Source: Aceticella autotrophica
GTDB lineage: Bacteria > Bacillota > Thermoanaerobacteria > Thermoanaerobacterales > Thermoanaerobacteraceae
Direction of reading: 5' to 3'
NCBI RefSeq assembly: GCF_017357865.1
Contig: NZ_CP060096.1
Coordinates: 620,001 to 684,000, forward strand
DNA length: 64,000 nucleotides
This document shows, piece by piece, positions 1-64,000 of the stretch. The notes under the pieces were generated by a model. That model was not told the DNA's origin and made no database searches. It worked only from the letters and a program-made list of their open reading frames with translations. The translations under genes were made by a program, and so were the position numbers. Positions within the stretch are counted from its first letter, which is position 1. Each line of letters begins with the position of its first letter.

Positions 1-9
1 ATAAAAAAT

Positions 10-224
10 AAAGGCTGTGATGGTAAGGAGTAAGTATATCTGGCAAAAGAGAGGGAAATCTCATAGGCTGAAAAGATTCCCTGCTGAAGATTTGCTGAAG
101 GTAGTGCTTGAGCCTGTAAGCTGAATTTAATTAGGTTTAAACGGGTATGCCCGATACAGCTTAAGTGATAAAATAAGGTGGTACAGCGGATAACCTTCGT
201 CCTTTACGAGGAAGGTTATTTTTG
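10..224 (+). ncRNA. T-box leader of valS (Val specifier)
   Basis: This is a tRNA-sensing transcription antitermination leader. The conserved T-box core lies at 175-189 (AAGGTGGTACAGCGG), a slightly degenerate form of AGGGTGGNACCGCG; its UGGU would pair with an uncharged tRNA ending ACCA. Upstream, GTA at 101-103 precedes GTGCTTGAGCC, the usual context of the specifier codon, and GTA is a valine codon. The terminator stem follows directly. The gene downstream is valS, so family and specifier agree. The leader's own promoter lies outside the window. Confidence 0.9.
190..224 (+). terminator. T-box terminator stem before valS
   Basis: The arms ATAACCTTC and GAAGGTTAT flank a loop and are followed by a run of T. 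The stem is mutually exclusive with the T-box antiterminator, so it should form when tRNA-Val is charged. Confidence 0.85.
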
Positions 225-304
225 ATATTAATGTATAAGTGGTAATCATATGAGGTTGGAATTTTTTTATATTTTGATATATGATAATGGAAGGAGATAC
301 ATAT

Positions 305-2938
305 ATGGATATAGCAAAGACATATAATCCAAAAGAATTTGAAGATAGAATTTATAATGAATGGATGCAAAAGGGATATTTTACGCCTAAAATTGATCCT
401 GATAAAAAGCCTTTTACGATAGTTATTCCTCCCCCAAACATTACGGGTCAGCTTCATATGGGACATGCTTTGGATAATACGATGCAGGATATTATAATAA
501 GGTGGAAAAGAATGCAGGGATATGCCGCATTGTGGATACCTGGTTCAGACCATGCCAGTATTGCAACAGAGGTTAAAATTATTGATAAACTTAAAGAAAA
601 TGGGCTTTCAAAAAGAGATATTAGCAGGGAGAAATTTTTAGAAATGGCATGGGAGTGGAAGGAAAAATATGAAAACCGCATTCTGAATCAACTTAAAAAA
701 ATGGGTTCTTCCTGCGACTGGAGCAGGAAAAGATTTACACTTGATGAGGTATGCTCAAGAGCGGTTAAGGAAGTATTTGTTTCACTTTATAAAAAAGGGC
801 TTATATATAGAGGCGATAGAATAATAAATTGGTGTCCTTCTTGTAAAACCGCATTATCAGATGCAGAAGTTGAACATGAAGAGCAGCTTGGACATATGTG
901 GCATATAAGATATCCGGTAAAAGATGAACATAGATATGTTGTAATAGCAACAACCAGACCTGAAACAATGCTTGGAGATGTAGCTGTTGCAGTAAATCCT
1001 GACGATGAAAGATATAAAGACATCATTGGGAAGAGATTGATACTTCCTATTGTAGGAAGGGAGATACCCGTTATAGCGGACAATTATGTGGATATGTCTT
1101 TTGGAACGGGTGCAGTTAAAGTGACACCGGCACATGACCCTAATGATTTTGAAATGGGTATAAGACATGACCTTAAATTCATAAACATAATGAATGAGGA
1201 TGCAACAATAAATTCAAACGGCGGTGATTATGAAGGGCTTGATAGATATGAAGCAAGGCGAAAAATTATAAACAAGCTTAAAGATATGGGGCTATTGGTA
1301 AAGGTTGAGGAACATGTTCACAATGTTGGGCATTGTTATAGATGTAATACAACGGTCGAACCCTTTCTTTCAAAGCAGTGGTTTGTAAAGATGGAGCCTT
1401 TGGCTAAGCCGGCTCTTGAGGTAGTAAAGAACAAGAAGGTTCAGTTTATACCTGAAAGATTTGCGAAAAACTATATTAACTGGCTGGAAAATATCAGAGA
1501 TTGGTGTATTTCAAGGCAGCTCTGGTGGGGTCATAGGATACCGGCATGGTATTGTGATGAGTGTGGACATATAACAGTGTCAAAAGAGGAACCTTATAAA
1601 TGTGAAAACTGCGGAAGCAGACAAATACATCAGGACGAGGATGTTTTAGATACATGGTTCAGTTCTGCATTATGGCCTTTTTCTACAATGAAATGGCCTG
1701 AAGAAAGCCAAGATCTAAAATATTTCTTTCCTACAAATGTTCTTGTAACAGGTTATGATATTATTTTTTTCTGGGTTGCAAGGATGATATTTATGAGTCT
1801 TGAATTTATGCATGAGGTTCCCTTTAGGCATGTACTGATACATGGTCTTATAAGAGATGAGCAGGGAAGGAAAATGAGTAAATCACTGGGAAATGGCATA
1901 GATCCACTTGAAATTATAGATAAATATGGTGCGGATACCTTGAGATTTACATTAATAACAGGAAATGCTCCCGGGAATGATATGAGGTTTAGTTATGATA
2001 AGGTAGAAGCCAGCCGGAATTTTGCTAATAAATTATGGAATGCGTCCAGATATGTTTTGCTTAACCTTACTGAAAATGATACGGTTCTTTATACAGAAAA
2101 CATGACACTTGCTGATAAATGGATATTGACAAGGCTAAATAATGTTGTCAAAGAAGTAACTGAGAATCTTGATAAATATGAGCTTGGTATAGCAGCAGGA
2201 AAACTTTATGATTTTGTATGGAGTGAGTTTTGCGATTGGTATATAGAGTTAAGTAAACCTGTTTTATACGGTGATGATTTTCAGGCAAAAAGGGTTACGA
2301 AATCCATCCTAAGATATGTACTCGATGATATTTTAAGGCTTTTGCATCCTTTTATGCCTTTTATAACAGAAGAGATATGGCAAAACATACCGCATAATGG
2401 TGAAAGCATAATGGTATCAAAGTGGCCGGAATATAATGAAGAACTTAATTTTGAAGATGCGGCAAAGAAAACCCAGATCTTAATGGAGACTATAAAGACA
2501 ATAAGGAATTTAAGAAGTGAAGTAAATGTTTCGCCAGCTAAAAAATCAAGGGTAATAATTTCAACAGAAAATGAGGATATGATAGATATATTCAAAGATG
2601 GTGAAAATTATATTTTAAAACTGGCAGGTGCATCTGAAATTTTGATAGAGCATAATAAGGAGTTTCTTCCCCAAAAAGCGGTGAGTGGCACAGTTAAAGA
2701 TGCGTTGATATTAATGCCTCTTGAAGACCTTATTGATATTGATGTGGAAATAAAAAGGCTTAACGATGAAAAGATAAAAGTATTAAGCGAAATTAATAGA
2801 GCTGAGGGTATGCTTAAGAATAAAAACTTTGTAAGTAAAGCACCGGAAGCTGTTGTAAATGCCGAAAAGGAAAAGTTAGAAAAATACAAAGCAATGCTTG
2901 AAAATATTAAAGACAGGCTTCAATATCTAAAAAGATAA
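305..2938 (+). CDS. valS: Valyl-tRNA synthetase
   Basis: Cytoplasmic class I synthetase that charges tRNA-Val. The 877-residue product is of normal family length. The HIGH signature appears as HMGH at residues 51-54 after PPPNITGQL, and KMSKS is at 523-527. The editing domain lies between them, and the C terminus (about 810-877) is the Lys/Glu-rich coiled-coil arm typical of ValRS. I chose the ATG at 305 because AAGGAG at 291-296 is correctly spaced; an ATG 24 bases upstream has no ribosome binding site. Expression should be controlled by the T-box just upstream. A GNAT gene and folC follow closely. Confidence 0.98.
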
Positions 2939-2969
2939 TTATTTACTAAGCCTCTTGGGAGGTAATGAA

Positions 2970-3506
2970 ATGTTTACATTTTTTAAGAAGGTTGAAAAAA
3001 AATCCATACTTGAGATAAGAGAGGTAAATTTAAAAGATGCTAAAGGAATAGTAAATCTTATGGATGTTGTGGGTAAAGAAAAAATATATATGGTTACAGA
3101 TGAATACAGCTTGACAGAAGAAGAAGAAAGACAGCTTATAAGAAGATTGGACCATGATAAGGATTTAATCCTTATTGCAGATTATGGAGGTCAAGTAGTA
3201 GGCTGTCTTACCCTTTTCAGGTATTATGGCGGCAGGTCATCAAAAGTGCAACATGTTGCTGAAATAGGAATAAGCATTAATCCTGAATTTAGAAATTCGG
3301 GTATTGGTTCAAAACTGTTTGAGTATGCTATAAAATGGGCGAAACAAAAGAATTATAAAAAATTATGTTTAAGTGTTTTTAGTACAAATGAAATTGCAAT
3401 ACATCTTTACAGGAAGTATGGATTTAAAGAAGAAGGCAGAAGAAGAGCACAATTTAAGATAGGGTCGGATTATGTCGATGAAATCTTAATGGGGTTATTT
3501 ATATGA
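2970..3506 (+). CDS. GNAT family N-acetyltransferase
   Basis: Predicted acetyl-CoA-dependent acyltransferase of 178 residues. The GNAT fold is seen in the ISINPEFRNSGIGSKLFEYA stretch, whose RNSGIG is the acetyl-CoA pyrophosphate loop, followed by the typical C-terminal NEIAIHLYRKYGFKEEGRRR. The substrate cannot be read from sequence; the family includes both protein-N-terminal and small-molecule acetylases. The ATG at 2970 follows GGGAGGT with good spacing; a TTG 15 bases upstream would put the binding site inside the gene. It lies 31 bases after valS and 23 bases before folC, so it is probably co-transcribed with both. Confidence 0.88.
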   Translation: MFTFFKKVEKKSILEIREVNLKDAKGIVNLMDVVGKEKIYMVTDEYSLTEEEERQLIRRLDHDKDLILIADYGGQVVGCLTLFRYYGGRSSKVQHVAEIGISINPEFRNSGIGSKLFEYAIKWAKQKNYKKLCLSVFSTNEIAIHLYRKYGFKEEGRRRAQFKIGSDYVDEILMGLFI

Positions 3507-3529
3507 TAAAGAATGGTTGAGGTGAAATT

Positions 3530-4819
3530 ATGGATTATCAAGAGGCAATGGATTATATTAACAATACTAATAAATTTGGGATAAAACTTGGGCTTGATAT
3601 AATAAGTAAGATTCTTAAAAATATGGGAAATCCTGAAAAGAATCTTAAAATAATTCATGTGGCAGGAACAAACGGCAAGGGTTCTACATGCTCGTTTTTA
3701 AGTCATATTCTAAGATGTGCATCATATAAAGTTGGACTTTATACGTCACCATATCTTGAATGTTTTGAAGAAAGGCTTAGAATAAATGGGGAGAATATTC
3801 CAAAGGAAAAATTGGTTTATTATGTAGAATATATAAAACCTATTATTGATAAAATAATAGAAGAGGGATATGACTGTCCTACTGAGTTTGAACTTATTAC
3901 AGCAATCGCATTCAAATACTTTTATGATGAAGAGGTTGATTTTGTTGTTCTTGAGGTAGGTTTAGGCGGAAGGTTTGATGCAACGAATGCTATTGAAAAA
4001 TCTCTTTTGTCAATAATTACTACAATAGATTATGACCATATGGATAGATTAGGAAATACAATTGAAGGAATAGCATATGAAAAAGCCGGTATTATAAAAC
4101 AAAACGGCAATGTTGTAAGCTGTTTTCAAAACATAGGCGCACTAAATGTTATAAAAGATGTATGCAAAGATAAAAATGCAACCCTTACAATACTGGATAA
4201 AGAGGATATAAATATAAAAGAGATGACGTCTTATAAACAGATTTTCGATTTTAAAGGATTTAAAAGTCTTGAGATAAGACTTATTGGGAAACATCAGGTA
4301 TATAATGCCTCACTTGCTGTTCTTGCTATAATAAATTTGAAGAAATACAATATTAATATTGATGAAGAATGTATAAGAAAGGGACTTGTAGATACTACAT
4401 GGCCCGGAAGATTAGAGGTTATTTCAAGGTCACCTTTAGTGGTAATAGATGGTGCTCATAATCTTCAAGGGATAAGGGTTTTAAAAGATGCCCTAGAGCT
4501 TTTCACGTATAAAAAACTGATTTTGGTTGTCGGCATGCTTAGAGATAAGGATACTGAAAATATGCTGAATCTTATTGTCCCTGAAGCAGATATTGTTATT
4601 GCAACAATGCCAATCAGTGATAGGGCATATACTGCAGAGGAACTTTCCAAAAGAATTAAAAGAGCAGATGTGGTGCATTTTGAAGATATTGATGCTGCTG
4701 CGAGATATGCCTTAAGCAAGGCGGATAGTGATGATATGGTTCTATTTAGTGGTTCACTTTACATGATAGGTCATTTAAGGAGTATTTTAAAGAATGTAAT
4801 ATTTTCATCTTCTCATTAA
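3530..4819 (+). CDS. folC: Bifunctional folylpolyglutamate synthase / dihydrofolate synthase
   Basis: Mur-ligase-type ATP-dependent enzyme that adds glutamate to folates and, in bifunctional members, to dihydropteroate. The 429-residue protein has the P-loop GTNGKGS at 46-52, the family motif GLGGRFDATNA and the C-terminal DGAHN that begins the glutamate-ligase half. Length and motif order are standard. The ATG is preceded by GAGGTG. It lies downstream of valS and the GNAT gene in the same direction. Confidence 0.95.
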   Translation: MDYQEAMDYINNTNKFGIKLGLDIISKILKNMGNPEKNLKIIHVAGTNGKGSTCSFLSHILRCASYKVGLYTSPYLECFEERLRINGENIPKEKLVYYVEYIKPIIDKIIEEGYDCPTEFELITAIAFKYFYDEEVDFVVLEVGLGGRFDATNAIEKSLLSIITTIDYDHMDRLGNTIEGIAYEKAGIIKQNGNVVSCFQNIGALNVIKDVCKDKNATLTILDKEDINIKEMTSYKQIFDFKGFKSLEIRLIGKHQVYNASLAVLAIINLKKYNINIDEECIRKGLVDTTWPGRLEVISRSPLVVIDGAHNLQGIRVLKDALELFTYKKLILVVGMLRDKDTENMLNLIVPEADIVIATMPISDRAYTAEELSKRIKRADVVHFEDIDAAARYALSKADSDDMVLFSGSLYMIGHLRSILKNVIFSSSH

Positions 4820-4858
4820 TATAATGTATTGTATTATATACTCTGAGAAGGTGGTTAT

Positions 4859-5092
4859 ATGGAATATAATAACAATAACCTTTTGCAAGAAATTGACAGA
4901 GCTCTTAAATTTATGAAGGAAGCAGAAACATGTTTTGAACATGTCGAAGAAGAGGATTATCTTAAAACAAAACTTGCAAAACTTAGGTATGATTTTGCCA
5001 GACAAGAATATATAAGATTGTTAAAAATTGCTAAGGAACGGAAAATGAGATATAATTTACAGGACTTATACGAAAAAATATTAGATGTCTGA
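4859..5092 (+). CDS. Small conserved-looking protein, possibly DUF2508/YaaL-like
   Basis: A 77-residue charged, alpha-helical protein with no membrane segment or signal peptide. The helical middle (about 8-60), ending in REYIRLL-like and AKERKM sequence, is reminiscent of the DUF2508 (YaaL) family, but I cannot confirm this without a profile search. The ATG at 4859 follows GAGAAGGTGG with correct spacing, which supports real translation. It sits 39 bases after folC and may be the last gene of the valS-folC unit. Function unknown. Confidence 0.65.
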   Translation: MEYNNNNLLQEIDRALKFMKEAETCFEHVEEEDYLKTKLAKLRYDFARQEYIRLLKIAKERKMRYNLQDLYEKILDV

Positions 5093-5119
5093 CATAAGTA
5101 GTTTATTGATATTTTTATA

Positions 5120-5149
5120 TTGTAAATATTATAGATTAATTTGTATAAT
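5120..5149 (+). promoter_or_regulatory. Candidate sigma-A promoter for thiD
   Basis: An extended -10 (TGTATAAT, 5142-5149) with a weak -35 TTGTAA 18 bases upstream. It precedes a short leader containing a hairpin at 5171-5191. Confidence 0.5.
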
Positions 5150-5170
5150 ACTCAAAAATTAAATTGTATG

Positions 5171-5200
5171 AAGTGTGCTTTTTGTACACTTTATTTTTTA
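5171..5200 (+). terminator. Terminator-like hairpin in the thiD leader
   Basis: The arms AAGTGTG and TACACTT enclose a 7-base loop and are followed by TATTTTTTA, just before the thiD Shine-Dalgarno site. It could end transcripts from the folC side or act as a weak attenuator. No TPP-riboswitch motif is visible. Confidence 0.45.
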
Positions 5201-5212
5201 AGGAGGCAAAAA

Positions 5213-6016
5213 ATGAGGAAAATACTTACTATTGCTGGTTCTGACAGTATAGGTGGAGCGGGAATCCAGGCTGACCTTAAAACATTTTGTGCGCTGGGAG
5301 TTTATGGTATGTCTGTGATAACTGCTGTAACTGCTCAAAATACAAGAGGGGTTTTTGATGTCCGGAATATGGATGAAAGTATAATTAAAGAGCAGATTGA
5401 CTGTGTATTCGATGACACTGATGTTGATGCATTAAAAATTGGAATGGTTTCAACTGGGTCTATAATTGAAGTGATAGCATCATCATTGAAAAAATGGAAG
5501 GCTCAAAACATTGTGTTAGATCCCGTTATGATATCTAAAAGCGGGTATTATTTATTGAAAACGGATGCGATTAATGTATTGAAAACAAAATTAATGCCTT
5601 TAGCAGATATACTTACACCAAATATTCCTGAAGCTGAACTTATAACAGGAATTAAAATAAATGGAATTGATGAAATGAAAAAAGCTGCAAAGATGATGGT
5701 AGACATGGGAGCAAATACAGTTGTTGTTAAAGGGGGTCATCTAATAAATGATGCGGCGGATGTATTTTATGATGGGAAAGAGCTATTTATAATGCCGGAA
5801 GATAAAATAAACACAAAAAATACACATGGTACAGGATGTACATATTCTGCTGCGATTGCATCATATCTTGGAAAGGGATTTAGTGAAAAAGAAGCTGTAT
5901 TAAATGCAAAAAGGTACATTACTACTGCTATTAAAAATTCACTTTCGATAGGCAAAGGTGTCGGACCTTTAGGACACCTTATCGACCTTTACAGAAGGGC
6001 AGGTGTAGATTATTGA
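5213..6016 (+). CDS. thiD: Hydroxymethylpyrimidine (phosphate) kinase
   Basis: ATP-dependent kinase of the ribokinase fold that phosphorylates HMP and HMP-P in thiamine synthesis; some members act on pyridoxine. The 267-residue product starts with ILTIAGSDSIGGAGIQAD, the family's substrate-binding signature, and carries GTGCTYSAAIASYLGKG near the C terminus (anion hole and catalytic base region). The start at 5213 follows AAGGAGG. An in-frame ATG 72 bases upstream would add a Cys-rich stretch absent from the family. No other thiamine gene is adjacent. Confidence 0.92.
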   Translation: MRKILTIAGSDSIGGAGIQADLKTFCALGVYGMSVITAVTAQNTRGVFDVRNMDESIIKEQIDCVFDDTDVDALKIGMVSTGSIIEVIASSLKKWKAQNIVLDPVMISKSGYYLLKTDAINVLKTKLMPLADILTPNIPEAELITGIKINGIDEMKKAAKMMVDMGANTVVVKGGHLINDAADVFYDGKELFIMPEDKINTKNTHGTGCTYSAAIASYLGKGFSEKEAVLNAKRYITTAIKNSLSIGKGVGPLGHLIDLYRRAGVDY

Positions 6017-6051
6017 AAATATTAAAAAACTAAGGAGTGTTAAACTTGCTA

Positions 6052-6080
6052 TTGAAAAATTAATTAAACTGTGATAAAAT
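6052..6080 (+). promoter_or_regulatory. Promoter of tRNA-Pro
   Basis: TTGAAA (6052-6057), a 17-base spacer, then TAAAAT (6075-6080), with the tRNA starting 12 bases downstream. Confidence 0.6.
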
Positions 6081-6091
6081 AATACTTACGT

Positions 6092-6166
6092 CGGGGCATA
6101 GCGCAGAGGTAGCGCGCGCGGTTCGGGACCGTGAGGTCGCAGGTTCAAATCCTGTTGCCCCGACCA
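6092..6166 (+). tRNA. tRNA-Pro(CGG)
   Basis: A complete cloverleaf. Acceptor strands CGGGGCA and TGCCCCG are followed by A and an encoded CCA. The D stem is GCGC/GCGC. The anticodon stem CGCGG/CCGTG holds loop TTCGGGA with anticodon CGG, which reads CCG. The T arm is CAGG with loop TTCAAAT. The D loop is short. Confidence 0.95.
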
Positions 6167-6180
6167 TTTTTGTGGCATAT

Positions 6181-6224
6181 AATCTCCCCCTGCATATTAT
6201 AAAGTATAGATATGCGGGGGGATT
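6181..6224 (+). promoter_or_regulatory. Hairpin that includes the downstream Shine-Dalgarno site
   Basis: AATCTCCCC pairs with GGGGGGATT, and GCATAT pairs with ATATGC, giving about 15 pairs with a small bulge. The purine-rich arm is the only plausible ribosome binding site of the gene starting at 6229. It may serve as the tRNA terminator, as a translation-blocking structure, or as both. Confidence 0.5.
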
Positions 6225-6228
6225 TAAG

Positions 6229-7146
6229 TTGAATATATATGTTGCCAATAAAGGGGAAGATACAGTTCAACGTATAAACCTTAATAAACATATTAATGAT
6301 TTTTTAAGGCTCAAGCCATTAAAAGAAATGTATAATGTATTACAATATAATAGAGAACCTGTTGTAGGTCCACATAGGATGATTTTTGATAGAGTCAGTA
6401 ATAAACTATATACCTTAAATGAATATGATGATTCAATAAGTATAATAGATATTAAAAGTTTTAAATTTTTAAGGACAATTTATGCAGGTGCTTGTCCTAA
6501 TAATGGTATTATCCTTAATAATGATATATTAATAACAAATGGTGATGGTGATTGCGTAAGTGTTTTTAATATTAAATCTGAAAAAATAGTAGAACAGATA
6601 AAGGTGGGAAGTCAGCCACAGGCGATATTATACAATAAAAGGTTTGGTAAAATTATAGTATGCAACATGAATTCAGATTCTATAACAATTATAAATCCTT
6701 TAGATTTTTCGGTAGAGAAAGATTTTGTTGTAGGTTCAAAGCCATATGATATGTGTTTTTCAAATGATGAAAAATATCTTTTTGTAAGTAATACCTATCT
6801 TGAATCCGGCCTTGATGGAACTATTTCTGTTTTTGATATGTCAAGTGAGAAAATAGTTAATACTTTAAAGTGTGGAAAACTACCGATTTCGATTTGTTCT
6901 GATGAAAAATATATTTATGTTGTCAATTCTTGTTCAAATACATTAAGGAGAATATGTATAAAAACAGGAGAATATAAAGAGATATATTGTGGTTATATGC
7001 CTTCGTATATTACTGTAAAAAATAGAAAAGCTTTTATATCAAATACAGGTGAAAATAAATTATTGTTGATTGATATTGAAAATTTTTTAGTTGAAAAAAG
7101 TATAGAAATGGGAAAAGAGCCTGATGGTATTTTTATTGAAGCGTAA
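6229..7146 (+). CDS. YVTN-type beta-propeller repeat protein
   Basis: A 305-residue protein built from repeated blades of about 40 residues with the pattern hIhVaN....tIsIId....k....I.vG..P....., for example KLYTLNEYDDSISIIDIKSF and ERYIYVVNS-like units. This matches the YVTN/lactonase-like beta-propeller families, which often bind ligands or partners. No signal peptide or membrane helix is seen, so it is probably cytoplasmic. I chose the TTG at 6229 because GGGGGGA lies just upstream; earlier codons come from the tRNA-side sequence. The 3' end overlaps the opposite-strand gene by 14 bases. Function unknown. Confidence 0.8.
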   Translation: MNIYVANKGEDTVQRINLNKHINDFLRLKPLKEMYNVLQYNREPVVGPHRMIFDRVSNKLYTLNEYDDSISIIDIKSFKFLRTIYAGACPNNGIILNNDILITNGDGDCVSVFNIKSEKIVEQIKVGSQPQAILYNKRFGKIIVCNMNSDSITIINPLDFSVEKDFVVGSKPYDMCFSNDEKYLFVSNTYLESGLDGTISVFDMSSEKIVNTLKCGKLPISICSDEKYIYVVNSCSNTLRRICIKTGEYKEIYCGYMPSYITVKNRKAFISNTGENKLLLIDIENFLVEKSIEMGKEPDGIFIEA

Positions 7147-7648
7147 GTTTATTTATTATATAGCCATATATATCCTGTGATTTTTGTTTCCAGTTATCAC
7201 AAATTATCTTTGCTTGTTCTGCATCTACTACACTTATACTTAAATCAATCAGTGTAATTCCATTTTCTACGACTTTACAGTTTGCAATATATTCGTTTGC
7301 CGATTTTTTGGAATAAATTGCTATATATTGAGATTCCTGCTTAAAAGTTTCTTTGTTGTAAAGTATATATTCATCGATTTTTTTCCTTATTTCTTCAGGA
7401 ATATGTGTTAAAAATAATTTTAAAGCAGTTAAACCTGATTCGCTTAAAAAGAATTTATTATCTTCAAATATTATAAATTTGCTATCATTAAGTTCATTCA
7501 AAAAATGTTTCAGATAAAAGTAATTCATTAATTTGTTATCAACTATAATCCTGTTAATTTGTTCACCTGTTAAAGGCATATCAATTCTTTTTAATATATA
7601 TAATATAATAAGTTTATTTTCCGCTAATTCCTGAGTTTCATAGCTCAA
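7133..7648 (-). CDS. DUF4364 family protein
   Basis: A 171-residue protein resembling the clostridial DUF4364 family. The N-terminal half (about 1-80) reads as a winged-helix-like fold (KLIILYILKRIDMPLTGEQI, then a second helix pair), so a DNA-binding or regulatory role is possible. The C-terminal half is mixed alpha/beta. The TTG start follows GGAAGTGA. The gene converges on the beta-propeller gene with overlapping stops. Function is not established. Confidence 0.75.
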   Translation of the reverse strand: MSYETQELAENKLIILYILKRIDMPLTGEQINRIIVDNKLMNYFYLKHFLNELNDSKFIIFEDNKFFLSESGLTALKLFLTHIPEEIRKKIDEYILYNKETFKQESQYIAIYSKKSANEYIANCKVVENGITLIDLSISVVDAEQAKIICDNWKQKSQDIYGYIINKLTLQ

Positions 7649-7780
7649 TATATCACTTCCTTTCTTAACAATATATCATAAGACTATTTCATTTTAACAT
7701 AAAGTACGTAAAAATAAAAGAGAATATAAAAATATACCCTCTTTTATTAATATTTGCTATTGACGAGTTTTTTTAGGATA

Positions 7781-8011
7781 TTATAATTTTACACCATTTG
7801 CCATGGCTTTTTCAGCAAATTGGACTATTCTTTGCACCATGTGTCCCCCGACTGCTCCGCAATCCCGGCTTGATAAATGTCCCCAATAATCTTCTGAGCC
7901 TTGTTTGACCGGTAAGCCGAGCTCTGCAGCAATTTCGTATTTTAAATTATCAAGTGCCTGATGTGCTTCCGGCACCATTTTAGGATCATCATTCCAACTT
8001 CCTTTAGCCAT
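7781..8011 (-). CDS. Alpha/beta-type small acid-soluble spore protein
   Basis: A 76-residue DNA-coating spore protein made in the forespore. It carries the two SASP hallmarks: a germination-protease-like site in the region LKYEIAAELGLP and the DNA-binding block GHLSSRDCGAVGGHMVQRIV, which matches the conserved SSRxxGxVGGxMV motif. The N terminus, MAKGSWNDDPKMVPEA, is also typical. GGGAGTG precedes the ATG. The gene is monocistronic, with a sigma-G-like promoter upstream. It is direct evidence that the organism makes endospores. Confidence 0.93.
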   Translation of the reverse strand: MAKGSWNDDPKMVPEAHQALDNLKYEIAAELGLPVKQGSEDYWGHLSSRDCGAVGGHMVQRIVQFAEKAMANGVKL

Positions 8012-8047
8012 TTTAATCTCACTCCCAAGTTTTATTTATTTCAATAT

Positions 8048-8076
8048 TAATTTGCCCAGATAAGATTTATTTATGC
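8048..8076 (-). promoter_or_regulatory. Candidate forespore (sigma-F/G) promoter of the SASP gene
   Basis: On the minus strand, GCATA (8076-8072) is followed after 17 bases by CAAATTA (8054-8048). This resembles the GCATA / CAxxxTA pattern of sigma-G promoters, and the gene it serves is a classic sigma-G target. Confidence 0.5.
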
Positions 8077-8126
8077 TTTAAAAATATGTTAAAATATTTT
8101 TATACTATTTTTAAAAAGGTGATAAA

Positions 8127-8834
8127 ATGAACAAACAGGAAATATTACAAAAAAATGCTAAAAAATGGGGTGCATCTTTGGTTGCTTTTTCAAATCTTAA
8201 TGGTGTACTTCCTGATAATTTAAAGGATTTACCTTATGGCATGACAATTGTAATAAAATTATCTGACAGAATCATAGATGAAATAAAGGATAAACCGACA
8301 TATACTTATTTTCATCATTACCGTTCAGTAAATACTTTAATTGATCAGATTACCTTAAGAATGGTTTTGATGATAGAAGAATTTGGATATAATGCTCTTG
8401 CAGTGCCGGCATCACAGTCGATAGCAGAATTAGGCGAATACAGAGGGCTTTTTCAGCATAAGACTGCTGCGACAAGAGCTGGTATCGGATGGATAGGGAA
8501 AAATGATTTATTGATAACAGAAAAATACGGTCCAAGGGTAAGACTTGGTACCGTATTGACTGATATGCCTTTTAAAACTGGAATACCAATTGTAGAAAGC
8601 AAATGCGGTGATTGCAGCCTTTGTGTTAAAAGCTGTCCTGCGATGGCTTTAAATGGATACAAATGGGAGGAAGGGATTGAAAGATCTAAGATTTTAGATG
8701 CGAGGGCATGCAGTGAATATATGAAAAAAAATTACCAACATATTGGGAGAGGTTCTGTTTGCGGTATTTGTATGAGGGTTTGCCCATATGGCAAAAAAAC
8801 CGATATAACAAAAACCGCCAAAATAAAAACTTGA
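8127..8834 (+). CDS. 4Fe-4S double-cluster protein, QueG-like
   Basis: A 235-residue soluble iron-sulfur protein. Two cluster motifs are visible: Cys160, 163, 166, 170 (CGDCSLCVKSCP) and Cys195, 212, 215, 219 (CGICMRVCP), as in the 4Fe-4S double-cluster domain of epoxyqueuosine reductase. The upstream part (ATRAGIGWIGKNDLLI) also matches that group. The protein is much shorter than true QueG and lacks its C-terminal HEAT region, so I do not call it queG. Members of this short subgroup have no agreed function. AAGGTG precedes the ATG. It converges on metA with a 3-base gap. Confidence 0.8.
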   Translation: MNKQEILQKNAKKWGASLVAFSNLNGVLPDNLKDLPYGMTIVIKLSDRIIDEIKDKPTYTYFHHYRSVNTLIDQITLRMVLMIEEFGYNALAVPASQSIAELGEYRGLFQHKTAATRAGIGWIGKNDLLITEKYGPRVRLGTVLTDMPFKTGIPIVESKCGDCSLCVKSCPAMALNGYKWEEGIERSKILDARACSEYMKKNYQHIGRGSVCGICMRVCPYGKKTDITKTAKIKT

Positions 8835-8837
8835 TTT

Positions 8838-9755
8838 TTATTTCAAATCGTTTAGATTATAGGGCGTTTCCTGATAAACATAATAATTAAGCCAGTTAGA
8901 AAAAAGGAGATTTGCATGTCCTCTCCAGCGTACAATCGGTTCTTTATGGGGATTATCATCTAAAAAATAATTTTTTGGGATTTTTATATCAATCCCCTTT
9001 TGCTTATCTCGTTCATATTCATATTTAAGTGTTAACTTTTCATATTCAGAATGACCCATTACAAAGATTTGTTTTCCTCCTTTTGTTTTTAATATATAAA
9101 GACCTGCTTCATCAGATTCTGATAATATTTCGAGTTCTTTTACTTTTTCAATATCTTTGCGGCGTATTTCAGTATATCTTGAATGTGGGGCATAGAATTC
9201 ATCATCAAATCCCCGCATAAGTTTTGCATTTTTTACGTTTACTCTATGTTTAAATACGCCAAACATTTTTTCTTTAAGGGGATATTTTGGTATCCTATAA
9301 TGGTAATAGAGTCCAGCCTGTGCCCCCCAACAAATATGAAGCGTAGAGCAGACGTTTTGAGTACTCCATTTCATTATTAGGGTAAGTTCATTCCAATAAT
9401 CAACATCTTCAAAATCCAATTGTTCAACGGGTGCACCTGTTATGATAAGCCCATCAAATTTTTCATTTTTTATATCATAAAAGCTTTTATAAAAATTAAC
9501 AAGATGATTTGCCGGTGTATGCTTTGGTATATGTGAAACAGGATAAAAAAGCGTAATATTTACTTGTATCGGAGTATTTCCTATTAATCTTAGAAGCTGT
9601 GTTTCTGTAGCAATTTTTGTAGGCATTAAATTTAAGATGGCGATTTTTAATGGTCTTATATCCTGATGGCTTGCACGTTCTTCAGACATAACAAAAATAT
9701 TTTCATTTGTCAATATTTCGAAAGCTGGTAAATTATCAGGAATATTTATTGGCAT
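8838..9755 (-). CDS. metA: Homoserine O-acetyltransferase (MetA family)
   Basis: Cytoplasmic enzyme that acylates homoserine for methionine synthesis. The 305-residue protein has the catalytic Cys142 in HICWGAQAG and the His/Glu pair in MGHSEYE. Residue 111 is Glu ([12 protein letters not shown]). In characterised MetA proteins Glu at this site goes with acetyl-CoA use and Gly with succinyl-CoA use, so acetyl transfer is the better call. The ATG at 9755 follows GAGGTG. I see no SAM riboswitch or T-box upstream. Confidence 0.92.
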
Positions 9756-9862
9756 GTATTTCACCTCAATTTTGATAGAATAATTTGTTGAATCTATGAT
9801 ATTATAGCATAATTTAAAATAAAAATGTAGTAAAAATAAAGGAAAAAAATTATTAAATAATA

Positions 9863-9891
9863 TTGACTTTAAATTAAAAAGAGGATATAAT
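9863..9891 (+). promoter_or_regulatory. Strong sigma-A promoter of cooS-cooF
   Basis: TTGACT (9863-9868), a 17-base spacer, and a perfect TATAAT (9886-9891). Transcription should start about 30 bases before the cooS start codon. Confidence 0.8.
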
Positions 9892-9932
9892 TTATTTGTA
9901 AATAATAAATATTAAAAAGGAGTTGTTATAAT

Positions 9933-11816
9933 ATGAGTGATAATTACATTTATTCTGCTGAAAAGGTTATTGATGACCTTTCTCGAAAGCCTGGTTTTGT
10001 TGACACAGCCATAAAACGTTGGGAAAAGCGTGATCCGAAATGCGGTTTTGGCTACAAAGGTATTTGCTGCAGGTTATGTTCTAATGGACCTTGTAGAATA
10101 ACCCCAACTCAGCCGGTAGGGATTTGTGGTGCTACAGCAGATACAATAGTTGCACGCAATCTTTTGAGGGCAATAGCGGCAGGTACTTCTTGCTATATTC
10201 ATCATTGTCGTAATGCAGCTAATACATTACTTTCTGCAGCTGAAGGCAAATCATCTTATACCATTAAAGATGAGGAAAAGCTAAAAAGATATGCTCAGAA
10301 AATAGGCATTAATACCAATAAAGATGTAAAAAGAATTGCTTATGAATTTGCCACAAAAGTATTAAATGACCTTTCTAAGCCTTACACAGAAAAATCTGAA
10401 CTTGTTTATAAATTATCTTTGCCTGCAAGGGTTTCGACTTGGGAAAAACTTAATATATTGCCTGGTGGTGTTAATGAAGAAATCATTGCGGCACTTACTA
10501 AGACATCTACCAATTTGAATAGTGACCCTGTTGATATGGCATTGCATTGTTTAAGACTTGGTATCATAACAGGTATATATGGTCTTGAATTAACTTGCAT
10601 AATGCAGGACATACTGCTTGGAAGTCCAAAGATTACCGCGACCCATTCTAATTTTGGTGTTATTGATCAGGGCTATATTAATCTTGCAACTATTGGAGGA
10701 CATCAACAGGTTGTTTCAAATCGTATTTTGGAATTGGCAAGTAACAAGGAATGGGTTAAAAAGGCTCAGGAAGCCGGAGCTAAAGGTTTTAAAATATATG
10801 GTGTAACCTGCGTTGGACAGGATTATGAAATGAGATGTGCTTCTGATAAAAACAGCGCATTTGGCGGATATGTCGGTAATAATTTTACACAGGAATATAT
10901 CTTAGGTACAGGAGCCATAGACCTTGTATTCTCAGAGTTCAACTGCACCTTACCTGGTATTGAACCAATATGTAAAGAATACTTAGTAAAACAGATATGC
11001 CTTGATGATGTAGCAAAAAAAGTGGGAGCAGACCTCTATCAATTCCAGCCTGAAAAAGCTGATGAGTATGCTGCTATTACACTTAATGAGGCTATAAAAG
11101 CTTATAAAAATAGGCGCGGAAAAGTTAAAATAGATGTTCCTGCTGAGAAAACCCCGGCTATGACGGGATTCACTGAAGACAGCATTAAAGGAGCTCTGGG
11201 TGGTTCATGGAAACCTCTTATTGATTTAATAGTTAAAGGCGATATAAAGGGTGTAGCAGGCGTTGTCGGCTGCTCTAATATGGCTGCAAAGGGTCATGGT
11301 ATATATGGCGTGGAATTGACCAAAGAGCTCATTAAAAGAGATATTTTAGTACTTGGAAGCGGCTGCGTAGGAGGAAATCTTGAGAATGCGGGACTTTATG
11401 GGTTAGGAAGCATCGAACTGGCGGGTCCTAAGCTTAAAGAAGTATGCCGTAAATTAAACATACCTCCTGTTTTAAATATAGGTCCTTGTCTTTCTATAGG
11501 AAGAATTCATATAATAGCAGAGGAAATTGCTGAAGTATTAAAGGTGGATGTACCACAAATACCAGTAGTTGCTTCTGCACCTCAATGGCTTGAAGAACAA
11601 GCTTTAGCCGATGGAACCTTCGGTGTTGTTCTTGGACTTGACCTGCTTCTTGGAACACCGCCTTTTGTAACAGGAAGCAACTTAATAACAGAACTTCTTA
11701 CATCAAAATTAAAGGATATGGTAGGTGCACGGTTTATAATAGAAGCTGATCCTATCCTTGGAGCGGATGCTATGGAAAGTTCTATAATGGAAAGGCGCAA
11801 ACTGCTTAATATATAA
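9933..11816 (+). CDS. cooS: Anaerobic carbon-monoxide dehydrogenase catalytic subunit, divergent
   Basis: A 627-residue Ni-Fe-S protein of the CooS family, which normally oxidises CO to CO2. The N-terminal cluster motif is at residues 37-54 (Cys37, 45, 46, 49, 54). C-cluster cysteines aligned by eye to Carboxydothermus CODH II are all present: Cys293, 338, 447, 478 and 519. However, Lys563 of the model enzyme is Gln556 here (EEQALADG), and the channel histidines 93, 99 and 102 are Tyr88, Asn94 and Asn97. The HGH motif reads GGH (His257). Ligands are therefore kept but acid-base residues are lost, so CO oxidation is uncertain. AAGGAG precedes the ATG. cooF follows after 38 bases. Confidence 0.93.
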   Translation: MSDNYIYSAEKVIDDLSRKPGFVDTAIKRWEKRDPKCGFGYKGICCRLCSNGPCRITPTQPVGICGATADTIVARNLLRAIAAGTSCYIHHCRNAANTLLSAAEGKSSYTIKDEEKLKRYAQKIGINTNKDVKRIAYEFATKVLNDLSKPYTEKSELVYKLSLPARVSTWEKLNILPGGVNEEIIAALTKTSTNLNSDPVDMALHCLRLGIITGIYGLELTCIMQDILLGSPKITATHSNFGVIDQGYINLATIGGHQQVVSNRILELASNKEWVKKAQEAGAKGFKIYGVTCVGQDYEMRCASDKNSAFGGYVGNNFTQEYILGTGAIDLVFSEFNCTLPGIEPICKEYLVKQICLDDVAKKVGADLYQFQPEKADEYAAITLNEAIKAYKNRRGKVKIDVPAEKTPAMTGFTEDSIKGALGGSWKPLIDLIVKGDIKGVAGVVGCSNMAAKGHGIYGVELTKELIKRDILVLGSGCVGGNLENAGLYGLGSIELAGPKLKEVCRKLNIPPVLNIGPCLSIGRIHIIAEEIAEVLKVDVPQIPVVASAPQWLEEQALADGTFGVVLGLDLLLGTPPFVTGSNLITELLTSKLKDMVGARFIIEADPILGADAMESSIMERRKLLNI

Positions 11817-11854
11817 TCGGAAAATATAATTAGAAGATATTGGAGGAATGAAAT

Positions 11855-12385
11855 ATGGATGATAAAGGTGGCACGAAATATATCTTGGCAGATGTAAAAA
11901 AATGTCTCGGATGCCGCTGTTGCGAACAAGCCTGCGCTGATGCTAATGGAAACCGCCCATATTGGGATCTTTTAGAGTCTGGAATTCCTTTAAGCCCAAA
12001 TATAAATATTTTATATATTTTTTTACAGGATAAAAATTATCCTATTATGGCTCAGGCAGTTTGCAGACAATGTGAAGATGCCCCTTGTGTTAAAATATGT
12101 CCGGTAAGGGCTATAAGTGTAAATCCGGATGGTGTAAAAATAATTGATAAACGGCGTTGTATTGGATGCCATAGTTGCTCAATTGTATGTCCTTTTGGTG
12201 CAGTATATATTCCGGATAAACATGCTGTTGCCACAAAGTGCACACTTTGTATAGAAAGAAAAGGTGCGGAAGGGCAACCAGCTTGTATAGAGGCATGTCC
12301 AAATGGTGCTTTAAAATTAGTTGATACAAAGGAAATCGGACAGGAAAAAGTAAAAAAAATTGTTTATGACACATTATCTGATTAA
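11855..12385 (+). CDS. cooF: CooF-like 4Fe-4S electron-transfer protein
   Basis: A 176-residue polyferredoxin expected to carry electrons to or from CooS. Four clusters can be read: Cys17, 20, 23, 27; Cys70, 73, 78, 82; Cys102, 105, 108, 112; and Cys129, 132, 144, 148. Cluster spacing matches the CooF/HycB/DmsB-type subunits. The protein is soluble, without Tat signal or membrane anchor. GGAGGAATG precedes the start. It is the second gene of a two-gene unit ended by the hairpin at 12418-12467; no hydrogenase or CooC gene is nearby. Confidence 0.9.
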   Translation: MDDKGGTKYILADVKKCLGCRCCEQACADANGNRPYWDLLESGIPLSPNINILYIFLQDKNYPIMAQAVCRQCEDAPCVKICPVRAISVNPDGVKIIDKRRCIGCHSCSIVCPFGAVYIPDKHAVATKCTLCIERKGAEGQPACIEACPNGALKLVDTKEIGQEKVKKIVYDTLSD

Positions 12386-12417
12386 AAAGAAGATTTATTA
12401 ATTTATATAGACGGGAG

Positions 12418-12467
12418 TGATAGATAGACTGCATAGTATTCTATGTATGTTCTATCTATCATTTTTG
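12418..12467 (+). terminator. Terminator after cooF
   Basis: An 11-pair perfect outer stem, TGATAGATAGA with TCTATCTATCA, holds an inner CATAG/CTATG stem and is followed by TTTTT. Confidence 0.8.
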
Positions 12468-12669
12468 TATATATTGAAATAACTTTATTTAAGAAGTATA
12501 ATAATATGTAATTTATAGGTTTAAAATATTAAATAATAACAATTAGAAAATCAGGTGATTTTATGAAATATTTAATTAAAAATAAAATAAACATCCTGTC
12601 ATAATTACTATCTTTTATTAATATTTATATCATTAGAAGGAACACATGATGGAAGGAGAGAGTAAATAC

Positions 12670-13329
12670 ATGGCAGGAAATGTTTTAGAGAATAATTCAG
12701 TAAATGTAACAGGTAAAATCCTATCAGGTCTTGAATTTAGTCATGAATTATATGGCGAACAATTTTTTAATTTCACATTAAAGGTACCTCGATTAAGTGA
12801 TGTAACAGATGTATTGCCGGTAACAATTTCGAATAGACTGTTTGAAGGGATGAATTTAGAAACCGGTATAAGGGTGAGAATTGAAGGTCAATTAAGGTCA
12901 TATAACAGGCAATCTGTTGATGGTAAAAACAAACTGATTTTGACGATTTTTGCAAGGGATATTATAATTATAGATGAGGAAGAATTCGTAAAAAATCCTA
13001 ATGAAATATTTCTTGATGGTTTTATATGTAAACATCCGGTTTATAGAACAACACCCTTTGGAAGGGAAATTGCGGATATGCTGATTGCTGTAAATAGGTC
13101 TTACAATAAGTCTGATTATATACCTGTAATTGCATGGGGAAGGAATGCAAGGTTTTGTGAAAAGCTGAGCGTTGGTGACCACATAAGGCTTTGGGGCAGG
13201 GTTCAAAGCAGAGAATATCAGAAAAAGAGAGGTGATAATGAAATAGAAACACATATTGCTTATGAAGTATCAATAACAAAAATGGAAAAAGTTGATAACG
13301 AAGGTAAACTTAGGGAAAAAGATGAATAA
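12670..13329 (+). CDS. Double OB-fold single-stranded DNA-binding-like protein
   Basis: A roughly 220-residue protein with two SSB/OB-like segments: about 10-110 (VNVTGKILSG to IFARDIIII) and about 120-215 (NEIFLDGFI to HIAYEVSI). The second segment has the SSB-type IPVIAWGRNARFCEKLSVGD. Many Clostridia carry such a second SSB-like protein; its role is not settled. The ATG at 12670 has AAGGAG 11 bases upstream; an ATG at 12646 with AGAAGG is an alternative. The corrinoid adenosyltransferase gene begins 14 bases after it, so the two are likely co-transcribed. Confidence 0.75.
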   Translation: MAGNVLENNSVNVTGKILSGLEFSHELYGEQFFNFTLKVPRLSDVTDVLPVTISNRLFEGMNLETGIRVRIEGQLRSYNRQSVDGKNKLILTIFARDIIIIDEEEFVKNPNEIFLDGFICKHPVYRTTPFGREIADMLIAVNRSYNKSDYIPVIAWGRNARFCEKLSVGDHIRLWGRVQSREYQKKRGDNEIETHIAYEVSITKMEKVDNEGKLREKDE

Positions 13330-13343
13330 AGGAGGTACACGTA

Positions 13344-13871
13344 TTGGAAAAAGGGCTTATTCAAATATATACCGGAAATGGGAAAGGTAAAACTACTGCT
13401 GCAGTAGGACTTAGCGTTAGGGCTATAGGAAGGGGTTTTAATGTATATATGATTCAGTTTTTAAAGGATCGTGATACTGGAGAATTACATACCCTAAGTC
13501 ATTTTGATAATTTTAAGGTTTTTAGATTCAAATCATCGAAGAAATTTTTTTGGCAGATGAATGATGAAGAAAAGGATTTACTTAAAAAGCAGTTAAAAGA
13601 AGCGTATGAATTTATAGTGGATGTTTTAAAAAATAATAAATGTGACCTTCTGGTATTGGATGAGATAATGGGAGTTTTACATAATAATCTTTATTCGATT
13701 GATGATATAATTAAATTGATGGATATGAAACCTGAAGGCATGGAAATGGTTATGACAGGAAGGAATGCACCTGAAGAGCTTATTGAAAGGGCCGACCTTG
13801 TTACTGAGATGAAGCTTATTAAGCATCCATATGAGAAAGGTATTAAATCACGATGTGGTATAGAGTTTTAA
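13344..13871 (+). CDS. cobO: Corrinoid (cob(I)yrinic acid a,c-diamide) adenosyltransferase
   Basis: CobA/CobO-type enzyme that transfers the adenosyl group from ATP to the cobalt of corrinoids, giving coenzyme B12 forms. The 175-residue product has the unusual P-loop GNGKGKTT at 11-18, a Walker-B-like LLVLDEIMG, and the family C terminus ending in MKLIKHPYEKGIKSRCGIEF. The TTG start follows AAGGAGGT. Gene and 3' terminator share bases: the stop codon lies inside the palindrome at 13866-13895. No other cobalamin genes are in the window. Confidence 0.92.
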   Translation: MEKGLIQIYTGNGKGKTTAAVGLSVRAIGRGFNVYMIQFLKDRDTGELHTLSHFDNFKVFRFKSSKKFFWQMNDEEKDLLKKQLKEAYEFIVDVLKNNKCDLLVLDEIMGVLHNNLYSIDDIIKLMDMKPEGMEMVMTGRNAPEELIERADLVTEMKLIKHPYEKGIKSRCGIEF

Positions 13872-13895
13872 ACCCGGGATATCCCGGGTTTAAAA
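13866..13895. terminator. Perfect 30-bp palindromic bidirectional terminator
   Basis: TTTTAAACCCGGGAT followed by its exact reverse complement. It lies between convergent cobO and dapH and provides a T-run on both strands. Confidence 0.85.
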
Positions 13896-14618
13896 TTATC
13901 CTCTTAAATCGTCAAGTAATTTGGTTCGTTCTTTGGTTTTTTCGTCTTTTATTTTTACGATTTTAGCAGGCACACCAGCTACAACAGTATTTGGCGGAAC
14001 ATCTTCAATAACTATAGAACCTGCTCCTACAACTGAGTCATGCCCTATTCTGACACCTTCAAGAACTACCGCATTTGCTCCTATTAATACATTGTCTTCA
14101 AGTACAACAGGTATACTGCTTGGAGGTTCAAGTACTCCTGCTATTACAGCACCTGCGCCAACATGGACATTTTTGCCTATAATTCCTCTTGCACCAATTA
14201 CTGCATTCATATCTATCATTGTATTTTCTCCAATTTCAGCGCCTATGTTTATAATTGCCCCCATCATTATAACTGCATTTTTCCCGATTTTAACTCTATC
14301 TCTTATGACAGCGCCAGGTTCTATACGCGCATCTATATTTTTTATGTCAAGAAGGGGGATTGCTGAATTTCTTCTGTCAAGTTCAAGACGGAATTTTTTT
14401 ATCCTGGTGCTATTTTTATTTAGTAATTTTTGAATATCCTCAAGTTCTCCAAATGCTATTTTAAAATTGTTTTCACCATAAATTTCAATGCCATCTATAT
14501 CTGTATAATTTAATTCACCATCGATATATGCTTTAACAGGTGTGGTTTTTTTTGATTCTTTTATAAATCTTGCAATTTCGTATGGATTTGTAATCTCATC
14601 TTTAGGTTTCAAATTCAA
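13896..14618 (-). CDS. dapH: Tetrahydrodipicolinate N-acetyltransferase
   Basis: Acetylates tetrahydrodipicolinate in the acetyl branch of the DAP/lysine pathway. The 240-residue protein has an N-terminal domain (about 1-90) and then a left-handed beta-helix of hexapeptide repeats (IxIGENTxI, [10 protein letters not shown], VLIGANAVV), as in DapH. AAAGGA overlaps the end of dapB, which suggests translational coupling. The TTG at 14618 begins one base after the dapB stop. A TTG at 14633 lacks a binding site, and a TTG at 14612 is also possible. Last gene of the asd-dapA-dapB-dapH operon. Confidence 0.93.
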
Positions 14619-14619
14619 A

Positions 14620-15375
14620 TCATCCTTTCTCAAGAAGGGAGTTCATATCATATAAACCCGGTTTTTGGTTAACAATAAATTCTGCGGCCTTTAATGCCCC
14701 AATGGCAAAAATTTCTCTTGACCTGGCAGAATGACTTATAGTAAGAATTTCATCATGCCCTGCAAATATTACTTCATGTTCTCCTACAATTGTGCCGCCT
14801 CTTATTGCATGTATTCCAAGTTCGTTTTCTTTTCTTGTATCTGTTTTGCTATGTCTGCCATAAATGTATTCTTTTTTTTCGGTTAAAACCTCATTTATAG
14901 CATCTGCTATCATAAGAGCGGTACCGCTTGGAGCATCTTTTTTCATATTATGGTGTTTTTCTATGATTTCTATATCGTAATTATTTTGAAGAATCTTTGC
15001 TGCTTCTTTTACTAAATTTATTAATATATTTATACCTAAGGACATATTTGCTGAACGAAAAATAGGTATTGTTTTTGCTGCTTCTTTTAAAGTGCATAAT
15101 TCATCATCACTTAAACCGGTTGTAGCAACAACAACTGGGATTTTTTTTAATTCGGCGTTTTTTAACAACTCAGGTACAGCACTGTGAAATGAAAAATCAA
15201 TAATAACATCTGCGTCTTCTTTTACATCTTTCAAACTGGTATATATGGGGAAATCAGATGATGAAGGATTTTTATCAATACCTGCCACAATTTTGCAATC
15301 CGATTTTTCAGAAACAAGCCGGGATATAACCCTGCCCATTTTACCATTACAGCCATGGTTTATTATCTTTAACAT
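14620..15375 (-). CDS. dapB: 4-hydroxy-tetrahydrodipicolinate reductase
   Basis: NAD(P)H-dependent reductase in DAP/lysine synthesis. The 251-residue product has the N-terminal Rossmann motif ([11 protein letters not shown]), the ATTGLS loop and the diagnostic [16 protein letters not shown] catalytic and substrate motif. The start ATG follows AAGGGGGA, 3 bases after dapA ends. Length is normal. Confidence 0.96.
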
Positions 15376-15378
15376 TGA

Positions 15379-16272
15379 TTATTCCCCCTTTATGTTAAAA
15401 CCATACGTTTTAAGGGTAGATTTAAGTATTTCGAGATTTTTATCGCTCATATTTACAAGAGGCAGCCTTAACGGTCCTACTTCAAACCCAATTAAATTCA
15501 TTGCGGTTTTTATAGGTATTGGATTTGTTTCAATGAAAAGCACCTTATTTAACAAATTAAGTTCTAACTGTATTTCTCTTGCTTTTTCAATATCACCGTT
15601 TAAATATGAAGTTGTCATTTCATGTACTTTTTTCGGCACAATATTTGCAGCAACAGAAATAACACCAAGTCCTCCAAGAGACATAATAGGTACAACCTGG
15701 TCATCGTTACCGGAATATATATGGAATGATTTTCCCATAATACGGGCAATTTCTGCTATCTGTGAGATATTACTGCTGGCTTCTTTTACTGCTACTACAT
15801 TATCAACTTTTTTGCATATTTCAAATAATGTTTCGGGAGTTATGTTCATTCCGGTTCTACCGGGCACATTATAAACGATAATCGGTATATTGACATGTTT
15901 TGCAATTTCGCAATAATGTTCAACAAGCCCTTTCTGTGTTGTCTTATTATAATAAGGTGTTATAACAAGTAAGGCATCAGCACCCTTTGAAGCAGCAAAT
16001 GTGCTCATTTCGATGCTGTGTGCTGTATTATTCGAACCTGTTCCCGCGATTACCGGTATTCTTCCTGCAACTTTATCAATGGTATATTTTATTGTATCCA
16101 TCTTTTCTTTATCTGTCATTGTAGAAGCCTCACCGGTTGTACCACATACAATTATTGCATCGGTGCCTTCTTTAATTTGCCATTCTAATAATTCACCAAG
16201 TTTTTCAAGATTTACGCTATCCTCTGTAAAGGGTGTAACTATGGCGACACCAGACCCTTTGAATACTGACAT
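15379..16272 (-). CDS. dapA: 4-hydroxy-tetrahydrodipicolinate synthase
   Basis: Aldolase that condenses pyruvate with aspartate semialdehyde. The 297-residue TIM barrel has the Schiff-base Lys163 (AVKEAS), Tyr134 ([10 protein letters not shown]) and the GTTGE motif near residue 44. AAAGGAG precedes the ATG. It lies between asd and dapB with very short gaps. No lysine riboswitch was found upstream of the operon, so control may be by enzyme feedback or an unseen regulator. Confidence 0.96.
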
Positions 16273-16285
16273 TTTAAAACTCCTT

Positions 16286-17275
16286 TCATATATTTTTGAT
16301 TAATAGCTCTGCTATCTGGACAGCGTTAGAAGCAGCACCTTTTCTTACGTTATCTGCAACAATCCACATGTTTAAACCACTGTATACTGTTTCATCACGT
16401 CTTATCCTACCTACATATACTTCATCATGACCTTTTGCAATGGTAGCCAATGGGTATATATTGTTGTCAGGGTCATCTCTTAAAATTACGCCGGGGGCAT
16501 TTTTCAATAAATCCTTTAATTCTTCCATTTCATATGGTTTTTCAAATTCCAAATTTACAGATTCGCTGTGTGAAATTTCGACAGGTACTCTTACTGCCGT
16601 AGGAGAAACCTTAATCGAATCATCATTCATAATTTTCTTTGTTTCATTGACCATTTTCATTTCTTCTTTAGTGTAACCATCGGGTAGAAATACATCTATA
16701 TGCGGCAGACAGTTGTTTGCGATTGGGTATGGGAATACTTGGTTTGGTTCGCCTTTAAGACTTCTTTCAAGGTCATCGACACCTTTTTTGCCTGCCCCTG
16801 ATACAGCTTGGTATGTCGAAACAACTATTCGCTTAATCTTATATTTATCATGAAGTGGTTTTAACGGAACAACCATCTGAATTGTTGAGCAATTTGGATT
16901 TGCGATTATTCCCTTGTTCCATGAAATATCCTGAGGATTTACTTCAGGAACAATTAATGGAATATTTTCGTCCATTCTCCATGCACTTGAGTTGTCAATA
17001 ACGGTAATTCCTTTTGATGCTGCAATTGGCGCATATTTTTTACTGGTAGAACCGCCTGCTGAAAAAAGAGCGATTTGTATATCGCGATCAAAGCTATTTT
17101 CATTTAATTCTTCTACTGTATATTCGTTTTCTCTAAATTTAAGTTTTTTACCAGCTGATTTAGATGATGCAAAAAGATATAATTTGTCAACGGGGAAATT
17201 TCTATCTTCAAGTACTTTTATAAATGTGTTTCCAACCATTCCGGTTGCACCTACAATTGCTACATTGACTCCCAT
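16286..17275 (-). CDS. asd: Aspartate-semialdehyde dehydrogenase
   Basis: NADP-dependent enzyme that makes aspartate semialdehyde for the lysine, threonine and methionine branches. The 329-residue product has the NADP motif [14 protein letters not shown], catalytic Cys129 in ANPNCSTIQ and the [14 protein letters not shown] substrate motifs. The ATG at 17275 follows GAGGAGG. It is the first gene of the DAP operon, behind its own promoter. Confidence 0.96.
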
Positions 17276-17331
17276 GTTTAACCTCCTCAATACAATTTAA
17301 TAAATTTAAAAAGAAATTTTTATTAATATAA

Positions 17332-17360
17332 AATATATCATTAATATTATATGAAGTCAA
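17332..17360 (-). promoter_or_regulatory. Promoter of the asd-dapABH operon
   Basis: On the minus strand, TTGACT (17360-17355), a 17-base spacer and TATATT (17337-17332). It lies downstream of the upstream unit's terminator. Confidence 0.7.
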
Positions 17361-17383
17361 TAAAATAAGGTTAACTGCATATT

Positions 17384-17414
17384 AAAATAGCTTCCTTATT
17401 AAAGAAGCTATTTT
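17384..17414 (-). terminator. Terminator after the lipoprotein gene
   Basis: The arms AAAATAGCTTC and GAAGCTATTTT form a perfect 11-pair stem with a 9-base loop. The T-run is longer on the plus strand, so it may work both ways. Confidence 0.7.
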
Positions 17415-17483
17415 TTGGTGTATCCGTCATATGGGATAGCTTAGTGATGGAGAAGCCCGCTAAATAAAATAAATATTTGGCTT

Positions 17484-18320
17484 TTATTTTATTGTACTTT
17501 CAAGGGATTTTATATCTATCTCGAGTATTTCTGATTTTACTTTTGCTATTGTTTTGTTTTTGGATTTTACTGCTTTTTCAAGTTCCGTAAGTCCTGCTTC
17601 AAATTTATCGGAAGCATGTTTTGCTTCCTTAGGTAGTTTTGGCTTTAATGATTTCCATATTGCATTTAAATTTATAATATCTTTTGACATAGTGTCCCAG
17701 TCATCTGTATATGTGTTAAATAAGATATTCCTGTTGTAGTACTTTAATCTCTTTAAATCAGGGGGTATTAAAGTTTTAAACATATCTTCTAAATCCGGAA
17801 TATATTTATATACATTATTTGACTTTATCATTATGTCATTTAAAGATTTTTCTTCTACGCTTATTGTTAGATTATTAATTGCTGTACTCATATTGTCTAT
17901 GAGATTTGGTTTTGCTCCTGCTTTAACAGCTATAGGATTTAAAGCATTCCAGTTAGTATGTATATCCTTAACTGTTTGTGAAATAGTATTCCAGGATTTT
18001 TCCTGAGGCGCTTGCTTTTCCTCCTGTTTTTCATTTTGTCCCTCTTTCGAGGTTTTCTTACCTTCTTTTTCCTTTCCTTTCTCATTTTTTTCTTTTTCTT
18101 TTTGAGCCTGCTGTGGAGGCATGTTCTGCATTTTTTGTGTTTCTTTAATAATAGAATCAATATCCTGTTCTATTTTTTTAAGTTCTTTAGGTAGTTGGGG
18201 TTTCTGTGCTGTTTGCGTTTTTTGTGCAATAGGGTTTTTTTGTTTTTTCTGGCAGCCGGATGGAAGTAAAATAAACAATAAAACGAGGATGGCAGATAGT
18301 GATTTAAAATATCGTTTCAT
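17484..18320 (-). CDS. Putative lipoprotein with charged linker
   Basis: A 278-residue predicted membrane-anchored lipoprotein. Basic N terminus, hydrophobic stretch 9-20, and lipobox LPSGC with Cys23. Residues about 30-115 are a low-complexity Lys/Glu/Gln-rich linker. The C-terminal part (about 115-278) looks helical and contains two related stretches beginning with WNTISQTVKDIHTNWNALN and WDTMSKDIINLNAIWKSLK, suggesting an internal repeat. I do not recognise a family. The gene is monocistronic and divergent from glnA. Function unknown. Confidence 0.8.
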   Translation of the reverse strand: MKRYFKSLSAILVLLFILLPSGCQKKQKNPIAQKTQTAQKPQLPKELKKIEQDIDSIIKETQKMQNMPPQQAQKEKEKNEKGKEKEGKKTSKEGQNEKQEEKQAPQEKSWNTISQTVKDIHTNWNALNPIAVKAGAKPNLIDNMSTAINNLTISVEEKSLNDIMIKSNNVYKYIPDLEDMFKTLIPPDLKRLKYYNRNILFNTYTDDWDTMSKDIINLNAIWKSLKPKLPKEAKHASDKFEAGLTELEKAVKSKNKTIAKVKSEILEIDIKSLESTIK

Positions 18321-18393
18321 TTTATTTAATCAGCTCCCTATATGTTATATTCACGATATTAGTTTTGCCATATATAATATTTTTTAATCTTTA

Positions 18394-18433
18394 AGCATTA
18401 AAAAATATGTTGCTACATATTTTTTTTAATGCT
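18394..18433. repeat. 40-bp palindrome at the glnA promoter
   Basis: AGCATTAAAAAATATGT and its near-exact reverse complement surround the loop TGCT; the right arm has two extra T. The loop overlaps the -35 and the right arm ends at the -10. It could be an operator or a terminator-like stem. Confidence 0.6.
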
Positions 18434-18438
18434 ATAAT
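18410..18438 (+). promoter_or_regulatory. Promoter of glnA
   Basis: TTGCTA (18410-18415), a 17-base spacer and TATAAT (18433-18438). The transcript would begin at or just inside the leader hairpin. Confidence 0.65.
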
Positions 18439-18442
18439 TATC

Positions 18443-18500
18443 GAAGACAAGGGTGTCCTCAAATTAAAGGTTTTTAACTCGTAATTGAGAACACCCTAAT
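18443..18500 (+). promoter_or_regulatory. Structured glnA leader with mutually exclusive hairpins
   Basis: A small hairpin, GAAGAC / GTCCTC (18443-18460), has a hexaloop AAGGGT with A at position 1 and G at position 4, the pattern known for ANTAR-protein RNA targets. A longer stem, GGGTGT...AAATTA (18451-18466) with TAATTGAGAACACCC (18482-18496), uses the same bases and resembles a terminator, though its T-run is broken. Only one such hexaloop is clear; known targets have two. Confidence 0.5.
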
Positions 18501-18525
18501 TTTAATTTCAAAGAGGAGGATCTGT

Positions 18526-19863
18526 ATGAAAAATAAATACAGCAAAGAGGATGTATTGAGAATTTCCAATGAGCAGGGTGTTGAGTTTATCCATCTACAG
18601 TTTTGCGATATCTTTGGTATCTTAAAAAATGTGTCAATTCCAATTGAGGAACTTGACAAAGCTTTAAACAATGAGCTGATGTTTGATGGTTCTTCGATTG
18701 ATGGTTTTGTAAGGATAGAAGAATCAGACATGTACTTAAGACCTGATACTGATACGTTTGTTATTTTCCCTTGGAGGACTTCCAGCGGGGTTGAAGCAAG
18801 GCTTATATGCGATATATATAATCCGGACGGCACACCTTTTGAGGGTGATCCGAGATTTGTCCTAAGGAGAAATATAGAGGAGGCTAAAAAGCTTGGTTTT
18901 GATGCAATGAATGTAGGACCTGAATGTGAATTTTATATGTTTCTTACTGATGAAAAAGGTAATCCTACAACTGTAACACAGGATTCTGCAAATTATTTTG
19001 ACATGGCACCGGTTGACCTTGGCGAAAGTGCAAGAAAAGAAATGGTTTCTACATTGAAACAGATGGGATTTGATATTGAGGCTTCACATCATGAAGTAGG
19101 TCCTGGACAGCACGAGATCGATTTTAAATATGATAATGCTTTGACAACAGCAGATAATATTATGACATTTAAAATGGTTGTACGGATTATAGCTCAAAAG
19201 CATGGACTTCATGCTACATTTATGCCTAAACCTGTACATAGAATAGCAGGTTCGGGTATGCATATGAATCAGTCGCTGACAAAAGATGGAAAAAACGCCT
19301 TTTACGATCCGGAAGGACCGATGGAATTAAGTCAATATTGTTACTATTATATAGGTGGACTTATGAAACATGCAAAGGCGCTTACCGCAGTAACAAATTC
19401 AATTGTCAATTCTTATAAAAGATTGGTATCAGGTTTTGAAGCACCTGTATATATTGCATGGTCAGGACGCAACAGAAGTCCATTGATTAGAATACCTGCC
19501 AAAAGAGGAAATTCAACAAGGATAGAATTGAGAAGCCCTGATCCTACAAACAATCCTTACTTGGCACTTTCAGTAGCATTGGCAGCCGGACTTGATGGCA
19601 TTAAAAATAAAATACTTCCTCCGAAAGCTGTTGACAGGAATATATACAAAATGGGGAGAAGTGAATTAGAGGACCTTAATATAGAAAGATTACCTGCTTC
19701 TCTTGAAGAAGCATTAATTGAGCTTGAAAAAGATGAGGTTATAAAAAACGCTCTTGGCTCACATGTTTATAATAAATTTGTTGAAGCGAAATGGGCTGAG
19801 TGGAATTCATATAGAAATTATGTTACACAGTGGGAGATTGAGCAATATCTAACGAAATTCTAA
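18526..19863 (+). CDS. glnA: Glutamine synthetase, type I
   Basis: Makes glutamine from glutamate, ammonia and ATP, as a dodecamer in the cytoplasm. The 445-residue product has the N-terminal FDGSSIDGF latch region, the metal and ATP signature including [10 protein letters not shown], and the NRSPLIRIP and [16 protein letters not shown] motifs. The short type I-alpha architecture is typical of Firmicutes, where control is by feedback rather than adenylylation. GAGGAGGA precedes the ATG. The leader and the ANTAR regulator 19 bases downstream suggest control of transcript elongation. Confidence 0.97.
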
Positions 19864-19882
19864 GGATTAAGGGGAGTTATTC

Positions 19883-20455
19883 ATGAATAATCAATGGCGT
19901 ATAGTTGTTGCAGATAGTAATAATAGCAGCAGGAATATTTTAAAGGGAATATTATTGACAAGCGGTCATTTAGTTTATGAAGCAAGGGATGGCGGTAGTG
20001 CAATAAGGCTGTCCCGCTCCCTTAAGCCTGACCTTGTACTTGTTGATATGGGTATAACAGGTGTGAATGCATATGAGGTTGCACATATAATTAATGAGGA
20101 TAATGTTGCACCTGTTATCCTCATTACCCCTACAATACAGAAAGGATTTTTAGATGAAATTAAAAATTATTCCGTATATGCATATCTTTTAAAACCTGTT
20201 AATAGATTGATGCTATTAAATATTGCAGAATTTGTTGTAGAAAACCACAAAAAATATTCAGATTTAAAAAATGAGATTGAAAGTCTAAAAAAACAAATAG
20301 AAGCCCGGAAAAAGATAGAAAGGGCAAAAGGTTTATTAATGAAAGTTAAAGGACTTGATGAAGACGGGGCTTATAAATTAATGAGGAAAATGAGCATGGA
20401 TTCTACATTGCCTATGGAAACAATAGCAGAAAGAATAATGAAAAAGTATCTTTAA
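19883..20455 (+). CDS. Response regulator with ANTAR RNA-binding domain
   Basis: A 190-residue protein: receiver domain (about 5-118), coiled coil (about 122-145) and ANTAR domain (about 140-190, with KIERAKGLLMKVKGLDEDGAY). ANTAR proteins bind hairpins in nascent RNA and prevent termination. Phosphoacceptor Asp55 and Lys104 are present; the acidic pair has only Asp11, with Ser at 12. AGGGGAG precedes the ATG. Adjacency to glnA fits a nitrogen-responsive antiterminator. No partner kinase is adjacent. Confidence 0.9.
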   Translation: MNNQWRIVVADSNNSSRNILKGILLTSGHLVYEARDGGSAIRLSRSLKPDLVLVDMGITGVNAYEVAHIINEDNVAPVILITPTIQKGFLDEIKNYSVYAYLLKPVNRLMLLNIAEFVVENHKKYSDLKNEIESLKKQIEARKKIERAKGLLMKVKGLDEDGAYKLMRKMSMDSTLPMETIAERIMKKYL

Positions 20456-20482
20456 AATTATTAACAGATGGATTAACTTATA

Positions 20483-21664
20483 TTAATTACAAATATCTTC
20501 AAACACACCCTTTTTAACAAGTTTACCAAATTTAATCATGAAATTTCCCCTTGCAATAACCGATGAAATATTTAGATTGCTGTCTAAGATTACAAAGTCT
20601 GCATCGGATTTTTCTTTTATACATCCTTTTTCAGGATAAATATGAAGTACCTTTGCGACATTTTCAGTAATTATTTTTATGGCTTTTTCTATCGGAAGTA
20701 CATTTTGAACAATAATTGTTTTTAAATCTCTGTACAATGTTGTTGCATTGCCTACCATTACCTTTACAAGTTTTTTATCCACATCAAAAACGGGTATGCT
20801 CCCATTGCTGTCGGAACTCATGGTTATTTTATCAAGAGGAAGTTGATTTTCAATAATTTTTTTTATGGCATCAACCGGTCTCAAGGCAGTTTTAGAATTT
20901 TCATCCGGCTTTATGTCTGAGGTAAGGTCTACAGTTCCTCCCATTCGGATAAATTCCATTGCTTGTTCAAATAACCGGCTTATTCTATTTACATGTGTTG
21001 GTATAAACTGTGTTATGGGTATTTCTGTATTTTTCACAATGTCAATTATTGGTGTAAGCCCTCGAATTCCTTCACCTACATGGAGGTGGACAATGCCGGG
21101 TTTATTGCCGAGAAGACCGCCAACCCTTGCTTCTGCGGCAAGTTTCGTAAGGTCTTCAAGGGTAGGCTGTGCAGACCTATGGTCAGATATGGCAATTTCA
21201 CCTGTTCCTATTACTTTGTCAATTATTACAAGGTCAGACCTGACGCTATTTGTTAAAGTTCGTGTAGGTAATTCGTATGCTCCTGTATAAATATATGTTG
21301 TCAATCCTTCGATTTCAAGTGCTCTTGCTTTTGCAAGAAGTGCTGTCATATTTCTTGTAATACCATCTGCTCCAAGCAAACCTACTACAGTTGTTATTCC
21401 ACCCTTTGTTAAGTTGCTAAGTTGTACTTCCGGCGTTCTTGTTGCAGGACCACCTTCACCACCGCCGCCTGCTATATGTACATGCTGATCTATAAACCCC
21501 GGAACAACAACATATCCATTTAAATTTACAACTTCAATCTCCGGTAATTCTGGAATCTTGATTTTATCTGCGATTTTTATAATTTTCTCATTGCATGTGA
21601 GTATATCTTTTTTGCCAATAGGCTCTGGCGTGTATACTTCACCCCCTTGTAAAAGTAAAAACAT
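20483..21664 (-). CDS. iadA: Beta-aspartyl (isoaspartyl) dipeptidase
   Basis: Zn-dependent amidohydrolase that removes isoaspartyl residues from dipeptides, salvaging damaged protein. The 393-residue product has the metal motif GFIDQHVHIAGGGGEGGP, later ligands in GIVHLHVGEG and FIPTHVN, and the catalytic Asp in MSSDSNGS. Length and motif order are standard. The ATG at 21664 follows GGAAGGTG. It converges on the ANTAR gene. Confidence 0.92.
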   Translation of the reverse strand: MFLLLQGGEVYTPEPIGKKDILTCNEKIIKIADKIKIPELPEIEVVNLNGYVVVPGFIDQHVHIAGGGGEGGPATRTPEVQLSNLTKGGITTVVGLLGADGITRNMTALLAKARALEIEGLTTYIYTGAYELPTRTLTNSVRSDLVIIDKVIGTGEIAISDHRSAQPTLEDLTKLAAEARVGGLLGNKPGIVHLHVGEGIRGLTPIIDIVKNTEIPITQFIPTHVNRISRLFEQAMEFIRMGGTVDLTSDIKPDENSKTALRPVDAIKKIIENQLPLDKITMSSDSNGSIPVFDVDKKLVKVMVGNATTLYRDLKTIIVQNVLPIEKAIKIITENVAKVLHIYPEKGCIKEKSDADFVILDSNLNISSVIARGNFMIKFGKLVKKGVFEDICN

Positions 21665-21851
21665 CAAATCACCTTCCTATTCTTATTTTACAAATATTAT
21701 TATAACCCTTTTTTAAGAAATATTTTCATAGAAGCAAAATAAAGCGAAAAATCCTTTTTAAAGGTATTTTTTTTATATATTTTTATATATATGGACAAGT
21801 CACAATTTTTAGGCAATTTAATAATATATATATTGAAGGGAGGATTTTCAA

Positions 21852-22523
21852 ATGCCTAACAATATAGTATTTAATCCAGTGGCAGAACAGCTGAAGACCT
21901 TAATTCATGGTATGAAAGGCACGACTGCAACACCTTTTTTGCTTGATTCAACTACAGGTAAATTATTGTCGACCGTTGACGGATCTGTTACGGTGGCAGG
22001 TACTGTGACAGCTCAGGGTACAGTAACAGTAACGGCATCAGCCCTTGATGTAAGACCGCTTAGTGGTTCAACAGATTCGATTATTGTAAGCAGCGGATCT
22101 GTTACGGTGGCAGGTACTGTGACAGCTCAGGGTACAGTAACAGTAACAGCATCAGCCCTTGATATAAGACCGCTTAGTGGTTCAACAGATTCATTCACAC
22201 TTGGAAGCAGAATATTTGTAGAGGATTCAACGTCTATTGCAAATGTTACAGGAACAGGTGTTGTATTAACAGAAAATACAGGTAATAAGTCGATGTATTC
22301 ATACTATATAACAAATACAGGCACAAATACTGTTACAGTGAAACTACAGATTAGCCCGACTACAACGGCAACCTATTTTGTTGATGACGGTGCAAGCTAT
22401 GCTATAGCAGGTGGAGCTATAACAGTGATTGCTACTACCAAATTTATGCAATATACAAGACTTTATTATGATACTGGTGCTACTGCAGTAACAGCACAAT
22501 TATACTACAATGCACAAGTATAA
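21852..22523 (+). CDS. Repeat protein with C-terminal DUF6385-like domain
   Basis: A 223-residue Thr/Val/Ser/Ala-rich protein. Residues about 44-115 contain two near-identical units (SGSVTVAGTVTAQGTVTVTA, then SALD-RPLSGSTDS). The C-terminal domain (about 118-223) ends with FMQYTRLYYDTGATAVTAQL and a final YYNAQV; it matches the C terminus of the protein encoded at 25415-26290 and resembles DUF6385. There is no signal peptide, sortase motif or membrane helix. GAAGGGAGG precedes the ATG. It may be a surface or spore-coat fibre modified by the two glycosyltransferases that follow; that is inference. Confidence 0.8.
   Translation: MPNNIVFNPVAEQLKTLIHGMKGTTATPFLLDSTTGKLLSTVDGSVTVAGTVTAQGTVTVTASALDVRPLSGSTDSIIVSSGSVTVAGTVTAQGTVTVTASALDIRPLSGSTDSFTLGSRIFVEDSTSIANVTGTGVVLTENTGNKSMYSYYITNTGTNTVTVKLQISPTTTATYFVDDGASYAIAGGAITVIATTKFMQYTRLYYDTGATAVTAQLYYNAQV
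21981..22192 (+). repeat. Two 98-bp direct repeats, 114-bp period
   Basis: Copies at 21981-22078 and 22095-22192 differ at only two bases I can see. The period of 38 codons keeps the frame. Such identity implies recent duplication or gene conversion. Confidence 0.9.
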
Positions 22524-22550
22524 TGTAACGGGGCTTAAAGCCCTGTTACA
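22524..22550 (+). promoter_or_regulatory. Intergenic hairpin without T-run
   Basis: TGTAACGGGGCT pairs with AGCCCTGTTACA. There is no T-run after it, so an RNA-processing or polarity element is as likely as a terminator. Confidence 0.5.
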
Positions 22551-22571
22551 TAAGCTGAGGGGGGTGTCTTT

Positions 22572-24335
22572 ATGCTGAGTTTATGTATGATTGTAAAAAA
22601 TGAGGAAAATAATCTTCTGCGTTGTTTAAAAAGCGTAAAAGAAATAGTCGATGAGATGGTTATTGTAGATACGGGAAGTACTGATAGAACAGTTGAAATA
22701 GCAGAGAGTTTTGGCGCAAATGTGTATTATTATAAATGGAATAATGACTTCAGTGCTGCCAGAAATTTTGCCATGGATAAAGCAGAAGGGGAATGGATAC
22801 TTCTTATGGATGCCGATGATGAACTTGATGGAAAAGAAGCATATAAAATAAAATCATTACTAAAAGACGTTAAAATAGATGCATATTTGTTTGAAACGAT
22901 AAGCTACGTAGGTGATAGACCAGGTATTGATACGCTTTCAAACCTTAATGTAAGGATTATAAAAAATAAGGCAGAATACAGGTTTACAGGTGCAATACAT
23001 GAGCAGATACTCATGTCAGTACTTCAGAAAGGAGGCATTGTGAGGGAGATACCCATAAAGGTATATCATTATGGATATCTTAATCAAAATATAAAAGATA
23101 AAGACAAAAGGAAAAGGAATATGGGTATACTTGAAGAAGAACTTAAGAAAGACCCTGAAAACCCGTTTCATAATTTCAATATGGGTACTGAATACATGGC
23201 ACTTGGTAATAATGAAAAAGCTTATGAACATTTTAAAAAAGCCTATGACAACTTAGAAGATGTTAAGACAGGTTATACAAGTAAACTCCTGATAAGAATG
23301 ATAATGTGTCTAAGTCAGCTTAATAGGATTGATGATGCCTTAAAATTATGCAATGAATCATTAAAAAAGTATGCAGATATAACAGACATTGTTTTTTTAA
23401 AAGGTATGATACACCATAGACTAAGACAGTATTCTCTTGCACTGAAGAGCTTTATGAAATGCATTGAAATGGGAGATCCGCCTCTTTTAGACAGGTTTAT
23501 AACAGGTGTAGGTGGATTTAAGGCATATTATGCAATGGGAGAAATTTATTATGAAATGATGGATTATCATGAGGCTATAAATTGTTATTTAAATTCATTA
23601 AGAATGAATCCTTTAAATAAAGATATACTTTATAAGCTTTCTGATTTATATTTTAATATTTATGATGAAAAAACCGCTGCAGACAAGATTAAATCTCACT
23701 TTGATGATTCCTATAGTTCTTATGTTATACTGAGTGATATATTTTTCACAAAAAGCAAGTACGATTTGGCACTTGAATACATTGACAAGGCTTTAAATGA
23801 TATAAAGAACAATATCACTTATTACATTAAAGGCAGAATATTGATGTATATGCATAAATACGAAGATGCTGAAAAATTTTTTGACATGATTTTAGAAGGA
23901 GAATATTTAAGAGAAGGAACTGTTGATAATATTATTTGTCGATTACTTACAGGGGGTGAGCTTGAAAAACCTATGAAGGTTTTAAGTGAAATTTCGCATG
24001 ATGAATATATAGTGTACTTTAGATTGAATTCTTTATTAAATAATGAGGTCCCTATTCCTTTTAGTACCGTGAAAAGCCGGATATACAGTGATATTATATT
24101 TTTTATACTTGATAGGCTTTTTCAATTGCAAGAATTTAATTTGTTTGAAAAAGCACTTAATATGCTTAATCTGGTTGATGAAAAAGATATACTTTTAAGA
24201 CTTGGAAAGCTTTATTTCAAGCATGGTGTATATAAATTGGCAGAAGAAGAATTGATGCGTTCTATGAAACTTTTTGATGTGATGGATAATGAAGGACTGT
24301 CAATGCTGAATGTTATATACTCCAAAAAAAAGTAA
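22572..24335 (+). CDS. Family 2 glycosyltransferase with TPR repeats
   Basis: A 587-residue cytoplasmic protein. The N-terminal GT-A domain (about 1-200) starts LCMIVKNEENNLLRCLKS and has the DxD metal site at Asp80/Asp82 (LLMDADDE). From about residue 200 on, degenerate TPR helices follow (AYEHFKKAYDNLED, ALKSFMKCIEMGDPP, AINCYLNSLRMNPLNKDILY). This GT2-TPR architecture is common in protein or spore-surface glycosylation of Firmicutes. It lies between two DUF6385 genes in the same direction; the likely acceptor is one of those repeat proteins, by context only. Confidence 0.88.
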   Translation: MLSLCMIVKNEENNLLRCLKSVKEIVDEMVIVDTGSTDRTVEIAESFGANVYYYKWNNDFSAARNFAMDKAEGEWILLMDADDELDGKEAYKIKSLLKDVKIDAYLFETISYVGDRPGIDTLSNLNVRIIKNKAEYRFTGAIHEQILMSVLQKGGIVREIPIKVYHYGYLNQNIKDKDKRKRNMGILEEELKKDPENPFHNFNMGTEYMALGNNEKAYEHFKKAYDNLEDVKTGYTSKLLIRMIMCLSQLNRIDDALKLCNESLKKYADITDIVFLKGMIHHRLRQYSLALKSFMKCIEMGDPPLLDRFITGVGGFKAYYAMGEIYYEMMDYHEAINCYLNSLRMNPLNKDILYKLSDLYFNIYDEKTAADKIKSHFDDSYSSYVILSDIFFTKSKYDLALEYIDKALNDIKNNITYYIKGRILMYMHKYEDAEKFFDMILEGEYLREGTVDNIICRLLTGGELEKPMKVLSEISHDEYIVYFRLNSLLNNEVPIPFSTVKSRIYSDIIFFILDRLFQLQEFNLFEKALNMLNLVDEKDILLRLGKLYFKHGVYKLAEEELMRSMKLFDVMDNEGLSMLNVIYSKKK

Positions 24336-24383
24336 CAATATTTTATGTATAGAAATAAACTGCGTAATAAGGGAGGTGCGGAT

Positions 24384-25412
24384 GTGAAGACAATAATATA
24401 TCCACCTACAATAGATTATAATTGGCTTTATCAAAGACCTCAACAGCTTTTAAGACAATTTGCAAAAATGGGATATAAAATATATTTTTGCAATATCTCA
24501 TTTAATGAAAATTATGCATATGGTGTTATTCAACTTGAAAGAAATTTTTATCTTTTAAACGGTGTTGATATAAATTATGTTAAATTGAATGAAACACCAA
24601 TTTTATGGATTTCATATCCACCTAATTATAACTATATTAGAAGATTCGGTAAAAAATTTGTCATTTTTGATTCAATCGATTATCCATCAGAGGAATTCAG
24701 CGGCTGGATGACAAATTTTAATTTACTACAAAGAGAATCGGATTTAATTTTTTCTACATCAAAAAAACTGTATGAAATGCACAAAATTATAAACAAAAAT
24801 GTTTTTATGCTGCCTAATGGTGCAGATTTTGAACATTTTAACAGAGCAAAAGAAAAGTTTTCAGAAAAACCGAAAGATTTACCCAATAATAACAAACCAA
24901 TTATTGGATATTTTGGAGCGCTGGCAAGCTGGCTTGACTGGGAACTTATAGATTATATAACAAAAAAAAATCCTGCATATAATTTTGTATTTATAGGACC
25001 ACTGTACAATCATGTTAAAAATATGCCTGAAAGAAGCAATATATATTACATAGGAAGAAAAGAATACAGCTTGCTTCCTATGTATTTACAATATTTTGAC
25101 GTATGTATCATACCGTTTAAAATAACTACTATGACAGAGGGGTGTGACCCTATTAAGATGTACGAATATTTAAGTGCAGGTAAACCTGTAGTGTCTACAA
25201 ATATGCCTGAAGTTGCAAGGTATAAAGAAATATTGGTTGCTGAGAATAAATTTGATTTCAACATGATGTTAAGGATAGCTTTAGAAGATACAAATAGAGA
25301 GAAAAGGGAAATGTATATAAAGATTGCCTATGAAAATTCGTGGAGCAAAAGAGCAGAATATGCCAATAGAGTATTGCGTTTTATCATAAATGATTTTAGT
25401 AAGGAAGTGTGA
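24384..25412 (+). CDS. Group 1 (GT-B fold) glycosyltransferase
   Basis: A 342-residue protein. The C-terminal half carries the GT1-like nucleotide-sugar site (GYFGALASWLDWELIDYI, then DPIKMYEYLSAGKPVVSTNM). The N-terminal half resembles the clostridial proteins that begin IIYPPTIDYNWLYQRPQQLL. The GTG at 24384 follows GGGAGGTG; the longer ATG start at 24345 has none. Its last codons overlap the ribosome binding site of the next gene, so the two are tightly coupled. Sugar donor unknown. Confidence 0.87.
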   Translation: MKTIIYPPTIDYNWLYQRPQQLLRQFAKMGYKIYFCNISFNENYAYGVIQLERNFYLLNGVDINYVKLNETPILWISYPPNYNYIRRFGKKFVIFDSIDYPSEEFSGWMTNFNLLQRESDLIFSTSKKLYEMHKIINKNVFMLPNGADFEHFNRAKEKFSEKPKDLPNNNKPIIGYFGALASWLDWELIDYITKKNPAYNFVFIGPLYNHVKNMPERSNIYYIGRKEYSLLPMYLQYFDVCIIPFKITTMTEGCDPIKMYEYLSAGKPVVSTNMPEVARYKEILVAENKFDFNMMLRIALEDTNREKREMYIKIAYENSWSKRAEYANRVLRFIINDFSKEV

Positions 25413-25414
25413 TT

Positions 25415-26290
25415 ATGCCAACGATAGTTATACAGCCGTCAGCAAAAGATGCTTCATTAGAATCGGGATATCCTACAACAAATACCGGTAGTGATAAAAA
25501 TCTATGGATAGGAAGGTACTTTATAGGTTTTTCTGGGAATTCAGTATACAGGGCTCTTGTACAATTTGATGTAAGTTCTATACCAGCAGGTTCAACTGTT
25601 ACAAATGCTATTTTAAGGTTGTATATAGGTTTGGTTACAAATTCAAGTATTGCAGCAAATATTACCCCTTATCTTGTTACGGAAGTATGGGATGAAAATA
25701 CAGTTACTTGGAATACGGCACCTGCTGTTAATATGTCAGTTTTTGGAACAATCAGTGCTGTAACCGGACCGGGATGGTACGAATGGAATATTACAAATAT
25801 CGTAAACGGATGGGTAAATGGTGTTTATGCCAATAATGGAGTAATGCTCAGGACATCTGAAACGCAGAATTTTGAAACAAAAAATTTCTTTTCAAGAGAA
25901 GAAAGTGTCAACTTATCATTAAGACCGATGCTTATTACAAGCTATGAAGTAAGTATACTCGTATCACTCAACGACAGGAGATTTGCAAAGACAAAGACGA
26001 CTTATACCACTTATGATATGATGAATTTTACTAATGTAAATAGTAGTTCTGCTTATAGCATGATGACATATTTTGTAAACAATACCGGTGCTAATCCTGC
26101 TCTACTTCAGCTGCAAATCAGTCCCGGTGATGATGTCTGGCTTAATGATGGGGATAGTATTGTTATTCAACCAGGAGAAACTAAGGCTTTAGTGCCATTT
26201 ATTTATTCACAATATACAAGGCTTTCATATAAAAATACAAATCCGGGAAATTCCACAACAATTACAGTATGGTATGAAGCACAGGTATAA
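25415..26290 (+). CDS. DNRLRE domain protein with C-terminal DUF6385-like domain
   Basis: A 291-residue protein. Residues about 1-165 form a DNRLRE-type beta domain (SAKDASLESGYPTTNTGSDK, RALVQFDVSSIPAGSTVTNA, WDENTVTWNTAP), normally found in extracellular or surface proteins. Residues about 190-291 match the C terminus of the 21852-22523 product (NNTGANPALLQLQISP, QYTRLSYKNT, final YEAQV). No signal peptide is visible. AAGGAAGTG precedes the ATG. It closes the four-gene cluster. Confidence 0.83.
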   Translation: MPTIVIQPSAKDASLESGYPTTNTGSDKNLWIGRYFIGFSGNSVYRALVQFDVSSIPAGSTVTNAILRLYIGLVTNSSIAANITPYLVTEVWDENTVTWNTAPAVNMSVFGTISAVTGPGWYEWNITNIVNGWVNGVYANNGVMLRTSETQNFETKNFFSREESVNLSLRPMLITSYEVSILVSLNDRRFAKTKTTYTTYDMMNFTNVNSSSAYSMMTYFVNNTGANPALLQLQISPGDDVWLNDGDSIVIQPGETKALVPFIYSQYTRLSYKNTNPGNSTTITVWYEAQV

Positions 26291-26321
26291 CCTAAGTTTC
26301 ATACCATATGATTATTTGTTA

Positions 26322-26714
26322 CTACTTGATTTCTTCTTTTTTCAAGGATATTTCAGAATTTGTCATTTTACATTTACCTTCAAATATTGCTCCATCATCG
26401 ATTATTATATTCTGAACTTCAATATCTCCGAATAGTTTTGCAGTTGACGTTAATTGTGCCTGACCTTTTACTATGAGATTTCCCTTGATTTCACCTGATA
26501 TAGATATATTATCAGTAGTTATATCTGCCTCGATTTTTGAATTTTCTCCTACAATAATATTTCCATCAACATCAATTTTACCATTAAAATTACCATCAAT
26601 TCTTATAGTGCCTTGAGATTTCAAATTTCCCTCAAGGTTAGTATTTTTGCCTATAATTGTTTCTATTTTATCTGTATTAATATTTGCATCAAAATTATTT
26701 TTTTTCTTAAACAT
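26322..26714 (-). CDS. Bactofilin (polymer-forming cytoskeletal protein)
   Basis: A 130-residue protein with a central right-handed beta-helix of short repeats (IRIDGNFNGKIDVDGNIIVG, ISISGEIKGNLIVKGQAQL) and short charged tails, as in bactofilins. These assemble without nucleotide on the membrane and often position cell-wall hydrolases. The gene directly follows an M23 peptidase (2-base gap), a pairing known from other bacteria. The ATG follows GGAGATG. Confidence 0.9.
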   Translation of the reverse strand: MFKKKNNFDANINTDKIETIIGKNTNLEGNLKSQGTIRIDGNFNGKIDVDGNIIVGENSKIEADITTDNISISGEIKGNLIVKGQAQLTSTAKLFGDIEVQNIIIDDGAIFEGKCKMTNSEISLKKEEIK

Positions 26715-26716
26715 AA

Positions 26717-27640
26717 TTATTTCATCTCCTTTGCAAGATACTTCATAGGATCTACTGGATTTCCATTTAAACGTACTTCAAAGTGTACATGCGGACCGGT
26801 ACTTCTTCCAGAATTACCGGATTTAGCAATAACATCTCCTCTATTTACAGTTTGACCAACTGTTACCAAGATTTGAGAATTATGTCCATATACCGATGTA
26901 ATACCGTAATTATGGTCTATCATTACTGTATTTCCATAACCGGAAAGCCAGCCTGCATATGTTACAATTCCCTTTCCTGCAGCTTTAACAGGGGTTCCGG
27001 AATCAACAGCTAAATCTATACCAGGATGGAACTCAATGGTATTGTCATAAGGGGATACCCTATTTCCAAATGGCGAAGTTATATTACCATTAACTGGATA
27101 TGCTGAAGGTATAGAATTAAGGTAATCAAGTTTGTTGGTTACTTCACTCAGGAGATTTTTATAATCTATTGTCTTATTGTCTATTTCTGAGATTAGTTTA
27201 TTTGTTGATATATTATCAAATGATATGTTTCTTTCATCACGATTAATTTCGCCACGGCTTGTTTCTGGTTGATTGAGCCCCAGCATTCTTCTTACTTTTT
27301 GTTCAAGGTCATCAAGAGATTTCATTTTCTCATCGATTTTTTTGGCATTGTCATTCAACATAGCAATTTTTGTGTCTTGTGATTTTTTCATGTTAGATAA
27401 TTGAGCGATTTTTTGTTCTTTTTCGGCGATGATATTGTCTTTGTATTTTAACTTGGTATAAAGGTAACCATATGAGCCGGCATAATAAACCGTAATGGAA
27501 AACATCATAAGCAATACTGTGGTTAAAGATATTATTGATGTTGTTACTATCGATTTTTTAATTCTTAAATTTTTAATTTTATGTTGTGAATCGGGAATTA
27601 TCATTATATTTATGTATTGATTTTTTTTCTTTATGTGCAT
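26717..27640 (-). CDS. M23 family metallopeptidase, membrane-anchored
   Basis: Predicted LytM-type peptidoglycan endopeptidase of 307 residues. A short cytoplasmic tail is followed by one membrane helix (about 28-55), a coiled coil (about 65-130) and the C-terminal M23 domain with zinc motifs HPGIDLA and HVHFEV; both are intact, so it is likely active. I start at the ATG at 27640, with AAGGAGG 14 bases upstream (long spacing). Longer upstream reading frame is AT-rich, hydrophobic and without binding site. Co-transcribed with the bactofilin gene. Confidence 0.88.
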   Translation of the reverse strand: MHIKKKNQYINIMIIPDSQHKIKNLRIKKSIVTTSIISLTTVLLMMFSITVYYAGSYGYLYTKLKYKDNIIAEKEQKIAQLSNMKKSQDTKIAMLNDNAKKIDEKMKSLDDLEQKVRRMLGLNQPETSRGEINRDERNISFDNISTNKLISEIDNKTIDYKNLLSEVTNKLDYLNSIPSAYPVNGNITSPFGNRVSPYDNTIEFHPGIDLAVDSGTPVKAAGKGIVTYAGWLSGYGNTVMIDHNYGITSVYGHNSQILVTVGQTVNRGDVIAKSGNSGRSTGPHVHFEVRLNGNPVDPMKYLAKEMK

Positions 27641-27854
27641 TAAAATTATTGCAACCTCCTTTGAAAATTTTATTGTCAAATAAATTACTTTTAATATTTT
27701 ATCATAAAATATTAAAATCACAAAGTAATGAAAATGTTTAAATATGATTTTATTTGATTTTTCCCTAAAAAGTACAGTTATATACATAGATATATAAACA
27801 ATAATCTGATAAAATGTTATATGACAAAAATAATTTAAAGGTTGGAAAGATAAC

Positions 27855-28175
27855 ATGAAAGGTATAATTTTAGGTTTAATAATAGCGATTATATCAATAA
27901 TATTAAATATAATTTTTAATGGAATTTATACTTCATATGTATATTACAGCAATTATCTATTTTTAAGCGGCATTTTAATGGGATTAATCGGAGGCTTTTT
28001 ATACATGTCACGATGGTTTAATGACAGAAGGATTATTAAGAAAATTATTAAAAATGAAGAATTACCTGAAAAAAGATTTGAATTTGAATATATGACAAAC
28101 TGGGGGAATATTATTTTAACTGCATCCTTTATACTTATAGGAATGTCTTTAATTATTGTTCTTATATATGAATAA
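27855..28175 (+). CDS. Small membrane protein, DUF3899-like
   Basis: A 106-residue protein with three predicted membrane helices (about 3-25, 33-52, 82-104) and a basic loop (RWFNDRRIIKKIIKN). The pattern, including LSGILMGLIGGFLYMSR, fits the DUF3899 family. The start ATG follows AGGTTGGAAAG. It is divergent from the M23 gene. Function unknown. Confidence 0.65.
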   Translation: MKGIILGLIIAIISIILNIIFNGIYTSYVYYSNYLFLSGILMGLIGGFLYMSRWFNDRRIIKKIIKNEELPEKRFEFEYMTNWGNIILTASFILIGMSLIIVLIYE

Positions 28176-28209
28176 AAAAATTACTTTAAATGAATACTAA
28201 TCCTGTATA

Positions 28210-28503
28210 ATGCAGGAGGAAAATACTTTTACGAATTCTCCTGTCATTGATGCAACTAATATTGAAGAACAGATAAAAAATTATATTGGTGGTGGGAAAA
28301 TGGTAAATAAGGATCAATTGAGAGCAGTTGGTGAAAGGTGTTCTGATTTCAGTCTTGATGAGTCGCTTTACCGTACTCCAACGATGTCGATAAATGATGC
28401 TGGAGTTAAAAGCTGTGAGATATGCAGGCATTGGGATGTGTTTAATCAAAAATGCAAAATAGATGTTTTTGACGATGTACTTTCAAGCCTTGATCAGTCG
28501 TAA
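28210..28503 (+). CDS. Small Cys-containing protein of unknown function
   Basis: Up to 97 residues. The C-terminal half has CEICRHWDVFNQKC, three Cys that could bind metal. The start is unclear: the ATG at 28210 lacks an upstream binding site and overlaps a TATAAT-like sequence, while AGGAGG lies just inside the frame. An alternative ATG at 28300 has GGTGGTGGG upstream and would give 67 residues, keeping all Cys. No signal peptide or membrane segment. I do not recognise it. Confidence 0.6.
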   Translation: MQEENTFTNSPVIDATNIEEQIKNYIGGGKMVNKDQLRAVGERCSDFSLDESLYRTPTMSINDAGVKSCEICRHWDVFNQKCKIDVFDDVLSSLDQS

Positions 28504-28525
28504 ATAAAAGCATGAAATTTAATGC

Positions 28526-28564
28526 AAATGATTAAAGACAGGTTATTCCTGTCTTTAATCATTT
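28526..28564. terminator. Bidirectional terminator, 17-pair stem
   Basis: AAATGATTAAAGACAGG, loop TTATT, then the exact complement. It includes the stop codon of the minus-strand amidase gene and serves both convergent genes. Confidence 0.85.
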
Positions 28565-29703
28565 ATATGAATAAATCTATATATAATTTTCTTATCCCAC
28601 CCAAGGTCAAAGGGAACATGATATCTATCAGATGTATGTGTATTAACGACAGGTATGCCGTATGAGTCAAAGCCGGTTACAGCGCCAAAATGTACAATTT
28701 CACCTTTTTCTTCATAACATATCAAATCACCTTTTCGAAGTTCTCGTATAGCGCCTGATGGATGTAAATCTGTGGGTTTTACCATATTTGTATATGTCCC
28801 CTTTGCAATTAATCGTCCTTTTCCATTATATATGAGGTAATTAAATAGGGCGGGTGCTTGAGCCCATGCCGTGCTTGATTCTCTACCATTAAAATTCCAT
28901 ACATAATCCATTTTTAAGCCGCCGCCTTCATGTAATATCTGTGATGCGAAATTTGTGCAGTCGCCTCCAATTCCATTGTAGTCACGGTATTTTTGATTAT
29001 ATTCATAATTATTACCGCTTCCCCATGCTGCGCCTGCATATGTATCTGCATATTTTACGGCACCTTCACGATCGTAATTGCCTTTCTTTTTAATATTTTT
29101 AGAATCTTCGCCAGATGGCGTAAAATTTGCCGGAAAAATTTCCGGTGCTATACCATCAGCAGGGCTAATATCTATAAATGCCGAATCTTCATCAAGGGGA
29201 TCATAGTACCAATCTCTTCTTATAAGCCATTTACCCTTGACTTTTACAAGCTGTATTGAGTGTCTTATCCCAAGACCCATATAATTAATGATGTTAGCTT
29301 TTGTGTTATATGCGTATCCCATCTTCATGGTTTCAACAAGGTAAATCCATATGGAACTTTTGCCAGCTTTTATGCTTTTTATTCTATAAAAAGATTGTGC
29401 CTCCGTAAACTTAAGGTTTCGTTTTTCAGACCATCCATTTACATAATCAATTCTTCTCTTTTCATGTTCAAGTGCCCATTTGCCGTATGTAGAGGATTTA
29501 TCGTAAAACTTCTCTATTTCCCTCATGTCGCTGCTAAGAAGCACACTTCCTCTTGCTTTGAAGAATTCATCTAAAATTGGTTTGATTTCCTCTTGATTGT
29601 TGACAACAGTTGTAATGGTTTTATTAAAGAAAGATATGGCAAAAGCACTTAAAACAATCAGTACAAATAAAAGGATTAAAACTTTAAATTTCTTGGTGCG
29701 CAA
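28555..29703 (-). CDS. Membrane-anchored amidase-domain protein
   Basis: A 382-residue extracellular protein with an N-terminal membrane helix (about 8-27). The C-terminal domain (about 208-380) matches the putative amidase domain (Amidase_6 type): YDREGAVKYADTYA, then GIGGDCTNFASQILHEGG with the likely nucleophile Cys249, and VHFGAVTGF with His. The middle part (about 40-170) is an uncharacterised alpha/beta region. The family is thought to act on peptidoglycan or peptides. The TTG start follows AGGAGG. Confidence 0.85.
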   Translation of the reverse strand: MRTKKFKVLILLFVLIVLSAFAISFFNKTITTVVNNQEEIKPILDEFFKARGSVLLSSDMREIEKFYDKSSTYGKWALEHEKRRIDYVNGWSEKRNLKFTEAQSFYRIKSIKAGKSSIWIYLVETMKMGYAYNTKANIINYMGLGIRHSIQLVKVKGKWLIRRDWYYDPLDEDSAFIDISPADGIAPEIFPANFTPSGEDSKNIKKKGNYDREGAVKYADTYAGAAWGSGNNYEYNQKYRDYNGIGGDCTNFASQILHEGGGLKMDYVWNFNGRESSTAWAQAPALFNYLIYNGKGRLIAKGTYTNMVKPTDLHPSGAIRELRKGDLICYEEKGEIVHFGAVTGFDSYGIPVVNTHTSDRYHVPFDLGWDKKIIYRFIHIND

Positions 29704-29829
29704 TTAATCGCCTCCTAATAAATTTTTCTAAATAATAATATGAAAAATCGTTATAATTAATACTATTTTCTTTAAATTATGGAATTTAAATAACAAAATT
29801 TATGTGTTGTTATTTTTTTCTTAAGCTTA

Positions 29830-29838
29830 TGATATAAT
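29830..29838 (+). promoter_or_regulatory. Extended -10 promoter element for sppA
   Basis: TGATATAAT fits the TGnTATAAT extended -10; no good -35 is present at 17 bases. Confidence 0.45.
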
Positions 29839-29934
29839 TATAAATGAAAAGTCAGATATTGTTTTTGATAGAATTAAAATGATAAATTAAGGCAAAGAGA
29901 TTATATCAGGGCGATTAAGAGAGGAGAGGTTAAT

Positions 29935-30852
29935 TTGAATAAAAAGGCATTGATTGGAATAGTTATAGCAGTATTAATTGTTGGAGCAACACTTGCAGCG
30001 GTTATTATGTCAAAACCAAATCAAGAGAATACTGTTTATGGTCCGAATACTGCATTAGGAGTTGTCACTATTGATGGTGTTATTGGTGGAAGTACTTCTC
30101 TGCTTGGAATACCTCAAAATCAGAATGATCCTGTTAAGCAGATAAGGCAGGCTATGGATGATAAAACAATAAAGGCTGTTGTTGTAAAAATAAACAGTCC
30201 CGGAGGTTCTGCTGCAAAATCGGAAGAAATATATAATGAGCTTTTAAAACTAAAGAAAACCGGTAAGAAAATCATTGTTTCCATGGGTGACTATGCAGCA
30301 TCAGGTGGTTACATGGCAGCTTGTGCCGGTGATATTATCGTCGCGAGCCCAGCAACATTAACGGGAAGTATTGGGGTAATAATGGAATACACAAATTATG
30401 AAGGTTTGTACAAAAAGCTTGGTCTTAAGGAAGTTATTATAAAAAGTGGTGAATATAAGGATATAGGTTCCCCAACAAGAGATTTAACACCTGAAGAGAA
30501 AGAAATCTTGCAAGGGGTGATTAATGATACCTTTGATCAATTTATTCATATAGTTTCTGATGGCAGAAAAATGTCCCTTGACAAGGTAAAAACCCTTGCG
30601 AATGGCAGGGTTTTTACAGGCAGGCAGGCGCTAAAACTGGGTTTGGTTGATAAACTGGGAGATTTTTATGATTCGGTGGATATAGCTGCAAAAGAAGTAG
30701 GGATTAAAGGCAAACCACAGCTTAAATACTATACAACACAAAGTCCGTTTAGCACATTATTCGGAGGTGGAGAAAACAGTAATTTTGATGGAAGTTTTAT
30801 TGAAATCTTGAGGCTTTTGTTTATTGATAGGAATAGTTTAAACTTTAATTAA
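29935..30852 (+). CDS. sppA: Signal peptide peptidase SppA
   Basis: Membrane-bound serine protease that degrades remnant signal peptides. The 305-residue short form, as in Bacillus, has one N-terminal membrane helix (about 5-25), the KINSPGGSAA oxyanion region, nucleophile Ser123 (YAASGGYMAA) and general-base Lys175 (KSGEYKDIGSP), so the Ser-Lys dyad is intact. The TTG start follows GAGGAGAGG. Confidence 0.94.
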   Translation: MNKKALIGIVIAVLIVGATLAAVIMSKPNQENTVYGPNTALGVVTIDGVIGGSTSLLGIPQNQNDPVKQIRQAMDDKTIKAVVVKINSPGGSAAKSEEIYNELLKLKKTGKKIIVSMGDYAASGGYMAACAGDIIVASPATLTGSIGVIMEYTNYEGLYKKLGLKEVIIKSGEYKDIGSPTRDLTPEEKEILQGVINDTFDQFIHIVSDGRKMSLDKVKTLANGRVFTGRQALKLGLVDKLGDFYDSVDIAAKEVGIKGKPQLKYYTTQSPFSTLFGGGENSNFDGSFIEILRLLFIDRNSLNFN

Positions 30853-30898
30853 ATTTTGTAATATCTACTTAAATTTTCGATTTTGGAAGGTGTATAGA

Positions 30899-31450
30899 AT
30901 GGATTTAAATGTAATATCAAAAGAAACAAGAATTGTTATAAGGGAATTATTAGACATTGCAGATATAAAAAAAGAAGGATTATTTGTATTGGGAGGAAGT
31001 AGCAGTGAGGTGTTAGGGAAAAAAATTGGTACAGCTGGGAGCCTTGATATAGCAAAGGCAGTCATAGATCCAGTGCTTGAAGAAATCAGAGAGAGAGGAT
31101 TATACCTTGCTATACAGTGCTGCGAGCATTTAAATAGAGCCCTTCTTGTAGAGGAAAAAGCCCAGGAAAAGTACAACCTTGATGTTGTTACAGTAATACC
31201 ACAGGTTCATGCAGGAGGTTCCTTTGCAACATATGCATATGATATTTATGAAAAACCGGTTATGGTGGAGAACCTAAAAAGTCTTGCATATGCAGGTATT
31301 GACATAGGTCTTGTCTTAATCGGGATGCATTTAAGACCTGTGGCTGTACCTATAAGGCTCAGCCAGAATAAAATAGGCGAGGCGGATATTGTGGCTGCAA
31401 TAACAAGACCTAAACTTATAGGTGGGGAGAGAGCTGTTTATAAAAAATAA
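30899..31450 (+). CDS. TIGR01440/UPF0340 family protein (YwlG-like)
   Basis: A 183-residue cytoplasmic protein of the UPF0340 family. Conserved features are LGGSSSEVLGKKIGTAGS, AIQCCEHLNRALLVE and PQVHAGGSFATYAY. The family is widespread in Firmicutes, and its biochemical role is not established. The ATG at 30899 follows GGAAGGTG. It lies 46 bases after sppA and is probably co-transcribed. Confidence 0.88.
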   Translation: MDLNVISKETRIVIRELLDIADIKKEGLFVLGGSSSEVLGKKIGTAGSLDIAKAVIDPVLEEIRERGLYLAIQCCEHLNRALLVEEKAQEKYNLDVVTVIPQVHAGGSFATYAYDIYEKPVMVENLKSLAYAGIDIGLVLIGMHLRPVAVPIRLSQNKIGEADIVAAITRPKLIGGERAVYKK

Positions 31451-31454
31451 AAAT

Positions 31455-32402
31455 CTATTGAGTGTGACAAGAAACCTGTCCCCTTGTCCCAATAATATCC
31501 CATATACCGGGGTCTTCTTGTCCAAGTCGCCATACAGCAACACCTGATAAATTGAATTGGTGCAGAAGGGGTATTTTAGATGCAAAACTTCTTTTGTCTT
31601 CAAACCATACAATATGTTTTGTGTTATCGATTGTGTATGTGAATGTGGATTCCTGAGCCGCTTCATCATATAGTATTGTAGCACCGAGATTTCTTGCCAG
31701 TTCTATCGCCTGCTGGTATGACAGTGTTCGTGGGAAATTTACTCCTTCTGTCCAGTCATAGCCGTATACTGCTGTTCCCAGCCATATTTTATATGAAGGG
31801 ATTACTGTGACGGCGTAATTCAAAACATTTTTTACGAAGTCAATTGAAGCTATGGGTCCAGGTTGCGAAAAATGTTCATCATATGCAAGAATATAAGCTT
31901 GGTCTGTATATTGCCCGATAACTGAGTACTGAAATGCCCCCGAAAAAGGATGATATGGGTTATCCTTTAGTTCTGCAGGCAAGGATATCGTTACGGTTTT
32001 CCCTTCATTTTTAAGCGTCGAATATAATTCCTGCATGAAGCTGTTAAGGTTATTTCTATTTTCTGGCGGTACAAATTCAAAGTCTATATTTATGCCGGGG
32101 TAATTATTATATAATGCTGTATCCCTTATACTGTTTATTAATACATGTCTTAAAGAAGTGCTTGAAAGCAAATCATGTATCAATTGAGATTTTTTTGGGT
32201 CTGAATAATTATGAATGATGGCATATATTGGGAGGTTATTTTGAAAAGCTATATTTTTAACCTCCTGTGACGACATGTCGGCAAGGGTTCCATCAGATTT
32301 AACACCGTACCAAAATGGGATCAGTGTAGTTATATCTTTTGCATGTGTCCTTAAATCAGGCAGAGCACCCGGGGCTTCGTCATAATACCATTTATTGTCC
32401 AT
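31455..32402 (-). CDS. Glycosyl hydrolase family 18 (YaaH/SleL-like core)
   Basis: A 315-residue GH18 protein related to spore-cortex-lytic YaaH/SleL enzymes. The catalytic motif reads GINIDFEFV (Asp107, Glu109), and the barrel continues with QAYILAYDEH, IWLGTAVYGYDW and a C-terminal AVWRLGQEDPGIW. It lacks the N-terminal LysM domains found in typical members and has no signal peptide, so targeting is unclear. GGAGGTG precedes the ATG. Confidence 0.87.
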   Translation of the reverse strand: MDNKWYYDEAPGALPDLRTHAKDITTLIPFWYGVKSDGTLADMSSQEVKNIAFQNNLPIYAIIHNYSDPKKSQLIHDLLSSTSLRHVLINSIRDTALYNNYPGINIDFEFVPPENRNNLNSFMQELYSTLKNEGKTVTISLPAELKDNPYHPFSGAFQYSVIGQYTDQAYILAYDEHFSQPGPIASIDFVKNVLNYAVTVIPSYKIWLGTAVYGYDWTEGVNFPRTLSYQQAIELARNLGATILYDEAAQESTFTYTIDNTKHIVWFEDKRSFASKIPLLHQFNLSGVAVWRLGQEDPGIWDIIGTRGQVSCHTQ

Positions 32403-32507
32403 AAATACACCTCCATAATTTTTATATTTCTATAATATGTTTAATATTTCATAAGGTTAAACGGGAAGTATTTTATCATATAAGAAAATGAAAAGGGGAC
32501 ATAATTT

Positions 32508-33488
32508 ATGAAGAAAAAAATTGGTGTGTTGTCATGTTCAATTTCAATTATACTAATGGGAGTTCTGTTGCTTTTAAATAATTTTAAGATTCAAATACCA
32601 TATATATATTATAATATAATAGGACCATTATTTTTAATTCTTTTAGGTTTGGAAATAATCTTAGGCAAGGTTATATATGGAGAAGAAAATAACGGGATTA
32701 ATATAGGGCTGATAATATTTACAATTATTATTATGATTATTTCTTTGTTCTTTTTTTCTTATATGCCTATAAATATTGACAATATATTCAAAAGTGGCAG
32801 TTTTTCCATAAGTAATATAATAAGCGGCGATTATTTAAAATATGAAAAACATATTAGTAAAAGCATCGATTTAAATGATAATGTTACAAATGTAAATATA
32901 ACAAATAAAATGGGTACTATTAAATTCAGCAATTCCTTAGATAATACAATGAGGGTAAATGCGGTTGTACATTACAGCAATAGAAACAATGATATAAATC
33001 TGGACCCAATAATATTAACTATAGAGGGTAATACCGTATATTTAAAAGATAATATCAAGAATGACTCAATTATTATTGATTATACCATTGAGATACCTCA
33101 AAATAAAATTCTGTCAATTGACAACAGATTTGGATTTATAAAGTCAGATAAATATATTGGTAAAACTGATATATCAAATAAATTTGGCAATATTGAGCTT
33201 AATAATCTTGATGGTGATTCAAAAATCACCAACAAATATGGCAATATAGAAATTAAAGAGTTTAAAGATGGTTCATTATATGCGGAGAATGAATTTGGAA
33301 ATATAAATGTTAATGGGATACCTTCAGATATTAATGTGGAGTTAAATACAAATTTCGGATCAATTTCGACAGGCTTGCCGTTAAATGTTAACAAGTTTAC
33401 AACTGAATCAACGGCTAAAGGGATTTTAGGTTCAGGAAAATACAATATAAAAATTGCAAATAATTTTGGAACTATTGAATTGAATTAA
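32508..33488 (+). CDS. Membrane protein with DUF4097-like beta repeats
   Basis: A 326-residue protein. Residues 1-90 hold about four hydrophobic segments resembling the LiaI-LiaF-type membrane region. Residues about 115-326 are beta-strand repeats of the type sNKFGNIELnnldGDs, sNKYGNIEIKEF and NEFGNINVNGI, as in DUF4097/adhesin-like domains. The next gene encodes a PspC protein, so the pair looks like an envelope-stress module. GGGGACATAATTT precedes the ATG. Confidence 0.78.
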   Translation: MKKKIGVLSCSISIILMGVLLLLNNFKIQIPYIYYNIIGPLFLILLGLEIILGKVIYGEENNGINIGLIIFTIIIMIISLFFFSYMPINIDNIFKSGSFSISNIISGDYLKYEKHISKSIDLNDNVTNVNITNKMGTIKFSNSLDNTMRVNAVVHYSNRNNDINLDPIILTIEGNTVYLKDNIKNDSIIIDYTIEIPQNKILSIDNRFGFIKSDKYIGKTDISNKFGNIELNNLDGDSKITNKYGNIEIKEFKDGSLYAENEFGNINVNGIPSDINVELNTNFGSISTGLPLNVNKFTTESTAKGILGSGKYNIKIANNFGTIELN

Positions 33489-33504
33489 AATTAGGAGGAG
33501 AAAA

Positions 33505-33900
33505 ATGGATAAAAAATTATATCGTTCAAGAAGTCAAAAGATTTTAGGCGGTGTTTGTGGCGGTATTGCAGAGTACTTTGATGCGGATGTTACAATTGTA
33601 AGGCTTGTTTGGGTATTAATATCATTATTTAATGGTGCCGGTTTGATACTGTATATTATAGCATGGATAATCATACCGGAAAATCCTTATCAAATTAATG
33701 AACCTCATATAAATTTTAAAGATGAAAAAACTGATGATACACAACATAAAAATAATGGAAGTGAAATATTTGGATGGATTTTAATTGGGCTTGGTTTAAT
33801 ATCACTAATACGAATATTTATTCCAACAGTGAGTTTTAATTTATTCTGGCCAATTTTATTAATTGCTATAGGTATTGTTATAATAATGAAAAAAATGTAG
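33505..33900 (+). CDS. PspC domain protein
   Basis: A 131-residue membrane protein. The PspC domain occupies about 1-60 (LYRSRSQKILGGVCGGIAEY, then a membrane helix ending in IIAWIIIPENP). A hydrophilic linker leads to two C-terminal hydrophobic segments (about 88-130) like those of LiaI/LiaF proteins. AGGAGG precedes the ATG, 16 bases after the DUF4097 gene, suggesting one operon. Likely role: sensing or protecting the membrane. Confidence 0.87.
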   Translation: MDKKLYRSRSQKILGGVCGGIAEYFDADVTIVRLVWVLISLFNGAGLILYIIAWIIIPENPYQINEPHINFKDEKTDDTQHKNNGSEIFGWILIGLGLISLIRIFIPTVSFNLFWPILLIAIGIVIIMKKM

Positions 33901-33925
33901 GGAATTTTATTTCCCTGCATTTTTT
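33891..33925. terminator. Bidirectional terminator
   Basis: AAAATGTAGGGAA pairs with TTCCCTGCATTTT (one G-T). It contains the pspC-like stop codon and adjoins the deacetylase stop. Confidence 0.8.
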
Positions 33926-34917
33926 TCATTTTGCTGATTAGTTGAAACCTCATCGATTTTCATAAGATTTGATACTGTTGCAAAGCTATATCCTTCCGCT
34001 TTGAGTTTTTGAATAATTTGTGGAAGTGCAGCAAATGTTTCCGGTTTGCCTTCATGTAATAAAATAACAGACCCGGGTTTTACCTTTAATATAACCCTGT
34101 TAACGATTGATTCAATTCCGGGTTTTTTCCAGTCATCAGGATCAACATTCCACAATACAATATGAAGCCCAAGGGCATTTGATATTTGCAATAGGGTTTT
34201 ATTGTAAGCTCCATACGGGGGGCGGAATAAAATTGGCTTTTCTCCTGTTGCATTATATACAATTTCTTGTGTCTTATATAATTCATCAACCATCTGTTCA
34301 GGTGTTAATTTAGGTAAAAATGGATGACTGTATGAATGAAGGCCTATTTCATTACCGTTTTCATAGATATATTTCAATAACTCCGGATGTTTTTCGGCAT
34401 TTTTCCCTATTACAAAAAAAGTACCGTTTATATTCATGCTTTTAAGCAAGTCAACATATTTTTTGGTAAATTCATTTGAAGGACCGTCATCAAATGTCAG
34501 TGCAATTATTTTTCCGGCCTTTGAATTTACGCTAAACGGTTTTTCAAAAGGAATTAAATCATTAAATATTTGATCTCTATTGCTTTTGTTCACAAGATTA
34601 GATATATGATTATCTATTCCTGAATTTGCAATATTTTCAGAAACATGGGTGTCATTATTTTGGCTTATGTTAGTTTTATCTACAGGTGTGCTTGTGGTTG
34701 GCTCTGATTTTTTGTCAAAATTCGTATTATTATCATCCTTATTGCTGTTTTTTTCAATTACAGATGATGCTGTTGGTAAAACATTTTTTGTTAAATTTTT
34801 GGGTTTTTTCAAGGTATTATTGTAATAAAAAACTCCACTTCCAACTAAGATTGACAAAAATACAATTAAAAATGCGTAAAAGATAATCCTTTGTTTTTTG
34901 ACTGATTTTATTATCAT
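33907..34917 (-). CDS. Polysaccharide deacetylase, membrane-anchored
   Basis: A 336-residue carbohydrate esterase family 4 enzyme that removes acetyl groups from peptidoglycan or another cell-surface glycan. N-terminal membrane helix (about 9-32), low-complexity Asn/Ser/Thr/Lys linker (about 35-115), then a NodB domain: TFDDGPS with Asp143/Asp144, the metal pair His194/His198 in HSYSHP, RPPYGAYN, DPDDW and LLHEG. All catalytic motifs are present. Confidence 0.93.
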   Translation of the reverse strand: MIIKSVKKQRIIFYAFLIVFLSILVGSGVFYYNNTLKKPKNLTKNVLPTASSVIEKNSNKDDNNTNFDKKSEPTTSTPVDKTNISQNNDTHVSENIANSGIDNHISNLVNKSNRDQIFNDLIPFEKPFSVNSKAGKIIALTFDDGPSNEFTKKYVDLLKSMNINGTFFVIGKNAEKHPELLKYIYENGNEIGLHSYSHPFLPKLTPEQMVDELYKTQEIVYNATGEKPILFRPPYGAYNKTLLQISNALGLHIVLWNVDPDDWKKPGIESIVNRVILKVKPGSVILLHEGKPETFAALPQIIQKLKAEGYSFATVSNLMKIDEVSTNQQNEKNAGK

Positions 34918-35011
34918 TGTTTTATCACCCCGGCAATTAAATTATAACATATCCTAAGGCATAAATTAACGGTTTTAATGTTAAATTTTTGTTACATTAT
35001 GTCGAAAATCT

Positions 35012-35818
35012 TTAGTGGCTTTTTATCCATCTGTCTATAGTAAAAAGGGCTTCATCTCGGCTTAAATTATTGTTTAAAAGACTATGTGTACCATTTTCAA
35101 TTATTTTAATTTGCTTGTCTTGATATTTAATCCTGTTATAAAATTTGATTACACTATCAAATCTGACAATATTATCCTTTTTGCCTTGTAGAATTAAAAC
35201 AGGTGATTTTATTAAACTGCTGGAGGTATAATATGCTCTTAACATCATTATCCATAGATTTAATATAAATTTAGGAGTAATTGTTTTAATGCTGAAATCT
35301 TCCTTTGCCTTCAGCTGTCTTTTATAGTAAGTTGCTTCAATATTTAAATGCTGATTTAAAGCATATGATTTAAAAAGCGCATAAATATCGGCAAAACGAG
35401 GCTTTATTTTTGTTTTTAGCGCCGGTGCCAGTAATATAAGACCATCAATTTTATTCATAGCATAAAGAGAACAATTTATTGCACATGTTCCGCCGATGCT
35501 TTCACCAAGCAGGTAAAGAGGTCTATTGCTGTATTCCATGTTTATGTTTTTGATAATGTAATTTAAGTCATTTATATATTGCCAATATTTATCAATATTG
35601 CCGGGTTCGCCTTCGGATGCTCCATGTCCTCTTAAATCTACTGATAAAACAAGGTGGTTATCACTTAAATAATCGTTTAATATTCCATATCCTGCTCCAT
35701 CCACACTCAAGCCGTGTAAAGCAAGTATAATTTTATTAAAATCATTTGAGTTTTTCCAGCTTCTCATAGCAAGTCGTGTTCCGTCGGGCATTTTAATATA
35801 ATTAATTCTATTGGTCAT
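35012..35818 (-). CDS. Alpha/beta hydrolase, monoacylglycerol-lipase-like
   Basis: A 268-residue serine hydrolase of the Hydrolase_4 (serine aminopeptidase S33) type. Oxyanion motif HGLSVDGAG, nucleophile Ser107 in GESIGG, and the acid/base residues in QGKKDNIVRF and NGTHSLL complete the triad. The substrate is probably a lipid ester. The ATG at 35818 follows CGGAGTTGA; this start codon lies inside a 12-pair hairpin. The permease gene ends upstream. Confidence 0.87.
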   Translation of the reverse strand: MTNRINYIKMPDGTRLAMRSWKNSNDFNKIILALHGLSVDGAGYGILNDYLSDNHLVLSVDLRGHGASEGEPGNIDKYWQYINDLNYIIKNINMEYSNRPLYLLGESIGGTCAINCSLYAMNKIDGLILLAPALKTKIKPRFADIYALFKSYALNQHLNIEATYYKRQLKAKEDFSIKTITPKFILNLWIMMLRAYYTSSSLIKSPVLILQGKKDNIVRFDSVIKFYNRIKYQDKQIKIIENGTHSLLNNNLSRDEALFTIDRWIKSH

Positions 35819-35861
35819 AATGGTCAACTCCGTTTTTATAGTTATTTTAACCACTATGACC
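35813..35861 (-). promoter_or_regulatory. Hairpin covering the hydrolase start codon
   Basis: In the minus-strand RNA, GGUCAUAGUGGU pairs with the complementary stretch that includes the AUG, leaving a loop of about 25 bases with the Shine-Dalgarno site near its edge. Confidence 0.5.
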
Positions 35862-35880
35862 ATTGATAATCCTCTTTTTG

Positions 35881-44882: not shown

Positions 44883-45578
44883 GTGAATAAGAAAATTGGG
44901 AAATTGATATTTGGAGTATCAGTCTTTGGCATGACACTTATCGGAAGTTCAATGCTTACATATGTATATGCCGGGGAACTTGGCAGTGGAATAGTAACAG
45001 GCAATTACGTGAACATAAGGACAGGCAATAGTACATCATATGAAGTTATAACACAATTAAACTGGAATGATACAGTAACCGTCTTAGGACAGGATAACGG
45101 CTGGTACCATGTCAGGCTTTCAAATGGCAGTGAAGGATGGATTTTTGGGAAATATCTTTCATTGAAATCATCAGGCAGCAATTCATCGAGAGGGAATATT
45201 GACAGAAGTTTTTCTGCAAGACTTATAGAATACAGCAAACAGTTTTTAGGGACAAGGTATGTTTATGGAGGTTCATCTCCCAATGGTTTTGATTGTTCAG
45301 GTTTTACACAATATGTTTTTGGGCAATTTGGTATTGCAATACCAAGAACTGCTGATGAACAAGCAACAGTAGGTACAATGGTCGATTTTAATAACCTTGC
45401 TCCAGGTGACCTTGTATTTTTCCGCACATTAGGAAGTTATACAATAAATCATGCAGGGATATACATAGGTGATGGAGAATTTATACATAGTTCTTCAGGC
45501 AGAGGGAAGGTAATGATTAGCCGTATTGATTCCGGTTATTATTATAAAAACTTTGCTGCTGCAAGAAGGGTTAAATAA
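44883..45578 (+). CDS. Secreted SH3b-NlpC/P60 cell-wall hydrolase
   Basis: A 231-residue exported peptidoglycan endopeptidase. Signal peptide 1-30 (YVYAGE cleavage region), one bacterial SH3 domain (about 35-95: GNYVNIRTGNSTSYEVI, EGWIFGKYLSL), then an NlpC/P60 domain with catalytic Cys138 (FDCSGFTQ), His190 (NHAGIYIG) and His202. The GTG start follows AAGGAAGGAG. Controlled by the c-di-AMP riboswitch just upstream and ended by a 25-pair hairpin. Confidence 0.95.
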   Translation: MNKKIGKLIFGVSVFGMTLIGSSMLTYVYAGELGSGIVTGNYVNIRTGNSTSYEVITQLNWNDTVTVLGQDNGWYHVRLSNGSEGWIFGKYLSLKSSGSNSSRGNIDRSFSARLIEYSKQFLGTRYVYGGSSPNGFDCSGFTQYVFGQFGIAIPRTADEQATVGTMVDFNNLAPGDLVFFRTLGSYTINHAGIYIGDGEFIHSSSGRGKVMISRIDSGYYYKNFAAARRVK

Positions 45579-45630
45579 CAAATAAGATTAAAAAAAGTGC
45601 CGAACGGCACTTTTTTTAATCTTATTTGTT
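45577..45630. terminator. Perfect 25-pair terminator hairpin
   Basis: Arms 45577-45601 and 45606-45630 are exact complements with loop GAAC. The internal A-run/T-run gives a T-tract after GGCAC. Confidence 0.9.
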
Positions 45631-45710
45631 TGTTGACTATTTTATTAGATTAATATATTATTAGTATGTTGTATACAGGAATGTCCTGTGCGGAAGGAGA
45701 TAAAAAATTT

Positions 45711-47531
45711 ATGGTTTCAATAAGAGAAGAAATACGCAATGTGGCGATAATTGCACATGTAGATCATGGAAAAACTACTTTACTTGATGGAATGCTGAAA
45801 CAGAGCGGTATATTCAGGCAGAATGAGAAGGTCGAAGAAAGGGTAATGGACTCAAACGAACTTGAAAGGGAAAGAGGTATTACTATACTTTCAAAGAATA
45901 CCGCAATTAAATATAAAGGTGTTAAAATAAATATTGTAGATACACCGGGACACGCAGATTTTGGCGGTGAAGTTGAAAGGGTATTGAAAATGGCGGATGG
46001 GGTTTTATTGCTTGTTGATGCATATGAAGGACCGATGCCTCAGACGAGATTTGTACTAAGTAAAGCACTTGAATTAAATCTAAAGCCGGTTGTGGTAATA
46101 AATAAGATTGATAGACCTGATGCAAGACCTGATGAGGTAATTGACGAGGTATTGGATTTGTTTATTGAACTTGGGGCAGATGATGAGCAAATTGAATTCC
46201 CGGTTGTATATGCCTCTGCAAGAGAAGGAATAGCAAAATTGAAATTGGAGGATACGTCTTCTGATTTAAGACCGCTTTTTGATACGATACTTAAGGAAAT
46301 ACCCGCTCCAAAAGGTGAATTAAATGGACCGTTACAGCTTATAGTAACGACTCTTGATTATGATGATTATATTGGCAGGATTGCAATAGGTAAAGTCATA
46401 AGAGGGCATATCAAAGCCGGTGAAACTGCTGCAATTTGTAAGAGAGATGGAACTGTTCAGAATGTAAGGATAAGCAGTCTTTATCAGTATGAAGGTTTGA
46501 AAAGGGTACAGGTAAATGAGGCTTTACTTGGTGATATAGTTGCAGTTTCCGGTATTAGCGATATAGAGATCGGCGAAACAATTGCAGATATAGAAAATCC
46601 TGAACCGCTTGATTTTGTCCATATAGAAGAACCAACGATATCTATGACTTTTGGGGTTAATACAAGTCCTTTTGCAGGTGAAGATGGGAAATATATTACA
46701 TCAAGGCATATAAGAGATAGGCTGATGAAAGAACTTGAAACAAATGTTGCGCTTAAGGTTGAGGAAACCGAAACAACAGAAGCATTTAAGGTATCGGGAC
46801 GCGGAGAACTGCATTTGTCAATATTAATTGAAACGATGAGGAGAGAAGGATACGAACTGCAGGTTTCAAAACCAACCGTAATAATGAAGGAAATTAATGG
46901 AGTAAAAAATGAGCCTATTGAACTTTTAACAATAGATGTTCCGGAAGATTTTATGGGTATTGTTATGGAGAAGCTTGGCTCAAGGAAAGCAGAATTAATG
47001 GATATGCACACATTAAAACCGGGAACCTTAAGGTTAAAATTTAAAATACCTACAAGGGGGCTTATTGGATATAGGTCGGAATTTTTAACAGATACCAAAG
47101 GAAATGGTATTATGACATCCATATTATATGGATATGAACCATATAAAGGTGAAATACCTATACGGCTTAAAGGCTCACTTGTTGCATTTGAATCAGGTAT
47201 AACTACAACCTATGGTCTATATAATGCTGAGAGCAGAGGCAGACTTTTTGTAGGACCTGGCACAAAAGTATATGAAGGTATGGTAGTTGGTGAAAATGCA
47301 AGAAATGAAGATATAGATGTCAATGTCTGCAAGAAGAAGCATGTGACAAATATGCGTTCAGCAACCTCAGACGAGGCTTTAAGGCTTTCTACGGTAAGTG
47401 AATTATCACTTGAAGAGGCTTTAGAATTTATAGAAAATGATGAATTGGTGGAAGTCACCCCGAAGAATGTAAGGATAAGAAAAAAGATATTAAATTCACA
47501 GCAAAGATATAAAAGTGCAAAAAATAGATGA
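45711..47531 (+). CDS. typA: Translational GTPase TypA/BipA
   Basis: Ribosome-associated GTPase involved in stress and cold-linked ribosome assembly. The 606-residue product has the G1 loop AHVDHGKTTL, switch ERERGITI, DTPGHADF, NKIDR and the C-terminal EF-G-like domains with the BipA-specific tail (IGYRSEFLTDTKGNGIM). The ATG at 45711 follows AAGGAGAT; an upstream start in the same frame has no site. Confidence 0.96.
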   Translation: MVSIREEIRNVAIIAHVDHGKTTLLDGMLKQSGIFRQNEKVEERVMDSNELERERGITILSKNTAIKYKGVKINIVDTPGHADFGGEVERVLKMADGVLLLVDAYEGPMPQTRFVLSKALELNLKPVVVINKIDRPDARPDEVIDEVLDLFIELGADDEQIEFPVVYASAREGIAKLKLEDTSSDLRPLFDTILKEIPAPKGELNGPLQLIVTTLDYDDYIGRIAIGKVIRGHIKAGETAAICKRDGTVQNVRISSLYQYEGLKRVQVNEALLGDIVAVSGISDIEIGETIADIENPEPLDFVHIEEPTISMTFGVNTSPFAGEDGKYITSRHIRDRLMKELETNVALKVEETETTEAFKVSGRGELHLSILIETMRREGYELQVSKPTVIMKEINGVKNEPIELLTIDVPEDFMGIVMEKLGSRKAELMDMHTLKPGTLRLKFKIPTRGLIGYRSEFLTDTKGNGIMTSILYGYEPYKGEIPIRLKGSLVAFESGITTTYGLYNAESRGRLFVGPGTKVYEGMVVGENARNEDIDVNVCKKKHVTNMRSATSDEALRLSTVSELSLEEALEFIENDELVEVTPKNVRIRKKILNSQQRYKSAKNR

Positions 47532-47535
47532 TTAA

Positions 47536-47582
47536 ATAAGAAGGTTTTGATTAAAGGATTTTTTTCCTCAAAGCCTTCTTAT
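47536..47582. terminator. Bidirectional terminator between typA and transglycosylase gene
   Basis: ATAAGAAGG...TTTTGA pairs with TCAAAG...CCTTCTTAT, with a T-run in the loop region. Confidence 0.7.
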
Positions 47583-48175
47583 CTTTGTATATTTAAGGCA
47601 TTTAGGATTTTATCAACATAGTCAATTGTCTCATTATATGGGGGAATTCCATTATATTTGTCTACAGCGGCAGGACCGGCATTGTATGCTGCAATAGCCT
47701 TTGGCAGATCATTGTATTTAGTTATTAGGGTTTTCAAATATCTAACACCACCATCAATGTTTTGTTCTATATCAAATGGATTATTTATACTTAGAAAATC
47801 AGCAGTAGAAGGCATAAGTTGCATAAGACCCACAGCACCGGCTTTAGAAACAGAATTTGGATTATAATCTGATTCTGCTTTTATAACGGCATTTATCAGA
47901 TTAGAACCGACTCCATATTTTTGTGAGGCTTGAATGACATATTTATTTATTTCTTCCATTAAGGCAGATTTATTTTTTACAGCTGTATTTCCATTGTTAT
48001 CCGCCTTTAACGTATGATTAATATCATTTGTACTAATGGACTTCTCCGGATACAATTCATCAAGGACTTCTTTAAAAGAAATATTGCTGTTTTTGCTTAT
48101 TAAATTTATTGAGACAGGAAGTCGTGACTGTATCTCATTTAATTTGCTTATGATTAAATTATTAATATAATCCAT
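47579..48175 (-). CDS. Lytic transglycosylase, SLT domain (no signal peptide)
   Basis: A 198-residue protein. The N-terminal 75 residues are helical and polar; the SLT domain (about 78-190) has catalytic Glu101 (IKAESDYNP), AGAVGLMQLMPSTA and AIAAYNAGPAAVDKY. No signal peptide or membrane helix is visible, unlike the enzyme at 41215-41775. This type is found near flagellar or envelope genes. GAGGTGG precedes the ATG. Confidence 0.9.
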   Translation of the reverse strand: MDYINNLIISKLNEIQSRLPVSINLISKNSNISFKEVLDELYPEKSISTNDINHTLKADNNGNTAVKNKSALMEEINKYVIQASQKYGVGSNLINAVIKAESDYNPNSVSKAGAVGLMQLMPSTADFLSINNPFDIEQNIDGGVRYLKTLITKYNDLPKAIAAYNAGPAAVDKYNGIPPYNETIDYVDKILNALNIQR

Positions 48176-48311
48176 GCGATTACCACCTCATCATATATAT
48201 TCGACATAAAATTTGTTTTTCCTGCTAATTATTTTAAAATAGGAAATTTGTCCTATATTTAAAATAAAAAAGGATTTTAAATATTTATGTAGAATATAAT
48301 TATGGGTGATG

Positions 48312-49112
48312 ATGGTGAAAACAAAGGCAGAGAAAAAAAATAAAAAAAACAATTTCAAGATTATTGCAATTATAGTTTTAATACCTGTTGCATCCATTTT
48401 AATAGGATTTCTTCTGACACAATATTTTATAAGACCATATATAGTCAAAATGAGCGGAAATCTTTATTCTGATAAATACACTTTAGAATTGCCTGCTTTA
48501 AACTTTTATCAGTTAAAGACGGGAGAATACAAGGATGAAAATGATGCAAGGTATAATTTGAGTCTTATTGCGATGAAGGGCATGTTTGCGGATGTTACTA
48601 AAACCGGTGATAAATACATTGTGTTTGTAGGGAATTTTTTAAATGAGGAAAATGCCGGTGATATCGCAAAAAGATTAGATGAAAGCGGAATAAAATGCAG
48701 TTTATCTCTGATTAAGGGTCCTTTATATAAAATAGACTATCAGAAGGGACAAAAGCAAGATATTTCAAATTTGAAAAAATATTTATATGATTTTAATTGT
48801 AACTTCGAGGCATTATCGGCAATATCATATAAGATAGCAATAGGAAATCCTGAAAAAATCGAAATAAACACATTGGAAACAAATATTGAAAAATCTTTGA
48901 AGGCAATTAAAAAGCAAAACAATAATAACAATACTGATAAGATAATAGACGGCTTGGAATCAATAGAAAATAATATGCTTGAGGATTTAAAAAAGCTTAT
49001 GTTTTCGATTGATTTAAATGATGGAAATGCTTATGGGATATCTCAAAAAGCCTTATGGAATGCAATGGAGAAATATAACAATATGGTTAATTCTATTAGA
49101 TATAACAGATAG
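48312..49112 (+). CDS. Membrane protein with SPOR-like domain
   Basis: A 266-residue protein. Basic N terminus, one membrane helix (about 15-38), then a domain (about 55-125) with FYQLKTGEYKDENDARYN and DKYIVFVGNFLNEENAGDIA, which has the beta-alpha-beta layout of SPOR domains that bind denuded peptidoglycan. The C-terminal part (about 140-266) is helical and unassigned. The start is uncertain: GTG 48306, ATG 48309, ATG 48312 and GTG 48315 are all in frame near GGGTGATG. Confidence 0.75.
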   Translation: MVKTKAEKKNKKNNFKIIAIIVLIPVASILIGFLLTQYFIRPYIVKMSGNLYSDKYTLELPALNFYQLKTGEYKDENDARYNLSLIAMKGMFADVTKTGDKYIVFVGNFLNEENAGDIAKRLDESGIKCSLSLIKGPLYKIDYQKGQKQDISNLKKYLYDFNCNFEALSAISYKIAIGNPEKIEINTLETNIEKSLKAIKKQNNNNNTDKIIDGLESIENNMLEDLKKLMFSIDLNDGNAYGISQKALWNAMEKYNNMVNSIRYNR

Positions 49113-49237
49113 AGATATTCCATTTAATACATAAATATTTTTGTATCAAAAGATATATAAAATATGATATAATTTATTAAGAATTAAGTTTAAAATATAA
49201 AAGAAAAGTGATAAAATATATTTAAAGGAGTGGAAGA

Positions 49238-49486
49238 ATGAAGAGAAGTAAAGGTCCTTGGACACTGTTTTTTTTGCTGATGATAGGGCTTATTTTTGGT
49301 GGATTCATTGGTGATTACTTGGGCAACTTTGTGAAACAGCTGTCTTTTCAACAGGTAATAGGTATGAGCAGTCCTTTGATGCTGAATTTAAATGTAATAA
49401 AACTTTCTTTTATGCTATCATTTAAAATAAATGTTGGCACTGTTGTTGGAATAATTGTAGCTTTGTATGCTTATTATAAAATGTAA
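49238..49486 (+). CDS. DUF4321 family membrane protein
   Basis: An 82-residue protein with two hydrophobic segments (about 8-28 and 60-80) and the motif GLIFGGFIGDYLG, as in clostridial DUF4321 proteins commonly encoded just before maf. AAAGGAGTGG precedes the ATG. Function unknown. Confidence 0.82.
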   Translation: MKRSKGPWTLFFLLMIGLIFGGFIGDYLGNFVKQLSFQQVIGMSSPLMLNLNVIKLSFMLSFKINVGTVVGIIVALYAYYKM

Positions 49487-49523
49487 GCGGTGTGAAATTG
49501 TGTTTTTTTAGAAAACGAAAGGA

Positions 49524-50111
49524 ATGAACATTAGATTGAGAATTATTCTTGCGTCAAATTCCCCAAGAAGAAGAGAATTATTGGAAGGGATAGGACTTGA
49601 CTTTGAAATTGTTTCAAGTAATATAGAGGAAATTTCTGAAGAAACCGAGCCATCTTTATTGGTGATGAACCTTTCAAAACAGAAGGCTTTAAGTGTTGCT
49701 GAAAGTCTTAAGGATGATGCTTTGATAATTGCAGCAGATACTGCTGTTGAAATAAATGGTAATATCCTTGGGAAGCCCAGAGATAAATTTGAGGCATATA
49801 AAATGCTTAAAAGACTAAGCGGTAAACGGCATTCTGTTTATACAGGCATATCATTGGTTAGCTCAAGTGATTTAAGATTGATATCTGATTATGAAGTAAC
49901 ATATGTATATATAAAAAAACTTAATGATGATATTATCTGGCGATATATAAATACAGGTGAGTGCTTTGATAAGGCCGGTTCATATGCAATTCAGGGCTAC
50001 GGTTCCTTGATTGTAAGCAAGATAAATGGTGACTATTTTAATGTTGTCGGACTTCCGTTATCAAAACTGTCAGATATGATGTCAAAGAACTTTGGTATAG
50101 AACTGCTTTAA
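49524..50111 (+). CDS. maf: Maf-family nucleotide pyrophosphatase
   Basis: House-cleaning nucleoside triphosphate pyrophosphatase (dTTP/UTP-type by length), linked to septum regulation. The product is 195 residues, with the Maf signature LASNSPRRRELLEGIGLDFE, AADTAVEINGNILGKP and KAGSYAIQGYGSLIV. AAAGGA touches the ATG at 49524, so a TTG at 49536 is a reasonable alternative start. First enzyme gene of the radC-mre-min cluster. Confidence 0.93.
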   Translation: MNIRLRIILASNSPRRRELLEGIGLDFEIVSSNIEEISEETEPSLLVMNLSKQKALSVAESLKDDALIIAADTAVEINGNILGKPRDKFEAYKMLKRLSGKRHSVYTGISLVSSSDLRLISDYEVTYVYIKKLNDDIIWRYINTGECFDKAGSYAIQGYGSLIVSKINGDYFNVVGLPLSKLSDMMSKNFGIELL

Positions 50112-50123
50112 GGAGGGAAAGAA

Positions 50124-50828
50124 TTGAGAGAGGATTCAGGTATAACCATAAAAGATTTGCCTGAAGATGATAGACCAAGAGAAAGGCTTATTAAATACGG
50201 ATCTGGTGTATTGTCAAATGCTGAACTCATAGCTATAATTATAGGTACGGGCAATAAAGATGAAAGCGCAATATTATTGTCTCAAAGATTAATCGGCGAA
50301 GGCAGAGGACTAAAATATATAATGGATACCGGCGTAGAGAGACTTTCCGAAACAAAAGGTATAGGCAAGGCTAAAGCAGCAAAATTAAAGGCGGCGTTAG
50401 AGTTAGGAAGGCGGATAGCACTTTCGGGATATAATGAAAGCATAGCCGTAAAAAAACCTGATGACATTATTGGCTTTATGATGGATGAAATGCGGTATTT
50501 AAAAAAAGAATACTTTAAGGTGGTTATGTTAAATGTGAAGAATAAAATCATTGCAGTGGATACTATTTCAATAGGCAGTCTTAATTCGTCTATTGTGCAT
50601 CCGAGAGAAGTGTTTAAGGCTGCAATCGAGAGAACTGCATCATCACTTATTTTGGTTCATAATCATCCAAGCGGTGATCCATCTCCAAGCAATGAAGATA
50701 TAGAAGTATCAAAAAGAATTACACAAAGTGGGAATATTTTAGGAATTAAGGTTTTAGATCATATTATTATTGGTGACGGCATAGGTATTAGTTTGAAGGA
50801 AAAAGGTTATTATAATTTTGAAAATTAA
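50124..50828 (+). CDS. radC: RadC/JAB1-MPN domain protein
   Basis: A 234-residue protein with an N-terminal helix-hairpin-helix region (about 60-85: ETKGIGKAKAAKLKAALELG) and a C-terminal JAB1/MPN+ metalloprotease-like domain with the metal motif HNHPSGDPSPSNED. The historical DNA-repair name is not well supported; molecular function is unclear. The TTG start follows AAGGAGGG. Its place before mreB is conserved in Firmicutes. Confidence 0.93.
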   Translation: MREDSGITIKDLPEDDRPRERLIKYGSGVLSNAELIAIIIGTGNKDESAILLSQRLIGEGRGLKYIMDTGVERLSETKGIGKAKAAKLKAALELGRRIALSGYNESIAVKKPDDIIGFMMDEMRYLKKEYFKVVMLNVKNKIIAVDTISIGSLNSSIVHPREVFKAAIERTASSLILVHNHPSGDPSPSNEDIEVSKRITQSGNILGIKVLDHIIIGDGIGISLKEKGYYNFEN

Positions 50829-50847
50829 GGAAGGGGTTTAATATATA

Positions 50848-51882
50848 ATGAAGAGATTTTCTAAGGATATAGGAATAGATTTAGGAACTGCAACAACATT
50901 GGTTTATGTACAGGGTAAGGGGATAGTATTGAGGGAGCCATCGGTAGTTGCAATAAAAAACGATACTCATACGGTTCTTGCGGTAGGTGCAGAAGCAAAG
51001 AAGATGGTTGGCAGGACACCCGGTAATATAGTTGCGATAAGACCAATGAGAGATGGAGTTATTGCTGATTTTGACATAACAAAAATGATGCTGGATCATT
51101 TCATAGGAAAGGTTAATCCAAGGAAAGGCTTATTTAAACCAAGGGTTATTATTGGTATTCCATCAGGTGTGACAGAGGTTGAAAAGAGGGCTGTTATTGA
51201 AGCTTCATTGCAAGCAGGTGCAAAAGAGGCGCATACCGTTGAAGAACCTATGGCGGCGGCAATTGGTGCAGGGCTTCCTGTTGAAGAACCTACAGGGAGT
51301 ATGGTTGTAGATATAGGCGGAGGAACAACGGATGTTGCAATTATTTCCCTTGGTGGTATTGTTACAAGCAAGTCTTTGAGGATTGGCGGTGATGAGATGG
51401 ATGAAGCCATCATTACTTATATTAAGAGAGAATATAATCTTATGATCGGCGAGAGAACCGCCGAAGAAGTAAAGATTCAGATTGGTTCTGCTTTTCCGAA
51501 ACAAAAGGAGGAAACGATGGATATAAGGGGGAGAGATTTGGTGTCTGGACTTCCTAAAACATTGAAGATTACCTCAACAGAGATATTAGAAGCCTTAAAG
51601 GACCCTGTTTCAAGCATAATTGAGGCTATAAAAATGACTCTTGAGAAAACTCCTCCAGAGCTTTCTGCTGATATAATGGATAGAGGTATTATGCTTACAG
51701 GTGGTGGAGCATTATTAAGCGGTATAGATAAGCTTATAAGACAGGAAACAGGTATGCCTGTACAAATAGCTGACCAGCCTTTAGACTGTGTAGCCTTAGG
51801 AACAGGTAAAATTCTTGAAGAAAGTTCACTTTTCAACAGGGTTTTAACCTCAACAAGCAGATTAAGCCGAAAGGAGTGGTAG
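50848..51882 (+). CDS. mreB: Rod-shape-determining protein MreB
   Basis: Actin-like filament protein that guides lateral wall synthesis. The 344-residue product starts with phosphate loop [13 protein letters not shown] and has [17 protein letters not shown] and the C-terminal [20 protein letters not shown] precedes the ATG. Next come mreC (1-base gap) and mreD. Confidence 0.97.
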
Positions 51883-51883
51883 G

Positions 51884-52714
51884 GTGCCGAGATTTTTTAA
51901 AAACAAACAGTTTATTATGGTTGTTGTAATAGCTGTGGCACTTATTTCTGCCATGGCTAACACCTATGGAAGTGGGAGAAATGTTACAATAGTCGAGTCT
52001 GCTGTGGGCAGTATTTTTTCACCGGTGCAAAAGGTTTTTTATTCAGCAGAAAATTATATAAGCAATTTTTTTACATCTATTAAACAAATAGGGACATTAA
52101 GAGAGAAAAATGCCTTATTGGAAAAGGAAGTTGAAAAGATAAAAAGAGAAAATATACGAATGCAGGAGCTTATTAATGAAAATAACAGATTGAGGGATAT
52201 TTTAAATTTTAAAGATAAAAATACGGATCTTGTTATTAAACCGGCAAATATAATAAGCAAGAATCCGGGCAACTGGTTTGATACTTTTAATGTCGATATC
52301 GGGTCAAATCAAGGAATCAAACCCAAAATGACAGTTTTAGATGAAAAAGGTAATCTTGTAGGTACGATTACCGATGTTGGAACAAACTGGTCTAAAGTTT
52401 TATCCATAATAGATATGGATAGTTCAATAAGCGCTGTTGATGTTAAGACCCGAGATAATGGTGTTGTTAGAGGAGACAGCAATGGCAATCTAAAAATGAT
52501 ATATATTCCAAATGATTCCAAAATAAGCGTTGGCGATATTATAACAACATCAGATATGAGTGTATATCCCAGTGGATTAATTATAGGGAAAGTACAACAG
52601 GTAAAAAGTCAGGAAGCAGAATTGCTTAAAGAAGCTGTTATAAAGCCGGAGGCTGATTTGGAAAGGTTAGAGTTTGTTCAAATTGTAATGAATATGAAAG
52701 ATACAGGGAAGTAG
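51884..52714 (+). CDS. mreC: Rod-shape-determining protein MreC
   Basis: Bitopic elongasome scaffold of 276 residues. N-terminal membrane helix (about 8-28), coiled coil (about 60-105) and a beta-rich extracellular part with NWFDTFNVDIGSNQGIKPKM and GLIIGKVQQVKS, as in MreC. The GTG start follows GGAGTGGTAG and overlaps the mreB stop region, suggesting coupled translation. Confidence 0.95.
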   Translation: MPRFFKNKQFIMVVVIAVALISAMANTYGSGRNVTIVESAVGSIFSPVQKVFYSAENYISNFFTSIKQIGTLREKNALLEKEVEKIKRENIRMQELINENNRLRDILNFKDKNTDLVIKPANIISKNPGNWFDTFNVDIGSNQGIKPKMTVLDEKGNLVGTITDVGTNWSKVLSIIDMDSSISAVDVKTRDNGVVRGDSNGNLKMIYIPNDSKISVGDIITTSDMSVYPSGLIIGKVQQVKSQEAELLKEAVIKPEADLERLEFVQIVMNMKDTGK

Positions 52715-52719
52715 AATAT

Positions 52720-53229
52720 ATGAAAATCCTATATAAATACCTATTAATTATTTTGGCGATTATTTTAGAGGCTACATTCTCTAAATTCATAACTATTTTT
52801 GGTGTTAAGCCTGATATAGTTCTAATCTTGATAATATGTTTTGCATTGTTAAACGGCTCAACTGAAGGGATAATTCTAAGCCTTTTTGGAGGTCTTTTAC
52901 AGGACATTTTATATAATAATGCAATAGGTGTTGAAACGCTTGCTCTTTTAATTGTATGTTATATTGCTGGTGTTCTAAGTACAAATGTGTTTAGAGATAA
53001 TACATTTGTTGCTTTTGTTTTTGTATTATTAGGGACTCTATTGTATAATTTAATAATTATATTTTCCATGATACTGATGAAATACGATATTAATTTAATA
53101 AAAGGTTTTTTAGATATTGTCTTAATACAGGCAATTTACAATTCCATTATAACAATATTTATTTTTAGATATATTGTTAAGTTGAATAATTATATTAAAG
53201 ATACAAAAATATTTTTTTTTGATATTTAA
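52720..53229 (+). CDS. mreD: Rod-shape-determining protein MreD
   Basis: A 169-residue polytopic membrane protein with five to six helices; it has the MreD-type segment VLILIICFALLNGSTEGIIL followed by GGLLQDILYNNAIGVETL. AGGGAAG precedes the ATG. It partners MreC and PBP2 in the elongasome. Confidence 0.92.
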   Translation: MKILYKYLLIILAIILEATFSKFITIFGVKPDIVLILIICFALLNGSTEGIILSLFGGLLQDILYNNAIGVETLALLIVCYIAGVLSTNVFRDNTFVAFVFVLLGTLLYNLIIIFSMILMKYDINLIKGFLDIVLIQAIYNSIITIFIFRYIVKLNNYIKDTKIFFFDI

Positions 53230-53241
53230 AGGATGATAGCC

Positions 53242-55545
53242 TTGAGTGAAGATTTGAAGAAAAGATTTAACATTTTTGGGTGGGTACTTACTATAATCTT
53301 AGTTTTACTTATTTCCCGGTTAACATATCTTCAATTAATTGAAGGAGATTATTTCCGCGAACAATCCATTAAACAGGCAATAAGGAATATACCTATTGAT
53401 GCACCAAGAGGGAATATCCTAGATAAGAATGGCGTAAAATTGGCAACAAACAAGCCGAGCTTTTCCATTGAAATTTTAAAAAGTGCTGTTGTTGATGCAA
53501 ATATAAATGACGTGATATTAAGGGTTGTAAATATATTGGAAAAGAATAATATTAAATATAAAGATGACCTCCCTATTTATTTGGACAATAACGGCAAACC
53601 ATATTTTAATTTTCAAAATCCGGACGAAGGTGATGTTGCCTCAAGTGTATTGATATCAAGGGAAAAACTATGGAAGAAAAACAATAATATCAGGGAAAAT
53701 GCTTCGGCGGATGAGGCTTGGAATTTTTTAAAGAAAAACTTTAATATATCCTCGCAATTGTCTTTGCAGGATATGAGAAAAGTTATGGCAATTAGAGAGC
53801 TTATGGTTGAACAAGGGTATAATCAATATCAGCCGGTTGAGATAGCAGTAGATGTTAATCAGCAAGCAGTGGCTGAAATAGAAGAAAACCATCTTAATTT
53901 GCCGGGTATCATGGTCAACGTAAAACCTATAAGATATTATCCGTACCAATCTCTTTTATCTCAAACATTAGGATATATTGGGCGAATAACAGAAGATGAT
54001 GTAAAAACGTTAAATATGAATAATTACCGATTTACAGATCTTGTAGGACATTCTGGTCTTGAAGGCCTTTTGGAAAAATACCTGAAGGGAAAGGATGGAG
54101 GTCAGCAGGTTGAAGTTGATAGTTTAGGGAGACTGATAAAGAAACTAAATGAGATACCTCCTAAACCTGGAGATACGGTATATTTAACAATTGATAAAAA
54201 TATACAGGAAGCAGCAGAAAAATCATTGCAGCAAACGATGGAAAATATCCGATCCAAATACGATCCTGTTACGGGGAAACCTCTGCCTGCTAATATTGGA
54301 GCAGCGGTTGTTGTTGATGTTAATACAGGTAAAATACTTGCACTTGCCAGTATACCCGGATATGATCCGAATATCTTTGCAACCGGAAATCCCCCGCAGA
54401 ATGTAATAAATGATCTATTTAAAAATAGGAATGCTACAATAGATCCAAGCCCTACATTTAATTACGCAACACAAGGAGCAGCACCACCTGGTTCAACCTT
54501 TAAAATGGCAACGGCATTAGCTGCACTTGAGTCAGGTGCAACAACAGTTGATGAGAAATATTTAGACCCCGGTATATATCCATATACCGGACAGAAAAAC
54601 TGGCTATATGCGGAATATGGTCAAACACAGGGATGGGTTAATGTTAGTGAAGCAATTAAATATTCAGTTGACACCTATTTTTACGAAATGGGCAGAAGAA
54701 TGGGTATAAACAAAATAGTAGAATATGCACATAAATTGGGGCTTGACCAAAAAACAGGAATAGAATTGTATGAAGCAAAAGGAACGATTGCAAGCCCGCA
54801 ATTTAAAAGGGATTATAATCTTGGAATTCTTAAGACATTTGTAAAGAGTGACAATAATCCAAAGGGTAAGATAACCCAAGAACAATATGATAAAATAGTA
54901 CAAATAATAGATAGCGGCAATTTAAGTGATTATAATACATTTTTAGAGCTTAAAAAAATGGGGATAAAAGACGTGAAGCTTCAGCAGCAGTTATGGTCAT
55001 TAATGTATTCTGCGGGGCATTGGAGTTTGACAGATACCTGCAGTGCCTCAATAGGTCAAGGTGATAACCAGTTTACCCCACTTGAAATAGCGAGTTATAT
55101 TTCAATGCTTGTGAACGGTGGTACAAGATACAGGCTTCATTTAATCGATAAAATAACCGCACCCGATGGAAAAATTATAAAGGAAGAAAAGCCTCAGGTT
55201 TTGGAAAAGATTGATATACCAGAGAAATATATTGATGCAATAAAACTTGGAATGAAAGGCGCTACAGAGCAAGGGGGTACTGCCAGTGAGGCTTTTAATG
55301 GTTTCCCGATTGAAGTAGGAGGAAAAACAGGTACGGCTGAAGTAGGTTCAAATAATGTAAAAACGATGGCTAATTATGCATGGTTTGTTGGATTTGCTCC
55401 ATATGACAAACCAAAGATTGCAGTTGCAGCAGTTATTTATCAAGGTGGCTCAGGAGCATATACGGCTGCTGTAGCAAGGGGTATATTCGATGCATATTTT
55501 GGGTTTAATAACACCCAAAAGTCAAATAATACTTCCGGACACTAA
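53242..55545 (+). CDS. mrdA: Penicillin-binding protein 2 (elongasome transpeptidase)
   Basis: Class B PBP that crosslinks peptidoglycan during elongation. N-terminal membrane helix (about 13-33), dimerisation domain, then the transpeptidase domain with Ser418 in PGSTFKMATAL (SxxK), SVD in YSVDTYFYEMG (the SxD form usual for PBP2) and KTG in GGKTGTAEVG. The 767-residue length is somewhat above average, because of inserts at about 145-185 and 525-575. I prefer the TTG at 53242: AAAGG is 9 bases upstream, whereas it touches the ATG at 53233. Confidence 0.95.
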   Translation: MSEDLKKRFNIFGWVLTIILVLLISRLTYLQLIEGDYFREQSIKQAIRNIPIDAPRGNILDKNGVKLATNKPSFSIEILKSAVVDANINDVILRVVNILEKNNIKYKDDLPIYLDNNGKPYFNFQNPDEGDVASSVLISREKLWKKNNNIRENASADEAWNFLKKNFNISSQLSLQDMRKVMAIRELMVEQGYNQYQPVEIAVDVNQQAVAEIEENHLNLPGIMVNVKPIRYYPYQSLLSQTLGYIGRITEDDVKTLNMNNYRFTDLVGHSGLEGLLEKYLKGKDGGQQVEVDSLGRLIKKLNEIPPKPGDTVYLTIDKNIQEAAEKSLQQTMENIRSKYDPVTGKPLPANIGAAVVVDVNTGKILALASIPGYDPNIFATGNPPQNVINDLFKNRNATIDPSPTFNYATQGAAPPGSTFKMATALAALESGATTVDEKYLDPGIYPYTGQKNWLYAEYGQTQGWVNVSEAIKYSVDTYFYEMGRRMGINKIVEYAHKLGLDQKTGIELYEAKGTIASPQFKRDYNLGILKTFVKSDNNPKGKITQEQYDKIVQIIDSGNLSDYNTFLELKKMGIKDVKLQQQLWSLMYSAGHWSLTDTCSASIGQGDNQFTPLEIASYISMLVNGGTRYRLHLIDKITAPDGKIIKEEKPQVLEKIDIPEKYIDAIKLGMKGATEQGGTASEAFNGFPIEVGGKTGTAEVGSNNVKTMANYAWFVGFAPYDKPKIAVAAVIYQGGSGAYTAAVARGIFDAYFGFNNTQKSNNTSGH

Positions 55546-55551
55546 TTTTTT

Positions 55552-55594
55552 AATAACAAAAGGGGATATTTTTTATCTTCTTTTGTTATTTTTT
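55552..55594 (+). terminator. Terminator after PBP2
   Basis: AATAACAAAAG pairs with CTTTTGTTATT, then TTTT. It separates the mre unit from minCDE. Confidence 0.75.
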
Positions 55595-55660
55595 GAAGGA
55601 ATTTCGAAACTTATGAAGAATATATAAATATAGAGATATTTTACGGGAGGAAAAAACTCA

Positions 55661-56290
55661 ATGTTAAGTGATTATTTTAAAATAAAGGGTACAAAGGAAG
55701 GGCTTGTTATCATTGCAGAAGATTGTACTGATATTGACTCTCTGAAAGAAAAGATAATAAATAGAATCGAGCATTCATTAACATTTTTTAAAGGTGCACA
55801 ATTAACAGTTAAAGTAAAAAGCTTAGATATAAGTCAGGCTCAGATAGACGAATTATTGCAATATATAATAGATAAATATGGAATCAGTGTAAAAATAAAA
55901 AAAATGCAGGAACGGCGGCTTAAAAATGTGAGTAGAGAAAATACGGTGTTTGAAGGCTTAGAAGAGGGTATGACTAAATTTCACAGCGGGACCGTGAGGT
56001 CTGGTCAAATAATAAAATATTATGGCAATCTTGTGGTTCTGGGGGATGTAAATCCTGGTGGAATTGTACAAGCATCAGGCAATATAGTTATAGTCGGAGC
56101 ATTAAGGGGAATTGCACATGCAGGTTTTTCCGGTAATGATAAAGCGATTATTGCGGCGACGAAAATAAATGCGATGCAGCTTAGGATAAACAATGTAATT
56201 TCGAGGTCTCCGGATAATGTTAGTAATACTGATTATCCTGAAATTGCATTAATAAAGAAAAATAAAATAGTTGTAAAACCACTTTACTAA
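55661..56290 (+). CDS. minC: Septum-site-determining protein MinC
   Basis: Inhibitor of FtsZ polymerisation at the poles. The 209-residue product has an N-terminal domain (about 1-90) and the C-terminal beta-helix domain with SGTVRSGQIIKYYGNLVVLG, DVNPGGIVQASGNIVIVG and the MinD-binding LRGIAHAG. GGGAGGA precedes the ATG. First of three min genes. Confidence 0.95.
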   Translation: MLSDYFKIKGTKEGLVIIAEDCTDIDSLKEKIINRIEHSLTFFKGAQLTVKVKSLDISQAQIDELLQYIIDKYGISVKIKKMQERRLKNVSRENTVFEGLEEGMTKFHSGTVRSGQIIKYYGNLVVLGDVNPGGIVQASGNIVIVGALRGIAHAGFSGNDKAIIAATKINAMQLRINNVISRSPDNVSNTDYPEIALIKKNKIVVKPLY

Positions 56291-56345
56291 TGTGGAATAA
56301 TATAGTAAAATATACAATAAGAAGAATCGAGAATGGAGTGATATA

Positions 56346-57149
56346 ATGGGAGAGGTTATAGTTATAACATCTGGAAAAGGTGGTGTTGGGAAAACAACGA
56401 CTACTGCAAATCTTGGCACATATATTGCTATGAAAGGTTTCAAAGCGGTGCTTATAGATACGGATATAGGACTACGTAATCTTGATGTAATTATGGGTTT
56501 GGAAAATAGAATAGTATATGATATTGTTGATGTTGTTGAAGGACAGTGCAGATTAAAGCAGGCTTTGATAAAAGACAAGAGGTTTGAAGGGCTTTACCTA
56601 TTACCTGCTGCTCAAACCAGAGATAAAACAGCAGTTAATCCTGAACAGATGCAAAAAGTAACAGAGGAATTAAAAAAAGAATTTGACTATGTGTTGATTG
56701 ATTGTCCGGCTGGCATTGAACAGGGATTTAAAAATGCAATTGCGGGAGCAGAGAAGGCATTAGTTGTGACAACACCGGAAGTATCTGCAGTTAGAGATGC
56801 AGATAGAATAATTGGGCTTTTGGAAGCTTCCGAAATAAACAATCCTATGCTAGTAATAAACAGAATAAAAATGGATATGGTAAAACGCGGTGATATGATG
56901 AATATTGAAGATATTATGGATATTCTTGCTATTGACCTTATTGGTGTTATTCCAGATGATGAAAATATCGTAATATCTACAAATAAGGGAGAACCGATTG
57001 TAACAGATGATAAATCCTTAGCTAGTCAGGCTTATAGAAATTTAACTGCAAGATTGCTTGGTGAAGATGTACCTCTGATAAATCTTGATACAAATAAAGG
57101 CTTTATTGACAAATTAAAAAATCTTTTTAAGATGGCATCAAATAGATGA
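56346..57149 (+). CDS. minD: Septum-site-determining protein MinD
   Basis: Membrane-associated ATPase that recruits MinC. The 267-residue product has the deviant Walker A GKGGVGKTTTTANLG, DTDIGLRNLDVIMGLENR, DCPAGIEQGF and a C-terminal amphipathic helix (FIDKLKNLFKMAS). GGAGTG precedes the ATG. The stop overlaps an in-frame ATG of the minE frame. Confidence 0.97.
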   Translation: MGEVIVITSGKGGVGKTTTTANLGTYIAMKGFKAVLIDTDIGLRNLDVIMGLENRIVYDIVDVVEGQCRLKQALIKDKRFEGLYLLPAAQTRDKTAVNPEQMQKVTEELKKEFDYVLIDCPAGIEQGFKNAIAGAEKALVVTTPEVSAVRDADRIIGLLEASEINNPMLVINRIKMDMVKRGDMMNIEDIMDILAIDLIGVIPDDENIVISTNKGEPIVTDDKSLASQAYRNLTARLLGEDVPLINLDTNKGFIDKLKNLFKMASNR

Positions 57150-57166
57150 AGGTGGGAGATGTGTTT

Positions 57167-57442
57167 ATGGATTTGTTTAAACCATTTAGAAACAAGAATA
57201 ACAGTAAAAATGTGGCTAAGGAGAGACTGCAGCTTTTGCTTGTCCATGAAAGGTCTGACATTTCACCGAAGTTTCTTGAGTTAATGAAGGAAGAAATATT
57301 AAATGTTATTTCCAATTATGTTGATATAGATAAAGAAGGATTAGATGTAGAAATAACAAGGGAAAAGAAAGACAATGATACATATGTCCCTGCATTGCGG
57401 GCTAATATTCCGATTAAAAAGATGAAACAAAAAATTAGATAA
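57167..57442 (+). CDS. minE: Cell-division topological specificity factor MinE
   Basis: Short protein that drives Min oscillation by stimulating MinD. The 91 residues start MDLFKPFRN (membrane-targeting), with SKNVAKERLQLLLVHERSD as the MinD-contact segment and a C-terminal dimerisation domain. The ATG at 57167 follows GGTGGGAGA and gives the usual MinE N terminus. Presence of MinE indicates an oscillating Min system rather than a DivIVA-only one. Confidence 0.94.
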   Translation: MDLFKPFRNKNNSKNVAKERLQLLLVHERSDISPKFLELMKEEILNVISNYVDIDKEGLDVEITREKKDNDTYVPALRANIPIKKMKQKIR

Positions 57443-57542
57443 AATATGATTATTCGTTAATAAAGATTATTTGTTTTAACAGTGGTAATTAGATAAAATA
57501 TATAATATAATATATTACAAATAAATTTTCGGGGGATATACA

Positions 57543-58475
57543 GTGTGTAAAAAAAGCATTTTAATAGTAGATGACAATAGACTTAGCAGAAAAATCTTAA
57601 AAGATATACTTGAAAAAGCAGAATATATTGTTTATGAAGCGGAAAATGGGGAAGAAGCACTGGGCATTTACAAAAAGAATCTGCCCGATATGGTTATACT
57701 TGATATTGTTATGCCGAAAATGAGCGGATTTGATATACTAAGGATTTTACGAAATGACCAGGAAAACTTAATGGTACCGATTATACTTTTAACATCAAAA
57801 GATGACTTTAATGAAAAATTATATGGTCTTGAACTTGGAGCAGATGATTATATCATAAAACCTTTTAATGAAAAGGAATTTATAATAAGGGTTAAAAATC
57901 TTTTTCAGAGGATAGACCATAACAGAATGGCAAATCCACTTACAGGTTTAAGGGGAAATCTTGATATAAAATTTGAAATAAAAAGGCGGATTAAAAAAGG
58001 TGAACCCTATGCCGTTATGTATATAGATTTGGACAATTTTAAAGAATACAACGATTATTATGGATTTGCACGAGGAGATAAAGTATTAACCATGACAGCA
58101 GGAATTTTATCTGAAAGTATAAATTTGGTAGGCAATCAAAATGACTTTTTAGGACATATAGGTGGGGATGACTTTATAATTGTAACAACACCGGATAAGG
58201 TTGAAGATATATGTCAATATATAATAAAAAACTTCGATGAAAAGATAAAAAATCTTTATGATGAAAAGGATAGAAAAAGAGGATATATCGAAGCCGTAGG
58301 ACGGAGAGGCGAAAAAAACAAATACCCATTTGTGTCAATCTCAATAGCAGTTGTAACAGATGAATACAGAAAATTTCAAAATGAGCTTCAGATAAGTGAA
58401 GTAGCTGCAGAGTTGAAAAGAAAGCTTAAAACAATGAAGGGCAGTAAATTTTTAAAAGACCAAAGGAAAGAGTAA
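57543..58475 (+). CDS. Response regulator with degenerate GGDEF domain (GGDDF)
   Basis: A 310-residue protein: receiver domain (about 1-122; Asp10, Asp11, phosphoacceptor Asp54, Lys106) and a GGDEF-like domain (about 130-305; NPLTGLRGN, YIDLDNFKEYND). The signature loop is GGDDF at 207-211 where active cyclases have GG(D/E)EF; the Glu-to-Asp change may weaken or abolish c-di-GMP synthesis. The GTG start follows GGGGGAT. No kinase is adjacent. Confidence 0.88.
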   Translation: MCKKSILIVDDNRLSRKILKDILEKAEYIVYEAENGEEALGIYKKNLPDMVILDIVMPKMSGFDILRILRNDQENLMVPIILLTSKDDFNEKLYGLELGADDYIIKPFNEKEFIIRVKNLFQRIDHNRMANPLTGLRGNLDIKFEIKRRIKKGEPYAVMYIDLDNFKEYNDYYGFARGDKVLTMTAGILSESINLVGNQNDFLGHIGGDDFIIVTTPDKVEDICQYIIKNFDEKIKNLYDEKDRKRGYIEAVGRRGEKNKYPFVSISIAVVTDEYRKFQNELQISEVAAELKRKLKTMKGSKFLKDQRKE

Positions 58476-58503
58476 AGCATACATGATGTATGCTTAATTT
58501 TTT
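58475..58503 (+). terminator. Terminator between REC-GGDDF and DUF6873-like genes
   Basis: AAGCATACA, loop TGA, TGTATGCTT, then AATTTTTT. It lies immediately before the next ribosome binding site. Confidence 0.7.
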
Positions 58504-58516
58504 GAAGGTGAGGCAT

Positions 58517-59257
58517 GTGTTTTTTAAAGATCCTTATATACCGGACAAAGAAGTAAAAACGGTTTTAATCGATGGCAGAGAAAGATTAATCGGACATGTA
58601 TTGAATAATTTTGGAATACAAACAATATATACGGGAAAAAATGAATTTTTATATGATGCCATATCATATCATCCTGATATAATTCTGCATAATGCAGGTG
58701 ATGGTGAAGTGGTTATTGCTCCCAATGTTAGTGTTGATTTAATTTTTAACTTAAAAAAATTAAAATTAAATACGATTTTAGGACAAAGTAATTTAAATAG
58801 AAACTATCCTGGCAATATAGCATATAATGTAGCAAGGCTGGGCAGTTATGCTTTTCACAATTTAAAATATACAGACCCTGTTTTAAGGAAGATACTTGAA
58901 AATAAAGGAGTTAAATTTATTCATGTAAATCAAGGGTATACAAAGTGTAACATGGCTATTATTGACGAATTTAGTTTTATTACCTCTGATTATGGTATAT
59001 ATAAGATAGCAGATAAATATGGCTTTGACTGCCTTTTAATAGAACCTGGCAATATTATGCTTGAAGGTTTCAAATATGGCTTTATAGGAGGAGCAGCAGG
59101 TCTTATTTCAAAAAATATATTTTGCATAACCGGTAAATTAAGTTATCATAATGATTCTAAAAAAATTGTAGATTTTTTAACTTATAAAAACAAAAAAATT
59201 ATATATTTAACACCATTCCAAATAAAAGACATAGGTTCCATTATTCCACTTAACTAA
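58517..59257 (+). CDS. DUF6873-like protein (GME fold suspected)
   Basis: A 246-residue soluble protein. It resembles the clostridial DUF6873 group thought to have the guanidino-modifying-enzyme fold, with repeated beta-beta-alpha units (e.g., GYTKCNMAIIDEFSFITSD and IFCITGKLSYHND). One Cys lies in KCN and could be catalytic, but I cannot confirm the Cys-His-acid arrangement by eye. The GTG at 58517 follows GAAGGTGAGG; the frame opens earlier at 58490, inside the terminator region. Function unknown. Confidence 0.68.
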   Translation: MFFKDPYIPDKEVKTVLIDGRERLIGHVLNNFGIQTIYTGKNEFLYDAISYHPDIILHNAGDGEVVIAPNVSVDLIFNLKKLKLNTILGQSNLNRNYPGNIAYNVARLGSYAFHNLKYTDPVLRKILENKGVKFIHVNQGYTKCNMAIIDEFSFITSDYGIYKIADKYGFDCLLIEPGNIMLEGFKYGFIGGAAGLISKNIFCITGKLSYHNDSKKIVDFLTYKNKKIIYLTPFQIKDIGSIIPLN

Positions 59258-59304
59258 AAAACGACTTTCAACACATACTACTAACGAAGGGAGTGATTAT
59301 AAAG

Positions 59305-60186
59305 ATGCAATTAATTTCAATTGGGATTCCCAATGCTGTAAGTGTTAACAGTGAATTCATAGAATATGGTGTAAAGAATTTGAATAAAGAAGGGATTAAT
59401 GTAGCAGTAAATTTAAATGATTGCGGACAGATTGTATTTTATAATTTTAGCCTTAAAGATAAACAATCTGTTAAATATATATATAAAATCAAGAAATATG
59501 TTGCAGATGTTATTTCTGATATTATAGTAAATCAATTAGATAAAAAGGTAATAAAAAATATTATAAAAAAATATTATTATTACTTTGATGAAGAAGAACA
59601 AAAGCAGATAATCAAAATAGCAAATGATATTCTTGATGATGATATAAATAGAGATACATTTAAATTAATTAAAAAGGAAGAAATATATTTGCTTCTTTTG
59701 GATTTTTTAAAGTACAATAATCGAGTAAATATTGAGGGGTTTTTAAATTTCAGGTTGAGAGATTTTATCGGGGAATTAAATGAGATAGCTAATAGAGCAG
59801 TAGATGAATTTATGATACAGAAAGAATATAATGAGTTTGTTGGGTTGCTTCGTTATTTTGTAGAACTGCAGGAATCTAAAATTGATGTTTTAAATATTGT
59901 TGTTGAAGATGATGGAACATTCAGGTTTTTTGACAGTAACGGTAAACCAATAACAGAGGAATTATTAAAGGATATCTCGATAGAGTTTAATGGAGGTGAA
60001 TTAAGCGATGAGGATATGCTTTTAAGCACGTTAATTTCGATAGCACCGGAAAAAATATTTATACATTCCGTAAAGAACATAAGAAATAAAGAAATAATCG
60101 AAACAATTAAAAAAGTTTTTTATGAAAGGGTATTTATTTGTCATGGATGTAATTTATGCCTTCTCAATGAATTGAGGAAATATTAA
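59305..60186 (+). CDS. ytxC: Putative sporulation protein YtxC
   Basis: A 293-residue protein matching the YtxC family: IKKYYYYFDEEEQKQIIKIA, FLNFRLRDFIGELNEIANRA and a C-terminal Cys pair in FICHGCNLC. The helical N-terminal half and the conserved middle are typical. The family is linked to sporulation by distribution; its mechanism is unknown. The ATG at 59305 lies 13 bases after AGGGAG; a GTG at 59293 touches it. It stands just upstream of the thrS T-box. Confidence 0.85.
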   Translation: MQLISIGIPNAVSVNSEFIEYGVKNLNKEGINVAVNLNDCGQIVFYNFSLKDKQSVKYIYKIKKYVADVISDIIVNQLDKKVIKNIIKKYYYYFDEEEQKQIIKIANDILDDDINRDTFKLIKKEEIYLLLLDFLKYNNRVNIEGFLNFRLRDFIGELNEIANRAVDEFMIQKEYNEFVGLLRYFVELQESKIDVLNIVVEDDGTFRFFDSNGKPITEELLKDISIEFNGGELSDEDMLLSTLISIAPEKIFIHSVKNIRNKEIIETIKKVFYERVFICHGCNLCLLNELRKY

Positions 60187-60233
60187 GATTAAGGTCATAG
60201 AAGGTTTAATATTTCCTCTTATTTCATGTGCTG

Positions 60234-60262
60234 TTGACAAAACATTTATTGGATTGTATAAT
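60234..60262 (+). promoter_or_regulatory. Promoter of thrS
   Basis: Perfect TTGACA (60234-60239), 17-base spacer, perfect TATAAT (60257-60262). Confidence 0.85.
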
Positions 60263-60269
60263 ATATTAA

Positions 60270-60490
60270 AACTGAATATTGTAGGCAATGAAGGGAAAAG
60301 TAAATATCACATCAACTTCAAAGAGATTGAATGACATTGGCTGAAATCATTCAAATGTTTTTGATATTGAAAACCGTCCTTGAGCTGCGGATGATAAATC
60401 CGAACGGGTAATACCGATATAAAATATAAAGTATAAATAAGAGTGGAACCGCAGAACTTCTGCCTCTTTGAAGGCATGAGGTTCTTTTTA
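60270..60490 (+). ncRNA. T-box leader of thrS (Thr specifier)
   Basis: The T-box core AGAGTGGAACCGCAG is at 60440-60454. The specifier ACC at 60373-60375 precedes GTCCTTGAGC, the standard context, and encodes threonine. A terminator stem, GAACTTCTGCC / GGCATGAGGTTC plus T-run (about 60453-60490), follows. It occupies almost the whole interval between ytxC and thrS. Confidence 0.93.
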
Positions 60491-60515
60491 TTTGCAAAAT
60501 AAGGAGGGAAATTGC

Positions 60516-62420
60516 ATGTTAATTAAATTAAAAGATGGTTCTGAAAGAGAATTTAAAAATGGTATTAGTGTTTTTGATATTGCAAAAAGTATAAACCATA
60601 GATTGGGCAAAGAAGCCCTTGGAGGTAAACTAAATGGTAAAGTAATAGAATTATTATCACCAGTTAATGAGGATGGGCAGCTTGAAATATTGACTTTTGA
60701 TGATGAAGAAGGGAAAAAAATATATTGGCATACAACATCTCATATAATGGCACAGGCTGTAGAAAGATTATACAAGAATGTGAAATTGACAATAGGACCT
60801 GCTATTGACAATGGATTTTATTATGATTTTGATATAGATACACCATTTACAACTGATGATTTTGAAAAAATCGAATCAGAAATGAACAAGATTATAAAAG
60901 AGAATCTAAAACTTGAAAGATTTGTACTTGATAAAGACGAGGCAATAAAATTTATGGAGGAAAGAAATGAGCCATATAAAGTAGAACTTATTAAATTGCT
61001 GCCTGATGATGAGGTTATTTCATTTTATAGACAAGGGGAGTTTACAGACCTTTGCGCCGGACCGCATTTACCCTCAACGGGAATGGTAAAAGCGGTAAAA
61101 CTTCTTTCTGTTGCAGGGGCATACTGGAGAGGTGATGAAAAAAATAAGATGCTTCAAAGAATTTATGGTATAAGTTTTCCTCAAAAAAGTATGCTTATTG
61201 AATATATCAATATGTTGGAGGAAGCAAAAAAGAGGGATCATCGCAAACTGGGTAAAGAGCTTGACCTTTTCAGCCTTCACGAAGAAGGACCGGGATTTCC
61301 ATTTTTTCATCCAAAGGGAATGGTGCTTAGAAATATCCTTGAAGACTTTTGGAAGAAAGAACATACAAAAAGAGGTTATTTAGAGATTAAAACACCTATT
61401 ATTCTAAATGGGGAACTCTGGCATAGATCAGGACACTGGGATCATTATAAAGAAAATATGTATTTTACAAAGATAGATGATGAAGATTATGCCATAAAAC
61501 CAATGAACTGCCCTGGGGCTATGATTGTATATAATTCAACAATGCACAGTTATAGAGATTTGCCTCTTAGGCTTTGTGAATTAGGGCTTGTTCACAGACA
61601 TGAACTGTCAGGTGCACTTCATGGGCTTATGAGGGTAAGAAGTTTTACACAGGATGATGCGCATCTGTTTATGACACCGGATCAAGTTGAATCTGAAATA
61701 CTGGGGGTAATAAAGCTTATTGATTACTTCTACAAGGTATTTGGATTTGAATATTTTGTTGAGCTGTCTACAAGACCAGAAGATTCAATGGGGTCTGATG
61801 AAGATTGGGAAAATGCTACAAATGCTCTTATTTCTGCAATGAATCATATAGGTCTTAAATACAAATTAAACGAAGGAGATGGGGCATTTTATGGACCTAA
61901 GATTGATTTCCATTTAAAAGACAGTATTGGTCGTACATGGCAGTGCGGTACTATACAATTGGATTTTCAGATGCCGGAAAGATTTAATCTTGAATATATA
62001 GGTGCGGATGGTGAAAAACACAGACCAATTATGCTACATAGGGTTGTGTTTGGCAGTATTGAAAGGTTTATTGCAATATTGATTGAAAATTTCGCCGGGG
62101 CATTTCCAATATGGCTATCACCGGTTCAGGTGAAAATATTGCCTATATCTGATAAGCAACTGGATTATGCACAGAATGTATATGAGATATTGATAAATAA
62201 TGGAATAAGGGTAGAACTTGATGATAGAAATGAAAAGATAGGCTACAAGATAAGAGAAGCACAGCTTAAAAAAATACCCTATATGCTGATAGTAGGCGAT
62301 AAAGAGGTAGAAGCCGGTACAGTCTCAATTAGGGCAAGAAAAGGCGGGGATCTGGGCTCAAAATCATTACAAGAATTTCTTGCAGATGTTTTAAAAGAAA
62401 TTCAAAACAAATCATTATAA
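60516..62420 (+). CDS. thrS: Threonyl-tRNA synthetase
   Basis: Class II synthetase for tRNA-Thr, 634 residues. TGS domain (about 1-60), editing domain with HxxxH-type TTSHIMAQAVERLY and the later TDLCAGPHLPSTG, catalytic core with zinc Cys in KPMNCPGAM and motif 2 RLCELGLVHRHELSGALHGL, and the C-terminal anticodon-binding domain. The ATG at 60516 follows AAGGAGGG. Controlled by the T-box upstream. Confidence 0.98.
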   Translation: MLIKLKDGSEREFKNGISVFDIAKSINHRLGKEALGGKLNGKVIELLSPVNEDGQLEILTFDDEEGKKIYWHTTSHIMAQAVERLYKNVKLTIGPAIDNGFYYDFDIDTPFTTDDFEKIESEMNKIIKENLKLERFVLDKDEAIKFMEERNEPYKVELIKLLPDDEVISFYRQGEFTDLCAGPHLPSTGMVKAVKLLSVAGAYWRGDEKNKMLQRIYGISFPQKSMLIEYINMLEEAKKRDHRKLGKELDLFSLHEEGPGFPFFHPKGMVLRNILEDFWKKEHTKRGYLEIKTPIILNGELWHRSGHWDHYKENMYFTKIDDEDYAIKPMNCPGAMIVYNSTMHSYRDLPLRLCELGLVHRHELSGALHGLMRVRSFTQDDAHLFMTPDQVESEILGVIKLIDYFYKVFGFEYFVELSTRPEDSMGSDEDWENATNALISAMNHIGLKYKLNEGDGAFYGPKIDFHLKDSIGRTWQCGTIQLDFQMPERFNLEYIGADGEKHRPIMLHRVVFGSIERFIAILIENFAGAFPIWLSPVQVKILPISDKQLDYAQNVYEILINNGIRVELDDRNEKIGYKIREAQLKKIPYMLIVGDKEVEAGTVSIRARKGGDLGSKSLQEFLADVLKEIQNKSL

Positions 62421-62455
62421 GGATAACAGCTTGTTAAGAAAGGAGGAATTTTATT

Positions 62456-63502
62456 TTGAGGTATTTAACATCCGGGGAAACCCATGGCGAAGCATTGACA
62501 GCCATAATTGAGGGCTTGCCTTCTAACCTACCGGTAGATGTTAACTTCATTAATTCAGAACTGAGAAGGCGGCAAGGGGGTTATGGCAGAGGCGGAAGAA
62601 TGGCTATTGAACAGGATACTATCCATATATTAAGTGGTGTAAGAGAAGGCAAAACGATAGGTTCACCATTATCATTGATGATATTAAACCGTGATTTTGA
62701 AAATTGGAAGGATAAGGAGTTAAAAGTAATAACGCGACCCAGACCCGGACATGCTGATTTGTCAGGAGCGATTAAATATAATCAAAGAGATATGAGAAAT
62801 ATTCTTGAAAGGGCAAGTGCCAGAGAAACTGCTGCCCGTGTCGCAGTCGGAAGCATTGCAAAAACCTTGTTGAATATGCTTGATATTAAGGTTAAAAGCA
62901 GTGTTCTTGAAATAGGCGGTATAAGGGATGAAAATGAAAGGATTAAGGCAATCGATAAAGCCAAAAAAGAAGGGGATACCCTTGGAGGAATTATAGAAGT
63001 AATTATTGAAGGTGTACCTGTTGGACTTGGCAGCCATGTCCAATGGGATAGAAAGCTTGATGCAATATTAGCATACCATATTATGAGTGTTCAAGCTATA
63101 AAAGCTGTTGAGATAGGACTGGGTTTTGAATCAGCTAAAAAACCCGGTTCTATAGTACATGATGGAATTTATTATGATGGAGAATTTTTAAGGGCAACTA
63201 ACAATGCGGGTGGTATTGAAGGTGGTATATCAAATGGCATGCCTATCATTGCAAGAGCTGCTATGAAGCCGATTCCCACATTAAAAAAGCCTCTAAAATC
63301 TGTAGATATAAATACAAAAGAACAATTTGAAGCAGCATATGAAAGGTCTGATGTTACTGCTGTTGAAGCAGCATCAGTAGTATTAGAATCTGTTTGCGCA
63401 TGGGTAATTGCAGATGAGTGTATGAAAAAATTCGGTGGAGATTCTATAGAGGAGATTTTAAATAATTATAAAATGTACAAAAAATATATAAAAGAATTTT
63501 AA
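62456..63502 (+). CDS. aroC: Chorismate synthase
   Basis: FMN-dependent last step of the shikimate pathway, making chorismate. The 348-residue protein starts [20 protein letters not shown] and has [32 protein letters not shown] and [17 protein letters not shown]. It is on the short side but all motifs are present. The TTG start follows AAGGAGGA; some related enzymes also start this way. It lies 35 bases after thrS, possibly on the same transcript. Confidence 0.95.
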
Positions 63503-63532
63503 AGGGGGCTTTTAGCCCCCTTTAAAATATGG
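63497..63532 (+). terminator. Terminator after aroC
   Basis: TTTTAAAGGGGGC / GCCCCCTTTAAAA, a perfect 13-pair stem with a 5-base loop; the aroC stop codon is inside. Confidence 0.85.
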
Positions 63533-63602
63533 CTGATCATATTTATAATCACAAAATGTTTTTGCTGAGTATAAGTGAAAAATTATTCCTTGAAAAATCC
63601 TG

Positions 63603-63631
63603 TTGACAAATGATAAATAAGGGAGTATAAT
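63603..63631 (+). promoter_or_regulatory. Promoter of the MarR gene
   Basis: Perfect TTGACA (63603-63608), 17-base spacer, perfect TATAAT (63626-63631). Confidence 0.85.
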
Positions 63632-63638
63632 GTTTTGC

Positions 63639-63664
63639 ATACGAAATATATTTATACGAAATAT
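63639..63664 (+). promoter_or_regulatory. Candidate operator: two ATACGAAATAT repeats
   Basis: ATACGAAATAT occurs at 63639-63649 and 63654-63664, just after the -10. The position at the transcription start fits autorepression by the MarR protein. Confidence 0.55.
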
Positions 63665-63684
63665 GTAAAGAAAGGAGGAAAAGC

Positions 63685-64000
63685 ATGGAGGAAGTAAGCA
63701 ATGGTATTAAAATACTTAAAGTGTTAAAACAGATAAGGGATATTATGAAGCAGAATATGAAGTATCAGTTTAATAAAATAGATATAACCGGACCACAAGG
63801 CATGTTAATGAGTATGCTGGCTCATCATGGGAAAATGAAAATTAGTGATTTAAGTGAGAATCTTGGACTATCAAACAGCACTGTATCTGGTATTATTGAT
63901 AGATTGGAGAGACAAGGTCTGGTTGAAAGAATCAGAAGCATTGAGGATAGAAGAGTGGTTTATGTTAGTGTTACTTCGGAGTTTAAAAAAAATGCTAAGG
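63685..64000 (+). CDS. MarR family transcriptional regulator (partial, runs off window)
   Basis: The first 105 codons of a winged-helix repressor. N-terminal dimerisation helix (about 1-30), then helix-turn-helix and wing: MKISDLSENLGLSNSTVSGI, IDRLERQGLVERI, and the DxR wing motif SIEDRRVVYVSV. AAAGGAGGA precedes the ATG. MarR proteins usually control a neighbouring transport or detoxification gene, here beyond the window end. Confidence 0.92.
   Translation, partial: MEEVSNGIKILKVLKQIRDIMKQNMKYQFNKIDITGPQGMLMSMLAHHGKMKISDLSENLGLSNSTVSGIIDRLERQGLVERIRSIEDRRVVYVSVTSEFKKNAK

Follow-up and report, generated by a model that had tools for sequence, protein, structure and literature searches.

Ni-containing carbon monoxide dehydrogenases (CODHs) fall into clades A to G, and every group of clade C combines a complete C-cluster with replacement of the acid-base His/Lys pair by Tyr/Gln (Table 2 in Inoue 2019, PMC6344411). 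His-tagged CooS of T. kivui (TKV_c08080, TkCODH-I) was co-purified with CooF1 and exhibited activities of 13.9 U/mg for CO:methyl viologen and 0.5 U/mg for CO:ferredoxin (Jain et al., PMC8683389). These values are at least 15-fold below those of T. kivui AcsAB, for which 213.9 U/mg and 111.5 U/mg respectively were determined, and deletion of cooS abolished growth of T. kivui on CO (PMC8683389). The enzyme was placed in clade C by a 2026 survey, with Aceticella its only close relative (PMC13056359), and the paper on Aceticella autotrophica 3443-3Ac names ACETAC_02795 as cooS, 96% identical to the characterised T. kivui CooS (PMC10213532). This gene lies in the window analysed here, a stretch of 64,000 nucleotides to which the coordinates below refer. 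A sequence-only reading had described its product as a CooS homologue with intact metal ligands and missing catalytic residues, whose chemistry might be altered.

The cooS-cooF transcription unit

The cooS reading frame (9933-11816, forward strand) is unbroken, and the following features were assigned to the unit.

9863-9891, forward strand: cooSF promoter, TTGACT-17 bp-TATAAT, 11/12 match to consensus
9917-9922, forward strand: cooS ribosome-binding site AAGGAG, from sequence reading
9933-11816, forward strand: cooS (ACETAC_02795), catalytic subunit of a clade C Ni,Fe carbon monoxide dehydrogenase, 627 aa; assigned by TIGR01702, tree and AlphaFold model
11842-11846, forward strand: cooF ribosome-binding site GGAGG, from sequence reading
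11855-12385, forward strand: cooF, encoding a 176 aa polyferredoxin partner that has 17 Cys and four 4-Cys motifs; T. kivui CooF1 orthologue
12412-12468, forward strand: likely intrinsic terminator of cooSF, an AT-rich hairpin followed by a T run; -31.5 kcal/mol, z-score -8 (energy and z-score for 12405-12475 against shuffles)

CooS matched TIGR01702 with 760.8 bits against a cut-off of 478, spanning profile positions 17-620 of 621, and Pfam Prismane also matched the protein nearly end to end. The AlphaFold model, which is metal-free, had a pLDDT of 87.7 and yielded TM scores of 0.91-0.95 to solved CODHs. The cooF start lies 38 bp beyond the cooS stop codon, and the pairing with a four-cluster CooF described from the sequence was borne out, the 17 Cys of CooF including motifs at C17/20/23/27, 70/73/78/82, 102/105/108/112 and 129/132/144/148. 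The gene for the CooF1 orthologue adjoins cooS in T. kivui as well. cooS and its four-cluster ferredoxin partner are taken to be transcribed together. The description of the gene as strongly promoted held only in part. The consensus promoter is present and a TTGACT box also lies upstream of T. kivui cooS, but in a region this rich in AT chance alone predicts 13.2 promoter-like sites, and 14 were found; the site at 9863-9891 ties for the best match among the 14 and is correctly placed for cooS.

Neither a CooC gene nor a gene for an FNOR-type oxidoreductase adjoins Aceticella cooS, and the nearest Aceticella homologue of the C. ljungdahlii FNOR (35% identity) is encoded elsewhere in the genome. 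A CooF-like ORF was present within 1.5 kb downstream in 61 of 88 clade C loci. The clade C locus of C. ljungdahlii also includes the FNOR-type oxidoreductase, a neighbour that is common in clade C and not defining of it. The second CODH of Aceticella is AcsA, which has the canonical His/Lys pair; its gene adjoins a cooC-like gene and has a HypB-like gene in its vicinity.

Active-site residues and clade membership

Residues were mapped by alignment to the 1su6 chain of Carboxydothermus CODH-II, using its own numbering. C37/C45 of Aceticella CooS correspond to the D-cluster ligands Cys39/47, and C46/C49/C54/C65 to the B-cluster ligands Cys48/51/56/70. All C-cluster ligands are kept, with H257, C293, C338, C447, C478 and C519 at the positions of His261, Cys295, 333, 446, 476 and 526, in agreement with the earlier claim of a counterpart for every C-cluster Cys. 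Features of the active site, with their occurrence in the sequence sets described below, were as follows.

10194-10196, forward strand: Tyr88, at the position of the acid-base catalyst His93; all 88 clade C sequences have Tyr and all 15 canonical ones His
10569-10571, forward strand: Thr213, at the position of Asp219; Thr in 100% of clade C, Asp in 100% of canonical sequences
10695-10703, forward strand: GGH, Gly255-Gly256-His257, with His257 the C-cluster ligand His261 (1su6 alignment)
10806-10811, forward strand: Thr292-Cys293, at Cys294-Cys295; ligand Cys295 kept and Cys294 lost, Thr292 in 88/88 clade C
10944-10946, forward strand: C-cluster ligand Cys338 (Cys333), 1su6 alignment
11271-11273, forward strand: C-cluster ligand Cys447 (Cys446), 1su6 alignment
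11364-11366, forward strand: C-cluster ligand Cys478 (Cys476), 1su6 alignment
11487-11489, forward strand: C-cluster ligand Cys519 (Cys526), 1su6 alignment
11598-11600, forward strand: Gln556, occupying the catalytic Lys563 position; all 88 clade C sequences have Gln, and Lys is found in all 15 canonical and all 24 CooS-V type sequences
11610-11612, forward strand: Asp560, at the position of Ile567, a second-shell residue of the Ni site; 87 of the 88 clade C and all 24 CooS-V type sequences have Asp, all 15 canonical ones Ile

The reported replacement of Lys563 by Gln556 was confirmed, as was the change of HGH to GGH, with G255 at the His259 position. Misalignment of the Lys site was rejected, since no gap occurs at this point of the 1su6 alignment and the AcsA encoded by the same genome has Lys in that column. 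A Lys and His residues at the equivalent sites had been named as evidence that would tell against the sequence-only reading; the structure-numbered alignment shows neither, with Tyr88 and Gln556 in their place. Aceticella CooS consequently lacks the canonical acid-base site of clades A-1, E and F, having neither His93 nor Lys563. The claim that the channel residues His93, His99 and His102 had become Tyr88, Asn94 and Asn97 was correct in its letters, but positions 99 and 102 vary among active CODHs, being Asp/Ser and Glu/Leu in several canonical enzymes, and His96 is retained as H91. Because of this, the diagnostic losses are limited to His93, Lys563 and His259. Three further pocket changes had not been remarked upon: T213 for Asp219, T292 for Cys294 and D560 for Ile567.

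For comparison, 122 CODH sequences were drawn from whole genomes and named contigs and supplemented by five PDB sequences. Fifteen, including 6elq, 6t7j and 6ytt, possess the canonical His/Lys set. Tyr/Gln with Cys295 was found in 88, among them Aceticella, T. kivui, C. ljungdahlii and C. carboxidivorans, and Tyr/Lys with Glu295 in 24, CooS-V among them. In a midpoint-rooted tree of 57 sequences, prepared with four diagnostic columns masked, each of the three sets formed one side of a branch with support of 100; the Tyr/Gln set was represented by 31 sampled sequences. The type II D-cluster, with C37 as the first Cys and therefore no N-terminal Cys motif, and a Y88-H257 stretch without the 4-Cys insertion are the traits of structural group C-2. 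On these traits and the tree, Aceticella CooS is assigned to clade C, group C-2. A CODH tree had been proposed, and with it a check on whether Gln556, Tyr88 and GGH are conserved throughout a clade. Tyr and Gln are so conserved, without exception, whereas at the His259 position 83 of the 88 clade C sequences have Thr, three have Ile and only two Gly. What had been taken for an oddity of one protein, the missing catalytic residues, thus defines the whole of clade C and was tabulated in 2019 (PMC6344411). The Tyr/Gln substitution is real yet already known, and does not represent a new type of enzyme.

Decay of the gene was also rejected as an explanation, as comparison with T. kivui cooS gave a dN/dS of 0.047 and the substitutions are fixed clade-wide. 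The gene is under purifying selection and the substitutions are not the result of chance, Tyr88 and Gln556 occurring together in every clade C sequence. In a genome of the same class, a remnant of a clade C cooS was found at G003:C1:421028-421243, comprising only the last 72 residues (54% identical) and apparently representing gene loss.

The Tyr/Lys set raises the alternative that Aceticella CooS is of the hybrid-cluster type, with an Fe-S-O rather than a Ni-Fe-S cluster as in CooS-V (CODH-V) and chemistry of the hydroxylamine or NO type. Tyr at 93 and Asp at 567 are shared with the CooS-V group, and no hybrid cluster protein (HCP) gene over the TIGR01703 cut-off is present in the whole Aceticella genome. 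The defining change of Cys295 to Glu is absent, however, Cys293 being kept in all clade C sequences, and a CooS-V/HCP type was rejected on this ground. Moreover, clade C has lost the Lys that the CooS-V group keeps, the two are separate clades with full support, and the T. kivui orthologue oxidises CO whereas CODH-V has neither a C-cluster nor CODH activity. An enzyme of the hybrid-cluster type is therefore highly improbable. T. kivui has an HCP gene over the same cut-off, as do the other genomes of the class with few exceptions. In addition to its intact copy, T. kivui carries pieces of a second HCP gene (G018:C1:1836126-1836732).

Aceticella and T. kivui CooS form a deep two-member branch, the first to split within clade C in the midpoint-rooted tree; their separate placement is also remarked upon in PMC13056359. 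Among the clade C sequences examined, these two alone have a one-residue insertion before GGH (residues 252-255). The branch also retains the canonical His96 and an Asn at position 240, both lost in the rest of the clade. Because of the insertion and these retained residues, the sole purified clade C enzyme, itself from this branch, may not be typical of the clade.

The pocket around the C-cluster

Comparison of conserved columns between clade C and the canonical set revealed 33 cleanly differing positions. When only columns with conservation in each of the two groups were counted, differences occurred at 14 of the 22 that lie no more than four residues from a C-cluster ligand and at 19 of the 85 remaining ones (p = 5e-4). 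A first scoring against all positions gave p of about 1e-8 and was repeated in this form since conserved columns crowd the cluster. It follows from this clustering near the ligands that the clade C pocket has been rebuilt as one unit. The changes comprise the replacement of His93 and Lys563, Asp219 to Thr, Cys294 to Thr, Ser525 to Pro, His522 to Asn and Ile567 to Asp. Ile567 is taken here to lie above the open Ni coordination site, and Asp219 is presumed to pair with Lys563. The Moorella equivalent of Cys294, Cys316, is reportedly required. The pattern may be read as the exchange of a charged Lys/Asp/His arrangement for neutral groups and a single carboxylate near Ni. Single CODH-II mutants at 93, 96, 295, 563 and 567 are named in PDB titles, and none of the CODH-II mutants in the PDB has the clade C combination. 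A limited literature search found no description of Asp567, Thr219 and Thr294 as part of the signature.

Asp at the Ile567 position (codon 560, 11610-11612) is shared by clade C and the CooS-V group; outside the CODH sets this position is Val in HCP and Ile in one CdhA. As the two groups are separate in the tree, the residue is either an ancient trait common to both or a product of convergence. One hypothesis is that Asp560 might perform acid-base work. Taken further, clade C could employ a different acid-base design in which Lys563, Asp219, His93 and Cys294 are dispensable and Asp560, next to the open Ni site, transfers protons or gates ligands, yielding an enzyme that oxidises CO slowly and may tolerate O2 better; this proposal is tentative and its full form rather doubtful. 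Trp552 of Aceticella CooS occupies the position of Ala559, where the A559W substitution is labelled in the PDB as an O2-tolerant tunnel redesign.

CO oxidation and physiological role

Sequence, residue mapping, clade, conservation and operon were determined directly in this analysis. CO oxidation, binding of CooF and the need for cooS during growth on CO were demonstrated by others for the T. kivui orthologue, and the T. kivui cooS sequence used for comparison exactly matches two gene-internal PCR primers of Jain et al. The two CooS proteins exhibit 27 scattered differences, all of them outside the cluster ligands and the pocket positions considered above. Since T. kivui CooS is active and identical at every ligand and pocket position, an enzyme with the Tyr/Gln/GGH set oxidises CO, albeit slowly. 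The activity of the T. kivui CooS-CooF1 complex lends support to the earlier suggestions of a cofactor-bearing enzyme and of slow CO oxidation. Normal CO oxidation activity had been named as evidence against an altered enzyme, and the activity of the orthologue is real but low. For the further suggestions, that it turns over a different small molecule or serves in redox or sensing, no positive evidence was found here, and slow CO oxidation makes them unnecessary.

The 2026 survey left clade C activity undecided, on the argument that the T. kivui enzyme may come from a CO-evolved, possibly mutated strain (PMC13056359). The tagged cooS, amplified from T. kivui genomic DNA, was introduced on a plasmid into T. 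kivui DSM 2030 and expressed in cells grown on glucose; a CO-adapted strain was used for the cooS deletion, and the strain providing the PCR template is unnamed in the methods (PMC8683389). Genes of CO metabolism are not directly affected by the mutations that three isolates of a different CO-evolved line have in common (PMC12056078). Aceticella, a separate organism, has active-site residues identical to those of T. kivui CooS. Given the use of DSM 2030 and glucose, the nature of those mutations and the same residues in Aceticella, the assayed CooS was likely, though not certainly, wild type, and the caveat of the survey is weakened.

The locus is best explained, with considerable confidence, as encoding a clade C CODH with its CooF, possessing normal clusters and oxidising CO slowly with ferredoxin as electron acceptor, with the rebuilt pocket as the cause of the low rate. 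By analogy with T. kivui, Aceticella CooS most likely converts CO to CO2 with a normal complement of B-, D- and C-clusters, and electrons would pass from CooS through CooF to ferredoxin, and on to Ech hydrogenase and the Wood-Ljungdahl pathway. The His93/Lys563 pair, which serves with Asp219 as proton relay and in stabilising CO2, has given way to neutral Tyr/Gln with Thr, and the changes of Cys294 to Thr and hydrophobic Ile567 to Asp complete the rebuilding. Turnover may be slow because the catalytic pocket was rebuilt, and the same activity, electron route and cause of the low rate probably apply to the Aceticella enzyme. A route from CooS through ferredoxin to Ech was inferred for the strain (Frolov 2023, PMC10213532), which grows on CO at up to 50% of the gas phase after stepwise adaptation (PMC10213532). 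That growth could be based on AcsA instead of CooS.

Two other roles were weighed against the T. kivui data. CooS might be a redox or CO/CO2-responsive regulator on a CODH scaffold, its CO turnover a side activity: redox-modulatory or regulatory roles have been proposed for clade C on the basis of the regulators and oxidoreductases encoded nearby (PMC13056359), growth on H2/CO2 or acetate formation improves when cooS is knocked out in C. autoethanogenum and T. kivui, and cooS is down-regulated on CO in T. kivui CO-1. Such a sensor is unlikely, as no regulator adjoins cooS in Aceticella or T. kivui, and in the latter cooS is needed for growth on CO and CO:ferredoxin activity is measurable. Alternatively, the enzyme may run mainly towards CO, as a CO2 reductase and electron sink disposing of excess reduced ferredoxin. 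A C. autoethanogenum acsA mutant keeping cooS1/cooS2 made CO mixotrophically and showed no CO oxidation (PMC4895105), but the clade C enzyme of that organism is only about 52% identical (C. ljungdahlii as proxy) and sits with an FNOR-type oxidoreductase of the kind that does not adjoin Aceticella cooS, whereas assays of the T. kivui orthologue measured CO oxidation, and T. kivui cannot grow on CO without it. This role is accordingly considered quite improbable.

The remaining interest is mechanistic, residing in a coherent rewiring of five residues and a conserved Asp at position 567. A natural CODH without the Lys and His regarded as essential in the model enzymes offers a test of how protons move in CO/CO2 conversion, and residues 93, 219, 294, 563 and 567 provide a precise set for swaps in both directions.

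Compared with known systems, Aceticella CooS shares the fold of C. hydrogenoformans CODH-II (1su6; TM 0.92-0.93) and all of its metal ligands, but is 34% identical and has His93, Asp219, Cys294, Lys563 and Ile567 all replaced. It resembles C. hydrogenoformans CooS-V/CODH-V (clade D, group D-1) in Tyr93, Asp567 and the CODH fold (TM 0.93-0.95), whereas CooS-V itself has Glu for Cys295, Lys563 kept, a type III D-cluster and an Fe-S-O cluster, and no CO activity. With clade C group C-2 it shares the type II D-cluster, full C-cluster ligands, Tyr/Gln and the absence of extra N-terminal or inserted Cys motifs. The Aceticella/T. kivui branch is 52-55% identical to the rest of clade C, from which Aceticella CooS differs in its one-residue insertion and in GGH where most have TGH; its unit contains CooF only, lacking the adjoining FNOR-type oxidoreductase. 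The closest system is T. kivui CooS, 96% identical and likewise encoded in a two-gene cooS-cooF unit, with Tyr88, His91, Asn94, Asn97, Thr213, GGH, Thr292, Gln556 and Asp560 all shared; the gene upstream of cooS is folC-like in T. kivui and metA-like in Aceticella.
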